Assembly (NCBI RefSeq): GCF_021729015.1
Contig: NZ_JAJQQZ010000002.1
Coordinates: 558,001 to 622,000 of the forward strand
DNA length: 64,000 nt
Origin: Halobacterium rubrum
GTDB lineage: Archaea; Halobacteriota; Halobacteria; Halobacteriales; Halobacteriaceae
Direction of reading: 5' to 3'
Both the position numbers and the translations under genes were made by a program. The notes under the pieces were generated by a model, which saw only the letters and a list, made by a program, of their open reading frames with translations, was not told the DNA's origin and did not search any database. Positions 1-64,000 of this stretch are shown here, one piece after another (positions within the stretch are counted from its first letter, which is position 1; each line of letters starts with the position of its first letter).

Positions 1-246
1 AGTCCACCACGAGCCGTCCGCGGCGAGCGTGACGGAGCGCGTGGCCTCGGTGTCCGGCGCCCGGTCGGTGGGCGCGCTGGGAGCGCCTGCGTGGTCGTCG
101 TCGTCGGCGTTGCCGTCGTAGTCGGCCGGGCGCTGGCTGCGCTGCACCGTCGCGACGCTGCCGCGCTCGGCGAGCGCCCCGACCACGGCAGCGACGGCCG
201 ACTGGCGCGCTGCCCGCCCGGAGCCGACGACCGCGAGTGCCTTCAT
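1..246 (-). CDS. MobB-like protein, N-terminal part (runs off the window)
   Basis: This reading frame starts with ATG at 246 and continues past position 1, giving 82 visible residues. It begins MKALAVVGSGRAARQS and has [12 protein letters not shown] at about residues 24-35. That layout (beta strand, P-loop position, then 'ERG-VATVK') is typical of the molybdopterin-guanine dinucleotide adaptor MobB, and the later 'DGSWWT' fits the strand that follows in that family. The P-loop has no GKT/GKS, which is odd for a GTP-binding MobB, so this may be a degenerate or diverged member. It is divergent from the S-layer gene. The family assignment rests on pattern memory only. Confidence 0.4.
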   Translation of the reverse strand, partial: MKALAVVGSGRAARQSAVAAVVGALAERGSVATVQRSQRPADYDGNADDDDHAGAPSAPTDRAPDTEATRSVTLAADGSWWT

Positions 247-400
247 GGGCGTCCGTTGGCCCGCGGGCGTGTTAAGGTTCGCCCAGTCGGCGCCGAGCGT
301 GTGGCCGGCGGCTCGACGGCGGGTCCGGTTCGTCGTTGGACCCGCCCGGGCGCGTCGCTTCGATGCGGCCCTCGCGGCGTCCAGAATCCCCGCCGAGGCA

Positions 401-420
401 CCGAAACATTACTTAAACGT
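401..420 (+). promoter_or_regulatory. possible distal TATA element upstream of the S-layer gene
   Basis: An AT-rich patch, acttaaac at 411-418, stands out in the 409-nt non-coding stretch 247-655 between the MobB-like gene and the S-layer gene. Its direction is uncertain: a start from here would give a leader of more than 200 nt for the S-layer mRNA. I see no gene in 247-655. Confidence 0.3.
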
Positions 421-535
421 TTGGTGTGGCACCATTTCACAGCCAGTTCGGATTCCCGTCGTAGCGACGCTGTCGCCCCCACGAGCGTGTGAGACAGTCC
501 CACGCTTTCGTGACCCGGAGAAGTGAAAATAACAC

Positions 536-547
536 AAAGTATTTACC
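536..547 (+). promoter_or_regulatory. probable TATA box of the S-layer gene
   Basis: The AT-rich aaagtatttacc lies 110-120 nt before the S-layer ATG at 656. Initiation about 25 nt downstream would give a leader of roughly 85-90 nt. A long leader is unusual here, where many genes look leaderless, but the Halobacterium csg gene is known to carry one of about that length. Confidence 0.5.
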
Positions 548-655
548 ACCGACGGTACACCACTCGAACACCCCTACCCACTGGTGCCAGCGTCCAGTAC
601 CGCCCTCCGTGGGCGAGACCGATGCAGGTGCCGAAACCGCGAAACTCAACCAAAC

Positions 656-3397
656 ATGACAAGCAAAACAGACAAACTCCGCGCGGTCTTCCTGACGGCG
701 CTGATGATCGGTAGCGTCTTCGCTGCCGGCGTCGCGTTCACAGGTGGAGCCGCTGCGGCGGCGAGTTCAAACTCGCTGGACCTTGGCGACGGTGACGACA
801 ATGCCGTCGCGATTGCGCCCAGCGACAATCTGACTGACGTACAGGTCGACACGGATGGTAACGCTCTGGCTGGAAACAGCACGTTCGTCTTCGTAGACAC
901 CGACGACGACGGTGAATACGATTCCGGCGAACCGATGGCAACCAACTCCTCGACTTACGATCAGACAACGCAAACGACTGATCTTGCCATCGACACGGTC
1001 GATACATCGGGCCTCTCGGACGGCGACTACACGGTTTACGCCTACGAGAACGAGTCCCTGAACGCCGGTGACTCCAGCTTCGATGACAGCGAATCGCTGA
1101 CCATCGACTCGGACACGCCGAGCATCCGGAAGGCGACTCACTACCTGAATGGAACTGACGACTCCATCCTCGAAATCGCATTCGACGGGGACGTCAGCTC
1201 CACGACTAACTCCGAGGTCACTCTCCTTGACGCGGACGGAGATACCATCGGGAGCACGGTCACTCAGGGCAACCTCAACGACGATGATGGCGACGCTCGA
1301 GTCACCATTGACGCGGGCACCTCCATCGACAACGATGTCGCCGAGGTTGAAGTGAACAACTTCACCAACCTCGCCGGTGAGGATATCTCCGACGACACGG
1401 TTGGTGTGACAATCGCGCCGCAGACGATCAACACGACTGCCCCGGAAGACGTTGAGGCCTACGCGGGCACCAACGTCGCCCTCAAGGGCAACCTCTCGGA
1501 CAGCTTCGACATCTCGGGCCCCGATGTCGGCACCACGCGTGGTGCCGGCACGGGTAGCCAGGTCTACGTCTTCAACACGGACGACCTGGAGACCGGCGAC
1601 TACAACATCACCACTAACACCCAGAGCGATATCTCCACGCTGACGCTGGAGAGCCTCGGTCTGGAAGCTAGTGCCGATGCAGACTCCTTCGACACTAACA
1701 CGGACGTTACGGTCACTGCGACCGCTGACGACATCAACCGTGACGTCGAAGCAGTCCTGCTCGACTCCAACGGTGACGCCACTGACTACACCGCAGAGGG
1801 CACGATTAGCTCTGACGGTGACGTGACCCTCAACTTCGGTGCGGTTGTCGCCGAGGACGTTGGCAACTACACCGCTCAGGTCACCGACGTTGACTCCGGT
1901 GTTACTGCCGAGACCGACGTATTCTCGGCCGTTGAGGCTGCCGATACCAACACCGAGTTCGTCAACATCGAGCCTGCCGCCCGTGGTGACGTCGCCTCGA
2001 TCAACGTCTCCCTGACGGAGACCACCGAGGCCAACATCACCATCGGCGAGTACTCGAGCTCCAACTACCAGGCCAACCTCACCGTCGAAGACGGTAACGG
2101 GGACGGCTACGTGGAGTTCAACGTCAACACCTACACGATGGGTAACCAGACCGAGGACGTCCAGAGCGCCTTCTACGTCCCCGGTGACTCCGACGACTCC
2201 GTGACTTCCATCGAGCTCACGGACGGTTCCTCGCTCTCGAGCCCGATCGCTGACGGTACGTACCGTACGTCCGTGAAGGCGTCCGGTACCGAGAACGCTG
2301 ACGACGTCAGCCGTCTCAGCATCACCGAAACGGACGGCTTCACTAGCCAGAACATCTGGACGGCACCCCGCAGCGACTCGCTCAGTGACTTCCCGACCGA
2401 CGCCACCCTGACTCAGGACGACTCGATCACCCAGGGCGACTGGGTGGTCCACGAGATCAGCGGTGACGGTGTCTTCGGCGTTCTCGCGAACGCTAGCAAC
2501 AATGGCGATGTCAGCGACACGCAGGCGCTGCTGAACGCGGCCAACTACTCGGAGCTCAGCCTCACGGTCGAGCAGACCGAGGCCTCCGTTGGCCCGAACG
2601 CTGACCCCAAGACGCTGAACTACACGGAAGCGCTCCAGAACGGCAACGCTGGTGTCGTTGCTGACGCAGAGAACGGCACCATCTACGTCGCTGCCGCGCT
2701 TGACCAGGTCAACACCGGCGAGGACGACCCCGCGCTCAGCTTCGGTGACGACGCCTTCAACGCGTCTGTCACGCTGAACGCGACGACGACGGACCTCGCT
2801 GACGACGACTCCTCGGTGTCCGCCGAGTACTCGACCGCCGAACTCGAGGAAAGCCTCACCCAGGACGTCTACAACGTGACCAACGCCGAAAACCAGACCA
2901 TCACGGCCGAGTCGAACGCCGCTGATGGGACTCAGTACAACGTGCTGGTCGAGTCGACCGATACCGAAGGCGACGGCTTCATCGAGCCGGAGAATCTCGC
3001 CACCGTCGAGGACGGCGAGCTGACCTTCGAGGTCGACTTCACTGACGCAGCCGTTGGCGACGAGTTCTCCGTGACCCTCGAGGGTCTCGAAGAGGACGAC
3101 TCCGCCACGGGTAACGTCGTCGAGTCCGCCGACGACGGCGAGACGACCACGGAAGCCCCGGACACGACCGAGGCTCCTGACACGACGGAAGCCCCGGACA
3201 CGACCGAGGCTCCTGACACGACGGAAGCCCCGGACACGACCGAGGCTCCCCAGACGACCGAAGCTCCGGACACCACGGAAGCCGCTGACACCACGGAAGG
3301 TGACGACGGTTCCTCCGGTGGCTCGATCCCCGGCTTCGGTGTCGGCATCGCGCTGGTCGCGATCCTCGGCGCCGCGCTGCTCGCCCTGCGCGAGTAA
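656..3397 (+). CDS. csg: S-layer (cell surface) glycoprotein with PGF-CTERM anchor
   Basis: This encodes a 913-residue exported protein, the probable sole building block of the S-layer wall. The start at 656 gives MTSKTDKLRAVFLTALMIGS, a signal peptide very like that of Halobacterium S-layer glycoprotein, with cleavage expected after the alanine run near residue 34. An upstream in-frame ATG at 584 would spoil the signal and is rejected. The mature part is Asp/Ser/Thr-rich with many N-X-S/T sequons. A Thr-rich stalk of six-residue EAPDTT repeats (about 3145-3300) precedes SIPGFGVGIALV and a final transmembrane helix ending in LRE. This is the PGF-CTERM signal cut by archaeosortase A, whose gene follows directly. 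The first third looks somewhat less GC-rich than the rest. Confidence 0.93.
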   Translation: MTSKTDKLRAVFLTALMIGSVFAAGVAFTGGAAAAASSNSLDLGDGDDNAVAIAPSDNLTDVQVDTDGNALAGNSTFVFVDTDDDGEYDSGEPMATNSSTYDQTTQTTDLAIDTVDTSGLSDGDYTVYAYENESLNAGDSSFDDSESLTIDSDTPSIRKATHYLNGTDDSILEIAFDGDVSSTTNSEVTLLDADGDTIGSTVTQGNLNDDDGDARVTIDAGTSIDNDVAEVEVNNFTNLAGEDISDDTVGVTIAPQTINTTAPEDVEAYAGTNVALKGNLSDSFDISGPDVGTTRGAGTGSQVYVFNTDDLETGDYNITTNTQSDISTLTLESLGLEASADADSFDTNTDVTVTATADDINRDVEAVLLDSNGDATDYTAEGTISSDGDVTLNFGAVVAEDVGNYTAQVTDVDSGVTAETDVFSAVEAADTNTEFVNIEPAARGDVASINVSLTETTEANITIGEYSSSNYQANLTVEDGNGDGYVEFNVNTYTMGNQTEDVQSAFYVPGDSDDSVTSIELTDGSSLSSPIADGTYRTSVKASGTENADDVSRLSITETDGFTSQNIWTAPRSDSLSDFPTDATLTQDDSITQGDWVVHEISGDGVFGVLANASNNGDVSDTQALLNAANYSELSLTVEQTEASVGPNADPKTLNYTEALQNGNAGVVADAENGTIYVAAALDQVNTGEDDPALSFGDDAFNASVTLNATTTDLADDDSSVSAEYSTAELEESLTQDVYNVTNAENQTITAESNAADGTQYNVLVESTDTEGDGFIEPENLATVEDGELTFEVDFTDAAVGDEFSVTLEGLEEDDSATGNVVESADDGETTTEAPDTTEAPDTTEAPDTTEAPDTTEAPDTTEAPQTTEAPDTTEAADTTEGDDGSSGGSIPGFGVGIALVAILGAALLALRE

Positions 3398-3410
3398 CGC
3401 GACTCCGACG

Positions 3411-3466
3411 GATTCGCTCTCAGAGCGATTCCACAACCGCAATCCCTGACTTCCCGATTTTCTTTC
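3411..3466 (+). terminator. terminator of the S-layer gene
   Basis: A near-perfect inverted repeat (gattcgctct paired with agagcgatt, 3411-3430) just after the stop is followed by the T-rich stretch attttctttc at 3457-3466. Archaeal polymerase stops at U-tracts, and a strongly expressed S-layer gene needs an efficient stop before artA. Confidence 0.5.
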
Positions 3467-3586
3467 GCGCGCCAAACTCGACAGCGACAGCGCTAGCGTC
3501 GGCGGCGTCGTCGACGTCGCTGCCGGCCGCGAGCACCCACACCAACACGCATATACTCGGGCCGCGCCTGGCTTCGACCAGTAACG

Positions 3587-4507
3587 ATGACGACAGCCGT
3601 GACTGACGCGCTCGCGTGGGTCGTGATAGCGGCGTTCGGCACGAGCGCCGTCTTCGACACGACCGGGGGCCGCGAGGCGCTGCGACGGTACACCGCGACA
3701 GCTGCGTGGGCGGTGTTCGCGCTGTTCTGGGGGCTGCTCGTCGAGCACTTCCTGTTCGTCCAGCAGTCGCCCATCGAGGGCGTGCTGGCGGCGGCGGCGG
3801 TGCCGGCGTGTCTCTACACGGGCTATCTCGTCGGGAGCGGCCGGAAGGAGCTCGCGACGCTGACGCGCGCGGTCGCCATCATGGGCCTCATCTACATCCC
3901 GTTCCAGACCATCGAGGCGCTCCGTCAGTGGGCGATTCTGACGACGACTGACCACGCGGCGTGGCTGATGGGGCAGTTCGGCTACCACCCGCCCATCGAG
4001 GCGGCGCCGGAGTACCACGGGTACGAGGCGCAGTTCGTCTTCTCCGGTCAGCACGCCGTCACGGGCGAGGACTGGGGGTTCCCGACGACCGTGCTGCTGG
4101 CGTGCACGGGCATCGGGAGCATGAGCATCGTCGGCGGGCTGGTGCTGGCCGTCGAGGCGCCGACGCGCCGCCGGATGCAGGCGCTCGGGCTCGCGCTCCC
4201 GCTCATCTACGGGATGAACCTCGTGCGCGTGGTGTTCATCGCGATCGCGCACGGCGAACAGTGGTTCCGGCATCCGACGATACAGGACGTCGTGTACGCG
4301 CTGTTCCCGAGCGAGAACCCGAACATGGTGTCGTACCTGTTCGCGGACCGCGTGCTCGCGCAGTCCGCCTCGGTGGTGGTGCTGGTGGTGCTGACGCTGG
4401 CGTTGCTGCGCATCGTCCCGGAGCTCGGCGGCGTCATCGAGGACGTCGCGTACGTCGCCACCGGCAACGAGTACGACATCACCGAGCGGTTCGCGCAGCG
4501 GAGCTGA
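3587..4507 (+). CDS. artA: archaeosortase A
   Basis: This is a 306-residue multi-spanning membrane transpeptidase that removes the PGF-CTERM helix from secreted substrates and couples them to lipid. The catalytic residues fall where expected: Cys173 in LLACTGIG, Arg214 in NLVRVVFIAIAHG, and an Arg at 255 in FADRVLAQ. The first two positions match those reported for the Haloferax volcanii enzyme, and 306 residues fits the family. A TATA-like atatactc at about 3550 lies roughly 30 nt before the ATG, suggesting its own leaderless transcript. The gene sits immediately downstream of its probable main substrate, the S-layer glycoprotein. Confidence 0.92.
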   Translation: MTTAVTDALAWVVIAAFGTSAVFDTTGGREALRRYTATAAWAVFALFWGLLVEHFLFVQQSPIEGVLAAAAVPACLYTGYLVGSGRKELATLTRAVAIMGLIYIPFQTIEALRQWAILTTTDHAAWLMGQFGYHPPIEAAPEYHGYEAQFVFSGQHAVTGEDWGFPTTVLLACTGIGSMSIVGGLVLAVEAPTRRRMQALGLALPLIYGMNLVRVVFIAIAHGEQWFRHPTIQDVVYALFPSENPNMVSYLFADRVLAQSASVVVLVVLTLALLRIVPELGGVIEDVAYVATGNEYDITERFAQRS

Positions 4508-4808
4508 GGCGGCGCGCAGCAGACTCGTTCTCCCGGTCGTTTCGACACCGAAACGGCGGCAGTCCTCGAGCGGTGCTGACCAGCCGAAGAGTAGCGGCTA
4601 TCGGCCACCCGACAGGGTGGGAATCCGAAAGGGGCCGGCCGGTCGCGCCGCGTGCCGACGTAAGGACCGCAGCGAGCACCGCGAGCGAGGACCACAGCGA
4701 GGCAGGCGGCGCGAGCGGACGGGGGCTTTCGAAGCAGTCGCTACGGGGAGTGGAACCGAACGCAGAGAACAGCAACAGAGCTACTCGAACGAGGCGTCGA
4801 AGAGAAAG
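4508..4808. other. non-coding interval with a structured segment
   Basis: No credible gene is visible in these 301 nt. Around 4602-4645 the sequence can fold: the inner hairpin ACCC-GACA-GGGT is enclosed by CGGCC and GGCCG arms, followed by a GAATCCGAAAGGGG stretch. From about 4664 to 4702 there are three degenerate copies of a 12-13 nt unit of the form gaccgcagcgag. It could be a structured RNA or a decayed transposon end. A minus-strand frame beginning MTRVQIPLRAL is an artefact of reading across the tRNA gene. Confidence 0.4.
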
Positions 4809-4881
4809 CGCCCGGAGCGGGATTTGAACCCGCGTCACAACCGTGACAGGGTTGTATGATGGGCCACTACACCATCCGGGC
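4809..4881 (-). tRNA. tRNA-Asp (GTC)
   Basis: The minus strand folds into a 73-nt cloverleaf. The acceptor stem is GCCCGGA/TCCGGGC with discriminator G, the anticodon stem CAACC/GGTTG holds loop CTGTCAC (anticodon GTC), and the T arm is GCGGGTTCAAATCCCGC. CCA is not encoded. It lies between artA and the RNA polymerase operon, reading towards artA. Confidence 0.96.
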
Positions 4882-4988
4882 TGGCTGCACTCATTCGTAA
4901 CCGGCTTGCATTCTTAAGGCTTTCCAATCGGTGGGTTGTGTGGGCCACGGTGCCGTGGCACCGGACCAGACCCGTTACAGTTGGCAAG

Positions 4989-4996
4989 ACTTAAGC
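4989..4996 (+). promoter_or_regulatory. TATA box of the RNA polymerase operon
   Basis: acttaagc lies 67-74 nt before the rpoH ATG. A start about 25 nt downstream gives a leader of about 40-45 nt. It is the only AT-rich core between tRNA-Asp and rpoH and probably drives rpoH to nusA. Confidence 0.5.
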
Positions 4997-5062
4997 GCTG
5001 CGGGCGTCAACTGGCCTGTAGTATCTCGTGAGAGTCAGTTCTCCCCCCATGCAGGTGCACCC

Positions 5063-5290
5063 ATGGTAGACGTAAGCCAACACGAACTCGTGCCCGAGCA
5101 CACGGTTCTCGACGAGGACACCCTCGAAGAGGTGCTCGAGGACTACGAAATCGACCGTACGGAGCTCCCGAAGATCAAGCGCAAGGACCCGGCGCTGCCC
5201 GACGACGCCGAGGTCGGGGACGTCGTGAAGATCGTCCGGGACTCGCGAACTACAGACGAAGCCATCGTGTACCGACTGGTGATCGAATAG
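5063..5290 (+). CDS. rpoH: RNA polymerase subunit H (RPB5-like)
   Basis: A 75-residue subunit equivalent to the C-terminal assembly domain of eukaryotic RPB5, at the downstream DNA entry of archaeal RNA polymerase. It contains the family signature around [18 protein letters not shown] and the C-terminal [16 protein letters not shown] stretch. The start at 5063 is the usual RpoH length; the longer frame to 4931 has no family match. The stop at 5288-5290 is directly followed by the rpoB2 ATG at 5291. It is the first gene of the large polymerase operon, the normal archaeal order. Confidence 0.96.
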
Positions 5291-6859
5291 ATGCAACAGG
5301 AAGACAAACGCGAACTGTCCGAATCGTACTTCTCGAAGGAACGCCTCGCCGAACACCACTTCCGCTCGTACAACTCCTTCCTCGAGCGCGGCATGCAGGA
5401 TGTCGTCACCGAGAAGGAGAAGATCGAGACGGACATCGGCGACAAGGAAGACGAAGAGCCGGTGTGGGTCGAACTCGGCGACGTCCGCACCGTCACGCCC
5501 CGCGTCCGGGAGGCCGACGGCAGTGAGGAGCTGCTGTACCCCCAGGAGGCGCGGCTGCGGAACATCACGTACTCGGCGCCCGTGTTCATGGAGATGAGCA
5601 TCGTCAAGGGCGGCGAGGAGGAGGAGGAGCGCGTCCTCGACACGACCGAGACGAAGGTCGGCCGGATGCCCATCATGGTGGGCTCCGAGAAGTGCAACAT
5701 CGCGGGCTTCAGCGACGACGAGCTCGTGGAGATCGGCGAGGACCCAGCGGACCCCGGGGGGTACTTCATCATCAACGGCAGCGAGCGCGTGCTGATGACC
5801 AGCGAGGACCTCGCGCCGAACAAGATTCTCGCCGAGTACGACTCGAAGTACGGCGACGAGATCCAGGTGGCGAAGACGTTCAGTCAGCGCCGCGGCTACC
5901 GCGCGCTGGTGCTCGTCGAACGCAACCGCGAGGGCCTGCTCGAGGTGTCGTTCCCCTCGGTCTCGGGCTCGATCAGCTTCGTCACGCTCGTGCGCGCACT
6001 CGGACTCGAGTCCGACGAGGAGATCGTCCACCGGGTCAGCGAGGACCCGGAGATCGTGAAGTTCATGCTGGAGAACCTGGAGGAGGCCGACGTCCAGACC
6101 CAGGAGGAGGCCATCGAGGAGCTCGGGCAGCGCGTCGCCTCCGGCCAGGGGAAGAACTACCAGCTGAAGCGCGCGAACTACGTCATCGACCGCTACCTCC
6201 TGCCGCACCTCCACGAGGACGGCGTCGAGGACGAGGAGACCCGCATCAACAAGTCGTACTACCTCTGCCGGATGGCCGAGGCGTGCTTCGAGCTCGCACT
6301 CGACCGCCGCGAGGCCGACGACAAGGACCACTACGCCAACAAGCGCCTGAAGGTGTCCGGCGACCTCATGAAGGACCTGTTCCGGACGGCGCTGAACAAG
6401 CTCGCGCGCGACGTGAAGTACCAGCTGGAGCGCGCGAACATGCGGAACCGCGAGCTCACCGTGAACACGGTGGTTCGCTCCGACGTGCTGACCGAGCGGC
6501 TCGAACACCCGATCGCGACCGGGAACTGGGTCGGCGGGCGCTCCGGCGTGAGCCAGCTCGTCGACCGCACCGACTTCATGGGCGTCCTCAGTCACCTGCG
6601 TCGCCTGCGGAGTCCGCTGTCGCGCAGCCAGCCCCACTTCGAGGCGCGTGACCTGCACGCGACCCAGTGGGGCCGCATCTGTCCCTCCGAGACGCCGGAG
6701 GGCCCGAACTGTGGGCTGGTGAAGAACTTCGCGCAGGCGATGGAGCTCTCACAGAACGTCGACGACGAGCGGGAACTCAAACGAGAGCTGTCCTCGATGG
6801 GCGTCGAGGGCATTCCGGGCATCAGCACGGAAGCGACACAGACGTCCGCGGACGACTAA
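5291..6859 (+). CDS. rpoB2: RNA polymerase subunit B'' (N-terminal half of beta)
   Basis: This 522-residue protein is the N-terminal half of the second-largest subunit, separate in haloarchaea. It contains the protrusion, lobe and fork regions. Diagnostic segments are [22 protein letters not shown], with family-typical spacing near residue 155-177, and the fork segment [30 protein letters not shown] near residues 450-480. The C-terminus ends just after the fork, where the archaeal split normally lies. One nucleotide separates it from rpoB1, so the two are almost certainly co-translated. Confidence 0.97.
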
Positions 6860-6860
6860 C

Positions 6861-8687
6861 ATGAGCACGGAACGCGAAGCCAAAGTCTACGTCAACGGAA
6901 GTCTCGTGGGGACCCACGAGAATCCCGAACAGCTCGCCGAACAGATCCGGGAGGCGCGTCGCCGCGGAGAGGTCTCCGAGATGGTGAACGTCTCCGTGAA
7001 AGACCGCACGGGCGAGGTCATCGTGAACGCGGACGCGGGCCGGGCGCGCCGGCCGCTGCTCGTCGTGGAGAACGGCGAGCCCGCCGTCACCCAGGAGGAG
7101 GTCGAGGCCGTGGAGAACGGCGACATCGACTTCGAGGACCTCGTCGAGGCCGGGAAGGTCGAGTTCATCGACGCCGAAGAGGAAGAAGACATCCTCGTCG
7201 GCGTCGACGAGGAGGAGCTCACCGAGAACCACACCCACCTCGAGATCGACCCGCAGCTCATCTTCGGCATCGGCGCCGGGATGATTCCGTACCCCGAGCA
7301 CAACGCCAGCCCCCGCATTACGATGGGGGCGGGGATGATGAAGCAGAGTCTGGGCCTGCCGGCGGCGAACTACCGCATCCGGCCGGACACCCGCCAGCAC
7401 CTCCTGCACTACCCGCAGAAGGCGATGGTGAACACCCAGACGACCAAACAGATCGGCTACGACGACCGGCCGGCCGGCCAGAACTTCGTCGTCGCCGTGA
7501 TGTCCTACGAGGGCTTCAACATCGAGGACGCCCTCGTCATGAACAAGGGCTCCGTGGAGCGCGCGCTCTCCCGCTCGCACTTCTTCCGCACGTACGAGGG
7601 CGAGGAGCGCCGCTACCCCGGCGGTCAGGAGGACCGCTTCGAGATTCCGGGCGACGACGTGCGGGGCGCTCGCGGCGAGGACGCCTACACGCACCTCGAC
7701 GACGACGGTCTCGTGAACCCCGAGACGAAAGTCGACGACTCTACCGTCCTGCTGGGGAAGACGAGCCCGCCGCGGTTCCTCGAGGAGCCCGAGGACATGG
7801 GTGGCCTCAGCCCGCAGAAGCGCCGCGAGACCTCGGTGACGATGCGCTCGGGCGAGGACGGCATCGTCGACACGGTCACGCTGATGGAGGGCGAGGACGG
7901 CTCGAAGCTCGCGAAAGTCTCCGTCCGGGACGAACGCATCCCGGAGCTCGGTGACAAGTTCGCGAGCCGGCACGGCCAGAAGGGCGTCGTCGGCCACCTC
8001 GCGCCCCAGGAGGACATGCCGTTCACGCAGGAGGGCGTGGTGCCGGACCTCGTCCTGAACCCGCACGCGCTGCCGTCCCGGATGACGGTCGGTCACGTGC
8101 TGGAGATGCTCGGCGGGAAGGCGGGCTCCCTCGACGGGCGGTCCGTCGACGGTACGCCGTTCACCGGCGAGAACGAGGACGAGATCCGGGGCACGCTGGA
8201 GGACCGCGGCTTCAAATCCTCCGGGAAGGAGGTCATGTACTCCGGCGTCTCCGGGGAGAAGATCGAGGCCGAGATCTTCGTCGGCACCATCTTCTACCAC
8301 AAGCTCTACCACATGGTGTCGAACAAGCTCCACGCCCGCTCGAAGGGGCCGGTGCAGGTGCTCACGCGCCAGCCGACCGAGGGCCGCGCCCGCGAGGGTG
8401 GGCTGCGAGTCGGCGAGATGGAGCGCGACACCGTCATCGGACACGGCGCCGCGATGGTGCTCAAAGAGCGCCTGCTGGACTCCTCGGACCGCGAGGACGT
8501 CCACGTCTGTGGGAACTGCGGCATGACGGCCGTGGAGAACTACGAGCAACGGCGCGTGTACTGTCCGAACTGCGAGGAGGAGACAGACGTACACAACATC
8601 GAGATGAGCTACGCGTTCAAGCTCCTGCTCGACGAGATGAAGGCGCTGGGCATCGCGCCGCGCCTCGAACTGGAGGACGCAGTCTGA
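6861..8687 (+). CDS. rpoB1: RNA polymerase subunit B' (C-terminal half of beta)
   Basis: This 608-residue protein carries the hybrid-binding, wall and clamp-anchor parts of the beta subunit. Visible marks are the hybrid-binding region around [20 protein letters not shown], the [17 protein letters not shown] segment that contacts the catalytic site, and a zinc ribbon [11 protein letters not shown]...YCPNC near the C-terminus. The stop is followed after one nucleotide by the rpoA1 ATG. Confidence 0.97.
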
Positions 8688-8688
8688 C

Positions 8689-11607
8689 ATGAGTGCAGGA
8701 CAAGCCCCCAAGGAGATCGGCGAAATCAGCTTCGGGCTGATGGACCCAGAGGAGTACCGCGACATGTCCGCCACGAAGGTCATCACGGCGGACACGTACG
8801 ACGACGACGGCTTCCCCATCGACATGGGCCTGATGGACCCCCGGCTGGGCGTCATCGACCCCGGTCTGGAGTGCAAGACCTGTGGCCAGCGCTCGGGGAG
8901 CTGTAACGGCCACTTCGGCCACATCGAGCTGGCGGCGCCCGTCATCCACGTCGGGTTCTCGAAGCTCATCCGCCGCCTCCTGCGCGGGACGTGCCGGGAG
9001 TGCGCGAACCTCCTGCTCACCGAGGAGGAGAAAGACGAGTACCGCGACGACCTCGAACGCACCAAGAGTCTGCGCCAGGACGTCTCCGACGTGATGACGG
9101 CGGCCATCCGGGAGGCCCGGAAGAAGGACCACTGCCCGCACTGCGGGGAGGTCCAGTACGACGTCAAACACGAGAAGCCGACGACGTACTACGAGGTCCA
9201 GCAGGTGCTGGCCTCGGACTACAGCGAGCGCATCGCAGCGTCGATGCAGCCCGACGAGGACGAGGACGACGCGGGCATCAGCCCCCAGGAGCTCGCCGAG
9301 CAGACCGACATCGACATCAGCCGGATCAACGAAATCCTCTCCGGCGAGTTCCGACCGCGGCGCGAGGACCGCGAGGCCATCGAGGCGGCCATCGGCGCGG
9401 ACCTCACGACCGAGGACATGAACAAGCTGATGCCGTCGGACATCCGGGACTGGTTCGAGGACATCCCCGGCGAGGACCTCGAAGCGCTCGGCGTCGACGC
9501 CGAACGCAGCCGACCCGAGTGGATGATTCTGACCGTCCTCCCGGTCCCGCCGGTGACGGCGCGACCCTCCATCACACTGGACAACGGCCAGCGCAGCGAG
9601 GACGACCTCACACACAAGCTCGTGGACATCATCCGCATCAACCAGCGGTTCATGGAGAACCGCGAGGCGGGTGCGCCACAGCTCATCATCGAAGACCTCT
9701 GGGAGCTGCTGCAGTACCACGTCACGACGTTCATGGACAACGAGATCAGCGGGACGCCGCCGGCGCGACACCGCTCCGGACGTCCGCTGAAGACGCTCTC
9801 CCAGCGCCTCAAGGGCAAGGAGGGGCGGTTCCGTGGCAGCCTCTCCGGGAAGCGCGTGAACTTCTCCGCGCGGACCGTCATCTCCCCGGACCCCACCCTC
9901 TCGCTGAACGAGGTCGGGGTGCCGGACCGTGTGGCGACCGAGATGACCCAGACGATGGTCGTCAACGAGAAGAACCTCGAGCGGGCGCGACGCTACGTCC
10001 GCAACGGCCCCGAGGGTCACCCGGGCGCCAACTACGTCACGCGACCGGACGGCCGGCGCGTGCGCGTCACCGAGAAGGTCTGTGAGGAGCTCGCCGAGCG
10101 CGTCGAGCCCGGCTGGGAGGTCCAGCGCCACCTCATCGACGGCGACATCATCATCTTCAACCGGCAGCCGTCGCTGCACCGGATGTCCATCATGGCCCAC
10201 GAGGTCGTGGTGATGCCGTACAAGACCTTCCGCCTGAACACCGTCGTCTGTCCGCCGTACAACGCCGACTTCGACGGCGACGAGATGAACATGCACGCCC
10301 TCCAGAACGAGGAGGCGCGGGCCGAGGCGCGCGTGCTGATGCGCGTCCAGGAGCAGATCCTCTCGCCGCGGTTCGGCGAGAACATCATCGGCGCGATTCA
10401 GGACCACATCTCGGGGACGTACCTGCTCACGCACGACAACCCGCAGTTCAACGAGACGCAGGCCTCCGACCTGCTGCGCCAGACCCGCATCGACGAACTC
10501 CCCGACCCAGCCGGCATCAGCGAGGACACCGGCGAACCCTACTGGGAGGGGCGCCAGCTGTTCAGCGAGCTGCTTCCCGACGACCTCAACCTCGAGTTCA
10601 CCGGGACCACCGGCGAGCCGGTCGTCATCGAGGACGGCCAGCTCGTCGAGGGCACCATCGCCGAGGACGAGGTCGGCGGCTTCGGCGGCGAGATCGTGGA
10701 CACCATCACGAAGGTCCACGGGAACACGCGCGCCCGCATCTTCATCAACGAGGTCGCGGCGCTCGCGATGCGCTCGATCATGCACTTCGGGTTCTCCATC
10801 GGTATCGACGACGAGACCGTCTCGGTGGAGGCCCGCGAGCGCATCGACGAGGCCATCCAGTCCGCGTACGACCGCGTCCAGGAGCTCATCGAGACCTACG
10901 AGAACGGCGACCTCGAGAGCCTCCCGGGCCGCACGGTCGACGAGACGCTCGAGATGAAGATCATGCAGACGCTCGGCAAGGCCCGCGACTCCGCGGGTGA
11001 CGTCGCCGAGGAGAACTTCGCCGAGGACAACCCCGCGGTCGTCATGGCGAACTCCGGTGCGCGTGGGTCGATGCTGAACCTCACGCAGATGGCCGGCTGT
11101 GTCGGCCAGCAGGCAGTGCGTGGCGAGCGCATCAACCGCGGCTACGAGGACCGAACCCTCTCGCACTTCGAGCCGAACGACCTCTCCAGTGAGGCGCACG
11201 GCTTCGTGGAGAACTCCTACACGAGCGGCCTGACGCCCAAGGAGTTCTTCTTCCACGCGATGGGTGGCCGCGAGGGCCTCGTGGACACGGCAGTCCGGAC
11301 CTCGAAGTCCGGCTACCTGCAGCGCCGGCTCATCAACGCGCTCTCCGAGCTGGAGACCCAGTACGACGGCACCGTTCGGGACACCAGCGACACCATCGTC
11401 CAGTTCGAGTTCGGCGAGGACGGCACCAGCCCCGTGCAGGTGTCCTCCGACGACGAGGTCGACATCGACGTCGACCACGTCGCCGACCGCATCCTGAACT
11501 CCGAGTTCGACAGCGACGACGAGAAAGCCGAGTTCCTCGGCGTGCAGGAGCCGCCGACGAATCTCTCCGAGCACGGCGCCGCCTGGGAGGTGGAGTCCGA
11601 TGACTAA
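8689..11607 (+). CDS. rpoA1: RNA polymerase subunit A' (N-terminal part of beta')
   Basis: This 972-residue protein is the clamp and active-site part of the largest subunit. N-terminal zinc ligands appear in [17 protein letters not shown] and in the paired CRECANLL and [11 protein letters not shown] segments. The catalytic magnesium loop [10 protein letters not shown] starts at residue 525, placing the three aspartates at 527, 529 and 531. A haloarchaeal acidic insertion lies around residues 185-245. The gene overlaps rpoA2 by 8 nt. Confidence 0.97.
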
Positions 11608-12790
11608 CTTCGACGTCACGGACGGCGTCCTCGAGGTCATCGAGGACACCGAGCTCCCGCGCCGCCTGAAAGACGAAGTGCTCGCGACCGCCGAGGAGCG
11701 CGACGTGACGAAGGGCCAGGCCCGGGAAATCGCGACCGCCGTCGAGGCGCAGTACCTCGACACGCGCGTCGACCCCCTCGACCCGGTCGGGACCGTGAGC
11801 GCCCAGTCCATCGGGGAGCCGGGGACGCAGATGACGATGAACACGTTCCACTACGCGGGCGTCGCGGAGATGGACGTCACCCAGGGGCTGCCGCGGCTCA
11901 TCGAGCTCGTGGACGCCCGGAAGACCCCGGACACGCCGATCATGACCGTATTCCTCGAGGACGAGTTCGGCGAGGAACGCGAGAAAGCCCACGAGGTCGT
12001 CTGGGATATCGAGGCGACGAAGATCCTCGCCCTCGGGGACATCTCCACGAACGTCGCGGACATGGTCGTCCGCGTCGACCTCAACGAGGACACGCTCCAG
12101 GAGCGGTGGCCGCGCGTCGACTCCACGAACGAGATCGCCGGCGAGGTCGCCGAAACCATCGAGGGCAGTCTCGGCGTGACTGTCACGCAGGACGGCACCG
12201 TCCTCGAGTTCGGTCCGAGCGAGCCCTCCTACCGCGAGCTCCTGCAGCTCGTCGAGCAGCTCCGCGACATCGTCTTCAAGGGCATCGAGGACGTCACCCG
12301 CGTCGTCATCCGCCGCGAGGAGACCGACGAGGGCGAGGAGTTCGTCCTCTACACCGAAGGGTCGGCGTTCAAGAAGGCCCTCAAGATCGAGGGCGTCGAC
12401 GCCACCCGGACCTCGTGTAACAACATCCACGAGGTCCACAAGACCCTCGGCATCGAGGCCGCCCGCGAAGCCATCATCGAGGAGACGATGACCACGCTCG
12501 AAGAGCAGGGGCTGGACGACGTGAACATCCGCCACCTGATGCTGGTCGCGGACATCATGACCAACGACGGCACCATCCAGTCCATCGGCCGGCACGGTAT
12601 CTCCGGCAACAAGGACTCCGTGCTCGCGCGTGCCGCGTTCGAGGTCACCGTCAACCACCTGCTCGACGCCGCCGTCCACGGCGAGAGCGACGACCTCGAC
12701 GGCGTCATCGAGAACGTCATCGTCGGGAAGCCCGTGCGCCTCGGCACCGGCGACGTCGACCTCCGGATGGGCGTCACCGAGTCCGACTAG
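11600..12790 (+). CDS. rpoA2: RNA polymerase subunit A'' (C-terminal part of beta')
   Basis: This 396-residue protein completes the largest subunit and contains part of the bridge/trigger-loop region, the jaw and the cleft. The trigger-loop neighbourhood [20 protein letters not shown] followed by [18 protein letters not shown] is clear near residues 55-95. Starting inside the last 8 nt of rpoA1, it is translated by coupling or re-initiation. Only 2 nt separate it from the NusA-like gene. Confidence 0.97.
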
Positions 12791-12792
12791 CG

Positions 12793-13218
12793 ATGACAGT
12801 CCGGCTCTCCGACGAGGCGCGCCGCCTCATCGCCGCCTTCGAGGACGAGACCGACGCGACCGCCGTCGACTGCCTCGTCGACGACGACCACGACCGCGTC
12901 GTCTACGTCGTCTCCGCGGGCGAGATGGGGTCGGCAATCGGCGAGGGCGGCAGCCGCGTCGAAGAGCTCGAAGCCACGCTCGGCCGCAGCGTCGTCCTCG
13001 TCGAGGACGCGCCCACCCCCGAGGGCTTCGTCGCGAACGCCCTCTCCCCGGCTGCGGTGTACAACGTCACCATCAGCGAGAACGACACCACGGTCGCGTA
13101 CGCCGAGGTCGCCCACGACGACAAGGGCGTCGCCATCGGCACCGGCGGCAAGAACATCGAGACCGCCAAAGAGCTGGCCGACCGCCACTACGGCATCGAC
13201 GACATCCAGCTTACCTAG
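12793..13218 (+). CDS. nusA: NusA-like transcription factor (KH domains)
   Basis: A 141-residue archaeal NusA-like protein made only of KH domains, lacking the S1 and polymerase-binding parts of bacterial NusA. Two GxxG RNA-binding loops are visible: IGEGGSRV near residue 49 and IGTGGKNI near residue 117. It begins 2 nt after rpoA2 and is the last gene of the polymerase operon here. A 440-nt repeat-bearing gap then separates it from rps12, which is often much closer in related genomes. Confidence 0.93.
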   Translation: MTVRLSDEARRLIAAFEDETDATAVDCLVDDDHDRVVYVVSAGEMGSAIGEGGSRVEELEATLGRSVVLVEDAPTPEGFVANALSPAAVYNVTISENDTTVAYAEVAHDDKGVAIGTGGKNIETAKELADRHYGIDDIQLT

Positions 13219-13230
13219 TACCGTTCACCT

Positions 13231-13470
13231 CGTACCTTTTGCGCTGCGCTCGGTCGCTACACTCCCTCGCTCGGCAAAAGCTACGCTAAAAGCTTCCTCG
13301 CTCCCGTTGGTCGCTCGTCAGCCCGCGCTCCCTGGCTCACGGCTTCGCCGTTCGCGCAGACCGAGGCGCTTCGCACCTCGCGCCGGTCGCGCGGTGAACG
13401 GCTTCGCTCGGGTTCTGTCGAACCGCTCGCTCGCCGATGCTCAGCAGCCGGTTGGTCGATCCGTGTGGCA
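13231..13470. repeat. dispersed palindromic repeat element, copy A
   Basis: This non-coding stretch between nusA and rps12 shares ordered blocks with 62608-62870. The shared blocks are: taccttttg plus tgcgctcggtcgct at 13233-13256; an identical 21-bp block ggcaaaagctacgctaaaag+c at 13273-13293 (the other copy at 62708-62728); cctcgctcc; a gtgaac-g-ttcgctcggg-like block near 13394; and a gctcgc...gatgctc block near 13424-13443. Between the blocks lie short triloop palindromes such as ACGGC-TTC-GCCGT at 13339-13351. I see no reading frame with coding character in 13219-13662. Confidence 0.75.
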
Positions 13471-13631
13471 AGCATCCGGCGACCGAGTGGTCCGAAGGAC
13501 CCGGACGGTCGCCGGTTCACCGCGCCACAGGCGCGGGCGACGAGAACCCCTGAAGCGAGGTTCGACGGCGCTTTTGACCGAGCTTTTGCCGAGCGGGCGG
13601 CGTCAGCCGCTCGCGAAGTGCAAAAGGTCGG

Positions 13632-13640
13632 GCTTAAGTG
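13632..13640 (+). promoter_or_regulatory. TATA box of rps12
   Basis: gcttaagtg is centred about 27 nt before the ATG at 13663, so rps12-rps7 should be made as a leaderless transcript independent of the polymerase operon. Confidence 0.6.
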
Positions 13641-13662
13641 CCTCCGTGGGATATTCGGCTGT

Positions 13663-14091
13663 ATGACGAACGGCAAGTACGCCGCTCGCAAACTCAAGAA
13701 GGACCGCCAGAAGCGCCGGTGGTCCGATTCGGAGTACGCGCGGCGAGAGCGGGGGCTGGGCAAGAAGTCCGACCCCCTCGAGGGAGCCCCGCAGGGGCGT
13801 GGCATCGTACTAGAGAAGGTCGGCATCGAAGCGAAGCAGCCGAACTCCGCGATCCGGAAGTGCGTTCGGGTGCAGCTCATCAAGAACGGGAAGCAGGTCA
13901 CCGCGTTCTGTCCCGGTGACGGCGCCATCTCGTTCATCGACGAGCACGACGAGGTCACCATCGCCGGTATCGGTGGGGCGAAGGGTCGTGCGATGGGCGA
14001 CCTCTCCGGTGTGAACTACAAGGTCGAGAAGGTCAACGGCGTGAGCCTCATCGAACTGGTTCGCGGGAACGCTGAGAAGCCGGTGCGATAA
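13663..14091 (+). CDS. rps12: ribosomal protein uS12
   Basis: A 142-residue small-subunit protein of the decoding centre. The highly conserved [17 protein letters not shown] stretch, the [20 protein letters not shown] region and the archaeal N-terminus [20 protein letters not shown] are all present. The start at 13663 gives the normal family length and sits at leaderless distance from a TATA box; in-frame codons further upstream fall in repeat DNA. It is followed after 3 nt by rps7. Confidence 0.96.
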
Positions 14092-14094
14092 CAC

Positions 14095-14715
14095 ATGAGT
14101 GAGGACGAAGCCCCCGAGCCGGACGCCCCGGCCGGGACCGACGACAAGGAGATGGCCGCGAACGCGAAGCTGTTCGGCAAGTGGGACGTCACCGACATCC
14201 ACTACGAGGACCCGAGCACGCGACGCTACCTCGCCGTGACGCCCGTCGCACACACGATGGGTCGCCACGCCCAGAAGCAGTTCAAGAAGAGCGAGCTGTC
14301 CATCGTGGAGCGGCTCGCGAACCGTCTGATGAAGACGGGCGCGAACGCAGGGAAGAAACAGCAGGCCCTGAACATCGTTCAGGACGCGTTCGACATCGTG
14401 CACGAGCGCACGGACGAGAACCCGATTCAGGTGCTCGTGAGCGCGGTGGAGAACGCCGCGCCCCGGGAGGAGACCGTCCGCCTGAAGTACGGTGGCATCT
14501 CCGTCCCGCAGGCCGTCGACACGGCGCCCCAGCGCCGCATCGACCAGGCCCTGAAGTTCCTCGCGGACGGCGCACACTCGTCGTCGTTCAAGACGCCGAC
14601 GGACGCTGCCGAGGCGCTGGCGAACCAGCTCGTCGGCGCGGCCGACTACAACGTCCAGACGTACGCAATCGGGCAGAAAGAAGAGAAGGAACGCGTCGCT
14701 GCCGCGGCACGCTGA
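14095..14715 (+). CDS. rps7: ribosomal protein uS7
   Basis: A 206-residue primary 16S rRNA-binding protein that shapes the head of the 30S subunit. The conserved ERLANRLMKTGANAGKKQQA region and GGISVPQAVDTAPQRRIDQA match archaeal uS7, with an acidic N-terminal extension (MSEDEAPEPDAPAGTDDKEM) usual in haloarchaea. In the classical str order the EF-2 gene would follow, but here about 5 kb of other genes intervenes. Confidence 0.96.
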   Translation: MSEDEAPEPDAPAGTDDKEMAANAKLFGKWDVTDIHYEDPSTRRYLAVTPVAHTMGRHAQKQFKKSELSIVERLANRLMKTGANAGKKQQALNIVQDAFDIVHERTDENPIQVLVSAVENAAPREETVRLKYGGISVPQAVDTAPQRRIDQALKFLADGAHSSSFKTPTDAAEALANQLVGAADYNVQTYAIGQKEEKERVAAAAR

Positions 14716-14909
14716 CGCAGGCAGTTCTCGTTTCTCGCCGAGCCGGGTTCGCCTTCGCGTGATTCCGCTTGGCGCGCTCTCGACCGACCAGCACTGCGTC
14801 CGCGAGTAGGCGTCGAGGTGGCGCCAGCGGTGGTCCAGTAGTGGTGCCGGTGGCGACGACGCTATCGTACCTGAAAACAGTTAACGGTGGCCTGACGTAC
14901 TGGTCGTGT

Positions 14910-16286
14910 ATGCGCAGTGACCGCCGTTCGTTCCTCGCGTCCGTTGGGCTGGCCGGGCTGGCAGGCGTCGCCGGCTGCCTGTCTCAGGGGGACTCCGACG
15001 AGGCGACGCCCTCCGAGACGGAGCCGCCGCAGACGCCAGTGGAGCCAGTCGACGACGAACAGTACGACCTCTCGGTCACGCACGACGTCGAGAACTGGGC
15101 GGCCTACGACCCCGACTGGTCGCATCCCGTGGACGCACCGAACCGCGACGTCGAGGTGGAGACTGTGGTGGACGGGCTCGCCGTGCCCTGGGATCTGGCG
15201 TTCGCACCGAACGGCGACCTGTTCATCAGTGAGCGACCCGGCCAGATACTCCGGTACGAGTCGGGGACCGTCGAGGCCGTGGCGTCGCCCGACGACATCG
15301 TCGAGAAGAGCGCCATCGACGACGACGAGGACGGCGACTGGTGGTCGACTGGTGGCGAGGGCGGTCTGATGGGCATCGCCGTCCACCCGGATTATCCGGA
15401 CGTGCCGCTGGTGTACGCGTTCTACACGTACACGGACCCGTCAGACAGCGACAACCGACTGAACAAGCTCGTCTACTACGACGTGAGCACCGGGGAGCCA
15501 TCGCCGACGACGCTCGTCGACGAGATTCCCGGCCGGAAGTGGCACAACGGCTCTCGCATCGCGTTCGGGCCGGCGAACCACCTCTGGGTGACGACCGGTG
15601 ACGCCGGGAAGCCGGGGCTGGCACAGGACCCGTCGTCGCTGGCGGGGAAGATTCTGCGACTGAACCCGGACGGGACCGCGCCCGACGACAACCCCGACCT
15701 CGGCGGGGACCCGCGAGTGTACACGTACGGCCACCGGAACCCGCAGGGAATCACGTTCACGCCGGACGCGACGCCAGTGGAGAACGAGCACGGCCCGAGC
15801 AGGCACGACGAGGTGAACGTCCTGACGGCGGGCGGGAACTACGGCTGGGACGTCGAGGGCGAGCGGGCGCGCACGGCGGACACGTACGCGGGCACGGACT
15901 TCGTGCGCCCGGTCGTGAACACGACCGACGAGACGTGGGCGCCGTCAGGGTCGGTGTTCTACACGGGCGACGCGGTGCCGTCGTGGCAGAACCGCCTGAT
16001 CGTGAGCGGGCTCATCTCCCAGCGCATCAACGTCGTCACGCTCTACCCGGCGGACGGCGAGGTGCCGTCGACGGCGAACGGCGGCCAGCGCTTCGACGCG
16101 GACTGGCTGCACGACGAGTACAGCGCCGTCCACCACACCGTCCTCGAGGACGAACTGGGACGCATCCGGCACGTCGAGCAGGGGCCCGACGGCGCGCTGT
16201 ACGCGCTGACGTCGAACCGGGACGGGCGCTCCGACGAGTTCCCCGTCGACGGCGACGACCGGCTGGTGCGCATCACGCCGGCCTGA
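14910..16286 (+). CDS. PQQ-type (aldose) sugar dehydrogenase, Tat lipoprotein
   Basis: This 458-residue protein resembles soluble pyrroloquinoline-quinone-dependent aldose dehydrogenases of the Gdh/YliI beta-propeller family. The N-terminus MRSDRRSFLASVGLAGLAGV-AGC carries a twin-arginine signal and a lipobox with Cys23, so the protein should be lipid-anchored outside the cell. Family marks include PWDLAFAPNGDLFISERPG, GLMGIAVHPDYP, KWHNGSRIAFGPANHLWVTT and YTYGHRNPQGITF. The start at 14910 is set by the signal peptide. The cofactor cannot be proved from sequence. Confidence 0.88.
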   Translation: MRSDRRSFLASVGLAGLAGVAGCLSQGDSDEATPSETEPPQTPVEPVDDEQYDLSVTHDVENWAAYDPDWSHPVDAPNRDVEVETVVDGLAVPWDLAFAPNGDLFISERPGQILRYESGTVEAVASPDDIVEKSAIDDDEDGDWWSTGGEGGLMGIAVHPDYPDVPLVYAFYTYTDPSDSDNRLNKLVYYDVSTGEPSPTTLVDEIPGRKWHNGSRIAFGPANHLWVTTGDAGKPGLAQDPSSLAGKILRLNPDGTAPDDNPDLGGDPRVYTYGHRNPQGITFTPDATPVENEHGPSRHDEVNVLTAGGNYGWDVEGERARTADTYAGTDFVRPVVNTTDETWAPSGSVFYTGDAVPSWQNRLIVSGLISQRINVVTLYPADGEVPSTANGGQRFDADWLHDEYSAVHHTVLEDELGRIRHVEQGPDGALYALTSNRDGRSDEFPVDGDDRLVRITPA

Positions 16287-16310
16287 GCGCCGCGACCGGC
16301 GGACCAGCCG

Positions 16311-17075
16311 TCAGTCGGCAGCGGGGCCCGTGGTGGTGTCGTGGGTGTCGACGTACTCGCGGATGACGTCGACGAGCCCGCGGCGGCACTCGCTCTCGTC
16401 GGGGTCGCTGCCGAGGCCGACGAACCGCTGACGGAACGCCTCGACGTCGACGCCGGGGGCGTCCTGACCGGCGGCGTGCGCGAGGTCGTACAGCCGGTGG
16501 TCGGCCGGGAGGGCGTCGTGGCGTTCGAGCAACGCGATGGCGAACGCGGCGTTGACGGCGGTCATCGACGGGTCGGCGCCGGCCGTGAGGCGCTGGCCGG
16601 CCTGCTGTCGGCCGACCGGCTGGTCGGCGACGGCGGCCGCGAGCTCGGACTCGAGGAACGACCGGAGTTTGTCCGTCGGCCCGACCGAGAGCGTGATGTC
16701 GTCGGCGTAGATGTCCTTGACGTGGTTGGCGATCTGGTAGCAGTGCGTGAGGACGCGGCGTTCGACCTCGCGGCCCGTGAGCGCGAGGAACAGCACTTCG
16801 TCCATCGAGAGCGTGTGGCTGGGGTGGTCGCGCTCGTGGCGGTGCATGTGGGCGAACTCGTGGAGCGCGAGTTCGCGCGCCATCGCGGACGTGGCGGCCT
16901 GCCGGGAGATGTTGAGAACGTGGTGGTCGTCGTGGTGGCCGGCCCACGTGCGCTCGTCCGGGTTCTCGCGGACGCGGACCTCGACGGGGCGGTCGAGGTC
17001 GTGGCTCGTCTCGAAGACGTCGCGGGCGCCGAGAAAGGGGGCAGCCGGGCCGGCGCCGGTCACGCGCAACTCCAT
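16311..17075 (-). CDS. DUF5781 protein with HExxH motif
   Basis: This 254-residue protein starts with MELRVTGAGPAAPFLGARDV. It carries LHEFAHMHRHE near residue 92-102, an HExxH motif that would bind zinc in a gluzincin-type hydrolase. A later YQIANHVKDIYADDI segment could supply a third ligand or a membrane-proximal helix. It fits the haloarchaeal DUF5781 family, often found near ribosomal and elongation-factor genes. No substrate is known to me. It is convergent with the sugar dehydrogenase gene and divergent from the transducer gene. Longer readings upstream of 17075 run into the transducer antisense and are rejected. Confidence 0.75.
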   Translation of the reverse strand: MELRVTGAGPAAPFLGARDVFETSHDLDRPVEVRVRENPDERTWAGHHDDHHVLNISRQAATSAMARELALHEFAHMHRHERDHPSHTLSMDEVLFLALTGREVERRVLTHCYQIANHVKDIYADDITLSVGPTDKLRSFLESELAAAVADQPVGRQQAGQRLTAGADPSMTAVNAAFAIALLERHDALPADHRLYDLAHAAGQDAPGVDVEAFRQRFVGLGSDPDESECRRGLVDVIREYVDTHDTTTGPAAD

Positions 17076-17226
17076 GATACTTCTTGACAGGGGAGTGGCG
17101 GCAAAGACTCTTGCGACCGCAGCAGCCCCCGCTGTAGCCGCGCGAGCCGAGCAGCGAAAACAACAGTTCCAGCGTTGATAGCTGGTTACTAACCTATATC
17201 CGAGAGGAGCCGACAACCGCGGAGCA

Positions 17227-18864
17227 ATGGTCGGGGACACACTGGGGGACTGGGTCGGGCGGAAGTACAGCCGCCGAATCGGGGCGGCGCTGGCGGCGAC
17301 GCTCGGTGCGACGCTGGCGTTCGCTGGCGTGTTCGGCGCGAACGCAGCGTGGGGGGAGGGGACCGGGCTGACAGCGCTGTCGGCGACCACCTTCGTGGTC
17401 ACGCTCCACCTCGGGCTGCTGGGCATCGTGCTCGCGGGGAACGCCAGCGTCGAACTCCGCCGGCTCACCGAGGCGGCGGACGCGATCGAGTCGGGAGACT
17501 TCGACGCCAGCCCGGCGGTCGCCCGGAACGACGAGTTCGGGCGGCTGGCCGACGGCTTCGACGCGATGCGGGTGTCGCTCCGGGAGGCGTTCGCCGACGC
17601 CGAGCAGGCACAGGCAGAGGCGGAGGACGCCCGCGAACGGGCCGAACAGGCCCGCGAGGACGCCGAGTCCGCGCGAGCGGACGCAGAACGCCGCAACGAG
17701 GTGTTGCTGGAGAGCGCCGACGAGATCGGTGCGGCGATGACGGCGGCCGCCGACGGCGACTTCACGCACCGACTGGACGGCGACCGCGACGTCGACGCCA
17801 TCGAGCGCATCGCGGCGGCCTACGAGGAGATGGCCGTCGGGCTGTCCGGCACCGTCGAGGAGGTGCTTGACTTCGCTTCGGCCGTCGAGTCGGCCAGCGA
17901 GGCCGTCGCCGAGGACGCTGCCGACGTCGAACGACAGCACGCGTCGCTGGCAGCCGACATCCGCGAGCTCGCCGACGACATCGAGTCGCAGGCCGACCAG
18001 CTCGACCGGGTCGTGTCGGAGGCGGACAGCCTCGCGGCGACCATCGAGGAGGTAGCGGCGACGACCGACGAGGTGGCCGAGCGCGCCAGCGAGGCGTCGG
18101 CGGCGGGCGACACGGGCGCACAGCGGGCGACCGACGCCGTCGACGCAATCGAGGAGATCGAGGACGTCGTCGGCGAACTCGCCGTGCTCGTCGGCACCCT
18201 CGACGAGCGGATGGACGACGTCGCGGCGACGACGGACATCATCGACGACATCGCCGAGCAGACGAACATGCTCGCGCTGAACGCGAACATCGAAGCGGCG
18301 CGCGCCGACCAGGACGGCGACGGCTTCGCCGTCGTCGCCGACGAGGTGCGGGCGCTCGCGGCGGAGACCCAGGACGCCATCGACGAGATCTCGGGGACCG
18401 TCGCGGACGCTCGCAGCGACGTCGACGAGGTCACGGAGAAGATGGAGACCGCCAGCGGACAGATATACACGAGCGTGTCGACGGTGAACGAGACCGGCGA
18501 CACCATCCAGAACCTCACCGACACTGTCGACGAGGTCGACACTGCGATGGGGGACATCGCCGACGCCGCCGACGACGGCGCGGCGGCCACCGAGGAGGTC
18601 GCGGCGTCGGTCTCGGACGTCAGCGAGCGCGCCGTCGAGGTGGCAGAGCAGGCCGACCGGCTCGCGGCGACGGCCGACGACACCGCCGACACGATGGCCG
18701 ACGTCCGCGAACGGGCGGACGGGCTCGTCGGCCGGACGGCCGAACTGCAGGCGGCGCTGTCGTCGTTCGAGACGCGAGACGTGGCCGACGACACCGGCAC
18801 CGAGGGGATGGACATGGCGAGCAGAACGGCCGTCGACGCACCCGTGGGTGACGACGATGATTAG
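17227..18864 (+). CDS. HtrI-like transducer (two TM helices, HAMP pair, MCP signalling domain)
   Basis: This 545-residue chemo/phototaxis-type transducer has TM1 at about residues 18-41, a very short external loop, and TM2 at about 50-72. There is therefore no extracellular ligand domain, the same arrangement as sensory-rhodopsin transducers HtrI and HtrII. A HAMP domain follows (including [20 protein letters not shown] at 101-120), then an Ala/Glu-rich coiled coil and a probable second HAMP near 165-210. The kinase-control hairpin tip [18 protein letters not shown] is at 342-359 and [13 protein letters not shown] follows. Its last 8 nt overlap the next gene, a seven-helix opsin homologue, exactly the gene order of htrI-sopI. 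It should signal to CheA/CheW. Confidence 0.92.
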
Positions 18865-19576
18865 TGAGACCGTCGTCCACGCGGCGACAGCAGCAGTGTA
18901 CGTCGTCGCTACCGTGGGCTGTCTCCGGTACCTCCGGCGGGCGGACGAAGCACACCAGCAGTACCTCCGGCTCGCAACGTTGCCGATCGTCGTCGGTGCC
19001 GTCTCGAGCGCCCTCCTGGCGCTCGGAGTGGGGTTCGCCGTCGTCAACGGCTACGAGCTCACGCTTCCGGCGATCCTCAGTGACTCCGTAGCGTACCCGG
19101 TGCTGTGGGTCGTCACCGCGATGCTGGCCGACGTCGACGACCGGCTGCTCGCGTTCGCCGCCGTGGTTCCGTTCGTGCAAGTGCTGGCGTTCTGGGCATC
19201 ACCGGTCTACGGTGGGCTGGTGGCGCTCGCCAGTGTCGCGGTGGTCGTCGGTAGCCACGTTCTGCTGGCCGTGGTGTTCCGCGGCCGCATCTGGGCGGCG
19301 AGCAGCAGCGTCGCCGAGGAACGCCGGCTGCTCCACTGGAAGGCTCGGAACCTCCTGCTGTTCCTCATCGGGATGCTCATCGCGTTCGCGTTCCTCTCGG
19401 TCGCAGGTGCGTTCGACGACTTCGGGACACTCGTCATAGACCAGTACATCTCGGTGCTGATTCGCATCGGATTCGTCGGATTCCTGTTCGCGAACGTCGA
19501 CGCGCTGGGCACTGTCACCGATGCCGCCACGACGGCGGCTGTCGGTCGGGACACCACCGCGGCCGACGACGACTGA
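18857..19576 (+). CDS. seven-helix opsin homologue lacking the retinal lysine
   Basis: This 239-residue integral membrane protein has seven predicted helices (about 5-24, 38-63, 70-91, 96-115, 119-141, 160-184, 191-213) and a short acidic tail. The helix F/G region lines up with sensory rhodopsin [24 protein letters not shown] matches the F helix, and [15 protein letters not shown] matches its FLDLLAKVPYVYFFYA-type G helix. Arg203 then sits where the Schiff-base Lys should be and Ser199 where the G-helix Asp is. In helix C, Ser75 and Ala72 replace the usual Asp and Arg, counting from Pro81. The only lysine in the protein is Lys162 at the start of helix F, so retinal cannot bind in the classical way. 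The start is ATG 18857 (GTG 18848 is possible), overlapping the transducer by 8 nt. It probably forms a receptor-transducer complex for an unknown signal. Confidence 0.7.
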
Positions 19577-19719
19577 CCCGGTCACACCACACGCCGGGAC
19601 GCACCGAACCGGCCCACGCCCCGAACCGGTCGTGTTCCGGAGTGACACTGCGTGTCTCGGGGTGCCGTAGTACCGGCAAAGCACTATCCTTTTGAACCCG
19701 CTGGCAGTATGAATGTCCA

Positions 19720-21906
19720 ATGGGCCGACGAAAGAAGATTGTCGAACAGTGCGAACGGCTGATGGACAACCCGGAACAGATCCGGAACATCGCTATCGCC
19801 GCGCACGTCGACCACGGCAAGACCACCCTGACGGACAACCTGCTCGCTGGGGCAGGGATGATCTCGGAGGACACCGCCGGCGAACAGCTGGCGATGGACA
19901 CCGAGGAGGACGAACAGGAGCGCGGCATCACCATCGACGCCGCGAACGTCTCCATGACCCACGAGTACGAGGGCAAAGACCACCTCATCAACCTCATCGA
20001 CACGCCGGGCCACGTCGACTTCGGCGGTGACGTGACCCGTGCGATGCGCGCCGTCGACGGCGCTCTCGTCGTCGTGGACGCCGTCGAGGGCGCGATGCCC
20101 CAGACGGAGACGGTCGTCCGGCAGGCGCTCCGCGAGGGCGTCAAGCCGACGCTGTTCATCAACAAGGTCGACCGCCTCATCTCGGAGCTCCAGGAGGGCC
20201 CCGAGGAGATGCAGGAGCGCCTGCTCTCGGTCATCGGCGACGTCAACGAGCTCATCCGCGGGATGACCGAGGAGAAAGACGACATCGAGGACTGGACGGT
20301 CTCCGTCGAGGAGGGCACCGTCGCGTTCGGTTCCGCGCTCTACAAGTGGGGCGTCTCGATGCCGTCGATGCAGCGCACCGGCATGGACTTCGGCGAAATC
20401 ATCGACCTCGAGCGCGCCGACAAGCGCCAGGAGCTCCACGAGAAGACGCCGCTGTCGGACGTCGTGCTCGACATGGTCGCCGAGCACTTCCCGAACCCCA
20501 TCGACGCGCAGCCCCGCCGTATCCCCACCGTCTGGCGTGGCGACGCCGACTCCGAGATCGCGGAGTCGATGCGCCTGGTCGACGAGGACGGCGAAGTCGT
20601 CCTGATGGTCACCGACATCGGTGTGGACCCGCACGCCGGCGAGATCGCCGCTGGGCGCGTGTTCTCCGGGACCCTCGAGAAGGGCCAGGAGCTGTACGTC
20701 TCCGGCACCGCCGGGAAGAACCGCGTGCAGAGCGTGGGCATCTACATGGGTGGCGAGCGCGAGGAGGTCGACGAAGTCCCCGCCGGGAACATCGCCGCCG
20801 TCACCGGCCTCAAGGACGCCATCGCCGGCTCCACCGTCTCCAGCGTGGAGATGACGCCGTTCGAGTCCATCGACCACATCTCCGAGCCGGTCATCACGAA
20901 GTCCATCGAGGCACAGAACATGGACGACCTGCCGAAGCTCATCGAGACGCTGCGACAGGTCTCCAAGGAGGACCCCACGATCTCCATCGAGATCAACGAG
21001 GACACTGGCGAGCACCTGATCTCGGGGCAGGGCGAACTCCACCTGGAAGTCCAGACCCAGCGCATCGAGCGCAACCAGGGCATCCCGGTCACGACCGGTG
21101 AGCCGATCGTCGTCTACCGCGAGACGCCGACCAGCGACTCCCAGGAGGTCGAGGGTGTCTCCCCGAACCGCCACAACAAGTTCTACATCACCATCGAGCA
21201 GCTCGGCGACGAGGTGCTCGAGCAGCTCCGCCTCGGCGAGGTGTCGATGGACATGCCCGAGCAGGAGCGCCGCGAGGTCCTGCAGGAGGCCGGCATGGAC
21301 AAGGAGACCTCCCAGGACGTCGAGAACATCATCGGCCGCAACATCTTCATCGACGACACGAAAGGTATCCAGCACCTGAACGAGACGATGGAGCTGGTCG
21401 TCGACGGCCTCACCGACTCGCTCGAGGACGGCCCGCTTGCCGCCGAGCCGGTCGAGGGTGCGCTCATCCGCCTGCACGACGCGCGCCTCCACGAGGACGC
21501 CATCCACCGCGGTCCGGCACAGGTCATCCCGGCGACTCGAGACGCGGTCCACCGAGCGCTCATCGACGCCGACATCCGCCTGCTCGAGCCGATTCAGGAC
21601 GTCCGCATCGACGTCCCGTCCGAGCACATGGGCGCCGCGTCCGGCGAGATTCAGGGTCGCCGTGGCCGCGTCGACGACATGTACCAGGAGGGCGACCTCA
21701 TGGTCGTGGAGGGCATCGCGCCCGTCGACGAGATGATCGGCTTCTCCAGTGACATCCGCTCGGCCACCGAGGGTCGGGCGTCCTGGAACACGGAGAACGC
21801 CGGCTTCCGCGTCATGGCCGACAACCTCCAGCGCGAGATCATCACGGAGATCCGCGAGCGCAAGGGCATGAAGACGGAACTGCCCGGGAGCATCGACCAC
21901 TTCTAG
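19720..21906 (+). CDS. aef2: translation elongation factor EF-2
   Basis: A 728-residue translocation GTPase. The G motifs [15 protein letters not shown] (G1), [12 protein letters not shown] (G3) and NKVDR (G4) are present. The domain IV tip [21 protein letters not shown] contains the histidine that archaea modify to diphthamide. Length and the C-terminal [15 protein letters not shown] are typical. In the classical order it would follow rps7 directly; here it is preceded by the opsin-like gene and has its own upstream region, 19577-19719. Confidence 0.97.
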
Positions 21907-22016
21907 ACCGTTCCCGTCTCCACGGTTCTCTGCGGCGCTCTCCGTTCGCTGCATCGTTTTCGTACTGGCCAGCTACTTGCTCTGTGAACGCCGGCAGGAG
22001 TTGACCCGGCCGAAGG

Positions 22017-22024
22017 CTTATACC
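22017..22024 (+). promoter_or_regulatory. TATA box for the homoserine dehydrogenase operon leader
   Basis: cttatacc is centred about 27 nt before the ATG at 22048, the distance expected for a leaderless transcript starting at that ATG. It is the best TATA box between EF-2 and the ACT-domain gene. Confidence 0.5.
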
Positions 22025-22047
22025 GGACGGCCGCCGGAGAGAGGGGT

Positions 22048-22170
22048 ATGCTCGCAGGCAGGCGCGCCACGAGTCGCGGAGTCGGCACGGAGCGACCGCA
22101 GTCTCGCTCGCGGCCGACAACAATTATTGTCGGAGCGCGCGCGCCCGCCTCGGGGGTGGCGTCGCGGTGA
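22048..22170 (+). CDS. possible leader peptide of the homoserine dehydrogenase operon
   Basis: This is a 40-residue frame that could be translated from a leaderless mRNA. ATG 22048 lies about 27 nt after a TATA box, and its TGA at 22168-22170 overlaps the GTG start of the ACT-domain gene as GTGA. Residues 22-30 read RPTTIIVGA. The Thr-Thr-Ile-Ile codons are ACA ACA ATT ATT, all rare in this GC-rich genome, and lie inside a 20-bp palindrome. Homoserine dehydrogenase feeds threonine and isoleucine synthesis, so a thrL-like stalling peptide is conceivable. The Arg/Ala-rich remainder looks like generic GC-rich translation, so it may instead be chance reading through an operator. Confidence 0.35.
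   Translation: MLAGRRATSRGVGTERPQSRSRPTTIIVGARAPASGVASR
22114..22133. promoter_or_regulatory. palindromic operator or RNA hairpin upstream of the hom operon
   Basis: CCGACAA-CAATTA-TTGTCGG is a perfect 7-bp inverted repeat around an AT-rich core, 34 nt before the ACT-gene GTG at 22167. The core could itself serve as a TATA-like element, so a dimeric repressor bound here could block initiation. In RNA it would form a hairpin that a ribosome on the leader frame would open. Confidence 0.5.
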
Positions 22171-22688
22171 GCGAGCCCGCGAACCGCACGCACACGCTCC
22201 GGCTGGAGCTCGTCGACGAGCCCGGGGAGCTGTTGCGCGCGCTCGCCCCCATCGCCGAGAACGGCGGGAACCTCCTGTCGATATTCCACGAGCGCGGGTC
22301 GCTGACGCCGCGCGGCCGCATCCCCGTGGAGGTCGACCTGGAGTGTCCGCCGAAACAGTTCGAGGACGTGGTCGGGGCGCTCCGGGACGCCGGCGTCACC
22401 GTCATCGCGGCGGACGCCGAACACTACGGGGAGGCGGTGACCGTGTTGCTGGTCGGTGACCTCGTCGCGTCGGACCTCTCCGGCGTGCTGGCGTCCGTCG
22501 AGGAGTGCGGGGCGGCGTCGGTCGTGGACTTCACGCTGACCGACGAGCCCGGCGTGGACGACGAAGCCAGCGCCCGGCTTCGGCTCGCCGTCGAGGCTGG
22601 CGGCGCCGGCGACGCGCTGGCGACCGTCCGCGACGTGGCGGCCGAGAAAGACCTGCACGTGGTCGAGCCGCTCGTGGGGGACGCATGA
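22167..22688 (+). CDS. ACT-domain amino-acid-sensing protein
   Basis: This 173-residue protein has an N-terminal ACT domain (THTLRLELVDEPGELLRALA, then NGGNLLSIFHER) and a second ACT-like half after residue 90 (EAVTVLLVGDLVASDLSGVL). The start is GTG 22167, overlapped by the stop of the short upstream frame. Its own stop overlaps the ATG of homoserine dehydrogenase (ATGA, 22685-22688). Given that coupling, it is probably the detached amino-acid-binding regulatory subunit of the enzyme, which itself lacks an ACT domain. That role is inferred from context and from C-terminal ACT domains in bacterial homoserine dehydrogenases. Confidence 0.8.
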   Translation: MSEPANRTHTLRLELVDEPGELLRALAPIAENGGNLLSIFHERGSLTPRGRIPVEVDLECPPKQFEDVVGALRDAGVTVIAADAEHYGEAVTVLLVGDLVASDLSGVLASVEECGAASVVDFTLTDEPGVDDEASARLRLAVEAGGAGDALATVRDVAAEKDLHVVEPLVGDA

Positions 22689-23626
22689 AGCTCGCAGTGC
22701 TGGGCGCCGGTGCGGTCGGCCGCGCGGTCGTCGACCTCGCCGCCGAGTACGGCCACACCGTGACGGCGGTGGCGGACTCCGGGAGCGCAGTCGTCGATGG
22801 CGACGGCGTCGACTCCGAAGCGGTGCTCGCACGCAAGCGCGACGAGGGCGTGGTCGGGGACGGCGACCCGGCGCACGCGCTGTCGGCCGACTACGACGTG
22901 CTCGTCGAGGCGACACCGACCACGCTCGGGGACGCCGAACCCGGCTTCGGGCACGTCCGTGGCGCACTCGAGACCGACCGACACGTCGTCCTCGCGAACA
23001 AGGGGCCGGTGGCGGAGCGCTACGACGACGTGCGCGCGCTCGCAGACGAGAGCGCGGGCAGCCTGCGGTTCGAGGCGACGGTCGGCGGCGCGATTCCCGT
23101 GCTGGCGACCGTCGAGGGCGTCGGCCCGAGCCGCGTGAACGCCGCCCGCGGCGTCCTGAACGGTACGGCGAACTTCGTGCTCTCGCGGATGGCCGCCGAG
23201 GGCCTCGAGTACGAGCACGTGCTCGCGGAAGCCCAGGACCTCGGGGTGGCGGAGGCCGACCCGACGTTCGACGTCGACGGGACCGACGCCGCACTGAAGT
23301 GTGCGATTCTCGCGAACGTGCTCCACGACGGCGGGTACAGCCTCGCGGACGTCGACGTGGACGGCATCACGTCGATTCCGCCGTCGGCGCTCGACCTCGC
23401 CGCCGAGGAGGGCCGGACAGTCCGGCTGGTCGGCGAAGTCACCGCTGACGGCGTCCGGGTCGGGCCACGGCTCGTCCCCGAACACGGCACGCTGGCGGTG
23501 ACCGGGACGACGAACATCGTCCAGCTGGAGACCGAGCACGCCGGCCGCCTGAACCTCTCCGGGCAGGGCGCCGGCGGTGCAGCGACGGCGTCGGCGGTGC
23601 TGGCCGACGTCGACCGGCTGCCGTGA
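22685..23626 (+). CDS. hom: homoserine dehydrogenase
   Basis: A 313-residue enzyme reducing aspartate semialdehyde to homoserine with NAD(P)H, the branch point to threonine, isoleucine and methionine. It has the Rossmann start MKLAVLGAGAVGRAVVDLAA, the VLANKGPVAERYDDV segment, and the catalytic region FEATVGGAIPVLATVEGV...GVLNGTANFVLSRM. It is the short form without a C-terminal ACT domain; an ACT protein is encoded just upstream with a 4-nt overlap. No homoserine kinase or threonine synthase gene is nearby. Confidence 0.93.
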   Translation: MKLAVLGAGAVGRAVVDLAAEYGHTVTAVADSGSAVVDGDGVDSEAVLARKRDEGVVGDGDPAHALSADYDVLVEATPTTLGDAEPGFGHVRGALETDRHVVLANKGPVAERYDDVRALADESAGSLRFEATVGGAIPVLATVEGVGPSRVNAARGVLNGTANFVLSRMAAEGLEYEHVLAEAQDLGVAEADPTFDVDGTDAALKCAILANVLHDGGYSLADVDVDGITSIPPSALDLAAEEGRTVRLVGEVTADGVRVGPRLVPEHGTLAVTGTTNIVQLETEHAGRLNLSGQGAGGAATASAVLADVDRLP

Positions 23627-23738
23627 CAGCCGGTGGTAGTCACGTACTAACCGGATGACGACCCCCACCCCCGATTCGTGCTAGGTGTTCTCACTAACCC
23701 CCAGACGGCGGCGAGGAACTGCTGAGCACGTACCGAAA

Positions 23739-23790
23739 TGGTTTTAGTGCGAACTGCCGAATGATTCCCACAGAGCGCGCCTTTCGCGCG
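23739..23790 (+). promoter_or_regulatory. EF-1A promoter and 5' leader hairpin
   Basis: A TATA-like tggttttagtg at 23739-23749 lies about 55 nt before the EF-1A ATG. The presumed leader then contains a small GC hairpin, gcgcg-cctt-tcgcgc-like, at 23775-23790, ending 10 nt before the ATG. I see nothing else in the gap 23627-23800. Confidence 0.4.
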
Positions 23791-23800
23791 ATACTAGACA

Positions 23801-25066
23801 ATGAGCGACGAACGACACCAGAACCTGGCCGTCATCGGCCACGTCGACCACGGCAAGAGCACGATGGTCGGGCGCCTCCTCTACGAAACGGGGAGCGTAC
23901 CCGAGCACGTCATCGAACAGCACAAAGAAGAAGCGGAGGAGAAGGGCAAGGGTGGCTTCGAGTTCGCCTACGTCATGGACAACCTCGCCGAAGAGCGTGA
24001 GCGAGGCGTCACCATCGACATCGCCCACCAGGAGTTCAGCACCGACGAGTACGAGTTCACTATCGTCGACTGTCCTGGCCACCGCGACTTCGTGAAGAAC
24101 ATGATTACCGGTGCGTCCCAGGCCGACAACGCCGTCCTCGTCGTCGCAGCCGACGACGGCGTCGCGCCCCAGACACGAGAGCACGTCTTCCTCTCGCGGA
24201 CGCTCGGTATCGACGAACTCATCGTCGCCGTCAACAAGATGGACATCGTCGACTACGACGAGTCCAAGTACAACGAAGTTGTGTCCGGCGTCAAGGATCT
24301 CTTCGGTCAGGTCGGCTTCAACCCCGACGACGCGAAGTTCATCGCGACCTCCGCGTTCGAGGGCGACAACGTCTCCGACCACTCCGACAACACTCCCTGG
24401 TACGACGGCCCGACCCTGCTCGAGGCCCTCAACGACCTGCCGGAGCCGCAGCCGCCGACGGACGCGCCGCTGCGCCTCCCGATCCAGGACGTCTACACCA
24501 TCTCCGGCATCGGTACCGTCCCCGTCGGACGGCTCGAGACCGGTGTCATGAACATCGGCGACAACGTCAGCTTCCAGCCGAGCGACGTCGGTGGCGAGGT
24601 CAAGACCATCGAGATGCACCACGAGGAAGTGCCGAAGGCCGAGCCCGGTGACAACGTCGGGTTCAACGTCCGCGGCATCGGCAAGGACGACATCCGCCGT
24701 GGCGACGTCTGTGGCCCGGCCGACGACCCGCCGTCGGTCGCCGAGACGTTCCAGGCGCAGGTCGTCGTCATGCAGCACCCGTCAGTCATCACGGCTGGCT
24801 ACACGCCGGTCTTCCACGCGCACACCGCGCAGGTCGCGTGTACGATCGAGTCCATCGACAAGAAGATGGACCCGTCCTCCGGCGAGACTCAGGAGGAGAA
24901 CCCCGACTTCATCCAGTCCGGCGACGCTGCGGTCGTCACCGTGCGCCCGCAGAAGCCGCTCAGCCTCGAGCCGTCCTCCGAGATTCCGGAACTCGGCTCC
25001 TTCGCCGTGCGCGACATGGGTCAGACCATCGCCGCCGGCAAGGTCCTGAGCGTCGACGAAGCCTAA
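23801..25066 (+). CDS. tuf: translation elongation factor EF-1 alpha
   Basis: A 421-residue GTPase that delivers aminoacyl-tRNA to the ribosome. The motifs [15 protein letters not shown] (G1), [20 protein letters not shown] (G3) and NKMD (G4) are clear, and domains II and III follow, ending [20 protein letters not shown] 3-nt gap separates it from rps10, so the two form the tuf-rps10 end of the str region. Confidence 0.97.
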
Positions 25067-25069
25067 TCC

Positions 25070-25378
25070 ATGCAGCAGGCACGCGTTCGTCTCGCCGGCG
25101 TCGATCCCGACGACCTCGACGACATCTGTGGCGAAGTCCAGGAGATCGCGGACAAGACCGGCGTGAAGGTGTCCGGTCCGGTTCCGCTCCCGACGAAGAC
25201 CCTCGAAGTGCCGTCCCGGAAGTCCCCCGACGGTGAGGGGACCGCAACCTGGGAGCACTGGGAGATGCGCGTCCACAAGCGTCTCATCGACATCGACGCG
25301 GACGAGCGCGCGCTCCGCCAGCTGATGCGGATTCAGGTTCCCAACGACGTCAACATCGAGATCGTCCTCGAAGACTGA
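25070..25378 (+). CDS. rps10: ribosomal protein uS10
   Basis: A 102-residue small-subunit head protein. The archaeal signature [22 protein letters not shown] and [19 protein letters not shown] region are present and the length is normal. It is co-transcribed with EF-1A. A tRNA-Ala gene follows about 145 nt downstream; I see no other gene in between. Confidence 0.96.
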
Positions 25379-25522
25379 GCTGTCGCCCCCGGTAGCGGCG
25401 ACGGCCAGGCGGCGCGGTTTCCGCTCGGAACCACACACCCGGCGGGCCGCCGTCCGCCTCCTCAGGACGTGTGGTCTTCGACAATCGACCTCGCTGTTTA
25501 CACCACTCGCCCGCTCTCGTTC

Positions 25523-25594
25523 GGGCTCGTAGATCAGGGGTAGATCGCTTCCTTCGCAAGGAAGAGGCCCTGGGTTCAAATCCCAGCGAGTCCA
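25523..25594 (+). tRNA. tRNA-Ala (CGC)
   Basis: A 72-nt cloverleaf. The acceptor is GGGCTCG/CGAGTCC with the alanine identity G3-U70 pair and discriminator A. The anticodon stem CTTCC/GGAAG holds loop TTCGCAA (anticodon CGC), and the T arm is CTGGGTTCAAATCCCAG. CCA is not encoded. Its 3' end is repeated downstream at 25790 and 25921. Confidence 0.96.
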
Positions 25595-25995
25595 TACTTC
25601 TCGAGAACCGACGCGACGAGCGACCAGCGTGTCGCTCGTCCGTCGTTGCGAGTGCGGCGCGGCGAGTCGGGATTTGAAGCCCTGGAAGTCGCAACCGCGA
25701 GCGAAGCGAGCGGTCCGTCTTCCTTCGGGTTCAAATCCCGCCAGACCGGAGGTCTGGCGACCCTCGCGAACGCACAGCGTTCGCTCAGTCCCAGCGAGTC
25801 CATTCTTTCGCCCACTTCGTTCGCTCAGTCATTCCCTCGCAGGCTCCCCGTTCGCTGTGCTCACGGCTGTGCCGTTCGCACATTTCGAGGCGCGAAGCGC
25901 CTCGCAGCGCTCACGGGGATCCCAGCGAGTCTATGCTTCTCGAGAGCCGACGCGACGAGCGACCAGCGTGTCGCTCGTCCGTCGTTGCGAGTACG
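25582..25995 (+). repeat. tRNA-Ala 3'-end duplications (integration-scar-like)
   Basis: The 14 nt cccagcgagtccat ending tRNA-Ala recur at 25790-25803 and, with one change, at 25921-25934. From the first and third copies the match continues for about 75 bp (25582-25656 against 25921-25995) with only a few single-base changes, mostly transitions. The repeated block includes the inverted repeat gacgagcgac-cagcgt-gtcgctcgtc. Between the copies are further T-arm-like pieces (gggttcaaatcccgcc at about 25726-25742) and triloop palindromes. No gene is visible in 25595-26023 and no integrase lies in the window. Confidence 0.75.
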
Positions 25996-26023
25996 GTTCG
26001 ACCAGTCGGGATTGGCCGCCTCG

Positions 26024-26482
26024 TCAGGCCGGGGTGGTGAAGACGAAGTAGTCGCGGTGGCCGCTGGCGTCGACGACGACCCGGGTCTCTGTGTCCGGGG
26101 CGAGCGTGACGTTCGTCCGGACGCGGAGGACGGTGCCGGGGCGCCAGCGGTCGTCGTCGAGGGCGGTGGTCTGGGTGTCGGTCTGGTAGGCGCCGTCGAC
26201 GAGGAGGGTGACGTCGTCGGGCTGGCTGGGGATGGTGGTGTCGCCGGTGTTCTTGACGAGGACGGTGAGCGTCTCGGTGTCGGCGTCGTAGACGGCGCTC
26301 GGAGCGTCGTCGTCGCTGACGATCTGGAAGGCGGTGGCGGTCCGGGTGGCATCGGCGTCGGCGGCGTCCTCGATGCTCGCGCCGAGGCTGTTCGCGCTCT
26401 CGGTGAGGGTGCCGGCGAGGGCGGCGGAGAACAGGATGGCCGCGATGAACAACACGAGGTGGGCAGAGGAGACGGACGCCAT
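26024..26482 (-). CDS. arlG: archaellum stator protein ArlG (FlaG)
   Basis: This 152-residue protein starts MASVSSAHLVLFIAAILFSA, a single N-terminal membrane helix typical of haloarchaeal FlaG. A beta-sandwich domain follows (VLVKNTGDTTIPSQPDDVTL, then RPGTVLRVRTNVTLAPD). ArlG binds ArlF and forms the stator that anchors the archaellum motor to the S-layer. Longer in-frame starts upstream add a non-conserved tail and are rejected. It is alone here: no arlF, arlH, arlI, arlJ or archaellin gene is nearby, so it may be an extra copy or a detached operon member. It is divergent from the DUF7504 gene. Confidence 0.8.
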   Translation of the reverse strand: MASVSSAHLVLFIAAILFSAALAGTLTESANSLGASIEDAADADATRTATAFQIVSDDDAPSAVYDADTETLTVLVKNTGDTTIPSQPDDVTLLVDGAYQTDTQTTALDDDRWRPGTVLRVRTNVTLAPDTETRVVVDASGHRDYFVFTTPA

Positions 26483-26647
26483 CAGGAACGCACCTCGGTG
26501 GCCGCTGCTCGTGCCATCGTTGGTGTACTGCCACGCGACTGGCTTGAATGTTCGTCTGTCGGGCGTGCCGATTGGTGTGGGTCTGCCTGGGGTAGTATTT
26601 GACAAGATTTATCTTGGATGGTTAAGAAGTCCGAGATAGAGACCAGC

Positions 26648-27211
26648 ATGGGGGGAGTAGACACGCCGGGGGGAGCCAGTGCCGTCCTCGTGACGTCGCC
26701 GGACGTCACTGCGGCGGACGGCGACCCTCGGGACCCGTCGACCGTCGTGGGGGTGACGTACTCGTTCGACGCGGAGACGTGGCTCGAACGGTGGGGGATA
26801 GACCGGGAGTGCGCCGTCGCCGTGAGCGCCGGCGAGAAGACGCGCAGCGCCGCGGTAGCGACGAGGACCGAGTCGACACCCGGCGACGCGGGCGACAGCC
26901 ACGCTGGAGTACCGACGCAGGTGGACACAGCGGTCGTCGAGACGGTGGCTTCGGAGCGTGACGTCGGCGAAGTCGGTGCGATCGTCCACGAGTACCTCCA
27001 CGAGTGGACGGGCCGCGAGCCGACAGTGTACGTCGACGGCCTCGAGAGTATCGTGGACGCGACAGACGCAGAGGTGGCGTTCCGGTTCCTGCACGTACTC
27101 GTGGCGCGCGCCGACGAGGCCGGCGGGCGAGTCGTCGTCTCACTGGACACCGACGCCGTGCCACAGCACGTCACCGAGACGTTCTCGCCGCTGTTCGACG
27201 AACGCGCCTGA
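26648..27211 (+). CDS. DUF7504 family (KaiC/RecA-like) protein
   Basis: This 187-residue protein resembles haloarchaeal DUF7504, a degenerate RecA-fold group. Recognisable parts are VVGVTYSFDAETWLERWG, the EVGAIVHEYLHEWTG stretch, and FRFLHVLVARADEAGGRVVV near the C-terminus. There is no Walker A motif, as is common in this group. The start at 26648 is preferred because the TATA-like gatttatct near 26607-26615 then gives a short or absent leader; ATG 26618 is only a few bases from that TATA. Such proteins are often linked to taxis and signalling genes, and this one is divergent from arlG. Function unknown. Confidence 0.65.
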   Translation: MGGVDTPGGASAVLVTSPDVTAADGDPRDPSTVVGVTYSFDAETWLERWGIDRECAVAVSAGEKTRSAAVATRTESTPGDAGDSHAGVPTQVDTAVVETVASERDVGEVGAIVHEYLHEWTGREPTVYVDGLESIVDATDAEVAFRFLHVLVARADEAGGRVVVSLDTDAVPQHVTETFSPLFDERA

Positions 27212-27389
27212 CGCCTGCCGGCGCCCGCCCCCGTGAGTGACGCTGGCGGTGGCTGACCGGTCGGTGTCGCCGGGGCTGCGACAGCGAGTCGCGTTTAATA
27301 GCGTGGCGGGCCGCCGTCACAGGTATGGTCCCCCCTCAGACACACACCCCAGCCACTGTCGCCGGCGACAGGCGGCGAGGTGGTCGGCG

Positions 27390-29918
27390 ATGAGTCGGTT
27401 CCTCGAGCGTGCGTTCGGCGTCGTCACCGAGCACAGCGTCGCCGTCGTGGTCGCGATGCTGGTGTTGACGGCGGGCATCGGTGCGGGCGCGACGCAGTTG
27501 AACCTCGACAGAAGTGCCAGCGGGTCGAGCATCGGCGAGGACACAGAAGTCGTCCAGAAGCAGGGCTACATCCAGTCCGCGTACGTCAACGAGACCAGCG
27601 ACCGCAGCGACGGGCCGAGCCCCGCGTCGGCGTACGTGCGCGTCGACGGTGGCGACGACGGGAACGCCCTGTCGAAGGAGGCACTCGTGGCGTCCCTCGA
27701 GTACCAGCGTGCGGCGCTGGACAACGAGTCGCTGGCCGCGGCGCTCGGCGACCGGCCGGTGCAGGGCGTGGCGAACCTCGTCGCGAAGCGCGCGGCCGGC
27801 GACCAGTCGGCGTCGCTGGCCGACCAGCAGGCCGCACTGGCCGCGGCGTCCGAGCGCGAGGTCGAGTCGCTCGTCGAGTCCGTCCTCTCGCCTGATTCGC
27901 CGGCGCTGGCGTTGCTCCCGGCTGACTACGAGCCGGGCACGGCGAGCGCCGAGAGCCACCGGGTGGTGTTCCAGCTCGCCGCCGACGGCGACGCAGAGCG
28001 GTCCGCGGCCACCGCGGCGCTCTACGACGCCACCGGCGAGTACGGCAGCGCCGAGGTGTTCACCGTGGGCGAGCAGGCGTCGGCGAACGCCGTGAGTCTG
28101 CTGCCCGAACTCGTCGAGTTCGTCGTCCCCATCTCGCTGCTCGTCATCCTCGTGGTGCTGGCGTTCGCGTACCGTGACCTCGTCGACGTCCTCGTCGGGT
28201 TCACGGGCGTCGTGGTGTCGGTCGTCTGGATGTTCGGCATCCTCGGCTGGCTGGACATTCCTGCCAGCCTCACCATCGTCGTCGGGCCGGTGCTCATCGT
28301 CGGGCTGAGCGTCGACTACGGGCTGCACGTGTTCATGCGGCATCGCGAGGAACGCGGCAGCGACGAAGCGATCCGGCCGCCGATGGCGCGCGGGCTGTCG
28401 TCGGTCGCCGTCGCGCTGACGCTAGTGACGCTGACTGCCGCCGTCGGCTTCATGGCCAACGCCACGAGCGATCTCGGCACGGTCAAGGACCTCGCGTACG
28501 GCGTGACGCTCGGCGTACTGTCGACGTTCGTCGTGTCGGTCACGCTCGTCCCCGCGCTGAAGGTGACGCTGGACTCGCTGCTGGAGCGGTTCGGGTTCGA
28601 CCGCCGGAAGCGAGCGCTCGGGAAGACGCCGCGGCTCGAACCCCTGCTGGCGGGCGGTGCGGCGCTCGCGCGCCGCGCTGCACCGGTCGTGCTCGTCGTC
28701 GCCGTCGTGTCGGGTGCCGCTGCCGGCGCTGCCTGGGGCGACCTCGAACGGAAGTCCTTCCAGGAGCCCGACGTCGAGGTCGCCGAGTGGAAGCAAAACC
28801 TCCCGGACCCGGTCGGCTGGGAGGTCTCCGCGTACAGCGAGAACCGCCACTACGTCGACGACACGTACCGGGCGGCCGACGAGGCCGACCGTACGCGGTC
28901 GACGATACTGATAGAACATCCCGACGGGGCTGCCGACCCCGCTGTGCTGGCGACCGTCGACCGCGTGACCAACGCGGCCGGCGACTACGACCCCGTGCTC
29001 GAGCGCGGCGGCAGCGTCCCGGTCGTCTCCCCGCTGACGGTGCTGTCGTCGGTCGCGGCCGAGGACGAGGCGGTCGCCGAGACGCTCGCCGACGCCGACA
29101 CTGACGGCGACGGCGTCCCGGACCGGAACGTGGCCGGGGTCTACGACGCGCTCTACGAGGCGGCGCCCGACCGCGCCAGCCGCGTCGTCGACCGGACGCC
29201 CGACGGTGGCTACCAGTCCGTGCGCGTCGTCGTGCCGATTCGGCCGGACGCCAGCACCGTCGAACAGGGCAACGCCGTACTCGCGCTCTCGGACGCCGTC
29301 GAACGCGGCGACGTCTCCGTGGTCGGCGTCGGCGGCGGCACGCTGAGCGTCGTCGTCGGCGACATCCTCTCGGCGAACATCCTCGAGACGATGCTGCTGG
29401 CGCTCGCCGGCGTCACCGTCCTGCTGACCGCCGTCTACCGGCTGCTGGTCGGGAGCGCGACGCTCGGGCTGGTGACCAGTATCCCCATCGGGATGGTCAC
29501 GGCGCTCGTCGTCGCCGGCATGTGGGTCCTGAACGTCCCGCTGACGGTGAACACGGCGCTGCTGTTGAGCCTCATCATCGGGCTCGGCATCGACTACAAC
29601 ATCCACGTCAGCGACCGGTTCGCCGAGGAGTACGCGGCCGGGCTGTCGGTCGACGAGGCGCTCGTCGAGGCCACCACGGGCACCGGCGGCGCACTCCTCG
29701 GGAGCACGCTCACGTCTGTCGGCGCGTTCCTGGCGCTGCTGTTGACGCCCATCCCGCTACTCCAGGACTTCGGCGTGCTCGTGACGCTCGCGCTCACGTC
29801 GTCGCTGGTCGTCTCCGTCTACCTGCTCCCGAGCCTGCTCGCGCTCTGGGCGGCGCACGCGCCGGACGCCGCGACCGCCGCCGTCGGCGGCGCTGCCCCC
29901 GCGCCCGCCGACGACTGA
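27390..29918 (+). CDS. RND/MMPL-family transporter
   Basis: An 842-residue membrane protein of the RND superfamily (HAE3/MMPL-like) with two halves, each an N-terminal helix, a large external loop and a five- to six-helix bundle. The conserved bundle motifs VGLSVDYGLHVFMRHREE (first half) and IGLGIDYNIHVSDRFAEE (second half) carry the Asp-Tyr pair of this group. External loops are highly acidic. A TATA-like gtttaata lies at about 27293-27300. The start at 27390 gives a proper amphipathic N-terminus; upstream codons encode an unlikely basic tail. Substrate unknown; lipids or hydrophobic molecules are usual for the family. Confidence 0.85.
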   Translation: MSRFLERAFGVVTEHSVAVVVAMLVLTAGIGAGATQLNLDRSASGSSIGEDTEVVQKQGYIQSAYVNETSDRSDGPSPASAYVRVDGGDDGNALSKEALVASLEYQRAALDNESLAAALGDRPVQGVANLVAKRAAGDQSASLADQQAALAAASEREVESLVESVLSPDSPALALLPADYEPGTASAESHRVVFQLAADGDAERSAATAALYDATGEYGSAEVFTVGEQASANAVSLLPELVEFVVPISLLVILVVLAFAYRDLVDVLVGFTGVVVSVVWMFGILGWLDIPASLTIVVGPVLIVGLSVDYGLHVFMRHREERGSDEAIRPPMARGLSSVAVALTLVTLTAAVGFMANATSDLGTVKDLAYGVTLGVLSTFVVSVTLVPALKVTLDSLLERFGFDRRKRALGKTPRLEPLLAGGAALARRAAPVVLVVAVVSGAAAGAAWGDLERKSFQEPDVEVAEWKQNLPDPVGWEVSAYSENRHYVDDTYRAADEADRTRSTILIEHPDGAADPAVLATVDRVTNAAGDYDPVLERGGSVPVVSPLTVLSSVAAEDEAVAETLADADTDGDGVPDRNVAGVYDALYEAAPDRASRVVDRTPDGGYQSVRVVVPIRPDASTVEQGNAVLALSDAVERGDVSVVGVGGGTLSVVVGDILSANILETMLLALAGVTVLLTAVYRLLVGSATLGLVTSIPIGMVTALVVAGMWVLNVPLTVNTALLLSLIIGLGIDYNIHVSDRFAEEYAAGLSVDEALVEATTGTGGALLGSTLTSVGAFLALLLTPIPLLQDFGVLVTLALTSSLVVSVYLLPSLLALWAAHAPDAATAAVGGAAPAPADD

Positions 29919-29972
29919 CCCGACAGCACGGGCGACAGTTCGCGCCCGCTGTCGCCACCCCCGGCCTGTCGC

Positions 29973-30956
29973 TCAGAGCCAGCTCTCGCGGCGAAAGTAC
30001 ACCAGCAGAATCCCCGCCGTCGCCGCCATGCCCACCATCACGGCGGGGTAGCCGTACGCCCACCCCAGTTCCGGCATGCTCAGGGGACTGCCCGAGAAGT
30101 TCATCCCGTAGACGCCGGCGACGAACGTCAGCGGGAGGATGATGGTCGCGACCACGGTCAGCGTCTTCATCACGTCGTTGGTGGACATCGAGAGCGCGTT
30201 CAGGTAGATGTCGCGCGCGCCGCTGGCGAGGTCGCGGTAGGTCTCCGTGAGGTCGACGAGCTGGACGAGGTGGTCGTAGACGTCCCGGTAGTACTTCTCG
30301 GTCGACGGCTGGACGTGCGCCGGGTCGCCGCGCGCGAGCACGCCCACGGCGTCCCGCGTCGGCCAGAGGAGCCGGCGGACCGACAGCAGGTCCCGGCGCA
30401 GGTCGTTGATGCGTTCGAGCAGGTTCTCGTCGCCGGCGGCCGCCGTGACCTCGTTCTCGACGGCCTCGATGTCGTCCTCGATGTCGTCGAGGATGCCGTA
30501 GTAGTCGTCGACGATGCGGTCGATGCCGCGGTAGGCGGTGAAGTCCGGGCCGTTGGCGAGCAGCCGGGGGTCCTCTCGGGTCACGCGCGCCCGGACGGCG
30601 TCGATGGCGTCGACGCGCTCGGGTTCGACGGTGAGCAGCCAGTCGTCGCCGAAGAAGAACCCGACCGTGAGCGCGCGGAGTTCGTCGGCGAACGCGACGT
30701 CGCCGTGCCGCAGCGAGGCGGCTTTCACGAGCGCGAACGTGTGGTCGTCGAACTCCTCGACCTTCGGGCGGACGTCCCCGCGAACGTCCTCGACTTCGAG
30801 TGCGTGGAGGTCGTAGCCGGCTGCGAGTTCGTCGAGTTCGTCCTCGTCCGGGTCGACGACCCGCACCCAGGTGGTGCCGGGGTCGTCGCGGGCGTCCACC
30901 GGGTCGTCGCGCGAATCGTGGCCGTCGGTGTCGAAGACGACGGTGTCGACGGTCAC
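29973..30956 (-). CDS. corA: CorA-type magnesium/cobalt transporter
   Basis: A 327-residue divalent-cation channel with a large N-terminal cytoplasmic domain, a long stalk helix (VYDHLVQLVDLTETYRDLAS) and two C-terminal helices. The first ends in the family hallmark YGMNF near residue 287, and a short basic tail follows. The ATG at 30954-30956 overlaps the stop of the small membrane-protein gene upstream (ATGA), so the two are co-translated. It is convergent with the RND transporter gene. Confidence 0.93.
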   Translation of the reverse strand: MTVDTVVFDTDGHDSRDDPVDARDDPGTTWVRVVDPDEDELDELAAGYDLHALEVEDVRGDVRPKVEEFDDHTFALVKAASLRHGDVAFADELRALTVGFFFGDDWLLTVEPERVDAIDAVRARVTREDPRLLANGPDFTAYRGIDRIVDDYYGILDDIEDDIEAVENEVTAAAGDENLLERINDLRRDLLSVRRLLWPTRDAVGVLARGDPAHVQPSTEKYYRDVYDHLVQLVDLTETYRDLASGARDIYLNALSMSTNDVMKTLTVVATIILPLTFVAGVYGMNFSGSPLSMPELGWAYGYPAVMVGMAATAGILLVYFRRESWL

Positions 30957-31192
30957 GACCCCGCCACCCCCCGGCCGCCGCCGTCCGCTTCCTCCTCGTC
31001 GTCCTGTCGTCCGGTCGTCTGCTCGCGGTCGCCCTCGTCGCGGCCGTCGCCGCCGATGCTGGCGAGTGTGATGCCCACGATGACGGCCGTGACGGTGAAC
31101 GCCCGGCCCGGATAGGGCGTCGCGACGCCGGCGAGGTAGCCGGCGACGCCCGCGGCGGTGAGCGCGACGCCGGCACTGCGCGTCCGGTTCAT
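30953..31192 (-). CDS. small two-helix membrane protein
   Basis: A 79-residue protein with two hydrophobic helices (about residues 6-24 and 31-47: AGVALTAAGVAGYLAGV and FTVTAVIVGITLASIGG) and a charged Asp/Glu/Arg-rich cytoplasmic tail. I do not recognise a named family; similar small proteins are common in haloarchaea. Its stop overlaps the start of corA by 4 nt, suggesting a shared mRNA and perhaps a CorA-accessory role, which is inference only. Confidence 0.7.
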   Translation of the reverse strand: MNRTRSAGVALTAAGVAGYLAGVATPYPGRAFTVTAVIVGITLASIGGDGRDEGDREQTTGRQDDEEEADGGGRGVAGS

Positions 31193-31230
31193 GGTTGCGG
31201 CTCGCTCCCGACCGGCAAAAAGCCCGGTCC

Positions 31231-31713
31231 CTACTCGCCGGGGGTCCGCTCGCCCTGGTAGCTGCCGTCGTAGGTGGCGGCGTGGTCGGCGTCGGCGAGC
31301 ACGAGCTGGGCGACGCGCGCGCCGCGCTCGAGTTCGACCTCGTGGTGGACCTCGAGGAGTCCCTCGCCCTTGCCGGTGTAGCCGGCGTCCCAGACGGCGG
31401 AGTTCAGCATACAGGAGTTCCGCATCAGCGACGACCGGGGGTAGACGAAGCCGACGTGGGCTTCGGGGATGGAGATGGTCTCTGCGTACTGGAGGACGTA
31501 GCCGCCCGGCTGGAGGACGAAGACGTCGCCGTCTTCGCCGGCGTCTGGTTCGACCGGGTCGCGTGCCCCGATGGTCTTGCCGTCCGTCCCGATGCGGCCG
31601 GCTTCGACCTGTTCGAGCACCGCCTCGACGGTGAGGTCGACGCCGTTGGGCTGGACCTGTTCGGCCGCGACGGGGTCGACGTGGTCGGCGACGAACGCAC
31701 CGCTCTCGTACAT
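31231..31713 (-). CDS. dut: dUTPase / dCTP deaminase family enzyme
   Basis: A 160-residue nucleotide hydrolase of the trimeric dUTPase/dCTP-deaminase fold. Motifs are PNGVDLTVEAVLEQ, FVYPRSSLMRNSCMLNSAVWD (residues about 89-109), AGYTGKGEGLLEVHH and a C-terminal YDGSYQGER tail. Haloarchaeal proteins of this form are usually annotated as deoxyuridine triphosphatase, and the Asp in VWDAGYTG supports this, but dCTP deaminase activity cannot be excluded. It is divergent from the halolysin gene across a palindrome. Confidence 0.8.
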   Translation of the reverse strand: MYESGAFVADHVDPVAAEQVQPNGVDLTVEAVLEQVEAGRIGTDGKTIGARDPVEPDAGEDGDVFVLQPGGYVLQYAETISIPEAHVGFVYPRSSLMRNSCMLNSAVWDAGYTGKGEGLLEVHHEVELERGARVAQLVLADADHAATYDGSYQGERTPGE

Positions 31714-31775
31714 GGCTGTGGGTTCGCTGGGGACCGGGTAGCGCTTTCGGTTCCAACCCCAACCCGGTTTATTAC

Positions 31776-31790
31776 AGTTCTCAAAGAACT
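31776..31790. promoter_or_regulatory. palindromic operator candidate between dut and halolysin
   Basis: AGTTCT-CAA-AGAACT is a perfect 6-bp inverted repeat in the 134-bp divergent gap 31714-31847. On its left is a minus-strand TATA-like taataaacc (about 31766-31774). On its right the AT-rich 31791-31819 can serve the protease gene. A regulator bound here could control both. Confidence 0.45.
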
Positions 31791-31847
31791 AATTTACGAA
31801 AAACACTAAAAAATAATAAGTGGGTGTGCGGGGGTCTGTCGTGTGGG

Positions 31848-33425
31848 ATGGCAGACGATACCAACTTCACGAGGCGCAGCTTCCTGACAGCAGCCGGTGC
31901 GGCCGCCGGGTCCGTCGCCTTCGTCGGCGCCGGTGCCGGCAAGTCGGGCGACGGGAAGGGCTCCGACCGCCGCGAGTACATCGTCGGCGTCTCCGGCGTC
32001 GAGGACGACCCCGAGGGGTACGTCAAGCAGCACCTCACGGGCGAGGAAGAAGCCCTCGGCACGAACGAGACGCTGAACACGACCGTCGTCGGCCTGCCGG
32101 AGAACGCCGCCGAGCCCGCCCACGAGAACTTCGTCGAACGGCTCGAGTCCGCCGACTCCGTCAAGTACGTCGAGGAGAACGTCGAGTTCCGGGCGCAGCT
32201 CATGCCCAACGACCCGCGCTACGACGACCAGTACGCCGACCAGCAGGTCAACGCCCCCGAGGCGTGGGACACGACGTTCGGCGACTCCAACGTCACTGTC
32301 GCCGTCGTCGACCAGGGCGTCAAGTACGACCACCCGGACCTCGACGGCAACATGGACGGGTCCGTGTCCAACTACGGGCGGGACTTCGTCGACGACGACA
32401 GCGACCCGTATCCGGACGTACTCAGCGACGAGTACCACGGCACGCACGTCGCCGGCATCGCCGCCGCCGAGATCGACAACGGCGAGGGCGTCACCGGCAT
32501 CGGTAACTCCAGCCTGCTGTCCGGCCGCGCGCTCTCCGAGGAGGGCTCGGGTTCCACGTCGGACATCGCCGACGCCGTCACGTGGGCGGCCGACCAGGGC
32601 GCCGAGGTCATCAACCTCTCGCTCGGTGGGGGCGGCTACACGGACACGATGAAGAATGCCGTCTCGTACGCGACGGACAACGGCTCGCTGGTCGTCGCGG
32701 CGGCCGGCAACGACGGCCAGGGCTCTGTCTCCTACCCGGCGGCGTACAGCGAGTGTCTCGCCGTGAGCGCGCTCGACCCCGACGAGACGCTGGCGTCGTA
32801 CTCGAACTACGGCAGCGACATCGAGCTGGCCGCGCCGGGGACGAACGTCCTCTCGACGTGGACGGCCGACGACTACGACTCTATCTCGGGGACGTCGATG
32901 GCGACTCCGGTGGTCGCGGGCGTCGCGGGGCTCGCGCTCGCACAGTGGGACCTCACGAACACCGAGCTCCGATCCCACCTGAAGAACACGGCTGTCGACG
33001 TCGGCCTGTCCAGTGACGAGCAGGGGTCCGGTCGTGTCGATGCCGGGAACGCAATCACCACCGAGCCCGGCTCGGGTGGCGGTGGCGGCGACGACGGTGG
33101 CGACGGTTCCACGTCGACGACCGTCTCCGACTCGCTGTCGGGTTACTGGGACGACGACTGCTGGTCGTACGCCTACGAGTACACCAGCCCGAGCCAGCTC
33201 GTCCTCGAGCTGGACGGGCCGTCGGACGCCGACTTCGACCTGTACGCGAACACGGGCGTCGACGCCTGCCCGACCACGTCGGACTACGACTACCGGTCGT
33301 GGACGACCGACTCCCAGGAGTCCATCACCATCGACAGCCCGGACACGTCCGCGGACCTGCACGCGCTCGTGGACTCCTACAGCGGCAGCGGCGACTACAC
33401 GCTGACAATCACGGAGTACCAGTAA
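31848..33425 (+). CDS. halolysin-like subtilisin protease (Tat-exported)
   Basis: A 525-residue secreted serine protease. FTRRSFLTAAGAAAGSVAF is a twin-arginine signal. A propeptide (inhibitor I9-like, about 41-115) follows, then the subtilase domain with the triad Asp155 (VAVVDQGVKYDHPDL), His197 (HGTHVAG) and Ser350 (SGTSMATPVVAG), plus the oxyanion Asn in VVAAAGNDGQ. A Gly-rich linker leads to a C-terminal pre-peptidase-type beta domain containing Cys pairs (DDDCWSYAY and GVDACPTTSDYD). Haloarchaeal halolysins are extracellular and often induced in stationary phase. The start at 31848 is fixed by the Tat motif. Confidence 0.93.
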   Translation: MADDTNFTRRSFLTAAGAAAGSVAFVGAGAGKSGDGKGSDRREYIVGVSGVEDDPEGYVKQHLTGEEEALGTNETLNTTVVGLPENAAEPAHENFVERLESADSVKYVEENVEFRAQLMPNDPRYDDQYADQQVNAPEAWDTTFGDSNVTVAVVDQGVKYDHPDLDGNMDGSVSNYGRDFVDDDSDPYPDVLSDEYHGTHVAGIAAAEIDNGEGVTGIGNSSLLSGRALSEEGSGSTSDIADAVTWAADQGAEVINLSLGGGGYTDTMKNAVSYATDNGSLVVAAAGNDGQGSVSYPAAYSECLAVSALDPDETLASYSNYGSDIELAAPGTNVLSTWTADDYDSISGTSMATPVVAGVAGLALAQWDLTNTELRSHLKNTAVDVGLSSDEQGSGRVDAGNAITTEPGSGGGGGDDGGDGSTSTTVSDSLSGYWDDDCWSYAYEYTSPSQLVLELDGPSDADFDLYANTGVDACPTTSDYDYRSWTTDSQESITIDSPDTSADLHALVDSYSGSGDYTLTITEYQ

Positions 33426-33578
33426 CGCACCCCCAGCAGCGACGCAGCACGCGCCGGAACAGCAGTTGACGGGGCCGGCGGCGGCCCCGTTCTGCCGCCA
33501 CTTCTTGCGGTTCGTCCACACGCGTCAAATAAGGGAATACGGGCTGTATAAGGGACAGCCGGGGCTCCTGAAACACGC

Positions 33579-33589
33579 GGGATTTATAA
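33579..33589 (+). promoter_or_regulatory. TATA box of the aconitase gene
   Basis: ggatttataat lies about 27-37 nt before the ATG at 33616, consistent with a leaderless or very short-leader transcript. Confidence 0.6.
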
Positions 33590-33615
33590 TTGTAGAAGCT
33601 CCATCTCGGGACGCT

Positions 33616-35610
33616 ATGGGACAGACGCTCACGGAAAAAATTCTCGATGACCACCTCGTCGAGGGCGACCTGACGCCCGGCGAAGAGATCGGCATCGAGA
33701 TCGACCAGACACTCTCTCAGGACACCACTGGGACCATGGTCTGGCTGCAGTTCGAGGCACTCGAGATGGACGAAGTCCAGACCGAGCTCGCCGCGCAGTA
33801 CTGCGACCACCAGACCTACCAGTTCGACTTCAAGAACACCGACGACCACCGCTTCCTGCGGTCGGCCGCCGGCACCTACGGCGCGTACTTCTCCCGCCCG
33901 GGCAACGGCATCTGCCACAACGTCCACAAGGAGAACTTCGCCGCGCCCGGCAAGACCCTCCTCGGGTCCGACAGCCACACGCCGACCCCCGGCGGTCTCG
34001 GCCAGCTCGCCATCGGCGCGGGCGGCATCGACATCGCCGTCGCGATGGGCGGTGGCGCCTACTACGTCGAGATGCCCGAGGTCGTCAACGTCCGACTCGA
34101 GGGCGAGCTCCCCGAGTGGGCCACCGCGAAAGACGTCATCCTCGAGCTCCTGCGACGCCTCTCCGTGAAAGGCGGCGTCGGCAAGGTGCTGGAGTACACG
34201 GGCCCCGGCGTGGAGTCGCTCTCCGTCCCCGAGCGGACGACCATCACGAACATGGGCACCGAGCTCGGTGCGACGTCTTCTATCTTCCCGACCGACGAGC
34301 GCACGAAAGACTGGATGGCCCGGTTCGACCGCGAGGACGAGTTCGTCGACCTCAGTCCCGACGAGGACGCCGAGTACGCCGACGAGATCGTCGTCGACCT
34401 CTCCGACCTCGAGCCGCTCATCGCCGAACCGTCGATGCCGGACAACGTCGTCCCGGTCCGCGAGGTCGCGGGCCAGGACGTCGAGCAGGTCATCGTCGGC
34501 TCCTGTACGAACGGCGCCTACGAGGACATCCTCCCGGCAGCGAAGATGCTGGAGGACCGCGAGATAGCCAAGCACACCGAGATGATCGTCGCGCCCGGCT
34601 CCAAGCAGGCCTCCGAGATGCTCGCCCGCGAGGGCTGGACGGCCGAGATGATGGCCGCCGGCGTGAACTTCAGTGAGGCGACGTGTGGTGCCTGCATCGG
34701 CATCGGCCACGTGCCCGCCTCCGACTCCGTCTCCCTGCGGACGTTCAACCGGAACTTCGAGGGCCGCTCCGGCATCGAGGACGACTCCGTGTTCCTCTGC
34801 TCGCCGGAGGTCGCGGCCGCCTCCGCCATCAAGGGCGAAATCGTCGACCCCCGAGACCTCGCCGACGAGCTCGGCGACCTCGAGGACCCCGGCTTCCAGA
34901 TGGGCGAGACGTACACCAGCGGCTACGGTGAGGGCGACGCCGACATCATCACGCCCGAGGAGTCCATCGACGACGACCTCATCAAGGGTCCGAACATCTC
35001 CAGCGTGCCCGTCAAGGACCCGCTGGACGCGGACGTGAGCGGTGAGACCCTCCTGAAGATGGAGGACAACATCACGACCGACCACATCATCCCGGCGACC
35101 TCGGACATCCTGAAGTTCCGCTCGAACATCGAGCGGCTCTCCGAGTTCACGCTCTCGCGCATCGACGACACGTTCGCCGAGCGCGCGAAGGCCGCCGACA
35201 GCGGCGTGCTCGTCGCGGGCGAGAACTACGGTCAGGGTTCCTCCCGCGAGCACGCGGCGATGTGCCCGATGTTCCTCGGCGTGGAGGCCGTCCTCGCACA
35301 GAGCTTCGCCCGCATCCACAAGGCGAACCTCTTCAACTTCGGCATCCTGCCGCTGAACATCGACGACGACACGTACGCCCGCATCGAGCAGGGCGACGAC
35401 GTGGAGGTCGTCGACGAGGTCGCGGACGCCGTCGCGTCCGGCCAGGAGGAGTTCACCATCCGGGTGAACGACGACTGGGAGGCGACCGCCACCCTCGACG
35501 CCTCGGAGCGCGAGCGCCGCACGCTCGCCGCCGGTGGCAAGCTGTCGCTGACGAAGCAGCGCCACAGCGAGGAGGACTCCGACTCGGGCGCCACGCCCGC
35601 CGACGACTAG
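33616..35610 (+). CDS. acn: aconitate hydratase
   Basis: A 664-residue TCA-cycle enzyme interconverting citrate and isocitrate with a [4Fe-4S] cluster. Cluster ligands are the Cys in VGSCTNGAYEDI and the pair in ATCGACIGIGHVP. Other aconitase marks are LLGSDSHTPTPGGLGQLAIG, the swivel-domain VLVAGENYGQGSSREHAAM and NITTDHIIPATSDI. Length and the mitochondrial-type arrangement fit haloarchaeal aconitases. The start at 33616 matches the family; an in-frame ATG further upstream would include the promoter. Confidence 0.95.
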   Translation: MGQTLTEKILDDHLVEGDLTPGEEIGIEIDQTLSQDTTGTMVWLQFEALEMDEVQTELAAQYCDHQTYQFDFKNTDDHRFLRSAAGTYGAYFSRPGNGICHNVHKENFAAPGKTLLGSDSHTPTPGGLGQLAIGAGGIDIAVAMGGGAYYVEMPEVVNVRLEGELPEWATAKDVILELLRRLSVKGGVGKVLEYTGPGVESLSVPERTTITNMGTELGATSSIFPTDERTKDWMARFDREDEFVDLSPDEDAEYADEIVVDLSDLEPLIAEPSMPDNVVPVREVAGQDVEQVIVGSCTNGAYEDILPAAKMLEDREIAKHTEMIVAPGSKQASEMLAREGWTAEMMAAGVNFSEATCGACIGIGHVPASDSVSLRTFNRNFEGRSGIEDDSVFLCSPEVAAASAIKGEIVDPRDLADELGDLEDPGFQMGETYTSGYGEGDADIITPEESIDDDLIKGPNISSVPVKDPLDADVSGETLLKMEDNITTDHIIPATSDILKFRSNIERLSEFTLSRIDDTFAERAKAADSGVLVAGENYGQGSSREHAAMCPMFLGVEAVLAQSFARIHKANLFNFGILPLNIDDDTYARIEQGDDVEVVDEVADAVASGQEEFTIRVNDDWEATATLDASERERRTLAAGGKLSLTKQRHSEEDSDSGATPADD

Positions 35611-35622
35611 CTGGATTCTCCG

Positions 35623-35633
35623 TTCTTTCTTTC
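35623..35633 (+). terminator. T-rich terminator after aconitase
   Basis: ttctttctttc begins 12 nt after the aconitase stop, matching the U-tract termination mode of archaeal polymerase. Confidence 0.45.
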
Positions 35634-35773
35634 GACGCAGCGGCAGACAGCGACAGCCACCGCGCCACCACCGGACGGCAGCGGTCCCGGGTCGCTGTGT
35701 GGAGTGAGCGCCTCGGGCCGGTTCGGGTTCGACGGCCGTAGCGACTAAATCGGCGTCACCCCAAGCGGGCAGT

Positions 35774-36271
35774 GTGACGGCCGTTCAGCCCGTCGACGCC
35801 GAGGACGTCCGGGTGCGGCAGGCGACCCGGGCGGACCTCTTAGACGTGTTCCGCATCGAGGAGTCGGTGTTCCCGCAGCCGTGGCCGTACTCGGCGTTCG
35901 AACGCCAGCTCGGCACGCCGGGGTTCCTGGTGGCGGCCGAGGGCGACGGCCCCGGCGGCATCGCGGGGTACGTGGTCGCTGACGAGATCCCCGGGCACGG
36001 CCGGCCGCTCGGGCACGTGAAGAACCTCGCCGTGCGGCCCGAGCGCCGCGGCGAGGGCGTCGCGAAGGCGCTGCTGTCCCGGGGGCTGGCGACGCTGGCG
36101 GGCCAGGGCGCGCGAAGCGTCAAACTCGAGGTCAGGGAGGGCAACGAGGCGGCTCGCGGGCTCTACGACGCCTTCGGCTTCGAGTACTTGCAGACGCTGC
36201 CGCAGTACTACGCGGACGGCGAGGACGCCTACGTGCTGGTTGCGAGCCTCGAGGACCGTGACGGGTTTTAG
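35774..36271 (+). CDS. rimI: RimI-type protein N-acetyltransferase
   Basis: A 165-residue GNAT acetyltransferase of the kind that modifies protein N-termini in archaea. The IEESVFPQPWPYSAFERQL start and the acetyl-CoA loop VRPERRGEGVAKALLSRG are typical, with EVREGNEAARGLYDAFGFEY as the C-terminal strand-helix. The GTG at 35774 is chosen because TATA-like gactaaatc at about 35743-35751 lies at leaderless distance. Confidence 0.88.
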   Translation: MTAVQPVDAEDVRVRQATRADLLDVFRIEESVFPQPWPYSAFERQLGTPGFLVAAEGDGPGGIAGYVVADEIPGHGRPLGHVKNLAVRPERRGEGVAKALLSRGLATLAGQGARSVKLEVREGNEAARGLYDAFGFEYLQTLPQYYADGEDAYVLVASLEDRDGF

Positions 36272-36293
36272 CGGGTAGCCCCAGGGGGGACGT

Positions 36294-36692
36294 ATGGGCT
36301 ACGAGTGTCCGGTCTGTGGCGTCGAGGAGGCCGACGGCGAGCACCTCGCGAACCACGTGGCGTTCACGGCGCTGGTGCGGGGCGGCGACCACGAGGCGTG
36401 GCTCGACGAGCACGTGCCGGACTGGGCCGAGCGCGACCCGGACTCGCTGGCGCCCGAGGTCACCGAGCACGCGACGGAGACGGACAGCGAGCCGGCGACC
36501 GAGCCACACGACCACGACGTGCCGTCGTTCGAGCGCGCGGGCGGGAGTGCCGGCGGCGCCGACCTCTCCGGGGCGGCCGGCGACGTCCTCGAAGAGGCCC
36601 GCGAGCTCACCGAGGCGATGTACGACGACGCCCAGCGCGACGACGGCGATGATAGTGACGGGGCGTCTGGCGCCGACTCCGAAAACGAGTAG
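36294..36692 (+). CDS. DUF5810 zinc-finger-like protein
   Basis: A 132-residue acidic protein whose N-terminus MGYECPVCGVEEADGEHLAN has a CxxC pair and a nearby His for a single zinc-finger-like fold. HVAFTALVRGGDHEAWLDEH follows, then a disordered Asp/Glu-rich half with a helix near residues 95-115. It matches the haloarchaeal DUF5810 family. It is followed 24 nt later by a DUF5809 gene, its usual partner. Function unknown. Confidence 0.75.
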   Translation: MGYECPVCGVEEADGEHLANHVAFTALVRGGDHEAWLDEHVPDWAERDPDSLAPEVTEHATETDSEPATEPHDHDVPSFERAGGSAGGADLSGAAGDVLEEARELTEAMYDDAQRDDGDDSDGASGADSENE

Positions 36693-36716
36693 GGGGTGGC
36701 CGCCGGGGTGGTGGGT

Positions 36717-37142
36717 ATGAGCGAGACGCGTGGCGTGTTCGCGCCCGAGACGACCGCGGAGGCCCGCGAGTGCTTCGAGTCGGTGGGGCCGGCCGCCCAG
36801 ACTGTCACGAAGGAGCTGGCCCGCGAGATGGCGTTCTCGAAGGAGGAGTACGACGAGCGCGTCACCAGCGACGTGGTCGAGACCGCGCGGGACGCCCTGT
36901 TCGCGTCGCTGCTGGCGGTCGAGGTCGGCGACTACACGGAGTTCGCGGCCGCCCGCACCGACCACCCCGACGCCGAGGTCGTCCAGCACGGCAGCCAGGA
37001 CGTCGACGGCGCCGTCTGGCACTACGTGCCGTTCGCGGACGCGCTGGTCGCGGCGACGTTCCAGGACGAGCCCGAGGCCGCCGTCGCGACGCTGCGTCGC
37101 ATCGCGTTCGGCGAGTACTACCGGGAGGCGTTCGAGGAGTAG
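36717..37142 (+). CDS. DUF5809 protein
   Basis: A 141-residue haloarchaeal protein recognised as DUF5809: GVFAPETTAEARECFESVGPAAQTVTKE, then MAFSKEEYDERVTSDVVETA. It looks mostly helical and soluble, with no catalytic motif I can name. The start at 36717 follows a short gap from DUF5810. Its last 25 nt overlap the convergent DtxR-like gene (37118-37142). Confidence 0.72.
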   Translation: MSETRGVFAPETTAEARECFESVGPAAQTVTKELAREMAFSKEEYDERVTSDVVETARDALFASLLAVEVGDYTEFAAARTDHPDAEVVQHGSQDVDGAVWHYVPFADALVAATFQDEPEAAVATLRRIAFGEYYREAFEE

Positions 37143-37555
37143 ACCGTACACTCGGGGAATCGGACGTCGGGCGCCCGGCACTCCCCCGAACACGGGTGGT
37201 CGACGTGCTCGCGGAGCGCCGCGGCGGCGTCCTCGGAGAGCACACGGCCGATGCCGTCCACGTCGGCTTCGGCGAGTTCGAGTTCGCCGGCGGTGAAGTT
37301 CTCGGCGAGACACCGCCGCCACGCAAGCTGGCGCGCCACGCGTTCGCCGTCCTCGGTGAGTTCGGCGCCGTGGTAGCGCTCGTAGTCGATCAGCTCCCGG
37401 GCGGCGAGGTCGCGGAGGCGCTCGGTGACGGTTCCGGGGCTGACGTCGAGCTCGGTCGCGAGCTCGCCGGTCTCCGCGGGGCGGTCGTCGACTGCACCGA
37501 CGGCGAACACCGCCACGAGGTAGCGGCCGTCGGCGGGGGAGACCTCTGTCGCCAT
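37118..37555 (-). CDS. DtxR/SirR-like metal-dependent regulator
   Basis: A 145-residue winged-helix regulator. The HTH segment is TGELATELDVSPGTVTERLRDLAARELIDY (residues about 30-58), the arrangement of DtxR-family repressors. A dimerisation/metal domain follows (LAENFTAGELELAEADVDGIG) with candidate ligands in REHVDHPCSGECRAPD and FPECTVY. Upstream in-frame codons to 37675 are not part of the family start. It is divergent from the Nudix gene and overlaps DUF5809 tail to tail by 25 nt. The metal is unknown; Fe or Mn is usual. Confidence 0.8.
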   Translation of the reverse strand: MATEVSPADGRYLVAVFAVGAVDDRPAETGELATELDVSPGTVTERLRDLAARELIDYERYHGAELTEDGERVARQLAWRRCLAENFTAGELELAEADVDGIGRVLSEDAAAALREHVDHPCSGECRAPDVRFPECTVYSSNASR

Positions 37556-37640
37556 ACCTAGGTGTCCTCCGTTGAGCGTGAAAAGCGTGACCCCGGTGAG
37601 CTTCGGGTGGTGCTTAGTGGGTGGCGTCGAACCCCCACGT

Positions 37641-38309
37641 ATGAGCCACGACTGGCGGGTCGTCGAGTCCCGCACCGAGTACGAGACGACGTGGTACGAC
37701 GGCGGCTACGACCGCGTCGAGCAGCCGGACGGCAGCGAGAAGGACTACTACTGGGCGGACCTGCCGCCGGCCGTGGTCGTCGTCGCGGTCGACGACGGCG
37801 ACGTCGTGTTCGTCGACCAGTACCGGCCGACCATCCGCGAGCAGTGCATGGAGCTCGTGGCGGGCATCGTCGAAGAGCGCGAGGACGACCAGCGGGCGTC
37901 CTCGGACGGAGCGAGTAGCGAGGGACGGAGTCCCTCGGGCCATTCGAGCGGGCGAAGCCCGCGAGAAGTCGGCGGAGCCGTGAGCCGCGGCGATGCCGTG
38001 CGACCCCACCCGGACCGCGAGTCGTACGTCGCCGCGGGCCGCCGCGAGCTCCGCGAGGAGACGGGCTTCGAGGCCGGCTCGGTGCACTTCCTCGAGGAGT
38101 TCTGGACGGCGACGGGGGTCCTCCGGCACAAGCGCGGCATCGTGTTCGCCGAGGACCTCACGGCGACCGACCGGGAGCTGGACGACAACGAGTTCCTCTC
38201 CGTCGAGCGCGTGCCCGTCGAGGACGCGCTGGGCGTGGCCCGGGCGCCGCCCGCCAACGACGCCACCATCGAGGGCCTGCTGCTCGCAGAGACCGACGGC
38301 TTCCTCTGA
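37641..38309 (+). CDS. Nudix hydrolase (ADP-ribose pyrophosphatase-like) with interrupted Nudix box
   Basis: This 222-residue protein resembles ADP-sugar pyrophosphatases: AVVVVAVDDGDVVFVDQYRP, then MELVAGIVEE, and after the box VHFLEEFWTATGVLRHKRGI. The Nudix box should read G-x5-E-x7-REuxEExGu. Here G75-x5-E81 is present and RELREETG is at 135-142, but 53 residues rather than 7 separate E81 from R135. The extra 46 or so (about 83-123) are Ser/Gly/Arg-rich. Their DNA holds perfect triloop palindromes like those in intergenic repeats. The frame is kept, so the protein may still fold, with the insertion as a surface loop next to the active site. Confidence 0.85.
   Translation: MSHDWRVVESRTEYETTWYDGGYDRVEQPDGSEKDYYWADLPPAVVVVAVDDGDVVFVDQYRPTIREQCMELVAGIVEEREDDQRASSDGASSEGRSPSGHSSGRSPREVGGAVSRGDAVRPHPDRESYVAAGRRELREETGFEAGSVHFLEEFWTATGVLRHKRGIVFAEDLTATDRELDDNEFLSVERVPVEDALGVARAPPANDATIEGLLLAETDGFL
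37887..38009. repeat. palindromic insertion inside the Nudix gene
   Basis: The inserted codons contain AGGGAC-GGA-GTCCCT (37921-37935) and GCGGGC-GAA-GCCCGC (37948-37962). The GGA and GAA triloops are of the same type as palindromes in the non-coding elements at 13.3, 25.9 and 62.7 kb. The length difference from a normal Nudix box is about 138 nt, a multiple of three. Confidence 0.65.
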
Positions 38310-38420
38310 ACGTCGTTCGACGAACTGCCGAGTCGACTTCGGATTCCGAACTCGACGGGCGCTGTCGGCCCGGGAACGCGAGGGGAAACCACGAAAAGTG
38401 AGGGGGCCGTAGACAGAGAT

Positions 38421-38615
38421 ATGCCATCGATCGACGTCGAGGGGATGTCCTGCGGGCACTGCGAGGAGACCGTCGAGGACGCGCTGGCCGACGTGGACGG
38501 CGTGACCAGTGCGACCGCCGACAACGAGTCCGGCGAGGTCAGCTACGAGGGCGACGCCGACCGCGACGCCGTCGCGGCGGCCGTCGAGGACGCGGGCTAC
38601 ACGCCCCAGGTCTGA
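38421..38615 (+). CDS. copZ: heavy-metal-associated domain protein (CopZ-like)
   Basis: A 64-residue single HMA domain. The metal-binding loop GMSCGHCEETVEDAL (Cys11, Cys14) and the C-terminal AVEDAGYTPQV are typical of copper chaperones that hand Cu(I) to P-type ATPases. The protein is very acidic, as expected in a halophile. No copper ATPase gene is next to it. Confidence 0.88.
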   Translation: MPSIDVEGMSCGHCEETVEDALADVDGVTSATADNESGEVSYEGDADRDAVAAAVEDAGYTPQV

Positions 38616-38752
38616 GCGCTCCCGAGCCACCAGTTCTTTCCTGCGAGCCGTCCCTCCCGCAGCCACGCGGCCGCCGACTCACCGCCGGGAAATGGGAGCC
38701 CTCCCTGCAGCGACCGGAAGCCATACCTCCGCGCAGCGACCACCCTGCGGGC

Positions 38753-39121
38753 ATGGACGGCGAGCTCTCCGCGGACGAACTCGAAGCACTCCTCGGCGAC
38801 GACGGCCTCCGAATCGTCGACATCCGGAACCCGTCGGCGTTCGACCGCGGGCACATCCCGGGCAGCGAGAACATCCCCTTCCAGCAGCTCCCCCAGAAGG
38901 TCGAGGTCCTCGACGGCGCCGACCGCGTCGTCACCGTCTGCCCGCACGGTCAGGCCAGCCAGCAGGCCGCCCGGCTCGTGCAGTCCTACGAGGGCATCGA
39001 CGAGGACGCGCGCGTCGAGAGCCTCGCCTGCGGCATCGAGGGGTGGCCGGGCGACCTCGAACAGTCACCCGACGACGACGACGGCCGCGACGAAGGTCCC
39101 GAGACGGACGCGCCCTTCTGA
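38753..39121 (+). CDS. rhodanese-domain sulfurtransferase
   Basis: A 122-residue single rhodanese domain with IVDIRNPSAFDRGHIPGSENIPF at the start and the catalytic loop VCPHGQASQQAARLV near residue 63, giving one active-site Cys for a persulfide. An acidic tail of about 15 residues follows. It may supply sulfur for thiolation or detoxify cyanide; its neighbours do not decide. Confidence 0.85.
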   Translation: MDGELSADELEALLGDDGLRIVDIRNPSAFDRGHIPGSENIPFQQLPQKVEVLDGADRVVTVCPHGQASQQAARLVQSYEGIDEDARVESLACGIEGWPGDLEQSPDDDDGRDEGPETDAPF

Positions 39122-39212
39122 GGAAACGACTGCCGACGGCCGGACGGCCCGGTCGCTGTCGTGGTGTTCACAGCGACGGGAGAAACAGGGTGTTGGTCCT
39201 CGACGTGGGGTC

Positions 39213-39533
<321 letters not shown>

Positions 39534-39540
39534 TTAAACA

Positions 39541-41757
39541 CTATCGCCGAAGCGACGGCAGGCGGCTGTATTCGCCTGCCAGCGACCGCGCGAGGCGTTT
39601 GGCTTCGCTGGCTTCCGCCTCGGAGGCCGTGCCTGCGTACCTCGCGCGCTCTCTGAGGCTGGCGACGCGTTCGGCGGCGTCGCCCGGGCTGACGTCCGCG
39701 ACGTACTCCCGGACGGTCTCGCCGCTGTGCCGGCTGCGGTAGCGCTGCCCGAGCACGTACTCGACGCGCTCGTAGGCCGCCTCGACCTCCTCCCGGGGGT
39801 CGTCTGCGTCCGGCAGCCACCGCAGCCAGAGCGCGCGGTACGCGCGGTCCGCGATGCCGGTGTACCGGAGCGCGGCGGCCGCGCCGGCGACGAGCACGCC
39901 CCAGACGGCGAGCGTCGACAGCGGCGGCAGGTCGGGCCCGTCGCCGCCGGCCGCGCCGGCGTCGCCGCCGGCGCCCTCGAGGTTCGACGGGACGGTGACG
40001 TTCGCCGGTGAGTCGCCTCCCTGTGGCGTCCCGAGGTAGTCCTCGCGGTCCTGTGGCGCCGTCCGGTTCGGGTTCACGGTGCCGTTCACGCCGTCCTCGT
40101 CGCCGCCGTCGCTGGTCGACGTGGTGTTCGTCGGCGGCGTCCACGTGCCGTCCTCGCTGCCGGCCGCGTCGACGCCGTCGACGCCCTCGCTGCGGGCTTC
40201 CTCGACGCGGCTCTGCTCGGCGCTCGTGCGCTCGCCGCTGGGCGTCGGGTCGAACGTCACCCAGCCGCGGTCCGGGATGTACACTTCCACCCACGCGTGG
40301 GAGTCGACGCCGCGGACGACGTACTCGTCCTCGCTGACGCGCTGCCCTTCGGTGAAGCCGACGACGAACCGCGCGGGCACGCCCTGCGAGCGCAGCATCA
40401 CGGCCATCGCCGACGCGTAGTACGTGCAGTAGCCGACCTGTCCGCGCAGCACGAACTCGTTGACGAGGTCGCCGTCGGTGTTCGGCGCGTTCAGCGAGTA
40501 CTCCTTGTTCGCCTCCAGCCACGTCTCGATGGCTTCGGCCTGCCGGTACGGCGAGTCGGCGTCCCGCGTGATCTCGTCGGCCAGCGCGACGACGTCCTCG
40601 CTGGTGCTCTCGGGCGTCTGGAGGTACCGGTCGCGGATCTCTGCGGGGACGTCGCCGGTCTCGCCCGCGAGGGTCTCGGGGTCGTCGGGCGGCGCGCGGC
40701 TGACGACCTCGTAGCTGTCGCCGGGGTACAGCGTCGGCGTCTGCCGGAGCAGCCCGCCCTCGGTGAGTTCGGCGTCGAGCCCGCTGATGGTCTGCGGGAC
40801 GGGCGCTGCGGGCGCGAGGCCGAGGCGGCGCTCGACGGTGATGGTCTGCCGGATGCGGTCGCCCGTCGGGGGTGGCGTCCCCTGCTCGGTGCCGACGTCG
40901 GCGGTCTGCGTCCAGCCGTTGCCCGTGAACCGGTCGTAGACCGCGCCCCGGTAGTACGTCGGCTGCTCGGACTCCGCGACGAAGTGCACCTGGGGGTCCA
41001 GCCGGAGTTCGCCGCCGACGCCGACGTAGCTGTCGGCGTTCACGAGGCTGCTGGCAGTCGTCGTCGCCTCGGCCGGGACGAGCGGCGACCGGCCGCCCGG
41101 CACCGCAGTGACCGTCGCCGACGCCACCACCATCACCGCGAGCACGGCGGCGACCACCTGTACCTGCCGGCTGCCGGCGTCGTGGACGGCCAGCGTCCCG
41201 AACGCCACGGCACCGGCGGCCGCGAGCACGCCGACCAGCGTCACCGTCGTCGACGCGTCGCCGGTGAGCACGAAGAACGCCAGCGTCGCGCCCGCCAGCC
41301 CGGCGGCCCGCGCGTACTCACGCCGGGCGGTGAAGTACGCCGCGAGGAACGTCGGCGCCGGCGCGACCGCCACCGCCCACGTGCCGGCCGCCGGCATCCG
41401 CAGCACCGAGTAGCCCGTGAGCAGCGCCACGGTGTCTTTGAGGACGCGCCCCGGCGACAGCGCGGCGTAGTACGCCCGGGGCACCGACAGCAGGTACGCC
41501 ACCAGCCCGCCGGCCAGCAGCGCGACGGCGAGCCCGAAGGCGTACTTCGACGGGAGCGCGCGCAGCACGGCAGCGAGCGCGAGCGCTCCCGTGACCACGC
41601 CGACGAGCGTCGCGCTCTCCCCGACGACGCTCGTCACGTCGTACAGCACGGAGAGGTACGCCGCGACCACCACGGCGACGCACGCCGTGGCGACGGCGTC
41701 CCGCGGAGAGTCCGTCCACGCGCCAGCGAGTCGCGCTCTCAGGGTCGCAGCGCTCAC
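39541..41757 (-). CDS. transglutaminase-like membrane protein (TgpA type)
   Basis: A 738-residue protein with about six N-terminal helices (residues 20-215), a large external transglutaminase domain, one helix near residue 600 and a cytoplasmic tail resembling DUF4129. The triad is visible: Cys in GQVGYCTYYASAMAVMLRSQ, His in GVDSHAWVEVYIPDRGWVTF, and Asp in FDPTPSG. The linker after it is Gly/Asn/Thr-rich with N-glycosylation sequons. It begins within the last 4 nt of the DUF58 gene (ATGA), completing a moxR-DUF58-tgpA operon. The substrate is unknown. Confidence 0.9.
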   Translation of the reverse strand: MSAATLRARLAGAWTDSPRDAVATACVAVVVAAYLSVLYDVTSVVGESATLVGVVTGALALAAVLRALPSKYAFGLAVALLAGGLVAYLLSVPRAYYAALSPGRVLKDTVALLTGYSVLRMPAAGTWAVAVAPAPTFLAAYFTARREYARAAGLAGATLAFFVLTGDASTTVTLVGVLAAAGAVAFGTLAVHDAGSRQVQVVAAVLAVMVVASATVTAVPGGRSPLVPAEATTTASSLVNADSYVGVGGELRLDPQVHFVAESEQPTYYRGAVYDRFTGNGWTQTADVGTEQGTPPPTGDRIRQTITVERRLGLAPAAPVPQTISGLDAELTEGGLLRQTPTLYPGDSYEVVSRAPPDDPETLAGETGDVPAEIRDRYLQTPESTSEDVVALADEITRDADSPYRQAEAIETWLEANKEYSLNAPNTDGDLVNEFVLRGQVGYCTYYASAMAVMLRSQGVPARFVVGFTEGQRVSEDEYVVRGVDSHAWVEVYIPDRGWVTFDPTPSGERTSAEQSRVEEARSEGVDGVDAAGSEDGTWTPPTNTTSTSDGGDEDGVNGTVNPNRTAPQDREDYLGTPQGGDSPANVTVPSNLEGAGGDAGAAGGDGPDLPPLSTLAVWGVLVAGAAAALRYTGIADRAYRALWLRWLPDADDPREEVEAAYERVEYVLGQRYRSRHSGETVREYVADVSPGDAAERVASLRERARYAGTASEAEASEAKRLARSLAGEYSRLPSLRR

Positions 41758-42767
41758 GCCGCCACCTCCTCCGTGCGGCCTCCGGCACCGGTCCTGCCGC
41801 CGACGAACTCCTCGTAGCGGTGGTCCTCGCCGTCGACGGTCACCGAGACGTGCTCGCCGCTCTCGGGAGCGTGCACGTAGATGTCGGCCTCGTCGCGGTA
41901 GCGCCGCCGGAGGTGGCCCTGCTCGAAGCCGGCCAGCAGCCCGAGGATGCGCCGGCGGTGGGGGTCGCCGTGCGCCGGGTCGAGGCGGCCGTCCGCTGTC
42001 GCCATCCCGACGGCGATGCCGGCGTCGAGGAGGTGTGTGGCGACGCTCGCGGCCGCCTCGGCGACGGAGTCGGCGCGCGGGCCGCGGGCCTCGGCGGCGA
42101 TGGTGACGCGGTTGGAGGCGCCCTCGCCGACGAACTCGGTGACGGCGAGGTCGCCGCTCGGCCGCTTCGCGGACGCCTTCCAGTTGACGTCCCGGACCGG
42201 ATCGCCGCGCTCGTACTCGCGGACGCCCGCGAACTGCTCGCGCTCGTCGGTGATGCCGACGTACCCCCGGAGGAGCGCCGCAGTGTCACCCAGCGAGTGC
42301 ACGCGCGGGAACACCCGGACCGACTTCGGGTCCGCGACGAGGAACGACGCCGTCCACAGCCCGAACGGGTCGGTCGCCGTGGCGCGACACGGCCCGATGG
42401 CGTGCACGCCACGGTGTGCCAGTTCGACGTCGTAGGACACCGTGCGGCCGTCCGTCTCGACGTGGTGGACGGTGTCGCCGCGCAGCCCGTCGCCGAGCTG
42501 CTCGCGCAGCGTCACCGGGTACGACCGGTCGGCGTCCACCACCAGTTCGACGGTGCGATGTTCGCCCTGGTGGCCCTCCCGGGGCGTGATGCGTTCGACG
42601 TACGGCTCCGGGGCGTACGCGACGTACAGCCGGGTCGCCGCGAACAGCACCGCCGCCGGCACCACGACGGCGTTCAGGCTGCGGCCGCCGAACCCGTACC
42701 CGAGCAGCACGCCGAGGACGGCGACGCCCGCGACCACGCGCCCGCGGCGGGTGAGGCTGGCCGGCAT
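41754..42767 (-). CDS. DUF58 protein
   Basis: A 337-residue protein with two N-terminal membrane helices (about 8-45), a beta-rich region, and the DUF58 signature REYERGDPVRDVNWKASAKR near residue 183 leading into a vWA-like domain. DUF58 proteins are usually partners of MoxR ATPases. It lies 4 nt downstream of moxR and overlaps the transglutaminase gene by 4 nt. Confidence 0.9.
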   Translation of the reverse strand: MPASLTRRGRVVAGVAVLGVLLGYGFGGRSLNAVVVPAAVLFAATRLYVAYAPEPYVERITPREGHQGEHRTVELVVDADRSYPVTLREQLGDGLRGDTVHHVETDGRTVSYDVELAHRGVHAIGPCRATATDPFGLWTASFLVADPKSVRVFPRVHSLGDTAALLRGYVGITDEREQFAGVREYERGDPVRDVNWKASAKRPSGDLAVTEFVGEGASNRVTIAAEARGPRADSVAEAAASVATHLLDAGIAVGMATADGRLDPAHGDPHRRRILGLLAGFEQGHLRRRYRDEADIYVHAPESGEHVSVTVDGEDHRYEEFVGGRTGAGGRTEEVAA

Positions 42768-42771
42768 CGAC

Positions 42772-43770
42772 TCACTCCGGGTTCACGGTGTTCAGCGCGC
42801 GCCCGACGAGCGTGCGAGCGGCCTCGCCGCCGAGTGTCCCGCCCGCATCCGGCCGGATGCGGTGGGCGAGCACGGCCGGCGCCTCCACCTGCACGTCGTC
42901 CGGCACGACGTAGTCGCGGCCGTCGAGGACCGCGCGGCCCTGCGCGGCCTGCAGCAGGGAGATGGAGCCACGCGGGCTGACGCCGAGCGCGGCGTGGTCC
43001 CGGGTGTACCGCGCGAGCTCGGTGACGTACGCCTTCACGGGGCGGGCGACCTCGACGGCCGCGGTCGCTGAGCGCGCCCGCCGCAGGTCCTCGACGCTCG
43101 CCACCGCGGCGATGTCGTCGATGGGGTGGCCGCCGACGACGCGGTCCAGCACGTCGACCTCCTCCTCGCGGCCCGGATACCCCAGCTGGAGCTTCTTCAT
43201 GAAGCGGTCGAGCTCCGCGACCGGCAGCTCGTAGGTCCGGTCGCGCTCCACGGAGTTCTGGGTCGCGATGACGAGGAAGGGGTCCGGGAGCTGGCGGGTC
43301 TCGCCGTCCGCCGTCACCTGGTCTTCCTCCATCGCCTCCAGCAGCGCGGACTGGGTCTTCGGCGGCGCGCGGTTGATCTCGTCGGCGAGCAGGACGTTCG
43401 CGAACACCGGCCCCGCCTGGAACTCGAACTCGCGGGCCTTCTCGTTGAAGACGTTCACGCCCGTCACGTCGGTCGGCAGCAGGTCGGGCGTGAACTGGAC
43501 GCGGCGGAAGTCGCCGTCGAACGACCGCGCGACCGACCGCGCGAGCATCGTCTTCCCGACGCCCGGCACGTCCTCCAGCAGGACGTGGCCGCCGCCGAGC
43601 ACGGCCGTCAGGACGTGCTCGATGGCGTCGTGTTTGTCCACGATGACGGTCTCGATGTTCTCGACGACGTCGGCAGCCAGCTCGCTGGCCTCCGAGACGG
43701 GCATCGGCGCCGGCGCGTCGGTGTGGGTTCGTGGGTCCGCCACGGCGTGTGTATCGGGTGCGTCTGTCAT
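42772..43770 (-). CDS. MoxR-type AAA+ ATPase
   Basis: A 332-residue chaperone-like ATPase. Walker A is LLEDVPGVGKTMLARSVARS, Walker B is VLLADEINRAPPKTQSALLEAMEE, and sensor motifs follow in FLVIATQNSVERDRTYELPVAELDRF. The start at 43770 gives an acidic N-terminus typical for the group; longer in-frame readings are basic and unlikely. First gene of the operon with DUF58 and the transglutaminase. MoxR proteins are thought to mature or insert cofactors into vWA-domain partners. Confidence 0.92.
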   Translation of the reverse strand: MTDAPDTHAVADPRTHTDAPAPMPVSEASELAADVVENIETVIVDKHDAIEHVLTAVLGGGHVLLEDVPGVGKTMLARSVARSFDGDFRRVQFTPDLLPTDVTGVNVFNEKAREFEFQAGPVFANVLLADEINRAPPKTQSALLEAMEEDQVTADGETRQLPDPFLVIATQNSVERDRTYELPVAELDRFMKKLQLGYPGREEEVDVLDRVVGGHPIDDIAAVASVEDLRRARSATAAVEVARPVKAYVTELARYTRDHAALGVSPRGSISLLQAAQGRAVLDGRDYVVPDDVQVEAPAVLAHRIRPDAGGTLGGEAARTLVGRALNTVNPE

Positions 43771-43828
43771 GGGTAGTGGTAGCGGGGCGGGTGGATACGG
43801 TCCTGTAGGGTTTGAGACGCTTGTATGT

Positions 43829-44119
43829 CTACTGGTCCGCTGCACGCCCGCCGGTAGTCGTCCAGACGGTACAGTTCGAACACACGCGCCCGCCGTCGCC
43901 GTCGGCCCACAGCCGGGTCGACGACGCGCCACAGGACGCACACTCGCCGTCGGGCTGATACGCGCTCGTCACCGCAAGCGCGCTTCTCGCACCGGTCTCC
44001 GCTGCCTCCGCGACGTCTGCACGGTCGCCGCCCGTGCCGCTGTCGTCGCTCGCACCCTCCCCGCTCTTCTCGTCGTCGCCGTCGCCCGCGAACGCCTCGA
44101 GCGTGGGTTCGTCTGACAC
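43829..44119 (-). CDS. small zinc-ribbon protein (DUF7573-like)
   Basis: A 96-residue protein with an acidic disordered N-terminus (SDEPTLEAFAGDGDDEKSGE) and a C-terminal zinc ribbon with CASCGASSTRLW and VCSNCTVW, four cysteines in two CxxC pairs. It resembles the haloarchaeal DUF7573 family, which begins with a 'TLEEF' type stretch; hence GTG 44119 is preferred over ATG 44146. Function unknown. It is divergent from the small membrane-protein gene. Confidence 0.65.
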   Translation of the reverse strand: MSDEPTLEAFAGDGDDEKSGEGASDDSGTGGDRADVAEAAETGARSALAVTSAYQPDGECASCGASSTRLWADGDGGRVCSNCTVWTTTGGRAADQ

Positions 44120-44191
44120 ACCCCGTGGTTGGGCCGCCCCCGGCATAACGCTCCCGGAGCACTCAAGACGCCGGCCCACCCACGCTCGGGT

Positions 44192-44401
44192 ATGGTCTGG
44201 GTCATCGACGACGTCGTCACGATGGTCGAACACTTCACGACGGCCGCCACAACCGACCCGCTGTCGGCGCTCGGCGTGCTCTTCGGCGCGCTGTTCGTCG
44301 GCGCGGCGTCGGCCGCGTTCGGCGGCATGGCTGTCGGCGGCCTCGTCAAGCCGCTGCTCCCCGACAGCGCCGTCACCCGAGAACGCCGCCAGCGCCCCTA
44401 G
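44192..44401 (+). CDS. small membrane protein
   Basis: A 69-residue protein with one or two hydrophobic segments (about 24-53: LSALGVLFGALFVGAASAAF then GMAVGGLVKPLL). I recognise no family. The ATG at 44192 has no good alternative. Its TAG stop shares a CTAG with the stop of the convergent F420-dependent oxidoreductase gene (44398-44401). Confidence 0.6.
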   Translation: MVWVIDDVVTMVEHFTTAATTDPLSALGVLFGALFVGAASAAFGGMAVGGLVKPLLPDSAVTRERRQRP

Positions 44402-45381
44402 ACGTCGGCGTCCGCGAACGCGTCGGCGAGCAGGTCGACGGCCGCCGCCCGGTCGGGACCCAGCGGCGACCCCGCGACCACGCTGTCGACGTGCCCGCCG
44501 ACCGCCGACAGCTGGTCGGCGACCTGCCCGGGCGTGCCCGCCAGACAGAACGCCTCCAGCATCGCGTCGCTCACCAGTCCGAACGCCGCCTCGAAGTCGC
44601 CGGCCTCGATGGCCTCCCCGATGTCGCTCGCTCGTTCCTCGTCGAGTCCGTGCCGCTCCAGCACCGGCGGCGCCGCCCCCGCAGCGATGAACGCAACCGG
44701 CGGCCGCGCCGCCGAGAGCGCCGCTGCTTCGTCCTCGGCCACAGACACTGACGCGTACGCCCCCACGTCGACGTCACCGTCCACGACTCGGTCCTCCGCG
44801 CCCTCCGCGATTCGGTCCGCCGACCACGACAGGTCCCGGGGGTGGCTCGCGTTCACCAGCACGCCGTCGGCGTGCTTCCCCGCCATCCGCAGCATGTGTG
44901 GGCCCTGCGCGCCGACGTAGACGGGAACATCCGCCCCCGACGGCGGCTCGTAGTTCAGGCCGGCGTCCTGCGCGACGAACGTCCCGTCGTGGTCGACGCG
45001 CTCGCCGCCCCAGAGGTCCTGGGCGACCTTGAACGTCTCCAGCACCCGGCGCAGCGGCCGGTCGCGGTCCGCACCGAGGTTCGCGACCGTCGACGCGTCC
45101 CCCGGCCCGACGCCGAACACCGCCCGGCCGTCGCTGACCTCGTCCAGCGTCGCAACCTGCGACGCCAGCTTCACCGGATGCGTGTCGTAGGGGTTCGCGA
45201 CGCCCGGCCCGACGAGCACGTCCTCGGTCGCCGCCGCGATGCGGTCCAGCGCCTGGAACGGGTCGCGGTTGTTGTAGTGACACGACGCGAACACCGCGTC
45301 GAAGCCCGCCGCCTCCGCCCGCTCGCCGAGCGCCGCGACCTCGCGGACGGGGAGCTCCGGCGTCAGCTCAACGCCCCGCAT
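44398..45381 (-). CDS. F420-dependent LLM-class oxidoreductase (Mer-like)
   Basis: A 327-residue luciferase-like (bacterial luciferase superfamily) TIM-barrel protein. Marks are RAEAAGFDAVFASCHYNNRD, GPGVANPYDTHPVKLASQVA, VFGVGPGDASTVANLG and PVYVGAQGPHMLRMAGKHAD. It resembles methylenetetrahydromethanopterin reductase-like F420 enzymes common in haloarchaea, but the real substrate is uncertain. Its start overlaps the end of cofE by 14 nt, coupling it to F420 tail synthesis and supporting F420 as cofactor. Confidence 0.87.
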   Translation of the reverse strand: MRGVELTPELPVREVAALGERAEAAGFDAVFASCHYNNRDPFQALDRIAAATEDVLVGPGVANPYDTHPVKLASQVATLDEVSDGRAVFGVGPGDASTVANLGADRDRPLRRVLETFKVAQDLWGGERVDHDGTFVAQDAGLNYEPPSGADVPVYVGAQGPHMLRMAGKHADGVLVNASHPRDLSWSADRIAEGAEDRVVDGDVDVGAYASVSVAEDEAAALSAARPPVAFIAAGAAPPVLERHGLDEERASDIGEAIEAGDFEAAFGLVSDAMLEAFCLAGTPGQVADQLSAVGGHVDSVVAGSPLGPDRAAAVDLLADAFADADV

Positions 45382-46132
45382 CGAACTCCCACCCCCGTAG
45401 CGACTGCCGCACGAAGTCCCCCGAGACGTCCCGGAAGAGGGCCTCGCTGCCGTCGTGGTCACCGAACTCGAACTCCCGGACGACCACCACCGGGGTCCCG
45501 CCGTCGCCCTCCCCGGAGACGAGGTTCGCCGCCGCCGCCAGCTCGTCCACGACGGCCTCCACGGTCACCTCGAGCTCGTGGCCGTCGCGGTCGGTCTCCC
45601 CCCGCCAGTCACGGGACGCCGGCAGCCCCGCCCAGCCCAGCGCCACGCCGCGCTGCCCGTGCCGGAACGGCCGCCCGGACGTGTCCGTCACCACGACCCC
45701 GACGTCGGCGTCCAGCCGTGACCGGATTCGCTCGGCACTCTCGCTGGGGTGCTCCGGCAGCAACAGGAGGTCCGCGCCGCCCGTGTTCGACCGGTCGATG
45801 CCGGCGTTGACGCCGACGTGCCCACAGGTCGCCTCCGTCAACAGGAACGGCGCCTCCATCACGACCTCGGTGGACTCCTCGAGGACCGCCTGCGCGAACC
45901 GGGGGTCCTTCTCGTCGCCGGTCGCGTCCTCGAGCCGACTGGCGATCTCTCGCGCGCGAGGACCAGCGGGGAAGTCCTCGAGGGACGCCGTTCGACCCTC
46001 GGCCTTCGAGACGACTGTGCTCGCCACGCAGACCACGTCGCCGTCGACGAGGTCCGCGCGCTCCGAGACGAGGGCGGCGAGGTCGGCGCCGGGCTCGACC
46101 TCCGGCAGCCCACCGACCGCGAACGCGTGCAT
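45368..46132 (-). CDS. cofE: coenzyme F420:L-glutamate ligase
   Basis: A 254-residue enzyme adding L-glutamates to F420-0 with GTP. Family segments are VDGDVVCVASTVVSKAEGR, GVNAGIDRSNTGGADLLLLP, VVVTDTSGRPFRHGQRGVAL and a C-terminal GDFVRQSLRGWEFD. The start at 46132 gives the normal length. It is divergent from the Nudix-eIF2B fusion and overlaps the F420-dependent oxidoreductase gene. Confidence 0.92.
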   Translation of the reverse strand: MHAFAVGGLPEVEPGADLAALVSERADLVDGDVVCVASTVVSKAEGRTASLEDFPAGPRAREIASRLEDATGDEKDPRFAQAVLEESTEVVMEAPFLLTEATCGHVGVNAGIDRSNTGGADLLLLPEHPSESAERIRSRLDADVGVVVTDTSGRPFRHGQRGVALGWAGLPASRDWRGETDRDGHELEVTVEAVVDELAAAANLVSGEGDGGTPVVVVREFEFGDHDGSEALFRDVSGDFVRQSLRGWEFDAGR

Positions 46133-46244
46133 ACCACTCGTTCGGGGTCGCCGGACAAAAGCCCCGGCGGTACCGGCGACGCCAGCCACCCCGGTCGCTC
46201 CCGCCGGGGAACCGTTCAAGCAACCGCGCGCCGACGGTTCCACC

Positions 46245-47462
46245 ATGGCAACGAACGTCGTGACCGTGTTCCTCCGACACGGCCCGGATGTCCTGCTGCT
46301 GGAACGCAGCGCCGATGTCGGCTCCTACCCCGGCCAGTGGGGCGCCGTCGCCGGCCACGCCGAAGGCGACCCGGCGGCTGCGGCACGCCGCGAACTCTGC
46401 GAGGAAGCCGGCGTCGACGACGCTGCGCTCGTCCGCCGCGGCGACCCCTTCGAGGTCGACGACCCCGAACACGACACGTGGCGCGTCCACCCGTTCCTCT
46501 TCGACGCCGCCGACCGCGACGTCGCGACGAACTGGGAGACCGCCAGCCACGAGTGGGTGGTACCGACCGAGATCCGGCGCCGCGACACCGTCCCCGAGCT
46601 CTGGCAGTCCTACGACGCCGTCCGGCCGACGGTCGAAACGGTCGCTGCCGACGACGAGCACGGGTCGGCGTACGTCTCGCTGCGCGCACTCGACGTGCTC
46701 CGCGACGAGGCCGCGCTGGCGGACGAGTATACGGCCGTCGCAGCAGTCGCCCGCGAGCTGTGCGACGCGAAGCCGGGGATGGCGGTGGTCCGGAACCGCG
46801 TGAACCGGGCGATGCACGAAGCCGACCGGACGCCGGCCGCCGTCGAAGCCAGCGCTCACGCCGTCGCCCGGGATGCGGTCGACGCCGACGAGCACGCTGC
46901 GGAACGAGCCGCCGACGAGCTGGCCGGCGCGTCGGCGGTGTTCACGCTCTCCCGGTCGGGGACCGTCGACGCAGCGCTGCGCACGGTTGACCCGGACCGG
47001 GTGGTCGTCGCGGCGTCACGCCCCGGCGGCGAGGGTGTCGCCGTCGCCGAGTCGTTCGCGACGACCGGCATCGACGTGACGCTGACGAGCGACGCGAACG
47101 TCCCGGCCGTCGTCGCCGACTGCGACGCCGTCCTCGTCGGTGCTGACGCGGTGCTCCCGGACGGCACCGTCGTCAACAAGGTCGGGACGCGGGCAGCGGC
47201 GCTGGCCGGGCGAGACGCCGGCGTTCCGGTGTTTGTGGCGTGTGCCGCCGACAAGATCGCGTCCGAGGAACGGGCGGTCGAGGCGGACGGCGACCCGCTG
47301 GCACTCTACGACGGTGACGCCGACCTCGCAGTCGAGAACCCGATTTTCGAGGCCGTGCCCGGCCGCCTCCTCGATGCCGTCGTCACCGAGGACGGCCCGC
47401 TTTCTGGGGACGACGTGGCGACGGCTGCCGACGAGCGACGGACGTGGGCCGACTGGGAGTGA
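46245..47462 (+). CDS. Nudix domain fused to eIF2B-like domain
   Basis: A 405-residue two-domain protein. Residues about 1-140 are a Nudix hydrolase with a complete box: GHAEGDPAAAARRELCEEAGV. Residues about 165-405 match the eIF2B alpha/beta/delta and ribose-1,5-bisphosphate isomerase superfamily, with VFTLSRSGTVDAALR, SDANVPAVVADCDAVLVGAD and the conserved LPDGTVVNKVGTRAAAL. The combination suggests hydrolysis of a nucleotide-sugar followed by sugar-phosphate isomerisation rather than translation initiation, but that is inference. The start at 46245 gives a proper Nudix N-terminus. Confidence 0.85.
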   Translation: MATNVVTVFLRHGPDVLLLERSADVGSYPGQWGAVAGHAEGDPAAAARRELCEEAGVDDAALVRRGDPFEVDDPEHDTWRVHPFLFDAADRDVATNWETASHEWVVPTEIRRRDTVPELWQSYDAVRPTVETVAADDEHGSAYVSLRALDVLRDEAALADEYTAVAAVARELCDAKPGMAVVRNRVNRAMHEADRTPAAVEASAHAVARDAVDADEHAAERAADELAGASAVFTLSRSGTVDAALRTVDPDRVVVAASRPGGEGVAVAESFATTGIDVTLTSDANVPAVVADCDAVLVGADAVLPDGTVVNKVGTRAAALAGRDAGVPVFVACAADKIASEERAVEADGDPLALYDGDADLAVENPIFEAVPGRLLDAVVTEDGPLSGDDVATAADERRTWADWE

Positions 47463-47783
47463 AAGGGTCTTGTCCGGGGCTGCCGAAGGTGGCCGTGGGC
47501 GACGGTGACGAGGAGTTACCCCCTCCGAGCCCCTTGTGACGAGGCCTCTCTCCCGAGTCGCCCGCTCTCGGAACTCGCGAGCGGCGGCTGCGGCGAGCCG
47601 GAGCTGTGGCCGTGCGTGAGGCCCCGCCGTCGACCGTAGCGAACAGGCGGCTCGGCTTCGTCGTCGACGGAGTGGTCGCCGCGCTCCCGCCCAGGCACCC
47701 CGCCGCGGGACTCAGTGCACGCCACGGGCTGGTCCCGCTCTCGTACTTGAACCGTCGTGTCGTGTGGACGGCGGGAACGCCGG
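47463..47783. other. non-coding gap, nothing recognised
   Basis: 321 nt between the convergent Nudix-eIF2B and engB genes. Both strands have short open frames with no family resemblance, no start signal and ordinary GC-rich shadow composition. A TATA-like gtacttgaacc lies near 47742 without a gene to serve. I see no RNA gene. Confidence 0.4.
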
Positions 47784-48404
47784 CTAGCTGAAGAACTGCT
47801 TGAGGTCGTCGCGCTTCGCGGTCTCGAAGTGGCTGTTGACCGCGTCCTCCAGCGCGGTGATCTTCCCCTTCTTGGCCGTGATGGGCGCGATGACGTCCTG
47901 CCACTGCTCCCACGGCGGGTACAGGCCCAGGCGGTCCGCGATGTCGTTCAGGCGCTCGTCGCGGTCGTCGACCTTGTCCATCTTGTTGACGGCGACCACC
48001 GGCTGGATGCCGAGGTCCTCGAGGAGGTAGTACAGCTCCACGACGTGCGGAATCTCGTCCTCGCCACTGTGGCGGTCGATGATGTCGACGGCGGCCTTCC
48101 CGTCGAGGACGAGGATGCCGACCATGACGTTGTCGGCGTACTCTTCGACGTACTGGACGACCTCCGTCTTGATCGCCTCCTCGTGGCCGTCCTCGACGCC
48201 CTGCATGTACCCGAACCCGGGCAGGTCGGTGAGCATGAAGTCCTCGCTCGCCCAGTCGAAGTGGTTCGGCTGCCGGGTGACGCCGGGCTTCTGGCCGGTC
48301 GGCACCTGGTGGCCGGTGAGCTCCCGCATCAGCGTCGACTTCCCGACGTTCGACCGGCCGACGAGCACCACCTCGTCGGTCCGGTCGGGCCGATTCTCGA
48401 ACAT
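47784..48404 (-). CDS. engB: EngB-type GTP-binding protein
   Basis: A 206-residue TRAFAC GTPase related to bacterial ribosome-assembly factor EngB/YsxC. G1 is [21 protein letters not shown]3 is [11 protein letters not shown], and G4 is [11 protein letters not shown], with an ITAKKG G5-like turn. ATG 48404 gives [11 protein letters not shown]; a GTG two codons upstream is possible. It is divergent from the SIMPL gene. Confidence 0.92.
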
Positions 48405-48515
48405 ACCCACGGTAGCCCGCGAACCCGGTTAAGTCGTGCGTCCCGGGACGACGGTCAAACCGCCGTTTGAGCCCGAGGGAGCTTCAAGCCCCATCGTGTC
48501 GTAGACCAGCACGCA

Positions 48516-49271
48516 ATGGAATCCAAGACTGCCCTGAGTGCGGTCCTCGTGGCCGGGCTGCTCGTCGCTGCCGGCGTCGCCGGCGCGGTGACGCTCGGCG
48601 CGGGGCCGGCCTCCGCGAACCAGCCAGCCGACTCGTCGAAGTCCATCACCGTCTCCGCGTCCGGCGACGTCGAGGCCACGCCCGACCAGGCGGTCGTCCG
48701 CGTGGCCGTGACGGCGACGGGCAACGACTCCACCACGGTCCGCGAGGAGCTCGCCACGGACGTCCAGTCGGTCCGTGACGCTCTCGAGGAGTACGGCGTC
48801 CCCAGCGACGGGATTCGCACCGCGTACTTCGACATCCGCCAGGAGCGCGAACGCACCCGCAGCGGCACCGAGTACGGCGACTACCGCGGCGTCCACGCGC
48901 TCGAAATCACCACCGACGACACCGAAGCGGCCGGCGAACTGATCGACCTCGCGGTCGACAACGGCGCCGACCAGATCGACGGCGTGTCGTTCACGCTCTC
49001 CGAGGAGAAGCGCGAACAGCTCCACAACGATGCGCTCGAGGCCGCAATGGGCAACGCCGAGACGCGCGCCGACACGCTCGCGTCCTCGGGGGACCTCGCG
49101 GTGACCGGAGTCCACTCCATCCACTCTGCCGACACCGGCTACCGGCCGTACCGCATGGAGACAGCCTACGTCTCCGCTGCCGGTGACGCCGCCGGCGGTA
49201 CCGCCGTCCAGTCTGGGCCCGTGACGGTCACGGCCGACGTACGCGTCACCTACAACGCCACCTCGGCGTAA
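48516..49271 (+). CDS. SIMPL-domain (DUF541) exported protein
   Basis: A 251-residue protein with a Sec-type signal or anchor (TALSAVLVAGLLVAAGVAGA). The SIMPL domain begins ITVSASGDVEATPDQAVVRV and has the characteristic EYGVPSDGIRTAYFDIRQER and DNGADQIDGVSFTLSEEKRE. The family is found outside the cytoplasm in bacteria and archaea with no firm biochemical role. There is no lipobox, so it should be secreted or held by the N-terminal helix. Confidence 0.88.
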   Translation: MESKTALSAVLVAGLLVAAGVAGAVTLGAGPASANQPADSSKSITVSASGDVEATPDQAVVRVAVTATGNDSTTVREELATDVQSVRDALEEYGVPSDGIRTAYFDIRQERERTRSGTEYGDYRGVHALEITTDDTEAAGELIDLAVDNGADQIDGVSFTLSEEKREQLHNDALEAAMGNAETRADTLASSGDLAVTGVHSIHSADTGYRPYRMETAYVSAAGDAAGGTAVQSGPVTVTADVRVTYNATSA

Positions 49272-49350
49272 TCGGGTCACGCCTGCGGCCGCCGCGACCT
49301 CGTCCTCCCACCGCCGAACGCTTTTCTTCGCCCCTCTGCAAGCGGGAGTC

Positions 49351-50649
49351 GTGCGACTCGTCCAGGTGACCGTCCCCGCCGGAAAACGCGACGCGGTGCT
49401 CGCCGCGCTCGAGGACGAGGGCATCGACTACGTCGTGACCGACGAGACCGGCAGCCGCGAGTACACCGCCGTCGTGCACTTCCCGCTGCCGACGGAGGCG
49501 GTCGGTGACGTCCTCGACTCCCTGCGGTCGGTCGGCCTCTCAGAGGACGCCTACACGGTCGTCCTGAACGCCGAAACGGTCGTCTCCCGGCAGTTCGACG
49601 AACTCGAAGAGCGGTACGCACGCGACGAGGACTCCGACGGCGACCGCATCGCCCGCGAGGAGCTGGTGGCGCGCGCCGAAGACCTCGCGCCGAGCCGCGG
49701 GACGTACGCCGTCCTGACGGTCGTCAGCACGGTCATCGCGACCGCCGGCCTCCTGCTGGACTCGCCGGCGACCGTCGTCGGGTCGATGGTCATCGCGCCC
49801 CTGCTGGGGCCGGCGATGTCGGCGAGCGTCGGCACCGTCGTCGACGACGACGACCTATTTCTGCGCGGTGTCCAGCTCCAGTTCGTCGGCATCGCCCTCG
49901 CCGTCGTCGGCGCCGCCGCGTTCGCGTTCCTCGTCAAGTACACACACGTCGTCCCGCCCGGCCTCGACGTGCTGTCGCTGTCGGAAGTCCGCGAGCGCCT
50001 CCGTCCGGACTTCCTCTCGCTGGTCGTCGCGCTCGGTGCGGGCGTCGCCGGCGTCTACAGCCTGATGACCGGCGTCTCGTCGGCGCTCGTCGGCGTCGCC
50101 ATCGCCGTGGCGCTCATCCCGCCGGCCGCCACCGTCGGCATCGGACTCGCGTGGGGCGTGCCGACGCTCGCGGTCGGGTCCGGGATTCTCGTCGCCGTGA
50201 ACGTCCTCTCCATCAACCTCGCCGCACTCGTCGTGCTCTGGTACTCCGGCTACCGCCCGCAGAAGTTCTTCGACGTCGGCGAGGCCCGCGCCGCGCTCGT
50301 CAAGCGCGTCGCCACGCTCGCCGTCGCCATCGCCGTCCTCTCGGCGTTCCTCGGCGGCGTCACCTTCGCCTCCTTCGAGGCCGCCGAAACCGAACAGGCC
50401 GTCGACCGCGCCATCGACGACGTGACCGCGCAAGCCGAGTACGCCAGAGTCTCGCTCATCGACGTCCAGTTCCAGTACGAGCGCGGCCTCGTCTCCCGCC
50501 AGCCACAGTCCGTCGTCGTCACGCTCGGCGTCCCACCCGGCGACGAGTACCCCGACCTCGCCGGGAAACTCGCCACCCGAATCGAAGTCCGCACCGGTCA
50601 GGACCTCACCGTCGAAGTCCGGTACGTGCAGGTCGAACGAGCCGCGTAG
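49351..50649 (+). CDS. DUF389 family membrane protein
   Basis: A 432-residue protein. It has an N-terminal cytoplasmic ferredoxin-like region (MRLVQVTVPAGKRDAVLAAL), then about six to seven helices with the DUF389 signature SPATVVGSMVIAPLLGPAMS, and ALVGVAIAVALIPPAATVGI. A C-terminal soluble domain follows from about residue 335. The start is GTG 49351. Family function is unknown; a transporter or channel is likely from the fold. Confidence 0.9.
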   Translation: MRLVQVTVPAGKRDAVLAALEDEGIDYVVTDETGSREYTAVVHFPLPTEAVGDVLDSLRSVGLSEDAYTVVLNAETVVSRQFDELEERYARDEDSDGDRIAREELVARAEDLAPSRGTYAVLTVVSTVIATAGLLLDSPATVVGSMVIAPLLGPAMSASVGTVVDDDDLFLRGVQLQFVGIALAVVGAAAFAFLVKYTHVVPPGLDVLSLSEVRERLRPDFLSLVVALGAGVAGVYSLMTGVSSALVGVAIAVALIPPAATVGIGLAWGVPTLAVGSGILVAVNVLSINLAALVVLWYSGYRPQKFFDVGEARAALVKRVATLAVAIAVLSAFLGGVTFASFEAAETEQAVDRAIDDVTAQAEYARVSLIDVQFQYERGLVSRQPQSVVVTLGVPPGDEYPDLAGKLATRIEVRTGQDLTVEVRYVQVERAA

Positions 50650-50865
50650 CCACACCGGACGGCAGCGCCGCAGCGCCGTCTCCGCCCGCCGCTCGTCGAA
50701 ACGACCCAGTTCGGACTCGGTGACGTCGACGCTCGCGCAATCCGGCACGACGCCACCCGCTGCGAATTCCCCTCTCAGACGGTCCAGTGGCGGCGTTCTC
50801 CGACACCTCCGACTTGGCGGCGTCCCGTCCCAACGGGTAAGTGGCGAGAACGAGTACCGCGACCC

Positions 50866-51186
50866 ATGAGCACGGACGCCAGCGACTCTCGGGAACCGAC
50901 GGCCGCGGCGCTCCGGAGCCGAGTCGCGGCCACACTCGACAGCGAGTTCCCCGACCTCGGCGGCGGGAAGCGAGTGGTTCGACGCGTGAACGCGGACACC
51001 GGCGTCGTCACGTTGTCGTTCAGCTGCGGGTGCTCGGACGGCGTCTCGGCGGACACCGAGCGCGCAATCGAGAACACGCTCGTCACGGAACTCGACGTCG
51101 TCACCGGCATCACGACCGAATCGGGCTGTGGCTGTGGGTCCACGGACCATAGCACGGACGAAACCGGCCCCAAAGCACCGTTCTAG
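50866..51186 (+). CDS. small Cys-rich NifU C-terminal-like protein
   Basis: A 106-residue acidic protein. Its middle reads VVTLSFSCGCSDGVSADTER followed by AIENTLVTELDVVTGIT, similar in order to the NifU C-terminal Fe-S scaffold domain ('GAC-GC-S...L...IE..L....P.V..V'). Here CGC replaces CxxC, and a second GCGCG cluster lies near residue 90. It could bind a metal or Fe-S cluster, but the match is weak. The gene ends 30 nt before the tandem array. I see nothing in the gap 50650-50865. Confidence 0.5.
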   Translation: MSTDASDSREPTAAALRSRVAATLDSEFPDLGGGKRVVRRVNADTGVVTLSFSCGCSDGVSADTERAIENTLVTELDVVTGITTESGCGCGSTDHSTDETGPKAPF

Positions 51187-51216
51187 CGCGCTCGCCGTTC
51201 ACACACTGCGGTTCTC

Positions 51217-51441
51217 ACTCCCTGCGGTCGTTCCGAACCGCGCACTCCCTGCGGTCGTTCCGAACCGCGCACTCCCTGCGGTCGTTCCGAACCGCGCACT
51301 CCCTGCGGTCGTTCCGAACCGCGCACTCCCTGCGGTCGTTCCGAACCGCGCACTCCCTGCGGTCGTTCCGAACCGCGCACTCCCTGCGGTCGTTCCGAAC
51401 CGCGCACTCCCTGCGGTCGTTCCGAACCGCGCACTCCCTCC
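51217..51441. repeat. 27-bp tandem repeat array (8 full units plus a partial)
   Basis: Eight identical 27-bp units start at 51217, 51244, 51271, 51298, 51325, 51352, 51379 and 51406, each beginning actccctgcggtcgttcc and ending gaaccgcgc; a ninth breaks off at 51441. Every unit junction offers an inverted repeat GCGGT/ACCGC. It sits in the convergent gap between the NifU-like gene and the GTPase gene. There are no unique spacers, so it is not CRISPR. Confidence 0.93.
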
Positions 51442-51490
51442 GACCCACGCTACTACTGCTCGCGCATCGCTACGCTCCGCGCTCGCGTTT

Positions 51491-51527
51491 CGAGGTTCTC
51501 ACTCCCTGCGGTCGTTCCGAACCTCGC
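51491..51527. repeat. isolated palindromic relative of the 27-bp unit
   Basis: A single copy with the same core (ctcactccctgcggtcgttc) but different arms: CGAGGTT at 51491-51497 and AACCTCG at 51520-51526. The first array unit has GCGGTT/AACCGC arms instead. It touches the stop codon of the GTPase gene, so it may work as a terminator for it. Confidence 0.75.
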
Positions 51528-52510
51528 TACTCCTCGAACGGCAGTTCCGGCTCGTGGCCGGCAGCCTCGACGGCGGCCGCGAGCGTCTCCTCGACGCCCT
51601 CGTCGTCCTCGACGCTCATGTAACAGTCCGCCTCCACGTCCGTCGAGAGGTCGGACTTGCTGCAGACCGTGACCAGCGGCGCGTCGTCGAACCGGTCGGC
51701 GACCTCCGCGCGGAGCGCGCGCTGGTCGTCGAGGGGGTAGCCGCAGGTGGCGCTGGCGTCGACGAAGAACAGGATGACGTCTCCGACGTGGGAGAGCGCC
51801 GACACCGCCTGGTCCTCGATCTCGTTGCGTTCGTCCGCGGGCCGGTCGAGCAGCCCCGGCGTGTCGACGAGCTGCCAGGTGACGCGCTCGTGCTCGAAGT
51901 GCCCGATGTCGACGGACTTCGTCGTGAACGGGTACTCGGCGGTCTCGATGTTCGCGTTCGTCACGGCGTTCACGAACGACGACTTCCCGACGTTCGGGTA
52001 GCCCGCGACCACGACGGTCGGCACGTCCGGCCGGATGTCCGGGATGGTCTTGAGGGCGTCACGGGCCGCGCCGACGGCCGCGAGGTCGTCTTCGACCTGG
52101 TTCATCACCGACCCCATGCGCGCGAACCCCTGCTTGCGGAGCTTGCGGGCTTCCTCGGCGTCGTTCGGGAGCCGGCCGATGTACTCGCGGCCGAGGTCGT
52201 GGGTCTTCGAGGACGCCCACGACAGCTCCGAGAGGTGCTGGCGGAGCTCGTCGACGCCGTCCTCGCTGGCGAACTCCTCGCGGAGGATGGCGTCCGCGAG
52301 CTCGCCGTAGAACGGGTCCACGTGGTCGAAGTCCGGCCACTCCGTGACGACGTTGTGGAGGTTGTCGCCGAGGATGTTCGACGCCGTCTGGAGCATCGAC
52401 TGCTGTGCTTCCACGCCCTGCTTCGCGCGCCCGGCCCGGGCCGCCCGCGAGAACGCCTTGTCGAGGAGTTCCTCCGACGTGGGCGTCGTCGGCAGGCTCT
52501 CGAAAATCAT
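51527..52510 (-). CDS. NOG1/Obg-related GTP-binding protein
   Basis: A 327-residue GTPase with an N-terminal helical region (residues 1-160) like eukaryotic NOG1, which acts in 60S assembly. G1 is VVVAGYPNVGKSSFVNAVTN, then TTKSVDIGHFEHERVTWQLV (G2-G3 region), LVDTPGLLDRPADERNEIE and a late VCSKSDLS (G4). Haloarchaea carry this short form without the long eukaryotic tail. The stop codon lies in the repeat copy at 51491-51527. Confidence 0.88.
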   Translation of the reverse strand: MIFESLPTTPTSEELLDKAFSRAARAGRAKQGVEAQQSMLQTASNILGDNLHNVVTEWPDFDHVDPFYGELADAILREEFASEDGVDELRQHLSELSWASSKTHDLGREYIGRLPNDAEEARKLRKQGFARMGSVMNQVEDDLAAVGAARDALKTIPDIRPDVPTVVVAGYPNVGKSSFVNAVTNANIETAEYPFTTKSVDIGHFEHERVTWQLVDTPGLLDRPADERNEIEDQAVSALSHVGDVILFFVDASATCGYPLDDQRALRAEVADRFDDAPLVTVCSKSDLSTDVEADCYMSVEDDEGVEETLAAAVEAAGHEPELPFEE

Positions 52511-52590
52511 AGCACAGGATTCGCGACCGAGACGTAAAAGGCCACGTATCCCCGCGCGAGGCTTTTCAGCCGCCGCGACCTGAGGGACGT

Positions 52591-52947
52591 ATGGTCAACT
52601 GGCGTGCGGTCCTCGTCGGGTTCGGCGTGGAACTGGTACTGGGACTGTTCGCGTTCGCGCTCCCCGGCATCGGGCACGCGGCGGCGGGGCTCGTCGGCGG
52701 GTTCGTCGCCGGCTGGATGGCCGCCGAGGGCGTCTGGAGCGGCGCCGTCCACGGCCTGCTCGCGGGCGCGCTCGGCGGCGTCGTCGTTGTATCGGTGCTC
52801 GTGCTGGCGAGCCTCGTGGCGGGGCTCGCGTTCGCGCCGGCCGGCGCGCTCGGGTTCGGCGTCGCGGCGCTCTCGCTGGTCGTGTTCTTCGCGCTCGCCG
52901 TCGACAGCGCCGTCGCCGGCGCCGTCGGCGGCCTGCTCGCGGACTGA
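52591..52947 (+). CDS. DUF5518-like membrane protein
   Basis: A 118-residue protein with four hydrophobic helices, Gly/Ala/Val-rich (WRAVLVGFGVELVLGLFAFA, then AAAGLVGGFVAGWMAAEG and two more). It fits the haloarchaeal DUF5518 group, small four-helix proteins with Gly-zipper packing. Function unknown. It is divergent from the GTPase gene and convergent with hisE. Confidence 0.7.
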   Translation: MVNWRAVLVGFGVELVLGLFAFALPGIGHAAAGLVGGFVAGWMAAEGVWSGAVHGLLAGALGGVVVVSVLVLASLVAGLAFAPAGALGFGVAALSLVVFFALAVDSAVAGAVGGLLAD

Positions 52948-52955
52948 CCCGACGC

Positions 52956-53258
52956 CTACCGCCGGGCGTCGAGTTCGTCCAGCAGGTCGTCGACGTCCAT
53001 GTCGTGCTGGGCGAGCACGACGAGCATGTGGTAGACGATGTCCGCGCCCTCGTGTGCGAGCTCGTCGGTGTCGCCGTCCTTCGCGGCGAGCAGGAACTCC
53101 GTGGCCTCCTCGCCGAGCTTCTCGAGCGCTTCGTTCTCCCCCTTCTCGTCGTCCTCGACCAGCAGCTGCGCCGTGTACGAGTCCTCGGGCATCCGTTCCT
53201 TGCGGTCCTCGATGACGTCGAACAGCTCCCGGAGGACGGCGTCGCTGCCATCGTTCAT
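52956..53258 (-). CDS. hisE: phosphoribosyl-ATP diphosphatase
   Basis: A 100-residue MazG-like enzyme for the second step of histidine synthesis (PR-ATP to PR-AMP). Typical HisE segments are LRELFDVIEDRKERMPEDSY, KLGEEATEFLLAAKDGD and HEGADIVYHMLVVLAQHDMD, containing the Glu/Asp metal ligands. HisI is not fused. It starts in the last 4 nt of the DUF151 gene. Confidence 0.93.
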   Translation of the reverse strand: MNDGSDAVLRELFDVIEDRKERMPEDSYTAQLLVEDDEKGENEALEKLGEEATEFLLAAKDGDTDELAHEGADIVYHMLVVLAQHDMDVDDLLDELDARR

Positions 53259-53701
53259 ACGCCCATCACCTCGCGGACGTCCCGGAGGTCGTCGAACCCG
53301 CTCGGGGCACGAGCGCCCTCCTCGAAGACGTCCTCGTCGACTTCCACGGGGGCGTTCGTGCGCGCCGCGAGCGCCAGCGAGTCGCTCGGCCGGGCGTCGA
53401 GGACGGTGCTCCCGCGCGGCGTCTCGACGTGGAGGTCCGCGATGTACGTGCCCTCCTCGACGTCCGAGACGACGACGCGGTCGACGCGACCGCCCAGCTC
53501 CTCCATCACGTCCAGCGTGAGGTCGTGGGTGAGCGGCCGGCCGATGTCCGTCGCGTCCAGACCGCGCGCGATGCTCGCGGCCTCCTCGAACCCGACGAAG
53601 ATGGGGAGGACGTTCTCGCGGTCGTCGGCGCCGAGGACGACCACCGCGACCGTGCCGTCGGGCGTGTCGGCCACCCGGACGGCGTCGATGTGCGCCTTCA
53701 T
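53255..53701 (-). CDS. DUF151 (bifunctional-nuclease-like) protein
   Basis: A 148-residue protein of the DUF151 family: VLGADDRENVLPIFVGFEEA, DIGRPLTHDLTLDVMEELGG and LDARPSDSLALAARTNAPVE are diagnostic. Plant and Thermotoga members are reported or modelled as nucleases; the archaeal role is untested. The start at 53701 is the family start. It overlaps hisE by ATGA. Confidence 0.88.
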   Translation of the reverse strand: MKAHIDAVRVADTPDGTVAVVVLGADDRENVLPIFVGFEEAASIARGLDATDIGRPLTHDLTLDVMEELGGRVDRVVVSDVEEGTYIADLHVETPRGSTVLDARPSDSLALAARTNAPVEVDEDVFEEGARAPSGFDDLRDVREVMGV

Positions 53702-53756
53702 ACCACTACCTCCGGCTGCGCGGACAAAAGACTGCCTCCGTCTCCGGTCGCTGTCG

Positions 53757-54356
53757 TCACCGCAGCGCCTCCGGCGCGTCGAAGAACGCCAGGTCGTGGA
53801 CGCGGAAGTCGTCGGTGAGCTCGGGGTGGAACGACGTGCCGACCACCGGGCCGTCCCGGACCGCAACGGGCCGGCCGTCCCACGACGCGAGCACGTCGAC
53901 GTCGTCGCCCACCTCGTCGATGACTGGCGCCCGGATGAACACCGCCGGGAACGGCTCGTCGAACCCGCCGACGTCCAGCGGCGCCTCGAAGGAGTCGACC
54001 TGCCGGCCGAACGCGTTCCGGTCGACAGTCACGTCCAGCACGTCCAGCGTGTCGACGCGCTCGTCGTTGGCGTCCGTCGACGACACGATGAGGCCCGCAC
54101 ACGTCGCCAGAAGCGGCTCCCCGTCGGCGACGTGGCTGCGGATCTCGTCGTCGATGCCCTCGCGGGCCAGCAGCCGCGAGATGGCCGTCGACTCGCCGCC
54201 CGGCAACAGGAGGACGTCGCAGTCGGGGACGACGCCCGACGTCCGGATCTCTCGCACGTCGGCGGTCTCGCCGTGGGCCTCGGCCGCCCGGCGGACGGCG
54301 TCGGCGTGCTCGGAGACGTCGCCCTGGACGGCGACGACGCCGGCTGTCACTGTCAT
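53757..54356 (-). CDS. pdxT: pyridoxal 5'-phosphate synthase glutaminase subunit
   Basis: A 199-residue class-I glutamine amidotransferase that feeds ammonia to PdxS. It has GVVAVQGDVSEHADAVRRA, LLLPGGESTAISRLL, the nucleophile Cys in LLATCAGLIV and the His-Glu pair in GTSFHPELTDD. The pdxS gene is not in the window. The gene is 55 nt upstream of DUF151 on the same strand. Confidence 0.94.
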   Translation of the reverse strand: MTVTAGVVAVQGDVSEHADAVRRAAEAHGETADVREIRTSGVVPDCDVLLLPGGESTAISRLLAREGIDDEIRSHVADGEPLLATCAGLIVSSTDANDERVDTLDVLDVTVDRNAFGRQVDSFEAPLDVGGFDEPFPAVFIRAPVIDEVGDDVDVLASWDGRPVAVRDGPVVGTSFHPELTDDFRVHDLAFFDAPEALR

Positions 54357-54393
54357 ACCCCTCGGTAGGCGACTGCCGGGAAAAAGCCTCTCG

Positions 54394-54555
54394 CTACGCG
54401 AAGAACTGCGCCAGCAGGACGACGAGACCGAAGAACGCGCCGATGGCGACGACGGACCGCGGGTCGATCTGGAGCGCGTTGGAGTCCTCGGAGTCGAAGT
54501 AGCGGACGAGGCCCGCGCTGGACATCAGTCCGCCGGAGTTCTGACCACTGCTCAT
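54394..54555 (-). CDS. preprotein translocase subunit Sec61 beta
   Basis: A 53-residue tail-anchored protein: [37 protein letters not shown] and one C-terminal helix ([13 protein letters not shown]). This is the archaeal SecG/Sec61beta, the non-essential third subunit of SecYE. The start at 54555 gives the standard length. It is 38 nt upstream of pdxT on the same strand. Confidence 0.92.
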
Positions 54556-54667
54556 ACCCGAGTACTGTCCACGCGGCCGCCTAAACCTTTCGAGTCGCCG
54601 TGACTCCGGCAATCGCCGTGCCGTGAGAAACTCTTAACCAGTGCGGTCGTCAACGCCGAGTATACAG

Positions 54668-54937
54668 ATGACTGTCACCCTCAAAGACTTCTACGCGGAC
54701 TGGTGTGGCCCGTGCAAGACGCAGGACCCGATTCTCGAGGAGCTCGAGGAGGACTACGGGGACGCCGTCACGTTCGAGAAGATCGATGTCGACGAGGCCG
54801 AGGACGTCGCCAACGAGTACCAGGTACGTTCGATTCCGACCATCGTCGTGGAGAACGACGACGGCGTCGTCGAGCGATTCGTCGGCGTGACGCAGCGAGA
54901 ACAGCTCGAGGACGCCCTCGAGTCCGCGGGCGCCTAG
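54668..54937 (+). CDS. thioredoxin-like protein
   Basis: An 89-residue thioredoxin fold with the redox motif FYADWCGPCKTQDPIL near residue 11 and the cis-proline loop VRSIPTIVVENDDG. It is shorter than bacterial thioredoxin because the first strand-helix is missing, as in archaeal small thioredoxins/glutaredoxins. The start at 54668 follows an upstream A/T-rich stretch near 54630. Confidence 0.9.
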   Translation: MTVTLKDFYADWCGPCKTQDPILEELEEDYGDAVTFEKIDVDEAEDVANEYQVRSIPTIVVENDDGVVERFVGVTQREQLEDALESAGA

Positions 54938-55076
54938 CGACGACGGCTGCGAGGGAGCGTCGTTCTTCCGCAGGCTCTGTTCGGGTAGCGGCTGCTCCGT
55001 TCGGTGGCGCGTTCGGTAGTGAGCGGCCTGCGTCCCTTCCGGCAGGTTTTCGTTGGTCCCGTCTGTCCGTCGAGCC

Positions 55077-56948
55077 ATGTCAGCGGTGTCGTCGGCTGCC
55101 GGATTCGCGCCCGCAGCGCTCGCCGCAGGCGTCTCCACGGACGTCCTCGTCGTCTTCGGGGTGGTGCTGGGCGCGCTCGTGTTGTTCGTGACGGAGTGGC
55201 TGCCCATCGACGTCACCGCCATCCTCATCATGGTGGTGCTGGTGGTGCTGGAGCCGTGGACGCAGGTGTCGACGGCCGAGAGCCTCTCGGGGTTCTCGAA
55301 CAAGGCGACCATCGCCGTGCTCGCGATGCTCATTCTGTCGACGGGCGTCAGCCAGACCGGCCTCGTCCAGATTGTCGGTCGGAAGCTGTCGGCGTTCGCG
55401 GGGGAGAGCCAGTCCCGGCAGCTCGGGGCCACAATCGCCGCAGGCGGCCCGGTCTCGGGGTTCGTGAACAACACGCCCGTGGTCGCGATTCTCGTCCCGG
55501 TCATCTCGGATCTCGCGCACAAGGGCAAGACCAGTCCGTCGAAGCTGCTGATGCCGCTGTCGTTCGCGTCGATGCTCGGCGGCATGCTGACCCTCATCGG
55601 GACGTCGACGAACCTCCTGGCGAGCGAGACTGCCGCCCGGCTCGGCGACGAGCAGGGCGTCGAGAGCCTGCACGCGTTCTCGATGTTCGAGTTCACGCAC
55701 CTCGGCGTCGTCGTGCTCGCCGTCGGGTCGCTGTACCTGTTCGTCGTGGCGCCCCGGCTGCTCTCCGACCGCGTGCCCGTCGATGACGGCTACCTCACGG
55801 AGTACGACCTCGGCGACTACCTCTCGGAGGTCGTCGTCCGCGAGTCCTCGCCCATCGTCGGGAAGACCGTCCAGGAGGCCATCGACTTCGACCGGTTCGA
55901 CGCGGACGTGGTGGGGCTCGTCCGGGACGGCGAGCGGTTCATCGCGTCGCTCGACCAGAAAGTCGTGCAGGCAGGTGACACGCTCACTATCCGCACCGAC
56001 CGGGGGACGCTGGCCGATATCGCGACCGTCGACGACCTCTCGCTGTCGGGGGCGCCCGACGACGACCAGGAGCTCGAGCCGACGACCCAGGACGAGCAGG
56101 CGCTCGTGGAGGTCGTCATCCACTCGGGGTCGTCGCTCGCCGGCCAGACGCTGGCGTCGTCGTCGTTCCGGGACCGCTACGACGCGAGCGTGCTGGCGTT
56201 CCGGTCCCGGGGGGAGACGGTCCAGGAGCGCATGGACCACCGGCGGCTCCGCGTCGGCGACACGCTGCTGGTGCAGGCGCCGCGGGCGGGCATCGACCGA
56301 CTGTCGGCGAACTCGGATTTCATCGTCGCCCACGAGCCCGACGAGCCCGACTACCGAACGGAGAAGATTCCCCACGCGGTCGGCATCGTGCTCGGGGTCG
56401 TGCTGGCGGCGACGGTGACGCCGCTGCACATCGTCACGACCGCGCTCGGCGGCGTCGTGGCGATGGTGGGTACGGGCGTCCTCCACCCCTCGGAGGTGTA
56501 CGAGTCCGTCGACTGGGACGTCATCTTCCTGCTGGCGGGCGTCATCCCGCTGGGCATCGCGCTCGAACAGACCGGGGCCGCCCAGCTGCTGGGCGAGGCG
56601 ATGGCCGCCACGGCGACGGTGCTCCCGGCGCTGGGCGTGCTGTGGGTGTTCTACCTGTTCACGGGCGTCATCACGAGCGTCATCTCGAACAACGCAAGCG
56701 TCGTGTTGCTGATTCCGGTCGCCGTCGAGGCCGCCGTCGAGGTCGGCGCGAACCCGTTCGCGTTCGTGCTCGCGGTGACGTTCGCGGCGTCGACGGCGTT
56801 CATGACGCCGGTCGGCTACCAGACGAACCTCTTCGTGTACGGGCCGGGCGGCTACACGTTCGGGGACTTCTTCCGCGTCGGGCTGCCGCTGCAGTTACTG
56901 CTGTCGGTGGTGACGGTCGGCGGCATCGCCGTCTTCTGGGGCGTCTAG
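55077..56948 (+). CDS. SLC13/DASS-type transporter with two RCK-C domains
   Basis: A 623-residue membrane transporter with about ten to twelve helices. The two inverted hairpin motifs of the divalent anion-sodium symporter family are present: GPVSGFVNNTPVVAILVPV in the first half and GVITSVISNNASVVLLIPV in the second. Between the halves are two TrkA-C (RCK-C) domains, about residues 245-325 and 340-415, each with a phrase like VVQAGDTLTIRTDRG, which bind regulatory ligands. The substrate may be a dicarboxylate, sulfate or another anion. Its stop shares a CTAG with the convergent gene. Confidence 0.87.
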   Translation: MSAVSSAAGFAPAALAAGVSTDVLVVFGVVLGALVLFVTEWLPIDVTAILIMVVLVVLEPWTQVSTAESLSGFSNKATIAVLAMLILSTGVSQTGLVQIVGRKLSAFAGESQSRQLGATIAAGGPVSGFVNNTPVVAILVPVISDLAHKGKTSPSKLLMPLSFASMLGGMLTLIGTSTNLLASETAARLGDEQGVESLHAFSMFEFTHLGVVVLAVGSLYLFVVAPRLLSDRVPVDDGYLTEYDLGDYLSEVVVRESSPIVGKTVQEAIDFDRFDADVVGLVRDGERFIASLDQKVVQAGDTLTIRTDRGTLADIATVDDLSLSGAPDDDQELEPTTQDEQALVEVVIHSGSSLAGQTLASSSFRDRYDASVLAFRSRGETVQERMDHRRLRVGDTLLVQAPRAGIDRLSANSDFIVAHEPDEPDYRTEKIPHAVGIVLGVVLAATVTPLHIVTTALGGVVAMVGTGVLHPSEVYESVDWDVIFLLAGVIPLGIALEQTGAAQLLGEAMAATATVLPALGVLWVFYLFTGVITSVISNNASVVLLIPVAVEAAVEVGANPFAFVLAVTFAASTAFMTPVGYQTNLFVYGPGGYTFGDFFRVGLPLQLLLSVVTVGGIAVFWGV

Positions 56949-57289
56949 GGCGGGTACTTTTCGACGCGCCACTCGCCGTCACCGACGTCGAAGCTGAACG
57001 TCCGCGAGCCCTTGTCCGACTGCACGATGAGCTGGTCGTCCGCGACCTCGAAGCGCGTGAGCATCTTCAGCTCGAGCTCCTCGCGGACGGTCTCGAAGCG
57101 CAGCATGTGGCGGCCGTTGGCCTCGTAGACGCCGACGCCGGTCATCATCTGTTCGTCTCTCGCGCCGAACTCCGCCCGGAGGCGGCCGTCGCTGTCCTCG
57201 ACGACCTCGCCGCCCGCCCCGGTGGCCCAGTCCTCGAACGCGGACGCGAACGCAGCCGAGATGCCGTCGTCGTCCCACACCGGTTCCAT
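56945..57289 (-). CDS. conserved haloarchaeal protein of unknown function
   Basis: A 114-residue acidic soluble protein, probably alpha/beta: MEPVWDDDGISAAFASAFED, then ARDEQMMTGVGVYEANGRHM and FSFDVGDGEWRVEKYPP. No catalytic motif or membrane segment is seen and I do not recognise a named family. Its stop overlaps the SLC13 stop. It is divergent from thi4 across an 88-nt gap. Confidence 0.65.
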   Translation of the reverse strand: MEPVWDDDGISAAFASAFEDWATGAGGEVVEDSDGRLRAEFGARDEQMMTGVGVYEANGRHMLRFETVREELELKMLTRFEVADDQLIVQSDKGSRTFSFDVGDGEWRVEKYPP

Positions 57290-57345
57290 GCTCGGAGTGG
57301 CGGCCCGCCCGTGCTTAGCGTTTTGGGGTCGTTCCCGGAACCCAA

Positions 57346-57357
57346 CGCTTAATTAGT
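57346..57357 (+). promoter_or_regulatory. TATA box of thi4
   Basis: cgcttaattagt is centred roughly 27 nt upstream of the thi4 ATG at 57378, consistent with a leaderless transcript, so there is no room for a TPP riboswitch in the leader. Confidence 0.55.
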
Positions 57358-57377
57358 CAGTTGTATCACCTAGTGGT

Positions 57378-58310
57378 ATGTCGTTCGACTCGTTCGCCGA
57401 CGCAAGCGAAGCCGAAGTAACGCGTGCAATCACCCGCCAGTGGACCGACGAGTTCCTCGACGACACCGAGACCGAGGTCATCATCGTCGGTGGCGGTCCC
57501 TCCGGGTTGATGGCCGCGAAGGAACTGGCCGACCGGGACGTGGACGTCACCATCATCGAGAAGAACAACTATCTCGGCGGCGGCTTCTGGCTCGGCGGCT
57601 TCCTCATGAACAAGCTCACCGTCCGCTCGCCCGCCGAAGACGTCCTCGACGACCTCGGCGTCCCCTACGAGTACGACGAAGAGAACGACGGCCTCGCCGT
57701 CGCCGACGCTCCCCACGCCTGCTCGTCGATGATCGCGGCCGCCTGCGACGCCGGCGCCCGCGTCCAGAACATGACCGAGTTCACCGACATCGTCGTGCGC
57801 GACGACCACGAGGTCGCCGGCGCCGTCGTCAACTGGACGCCCGTCCACTCGCTGCCCCGCGAACTCACCTGCGTCGACCCCATCGCCATCGAGGCCGACG
57901 TGGTCGTCGACGCCACCGGCCACGAGGCCGTCGTCGTCTCCAAGCTCCACGAGCGCGGCGTCCTCGAGGCCGACGGCATCGAGCACGTCGAAGAGCACGC
58001 CACCGGCATGGACCAGACCGCCGACGGCGAGTACGGCGCGCCCGGCCACGACTCCCCCGGCCACGACTCCATGTGGGTCGCCGACAGCGAGGACAAGGTC
58101 GTCGAACAGACCGGCAAAGTCCACGACGGCCTCGTGACCGCCGGCCTCTCCACGGCGACCGTCCACGGCCTCACCCGGATGGGGCCGACGTTCGGGGCGA
58201 TGCTGCTCTCCGGGAAAGCCGCTGCCAACGCCGTCATGGACGAGCTCGGCGTCGACGAGCCGCGCGTCGACCTCCCCGGCCAGGCCGCGCCCGCCGCCGA
58301 CGACGACTGA
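57378..58310 (+). CDS. thi4: thiazole synthase Thi4
   Basis: A 310-residue FAD-fold enzyme making the thiazole part of thiamine from NAD and glycine. It has the dinucleotide motif [20 protein letters not shown] and [20 protein letters not shown]. The sulfur-donor position is Cys165 in [14 protein letters not shown], aligned with the yeast suicide cysteine and at the same number as in Haloferax volcanii. This means it may use its own Cys or depend on it catalytically. It is followed by thiDN with a 1-nt overlap (TGATG). Confidence 0.94.
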
Positions 58311-59665
58311 TGCGTCCCGTCGCGCTCACGGTCGCGGGTTCGGACAGCGGTGGCGGCGCCGGCGTGCAGGCCGACCTCAAGACCTTCGAGGCCTGCGGTG
58401 CGTTCGGCACGTCGGCGGTCACGGCCGTCACCGCCCAGAACACGCGCGGCGTCACGGCCAGCGACGTCCTCGACCCGCAAACAGTGTGCGCGCAGGTCGA
58501 CGCCGTCACCGGTGACTTCGACGTCGCCGCCGCCAAGACCGGGATGCTCGGCGACGCGGCCGTCGTCGACGCCGTCGCCGACGCCCTCGCCGACGCCGCC
58601 TTCCCGGTGGTCGTCGACCCCGTGGTCGTCGCGGAGTCCGGCGACCGCCTGCTCACGGCCGACGGCCTCGACGCCGTCCGCGACGACCTCCTCCCGGAGG
58701 CCACGCTCGCGACGCCGAACGTCCCCGAAGCCGAACTGCTCGCCGGCGTCGACGTCGAGACCGAGGCCGACCTCCGGACGGCCGCCGAAGCCGTCCGCGA
58801 CCTCGGCCCCGACGCCGTCCTCCTCACCGGCGGCCACCTCGACGGCGACCCCGTGGACGTGTTCGCCGGCGAGACCACGGGCGCGTTCACCCACGAGCGC
58901 GTCGACACCGCCGACACGCACGGCTCCGGCTGCACGCTCTCGGCCGCTATCGCCGCCCGGCTCGCCCACGGTGACGACCTCGCGGCCGCCGTCGAGCGCG
59001 GGGTCGACGCGGTCGCCGCCGCCATCGACTCGGACCTCTCACTCGGTGCGGGTGCCGGCCCCGTCGACCACCGCCGGGTCGCCGGCGTCGCCCGGGGCCC
59101 CGACGCCACCTACGCCGACACCGGTGACGCCGTCGCCGCCGTCCGCGACGTCGTCGCCACCCTCGAGACCGAGTGGCCGCCCACGCTCGTCCCCGAGGTC
59201 GGCACGAACGTCGCCGTCGCCCCCGCTGACGCCACCGACCCCGCTGACGTCGTCGCCGTCGACGGCCGCCTGCACGCAACGACCCGGGGCGTGCGCGCCG
59301 CCGGCGGCGCCGAACCCGGCGCGTCCAGCCACGTCGCCCGGTTCCTCCTCGGCGTGCGCGCCCACGACCCCGCGGTCGCAGCCGCCGCTAACGTCCGCTG
59401 GGCCGAGGACCGAGCGGACGCCCTCGCCGACCGCTGGGACGCCGTGACCGTCGACCGAACGAACGAGCCCGCCGAAGCAGACGGCACGATGGACTGGACC
59501 GCAGCACGGGCGATGGCAGGCCGGGACAGCGCACCGGACGCCGTCCTCGACCCCGGTGCCGTCGGCAAAGAAGCGATGGTGCGCGTGCTCGCTGCCGACG
59601 CGGACGCGCTCACCGAGAAGCTCCGCACCGCGGCGTCACTCGAACGTGACGCCGACGTCGTGTAG
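58310..59665 (+). CDS. thiDN: bifunctional HMP-P kinase / thiamine phosphate synthase
   Basis: A 451-residue fusion. Residues 1-260 are ThiD, hydroxymethylpyrimidine (phosphate) kinase: [33 protein letters not shown] and [19 protein letters not shown]. Residues about 290-451 are ThiN, the archaeal thiamine phosphate synthase domain: [32 protein letters not shown] and [13 protein letters not shown]. With thi4 this covers thiazole formation and coupling of both halves. Its last 30 nt overlap npdG on the other strand. Confidence 0.94.
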
Positions 59666-60304
59666 GCCGTCGTTGTACCGCGCGAGGTTGATGAGCAGCG
59701 GCGTCAGCGACTCCACCTCCGCCGCGTTCCCGACCGGCCCGGCGTCCAGCGCGCGCAGCCCCTCGATGTCGCCGGCGAGGTCCGAGGCGAGCTCCCGGGC
59801 GTCCGGGTCGTCGCCGACCACGAGCGTGTCGAGGTCCAGGTCGACGTCGAGGTTCGCCAGCCGGTCGGCCGCGAGGTTGTGGAACGCCCCGACGACCCGC
59901 GCGTGGTCGGGCGCCGCGTCGGCGACGAGCTCGGTGACGCTGCCCGCCGACGGCGGATTGTAGTGCATGCCGTCCTCGTCGCTCGAGATGCCGACCGCCG
60001 GCGAGATGACGAGGGCGTTCTCGTCGAGCTTCTCGGCGACATCCGCGACGACGTCCGCGACGTGGTACGGCGGCACCGCCAGCACCACGACGTCTGCGCG
60101 GTCGGCCGCCATCTCGTTGGCGAACCCCGTGATCTTGCGGTCGACGCCGCGGCTGTCCAGTTCGGTCTCGTACTCTTCGGCCTTCGCCCGCGCCTTCTCG
60201 GGGTCCCGGGAGCCCAACACGAGTTCGTGGTTGCTGTCGTACGCCCACCGCAGCGCCAGCCCCGCGCCGATGTCGCCGGTCCCGCCGAGTAACGCGATTC
60301 GCAT
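59636..60304 (-). CDS. npdG: NADPH-dependent F420 reductase
   Basis: A 222-residue enzyme transferring hydride between F420 and NADP. The N-terminal Rossmann motif is MRIALLGGTGDIGAGLALRW with LGSRDPEKARAKAEEY after it, then VVVLAVPPYHVADVVADVAE and GAFHNLAADRLANLD. The start at 60304 fits the family. With cofE and the LLM enzyme this is a third F420 gene in the window, 13 kb away. Confidence 0.92.
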   Translation of the reverse strand: MRIALLGGTGDIGAGLALRWAYDSNHELVLGSRDPEKARAKAEEYETELDSRGVDRKITGFANEMAADRADVVVLAVPPYHVADVVADVAEKLDENALVISPAVGISSDEDGMHYNPPSAGSVTELVADAAPDHARVVGAFHNLAADRLANLDVDLDLDTLVVGDDPDARELASDLAGDIEGLRALDAGPVGNAAEVESLTPLLINLARYNDGLHDVGVTFE

Positions 60305-60375
60305 ACGCCGACGGACGGCCGGCACCCGAATAAGAATTGCGTGGCCGCCAGCACTCGCCGCAGCCGCCGCCCGGC

Positions 60376-60732
60376 TCAGGGCACCGCCGTCCGCTGGCCG
60401 ACGGCCCACTTCCGGGTCGCCGACGCCGCCGCGTAGACGCCGACGAGGAAGCCCACCGCCGGCACGAGCCCGCCCAGCGAGAGCGCGGTGGCGACCGACG
60501 CGCTGGTGAGGCCGAGCACCGCAGCGAGCACGAGGTAAACGAGGAACGGCCGAGAGCCGGCGGCCGCGGCGTGCCGGCTCGCGGGCAGCGCCAGCACCGC
60601 GAGCACTGGCAGCGACAGCACCAGCGCGAACACGTCCGGCGGTGCCGCTCCGCCGGCGCCGACGACCGCCAGAACGAGCGACCCGGCCACGACCGCGCTG
60701 CGACCGGCGGCCCGCTGCTCGCTCCGGGCCAC
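60376..60732 (-). CDS. small membrane protein, unknown
   Basis: A 118-residue protein with three or four hydrophobic helices (SAVVAGSLVLAVVGAGGA, VFALVLSLPVLAVLALPA, PFLVYLVLAAVLGLTSASVA, LVPAVGFLVGVYAA). I do not recognise a family. It follows the HAD gene after 2 nt on the same strand, so it is probably co-transcribed with it. Confidence 0.65.
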   Translation of the reverse strand: MARSEQRAAGRSAVVAGSLVLAVVGAGGAAPPDVFALVLSLPVLAVLALPASRHAAAAGSRPFLVYLVLAAVLGLTSASVATALSLGGLVPAVGFLVGVYAAASATRKWAVGQRTAVP

Positions 60733-60734
60733 GG

Positions 60735-61607
60735 TCAGCCCTCGAGGAGGGCGGGGAGGTCGTTCACCGAGTCCAGCACGTGGTCGGCGCCGGCCTCGTG
60801 GTACTTCTGGCGGCCGGCCTCGCCGGTCAGCCCGCCGGTCAGCACACCCACCGCGTGGTACTCCCGGTCGGAGTCGGCCTCGCGGGCGTTCAGCGCCGTC
60901 TCGACGTCGTCTAGCGTGTCACCGACGAACACCACCGAGTCGGCGCCGGTGCGCTCGGCGAGCGCGACCAGCGCCCGCGGGTTCGGCTTCCCCTCCGCCC
61001 AGTCGTCCATCGTGAACCGGCGCTCCCCGGGCACGTCGAGCCCGACGCGGTCCAGCGCCACGTCGGCCTCGTCGCTCGGCCGGCCCGTCAGCACGCACAC
61101 CGGCCAGTCGGCGGTCAGCGCCTCGACCGTCTCGGGCGCAATCAGGCGGTCCTCGTCGTGGATGAACCCCTCGACGTCGAGCTCCGGCTCGCCGCCCTCG
61201 AAGCGCTCGTAGTACTCGGTGCCGAGGTACAGCTGCTGGAACACGTCCCGCAGCCGCTCTGGCTGCCAGTCCTCCCGCACCCGCTGGACGGCCTCTGGGT
61301 CGAGGCTCGCGTCCACGACCGCTTCGGCGCCCGCCAGCCCGCCGCCGTGCTCGGCGATCGCATCCGTGAACGCCGCGACGCTCCCGACCGTCCCGTTCTC
61401 CCGGGACGCCAGCACCCACAGTGCCGCGGCGTCCGTCAGCGTCCAGTCGTTGTTGAACCCGCCGGCGTCCTTGAACTGCTGGACGTCGGCCTTCACGATG
61501 GTGTTCCCGTACACGTGCTCGACGGCCTCCACGATGGCCCGCCGGTAGGAGTCGGCCACGTCCACGAGCACGCCGTCCACGTCCAGCACGACCGCGTCAA
61601 CGTCCAT
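60735..61607 (-). CDS. HAD-superfamily phosphatase (TIGR01548-like)
   Basis: A 290-residue HAD hydrolase. Motif I is [20 protein letters not shown] (nucleophile Asp9), motif II is [13 protein letters not shown], motif III is [13 protein letters not shown] and motif IV is [15 protein letters not shown]. The alpha cap has an unusual [16 protein letters not shown] stretch seen in the haloarchaeal TIGR01548 group, which has been suggested as phosphoglycolate- or histidinol-phosphatase-like. The substrate is not decidable here. The start at 61607 fits motif I position. Confidence 0.87.
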
Positions 61608-61639
61608 ACGTCGGCTGTCGGGCGCCCCCGAGAAGTGCG

Positions 61640-62044
61640 TTACGCGTCCCGCGCCACGAACAGCGTCCCCGACGCCACCGTCCGGCGCTCCGCCACCGGC
61701 ACCGCCGTCGGGTCCCCTCCCAGTGTCGTGAAGAAACACGCTGCGTCGACCGCCTCGGCGACCTCCAGGAGGGGGCGCTGGAGCTCCGGCGGACACCGCA
61801 GTGCGTACACCGCGTCCGCGCCCTCGTACACCGACCGGTCGGGGTCGGTCACGTCGTCCACCACGAATTCGACTCCCCCGGGTACCTCGCGCTCCACGAC
61901 GTCGGTCGCCGTCACGACGCAGCCCCGCTCGGCGAGCGCCGCCGCCACGTCCGTCCGGCGGCCCACGCCTACCTCCACCAGCCGCCGCCGGTGTTGCTCC
62001 TGCTGTTCGCCCGCCAACACCTCCACGACATCGGGCGGATTCAC
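61640..62044 (-). CDS. UPF0146 family protein
   Basis: A 134-residue protein of UPF0146, a short Rossmann-like fold: [20 protein letters not shown] then [40 protein letters not shown] and [20 protein letters not shown]. It resembles a methyltransferase core lacking clear SAM-binding Gly. The start is GTG 62044 (or 62047), at leaderless distance from a minus-strand TATA at about 62070-62080. Longer readings run antisense into archaemetzincin. Confidence 0.78.
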
Positions 62045-62052
62045 CACGGCGG

Positions 62053-62082
62053 GATGTTTATGCCGTCCCACGTTTAATGATG
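62053..62082. promoter_or_regulatory. interleaved divergent promoters of UPF0146 and archaemetzincin
   Basis: Only 42 bp separate the two starts. A plus-strand TATA-like gatgtttatg at 62053-62062 suits archaemetzincin (ATG 62087). A minus-strand cattaaacg (about 62073-62081) suits UPF0146 (GTG 62044). The two TATA boxes face away across each other, so the two complexes could not bind at once. Confidence 0.5.
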
Positions 62083-62086
62083 GTTC

Positions 62087-62608
62087 ATGCGGGTAGACAT
62101 CGTCCCCGTCGGTGACGTGCCCGCGCACGTCAAACGCGAGGCCTCCTCGAGCCTGCGGTCCGTCTACGACTGCGAGGTGGTCGTCGCCGCCGAACAGGAC
62201 GTGCCGACGGAGGCGTACGACGACGCCCGGAGCCAGTACCGCGCCGCCGAGTTCATCGACACCGCCACCCGCGCCACCAGCGGCGACAAGACCATCGCCA
62301 TCACTCCCCACGACCTCTTCTACCGCCGCCGCAACTACGTCTTCGGCCTCGCCTACCTCGACGGCCGCGGCTGCGTCGTCTCCACCTACCGACTCCAGAC
62401 CTCAAGCGACGGCGGCTTCTCCGACCGCCCCGCAAGCGACGTCTTCGACGACAGAGTGCGGAAGGAAGTCGTCCACGAACTCGGGCACACCCTCGGCCTC
62501 GAACACTGCGACAACAACCGCTGTGCCATGAACTTCTCCCCCACTGTGCGGGAGGTCGACCGCAAAGAAGAGAATCTGTGTGGCAGCTGCCAGCGTAGCG
62601 TCTTCTGA
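62087..62608 (+). CDS. amzA: archaemetzincin
   Basis: A 173-residue zinc metalloprotease-like protein. The extended metzincin motif is VHELGHTLGLEHCDNNRCAM, with three His ligands and the nearby Met-turn (CAMNFS). Two further Cys in NLCGSCQRSVF close the C-terminus, as is usual for the family (CX4CMX17CX2C-type). Biological substrate unknown. The start at 62087 gives normal length. Confidence 0.93.
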   Translation: MRVDIVPVGDVPAHVKREASSSLRSVYDCEVVVAAEQDVPTEAYDDARSQYRAAEFIDTATRATSGDKTIAITPHDLFYRRRNYVFGLAYLDGRGCVVSTYRLQTSSDGGFSDRPASDVFDDRVRKEVVHELGHTLGLEHCDNNRCAMNFSPTVREVDRKEENLCGSCQRSVF

Positions 62609-62870
62609 GGTACCTTTTGCTGCGCTCGGTCGCTTCGCTCCTTCGTCTGCTCACGGGTGCATAGCGCCCGTTCGCACGGCCAGCGGGACCTCTGGTCCCG
62701 CTCGGCTGGCAAAAGCTACGCTAAAAGCACTCCTCGCTCCAGCGCGCCTTCGGCGCTTAGTCGCTTGTCGGCCTGCACTCGTTCGCGTCGCTCACTCGCG
62801 CAGTGAACCGCGTCGCTCGGGCTTTTCAAGCCGCTCGCTTGCGGATGCTCGTCGTCAGCTGGTCGGTCCC
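62608..62870. repeat. dispersed palindromic repeat element, copy B
   Basis: Between archaemetzincin and hflX (convergent), this carries the same ordered blocks as 13231-13470: taccttttg-tgcgctcggtcgct at 62610-62633, the 21-bp identical block at 62708-62728, tcctcgctcc near 62731, a gtgaac-g-gtcgctcggg block near 62803 and a gctcgc...gatgctc block near 62832-62850. Its palindromes differ from copy A: GCGGGACC-TCT-GGTCCCGC at 62683-62701 and GCGCC-TTC-GGCGC at 62744-62756. No coding frame is credible in 62609-62892. Confidence 0.75.
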
Positions 62871-62892
62871 GGCGACGACTGAGGTCTGTTTG

Positions 62893-64000
62893 TCAGTCGC
62901 CGCCTAACTGGTCGGCTCGCCCCTCGGCTTTCGCAGCAACCTCCGGGCGTGCTTCGAAGTCGAACGCGATGCGCTCGCCGTAGCTCGGGTCGTGGACCGT
63001 GCCGTGGTCGTGGCACCACGACAGGAAGCCGTTGCCGTCGTCGGTGTTCGGCACCGACAGCGAGACGCGCTCGCGGTCCGGCAGCGCCTCGGTGAGTCGG
63101 TCCCGGAGGTCGTCGAGGCCGTCGTTCTCGGTCGCGCTCGTGACCACGGGCGAGTCCTCGGTGCGGTCTGCGAGCAGCCGACGCTTCGCGTCGAGGTCGT
63201 CGCCGGCGGCGTCCTGCTTGTTCAGCACGGGGACGAGCGTTCCCTCGGCGTCCGCTAGCTCGTCGAGGCTCGTCTCGACCTTCTCACGAATCTCGTCCTC
63301 GCTGTCCGTCGCGTCGACGACGAGGAGGACGGCGTCGGCCTCCCGGGCGGCCGCAAGCGTCGTCCGGAACGAGGACACGAGCCAGTCCGGGAGGTCGCTG
63401 ACGAACCCCACGGTGTCGGTGAGGAGCACGCGGCGCTCGCCGACCGTCGCCCGGCGCGTCGTCGTGTTCAGCGTCTCGAACAGCCGGTCGCGGGACGCCG
63501 CAGTCTCGGTGCGGTCGCCGTGGCCCTCGTTCTCGTCGACGGCGAGGTCGTCTGCGAGCCGCCGCAGCAGCGTCGACTTCCCCGCGTTCGTGTAGCCCGC
63601 CAGCGCCACCAGGTCGAACCCGGACTCCCGGCGCGCCGCCCGGAGCCCGTCGTCGGCGTCGTCGAGGCCATCGAGTTCGGCTTCGAGGTCCTTGATTCGC
63701 TGGCGGTAGTCCGCCTTCAGCTGGGCGGCCGGCCGCTCGCCGCCGCTCCTGAACCCCTGCCGGCCCTGGCTCTCGCCGCGCTCGACGCGAGCCTGCGCCC
63801 GCGGGAGCTCGTACCGGAGTTCGGCGAGCTCGACTTCGAGGCGGGCGCGGCGGGTCTCCGCGCGCTCCCCGAAGATGTCCAGCACGAGGCGCGCGCGGTC
63901 GACCACCTCGGCGCCGACCGCCGCCTCGAGGTTGTACGCCCGCCCGGGGTCGAGGTGGTCGTCGACGACCACCAGGTCGGCGTCCCGGCGCTCGACCAGT
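62893..64000 (-). CDS. hflX: HflX-type GTPase (5' end outside the window)
   Basis: The frame is open to the window edge, giving about 369 C-terminal residues of a ribosome-associated GTPase. The visible N-terminal domain end reads VVVDDHLDPGRAYNLEAAVG, then a helical linker with a Gly/Arg insert, G1 LVALAGYTNAGKSTLLRRLA, G3 LLTDTVGFVSDLPDWLVSSF (the HflX-typical extended switch II) and G4 PVLNKQD. A C-terminal domain of about 60 residues follows. The N-terminal 60 or so residues are missing. Confidence 0.93.
   Translation of the reverse strand, partial: LVERRDADLVVVDDHLDPGRAYNLEAAVGAEVVDRARLVLDIFGERAETRRARLEVELAELRYELPRAQARVERGESQGRQGFRSGGERPAAQLKADYRQRIKDLEAELDGLDDADDGLRAARRESGFDLVALAGYTNAGKSTLLRRLADDLAVDENEGHGDRTETAASRDRLFETLNTTTRRATVGERRVLLTDTVGFVSDLPDWLVSSFRTTLAAAREADAVLLVVDATDSEDEIREKVETSLDELADAEGTLVPVLNKQDAAGDDLDAKRRLLADRTEDSPVVTSATENDGLDDLRDRLTEALPDRERVSLSVPNTDDGNGFLSWCHDHGTVHDPSYGERIAFDFEARPEVAAKAEGRADQLGGD

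Follow-up and report, generated by a model that had tools for sequence, protein, structure and literature searches.

The leader frame ahead of the ACT-domain gene and hom

The window, that is, the whole 64,000-nt stretch of Halobacterium rubrum DNA analyzed here, contains the genes for EF-2, an ACT-domain protein, homoserine dehydrogenase (hom), and EF-1alpha in this order, EF-2 and EF-1alpha being named from their translations. The ACT-domain gene (22167-22688; Pfam ACT, E = 1.6e-6), which is present in 112 of 116 genomes of the order, is the first gene of the operon, and its stop codon overlaps the start of hom (22685-23626; identified by Pfam Homoserine_dh, E = 1.4e-50, and by its translation) as ATGA at 22685-22688. 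The ACT gene, hom, and the leader features described below are on the forward strand.

An archaeal promoter core at 22008-22022 comprises a GCCGAAGGCTTATA block and TTATA (22018-22022); it occurs in the same form in 12 of 13 Halobacterium genomes and as a variant in L014. The center of the TATA box is located 28 nt ahead of the ATG at 22048, which opens an upstream open reading frame (uORF) of 40 codons (22048-22170) with the peptide sequence MLAGRRATSRGVGTERPQSRSRPTTIIVGARAPASGVASR. The uORF is probably leaderless and is probably translated. Its TGA stop shares bases with the GTG start of the ACT gene in the sequence GTGA, and a Shine-Dalgarno-like GGGGGTGG of the ACT gene lies within the uORF (22152-22159); such motifs precede nearly all ACT starts examined. 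Two Thr codons, ACA ACA (22117-22122), are the candidate sensor and are followed by two Ile codons, ATT ATT, so that the four codons (22117-22128) lie within the palindrome CCGACAA-CAATTA-TTGTCGG (22114-22133). Both kinds of codon are rare: in five window genes, ACA encodes 5 of 136 Thr residues and ATT 8 of 110 Ile residues. The earlier note, made from this sequence alone, had described a 40-codon frame behind a TATA box, a GTGA overlap with the ACT gene, rare Thr-Thr-Ile-Ile codons inside a perfect 7-bp palindrome, and a downstream homoserine dehydrogenase gene, and all of these descriptions proved accurate.

In Halobacterium, the frame, the start site, the stop/start overlap, and the Thr-Thr pair were all kept in 13 of 13 genomes. 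The uORF ATG is about 27-31 nt past the TATA box in every one of them, the length is 35-40 codons, and the stop and the ACT start share 4 or 8 nt. ACA ACA is found at the same codons in 12 of the 13 genomes and is one codon off in L012. The genus consensus reads MHAGRRATRGIGTERxxSRSQPTT, beyond which the tail varies, and identity is about 0.85 or more, dropping to 0.57 just past the Thr codons. Within the uORF, the third position of codons is no less conserved than the first (0.85, vs 0.67 for the ACT gene). A codon-substitution test for coding within the genus gave a weak signal (p = 0.13), and the GC3 pattern of haloarchaeal genes was not found in the uORFs.

By a rule-based search, a short ORF behind a TATA-like box and ending on the ACT start was detected in 132 of 151 haloarchaeal loci, with overlaps of the form GTGA, ATGA, or ATGAGTGA; in a few rule-negative loci (L016, L061, L106, L109, L141), the uORF was missed by the rule or is ambiguous. 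Openness of the frame is in itself weak evidence, because the loci were chosen for an open uORF and random frames, shuffled at the same composition, reached the ACT start without a stop in about half of the cases. The uORFs fall into a long class, mostly 30-50 codons, in Halobacterium, Haloferax, Halogeometricum, Halegenticoccus, Halarchaeum, Haloquadratum, and others, and a short class of 7 to about 28 codons in Haloarcula, Natrinema, Natronomonas, Halococcus, and others. The long class shares a weak motif, [IV][GD][TA]E, and the Thr pair, and comparison of the peptide profile of Halobacterium with that of other genera gave P = 1.8e-5. In most of the loci without a detected uORF, namely Halorussus-type loci (L017, L019, L025, L029, L044, L054, L091, L135) and L037, L038, and L040, the uORF is absent and the ACT ATG is directly behind the TATA box. 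These loci are a natural contrast for the role of the leader.

Threonine codons and the adjoining hairpin

The residue composition of the uORF peptides was compared with shuffles preserving the base composition of each uORF. Thr ranked at the top of the 20 residues, both in 29 non-redundant long uORFs (147 seen vs 66 expected, z = 10.7) and in all 65 non-redundant uORFs (178 vs 93, z = 9.4), and Ile was modestly enriched (z = 2.7), these z-values being inflated by the shared ancestry of the sequences. The Thr excess was not found in short uORFs of other families (z = 1.2). It is specific to the frame: across all uORFs, Thr made up 11.3% of residues in the uORF frame and 6.6 and 7.5% in the two others. 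A Thr-Thr pair is located within codons 22-28 in 16 of the 29 non-redundant long uORFs, mostly as the rare ACA ACA and otherwise as ACG ACA or ACG ACG. Because ACG ACA and ACG ACG replace ACA ACA, Thr is conserved despite codon differences. ACA accounts for 46 of the 178 Thr codons of the uORFs (26%), vs 5 of 136 in the window genes.

An RNA hairpin at 22081-22118 directly precedes the Thr codons; it was supported by a consensus fold, compensatory pairs, and a covariance model, and it had been missed in the earlier note. In the window, GTCGGC (22081-22086) pairs with GCCGAC (22113-22118), and GAGCGA (22090-22095) pairs with TCGCTC (22104-22109). RNAalifold on the genus sequences predicted TCGGC...GCCGA enclosing GAGCG...CGCTC, with its end at the start of the Thr codons. 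When 19 sequences from several genera were aligned without gaps, the register of the stem was kept with compensatory pairs (UA/CG, GC/AU, GC/CG, CG/UA), and pairing was much worse when the registers were slid. There were 10 double-change cells, a count reached by none of 500 shuffles. Single-segment folds of Haloferax, Halarchaeum, and others had stems in the corresponding position, with quite different sequences. Excess stability, averaged over 30 uORFs, was maximal in segments with their end 3 to 12 nt downstream of where Thr-Thr begins (mean z of -1.2 and -1.6) and was gone 24 nt upstream. A search of 146 genomes with the covariance model yielded strong matches (E < 1e-3) in 22 genomes, one per genome and with the ACT gene next in all; five weaker matches (E = 0.002-0.007), in which the ACT gene was not next, look like chance. 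No match to the ACT-hom leader was found among the Rfam 15 families at E up to 1. The ACT-hom leader is real and conserved, and its Thr codons stand behind a covarying hairpin.

A second leader ahead of ilvB

Another leader ORF was found upstream of ilvB (L199-L242), with the copy of the H. rubrum genome located outside the window (G000:C4, about 220.2-220.5 kb). It is mostly 22-31 codons long, some lengths being overestimated by use of the farthest ATG. The two most enriched residues are Ile (44 vs 15) and Val (84 vs 44), IVGA or IVGV is present near the end of the leader in 22 of 23 non-redundant cases, and the rare codons ATT and GTA are used. A hairpin, GTAGGGG...CCCCTAC, is located at the stop of the leader, which has no match among the Rfam 15 families. 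This ORF looks like an archaeal ilv leader-peptide regulator. The hom and ilvB leaders are unrelated and carry residues that match their respective pathways, and this is the strongest argument for sensing.

In most ilvB loci examined, a second short uORF overlaps the ilvB start. In L199-L211 it is rich in Thr, for example MTHAADTRDTTRTEGYR, and its stop overlaps the ilvB start as ATGA; the AC-rich sequence may explain part of this Thr excess. In many of the same loci, GTGGCTGTCGG in the codons of the ilvB leader is complementary to CCGACAGCCAC shortly ahead of the second uORF.

Possible function of the leaders

Judged from sequence, a threonine-sensing function of the ACT-hom leader is likely, and the best explanation, which we hold to be fairly probable, is that this cis-acting leader gauges the threonine supply via its own translation. 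The 5' end of the transcript would be at the uORF AUG or within a few bases of it, and a ribosome would initiate on this 5'-terminal AUG, melt the hairpin (codons 12-24), and then reach the Thr pair, in most cases the rare ACA ACA. A shortage of charged Thr-tRNA would make the ribosome dwell at these codons and keep the hairpin open; with ample Thr, it would move on, the hairpin would re-form behind it, and termination would take place on the ACT start codon. Dwelling at Thr would be a natural sensor, because the hairpin would be melted during the dwell and would re-form after passage. The dwell time or the state of the hairpin would in turn set the level of translation, or perhaps transcription, of the ACT gene and hom. 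We infer in this scheme the translation of the uORF, Thr as the signal, the sign and route of the output, and with them the regulation of hom by the leader in response to threonine.

Several routes of output were considered. That a stall at Thr-Thr releases a sequestered ACT start was not supported by the folding model, which showed no position-specific effect: a ribosome at Thr-Thr freed the ACT start no more than one elsewhere on the leader (p = 0.93). Accessibility of the ACT start rose slightly with a ribosome anywhere on the leader, as calculated with energy parameters not made for high salt. No terminator-like site or U-tract of an intrinsic terminator was detected at the leader. Coupled termination-reinitiation alone would lead to lower hom under Thr shortage. 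The direction of the response is therefore unpredictable from sequence. Pairing of the uORF segment CTCGCTCGC with the ACT start GTGAGCGAG, present in the local fold of the window, was also set aside, being lost by eye outside the genus.

The palindrome at 22114-22133 suggests another reading, namely that a regulator uses it as a DNA operator, the ORF being open by chance in GC-rich DNA. The inverted repeat is indeed perfect over 7 bp in the window, and the openness of about half of random frames of like composition fits with a chance ORF. However, such a palindrome is nothing unusual, the same form (seven bp with a 6-nt loop) occurring 36 times in the window; it is not conserved within the genus, pairing across the Thr codons of relatives is at chance level, and the frame is conserved everywhere. 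We therefore regard an operator as highly improbable. The earlier note had named the retention of the palindrome without the frame as the sign of a pure DNA operator, and the reverse was found in the genus. It had also proposed a thr-type leader, to be checked by aligning the region upstream of hom in relatives. The frame, the start geometry, the overlap, and the Thr codons withstood this comparison, with Thr the most enriched residue; the Ile codons and the palindrome did not, being lineage-specific features of the window that are partly found in its nearest relatives. Ile sensing as a conserved trait was rejected on account of this limited distribution of the Ile codons. Where the palindrome exists, it could compete with the hairpin for GCCGAC.

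A simpler scheme is plain translational coupling, in which the leaderless uORF loads ribosomes at the end of the transcript and passes them to the ACT start by termination-reinitiation, so that expression is raised without any sensing. The overlap is nearly universal, including families with short uORFs without Thr excess, and termination-reinitiation couples overlapping gene pairs in Haloferax volcanii (PMC6728339); reinitiation at a leader gene has also been proposed to raise expression in bacteria (PMC4833913). Like the H. volcanii pairs, the ACT-hom leader has an NTGA stop/start overlap, which recurs at ACT/hom, and unlike them its upstream partner is a residue-biased leader of 40 codons, not a protein gene. 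Coupling alone leaves unexplained the Thr excess, the fixed place of Thr-Thr, the rare codons, and the covarying hairpin of the long class, as well as the Ile/Val leader of ilvB, and we consider it rather unlikely. More doubtful still is that the hairpin is a receptor, with a protein (e.g., the ACT-domain protein as an autoregulator) or a small ligand binding the hairpin and ACAACA and with the frame incidental or secondary. The constraint at the third codon positions and the compensatory changes in the stem indicate that the RNA is constrained as well. On the other hand, the loop and stem sequences vary widely among genera, unlike those of an aptamer, Thr survives synonymous codon change with an excess specific to the frame, and in no case is the frame closed before the ACT start.

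Amino acid sensing through a ribosome on a leader peptide is a textbook bacterial mechanism, and the thr operon leader (thrL) of Escherichia coli and its relatives is an attenuator with Thr/Ile codons and homoserine dehydrogenase genes downstream. The haloarchaeal leader resembles thrL in having a short ORF with Thr (and Ile) codons before a homoserine dehydrogenase gene and an adjoining RNA structure. It differs in its archaeal host, its apparently leaderless uORF, and the conservation of Thr alone; moreover, its hairpin is upstream of the Thr codons, there is no intrinsic terminator, and the leader stop overlaps the next start. In erm-type translational attenuators, a drug-sensing leader peptide changes access to the downstream start without a terminator. 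The ribosome on the ACT-hom leader could likewise alter start access without a terminator, although codon supply would be sensed rather than a drug and folding gave no support for start release. Features typical of attenuators were found in the conserved same-strand ORF, the enrichment of codons for the product in the long class, and the adjoining RNA structure; mutually exclusive structures including an intrinsic terminator were not found, the competing palindrome being confined to the window and a few relatives.

Babski et al. reported uORFs in the 150-250-nt 5'-UTRs of H. volcanii, including those of pheS and the tryptophan-tRNA ligase gene (PMC4983044, Table 2). These are also short ORFs before larger genes in a haloarchaeon; the analysis was restricted to UTRs of 150-250 nt, Table 2 includes neither hom nor ilvB, and amino acid sensing is not proposed in the passage. 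In agreement with the earlier note, which knew of no comparable archaeal attenuator, no amino acid leader peptide of archaea was found in the literature searched, outside of which most subscription journals lie, or in Rfam. More tentatively, haloarchaea might own a set of leader-peptide regulators on leaderless uORFs, for Thr at ACT-hom, for Ile/Val at ilvB, and perhaps with a mini-leader at lysC, in which rare-codon dwell by a hairpin would be read out at an overlapping start without a terminator of the bacterial type. Two pathway-matched leaders in a genetically tractable group would allow a direct test of whether such control arose outside bacteria and of how it operates without an intrinsic terminator.

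Other pathway genes were also inspected. A conserved mini-uORF of 12-13 codons, for example MNTVRRTGECRCA, overlaps the start of lysC (aspartokinase) behind a TTATC box (L243, L245-L247, L252, L253), and an inverted repeat such as CGGTACG..GTACCGG is present upstream of lysC. No comparable uORF was found at thrB, thrC, or hisG in the same genus. At trpC of the genus there were only short, unconserved uORFs, and recurrent imperfect repeats, TATGTACA / GTGCATCNATGTACAA, surround the start region (L172, L176, L177, L179, L181, L182); these repeats are possibly a DNA operator.

Follow-up and report, generated by a model that had tools for sequence, protein, structure and literature searches.

The gene for a Nudix hydrolase in Halobacterium rubrum holds, in frame, palindromic DNA that we read, with a probability of about 0.8, as a copy of a dispersed haloarchaeal family of small two-hairpin elements that enter protein genes and stay in frame. 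Members of this family share their DNA while lying in unrelated genes, their sites are empty in sister species, one strand and one frame dominate among them, their pairing covaries, and they occur nested. Copies in genes appear to be translated, and the encoded peptide would form a short, flexible, hydrophilic loop (of the SEGRSPSDRSSGRSPRE type) that the host protein tolerates on its surface. The family works like the palindromic elements of Rickettsia, a resemblance already proposed for this gene in the original prediction and supported by the occurrence of the same DNA in frame in unrelated genes and by the empty sites.

The Nudix gene and its expanded loop

The gene lies in a stretch of 64,000 nucleotides, the window, of a 3.07 Mb genome in 7 contigs (here G000). 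The features of the gene and of its insert are the following, in window coordinates.

37641..38309, + strand: Nudix hydrolase gene, 222 amino acids, ADP-ribose pyrophosphatase/NudE-like by family and structure-chain matches
37863..37865, + strand: Gly75, start residue of the Nudix box
37881..37915, + strand: half A of the outer, older insert, made of the inverted repeat GAGGAC...GTCCTC and a spacer ending in GCGAG; joined directly to the D half in Halobacterium genome G004
37916..37969, + strand: nested two-hairpin unit, 54 nt (18 codons), TAGC...AAGT; 70.3 bits over 37919-37968 with covariance model R1
37919..37937, + strand: hairpin 1, 8-bp stem and GGA triloop (CGAGGGAC GGA GTCCCTCG)
37949..37961, + strand: hairpin 2, 5-bp stem and GAA triloop (CGGGC GAA GCCCG)
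37970..37988, + strand: D half of the outer insert (CGGCGGAGCCGTGAGCCGC), aligning with CGGTGGAACCGCGAGCC of G004
38019..38069, + strand: rest of the Nudix box, intact (E127-SYVAAGR-REL-R-EE-T-GF)

Pfam and PDB matches, to Nudix/ADP-ribose pyrophosphatase families, flank the insert on both sides. The catalytic helix E-x7-REUxEExGU is present and complete, while the G-x5-E spacing is not kept: 51 residues separate G75 from E127, against the usual 5. The long segment itself had been seen correctly in the original prediction, where it was misplaced as 53 residues between the first Glu and REUxEExGU; the x7 stretch (SYVAAGR, after Glu127) is intact. An insert that breaks the catalytic helix is therefore ruled out and, since the loop sits just before this intact helix, the enzyme is probably active.

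In other genomes the G-x5-E segment measures 18 (G009), 21 (G006) or, in genome G044 of another family, 5 residues. A shorter but already expanded loop is present in 10 of the 13 Halobacterium genomes; in two others the loop has 45 (G004) and 57 (G012) residues. The excess over other families amounts to 46 residues (138 nt), in agreement with the extra DNA of about 138 nt estimated beforehand. Because congeners are already expanded (18 and 21 residues), the lineage-specific part comes to some 30-33 residues. A loop of similar length and unrelated DNA in all orthologues would have pointed to an old structural insertion; what we find is the short loop in 10 of 13 genomes, a smaller, related insert in G004 and a different repeat in G012. 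An old loop peculiar to the Nudix gene is ruled out by the short-looped orthologues together with the empty gatE sites described below. The repeat that occupies the same loop in G012 (L026) is longer, and its outer stem differs from that of G000 by a compensatory change (GAGGCC...GGCCTC and GAGGAC...GTCCTC, respectively).

Architecture of the insert

The insert is in the reading frame, and its two triloop palindromes, at 37919-37937 and 37949-37961, are perfect, as had been predicted. The unit consists of hairpin 1 with its 8-bp stem, a 7-nt linker, CGAG, hairpin 2 with a stem of 4-5 bp, and a second CGAG; the Nudix copy ends in AAGT. Its length is 54 nt when nested and 51 nt in a simple copy (gatE of G001), both multiples of three. 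The A and D halves occur without the 54-nt unit in the Nudix gene of G004 and in gatE of G001, and in the order A-unit-D in G000. As A+D and the 54-nt unit have the same architecture, A+D is probably a diverged relative of the unit. The nesting junction is fixed (GCGAG/CGGY), and both nesting flanks, CGAG before and CGGY after, are found in 23 of 115 motif contexts; the element ends themselves were read from few genes. These arrangements could have arisen by insertion of a unit into A+D or by insertion of the composite, from which the 54-nt unit was later lost precisely.

Empty sites in sister species

The same sites could be compared, filled and empty, in several genes of the genus. In gatE, 11 of 13 Halobacterium genomes are empty, G001 carries A+D (51 nt), and G000 carries A, the 54-nt unit and D (105 nt); aligned with a GatE chain of solved structure (2d6f_C), the query protein shows a break at the insert, where its residues run from 307 to 348 and those of the chain from 295 to only 297. 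The trm5 gene is empty, with identical length, in 11 of 13 genomes and has 114 nt added in the other 2. An endonuclease III-like gene has 105 nt in G009 and G011 and was read as empty in 5 genomes, and in the other 6 the protein matches break at the same residues. The purU site is empty in G004 and G007, the two genomes read with the pattern used there. Examination by eye of gatE and of the endonuclease III-like gene revealed no target duplication, 105 nt being added and the empty sequence being fully accounted for; nor did the ends at these two sites show prominent inverted terminal repeats, but only short similarity.

Dispersal of the family

A search of the genome for the insert within other genes, suggested together with the original prediction, recovered the same DNA in two genes, purU with 89% over 83 nt and gatE with 85% over 89 nt; matches in other places were shorter. 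A strict 22-nt motif allowing at most 3 mismatches gave 6 matches in G000 and 0 in the control; with at most 2 mismatches it is present in 12 of 26 genomes of the family Halobacteriaceae, and with 1 mismatch in 100 of 392 genomes of the order, again with 0 in the control. Scanning of GTDB contigs with the motif returned 74 stretches, 71 of which have haloarchaeal titles. The three bacterial matches (L081, L132, L151), which are included in the 115 motif contexts, lack hairpin 1 in register and are treated as chance matches. The motif has 0 matches in viral contigs and so there is no sign of viral spread.

With a covariance model of the unit, R1, all but one of the 13 Halobacterium genomes gave matches at E<=0.1, which sum to 224; under stricter filters, 10 genomes matched in a draw of 119 from the phylum, all belonging to the same order. 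R1 also bears out the claim that similar non-coding repeats exist in the window, where it detects three relatives of the unit, the first two of which were submitted to the coding call.

25857..25904, - strand: related to the unit (34.6 bits) but without a coding call, adjoining a tRNA-Ala gene
13333..13380, - strand: related to the unit (34.6 bits) but without a coding call
62647..62702, - strand: weak relative of the unit, 25.0 bits

The first of these lies in a region of the window (25523-26000) where the tRNA-Ala gene (25523-25594) is followed by a direct repeat of about 80 nt (near 25583-25660 and 25922-26000) and by further pieces resembling tRNA 3' ends, as from tRNA-targeted integration.

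To chance palindromes combined with codon bias in a GC-rich genome we give practically no weight. In 464 kb of G000, triloop stems of at least 7 pairs number 160, compared with 105 in a single Markov-3 resample; loops of 4-12 nt show the same behaviour, single triloop hairpins being about as frequent as those with other loops. Taken alone, a triloop palindrome is unexceptional, and it is the dispersed repeat that goes beyond chance. The motif controls (0 against 6 in its own genome, 0 against 100 of 392 in the order), the empty sites and the covariation described in the next section refute a chance origin of the family, ordinary as its single palindromes are.

Pairing of the hairpins

Hairpin 1 was left unconstrained by the search motif, and its pairing could be counted at 8 pairs in each of 115 contexts. 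Watson-Crick pairs fill 799 of the 920 cells; 1000 shuffles gave 562±9 with a maximum of 592, and sliding of the stem left at most 330 paired cells. Three of the pairs show three or four pair types in numbers. Alignment A1, composed of 36 of 37 chosen units (L161 was left out) and two AD units, agrees on this covariation, but is biased by preselection for at least 7 of 8 pairs; of the two tests, the count over the 115 contexts has the smaller bias.

In the 96 contexts where 6 or more of the 8 positions pair, 9 mismatches are GT, 7 are AC and 5 are of other kinds, with no G-U bias. Since selection on a hairpin in the sense RNA would favour GT, the pairing fits maintenance at the DNA level or a recent origin. 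RNA structure as the object of selection is ruled out by the similar numbers of GT and AC mismatches and by the lack of an Rfam family: no match reached the gathering score, and the single match below it falls outside the unit. The hairpin loops are often of the GNA type (GAA, GGA, GCA), and in single-stranded DNA triloops of this type have an unusual stability when a C-G pair closes them.

Reading frame and host genes

The 115 distinct motif contexts were classified by codon-position GC, a statistical call of coding DNA. Eighty-two were called coding, 72 of them in one strand and frame (S-G-R-S-P-R), and 33 were not called. Three Halobacterium genomes contributed 62 R1 matches to a second test (18 of 22 in G000, 18 of 34 in G009 and 26 of 51 in G011), of which 15 were uncalled and 47 called coding, 42 of the latter in this same frame. 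Among the 18 copies examined in G000, 13 are in protein genes with identical strand and frame, 1 is reversed and 4 are not called coding; 13 out of 14 in one frame has a binomial probability of 9e-10 at an expectation of 1/6, the pooled figures being less independent because some copies are orthologous. One G011 copy (1859125) was scored as being in another frame, its match having extra bases, and encodes the usual hairpin-2 peptide.

The 13 hosts in G000 are the Nudix gene, PurU, GatE, two Rad3-type helicases, CobN, CarB, a PurN-PurH fusion, a GlcD/GlpC-like oxidoreductase, PheT, HutH, MutS and PurC. Hosts in other genera include ValRS, IleRS (twice), MetRS, MerA, PurK, TrpB, methionine adenosyltransferase, phosphoglycerate mutase, RLI/ABCE1, aconitase, SufD and thioredoxin reductase. 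A family match, often one that spans the insert, was obtained for 34 of the 35 host proteins scanned, L145 being the exception. The reversed copy of G000 (C2:250919) lies in a gene that we take, from a motif, to be TruD. In L006 (near 1501) and L315 (G009, C1:315081) the unit is likewise reversed and in frame, at the same place of a gene, presumably truD, in two species.

Sites filled in several species occur in the two helicases, PurC, PurK, MerA and the TruD-like gene; they fit vertical descent or recombination as well as repeated insertion. In four genera (L090, L109, L119, L125) the unit occupies the same site of a mercuric reductase gene; one of the copies is on a plasmid, and the hairpin 1 sequences of these copies differ and are still mostly paired. 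In six contexts hairpin 2 has a GAC triloop, and this variant uses a different reading frame (RAGDARE); of the six, L057, L164 and L181 look like one gene, presumably gatA from a motif, and L156, L159 and L162 like another.

Of the six frames of the 54-nt unit, the one in use gives the most hydrophilic peptide (GRAVY -2.19 and -1.81), has no stop and gives a net charge of +1 or 0; another forward frame holds a stop. The simple gatE unit does not share this ranking, its most hydrophilic frame being one that is not used. The peptide of the AD unit has a net charge of -2.

These properties bear on the view that the insert is an old structural or salt-adaptive loop, that is, a functional insertion peptide of halophilic enzymes kept by selection at the protein level; such a peptide has reportedly been seen in a cysteinyl-tRNA synthetase. 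The hosts are indeed conserved enzymes, the peptide is hydrophilic, some sites are common to several genera and the Nudix loop was already expanded in the genus. We nevertheless consider this very improbable: unrelated genes share this DNA together with its covarying palindromes, orthologues exist without the insert, and the peptide of the 54-nt unit, with its charge of 0 to +1, is not acidic, even if that of the AD unit is at -2.

The host protein might also be made without the extra loop, the unit being removed from the RNA or skipped by the ribosome. The hairpins are strong, and untranslated palindromic inserts are known in yeast mitochondria (PMC6649704). Removal would require neither the strong preference for one frame and strand nor lengths in multiples of three, and we rate this still lower than salt adaptation.

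Proposed spread and mobilisation

In the mechanism that we propose for the mobile family, units would enter both genes and intergenic DNA, and those copies would survive that keep the frame of the host and encode a soluble loop. Copies in other frames would be removed by selection because their peptides are more basic or less hydrophilic, or because a stop interrupts them. Selection after insertion would explain the frame bias, given that the 54-nt unit is read in its most hydrophilic frame and that this frame is free of stops. More tentatively, the DNA hairpin may be recognised by a mobilising activity acting in a single-strand mode without target duplication; the lack of target duplication, the hairpins and the nesting in palindromes suggest a mechanism like that of IS605-type elements. 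Searches for the Y1 transposase (PF01797) found none in G000; this family is present in 7 of the 13 genomes of the genus and absent from 6, and mobilisation by a resident Y1 transposase in G000 is ruled out.

The main competitor needs no transposition-like activity: recombination, gene conversion or template switching at the palindromes of existing repeats could have spread the units. It agrees with the lack of a Y1 transposase in G000 and of target duplication, and with the perfect stems, the nesting at palindromes, the triloops that also occur reverse-complemented (TTC and GAA) and the related copies outside called genes. The clean additions of 105-114 nt at sites where sister species lack any repeat, however, require both a source and an insertion step. 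We give this explanation a minor share of the probability, and favour the mobile family.

Comparison with known systems

Earlier accounts of protein-coding palindromes treat them as peculiar to Rickettsia and a small number of further bacteria. The Rickettsia palindromic elements (RPEs) are likewise small, lie in frame in unrelated genes where they are apparently tolerated as extra protein, and have other copies outside genes. Two of their features are encountered here: an in-frame palindrome in several unrelated protein genes, and a preferred frame with a conserved peptide. Compared by description, the present family differs in having two short triloop hairpins per unit of 51-54 nt, in nesting at a fixed junction and in being archaeal; the only motif match in Rickettsiales (L151) is one of those without hairpin 1. 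The size of RPEs is given as about 150 bp (PMC10969869) and their repeats lose identity over time (PMC6649704), whereas the stems here stay paired through compensatory change.

REP elements, tagged by GTAG/CGTC and thought to be mobilised by RAYT transposases, are also short palindromes; they lie mostly between genes, although some are inside genes (PMC3733652), and our family differs from them in this habit and in the lack of a Y1 transposase in G000. Most nested copies start with TAGC, which gives GTAG at the left edge as in the REP tag; immediately before the stem, AGTAG was read in 29 of 96 contexts and other letters in most of the rest, and the tag may not be general. Perfect inverted repeats within translated genes are found as well in the mitochondria of nematomorphs, where both arms encode conserved parts of the protein and the palindromes reach 284 bp (PMC6649704); here the palindrome is an added loop.

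A full-text literature search, with most subscription journals outside its reach, returned no description of in-frame palindromic elements in archaea. We lean towards a broader proposal, with less confidence than for the insert itself: Haloarchaea would host a wide family of protein-coding palindromic mobile elements, the first in archaea, with hairpins kept by compensatory change, site-specific nesting and a mobilising activity still to be discovered. More than once, this family would have given core enzymes such as tRNA synthetases, GatE, MutS, CarB and purine enzymes an extra, translated loop. In archaea that can be cultured and manipulated genetically, and whose core genes exist naturally as filled and empty alleles, a family of this kind would allow direct tests of how selfish DNA turns into a loop of a protein, how the element moves and whether the loop costs or helps an enzyme. 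It is also a warning that loops of haloarchaeal proteins may be repeat DNA and not adaptations to salt.

The closest haloarchaeal parallels are the small mobile repeats SMR-A and the PATEs of Haloquadratum, which likewise show no target duplication. As far as the available part of their description goes (PMC3119063), SMR-A elements measure about 110 bp, to be compared with composites of 105-114 nt here, make no target duplication and target palindromes of other elements; they have prominent inverted terminal repeats, not evident in our family, and in-frame insertion into genes is not described there as a habit. In L093 (near 4899) and L172 (near 1500) the unit lies between CCCCACCCT and AGGGTGGGG arms resembling the end of an IS605-type element, and L175 (near 1500) has the 3' arm too; the arms around the unit in L093 and L172 recall the palindrome targeting by SMR-A.
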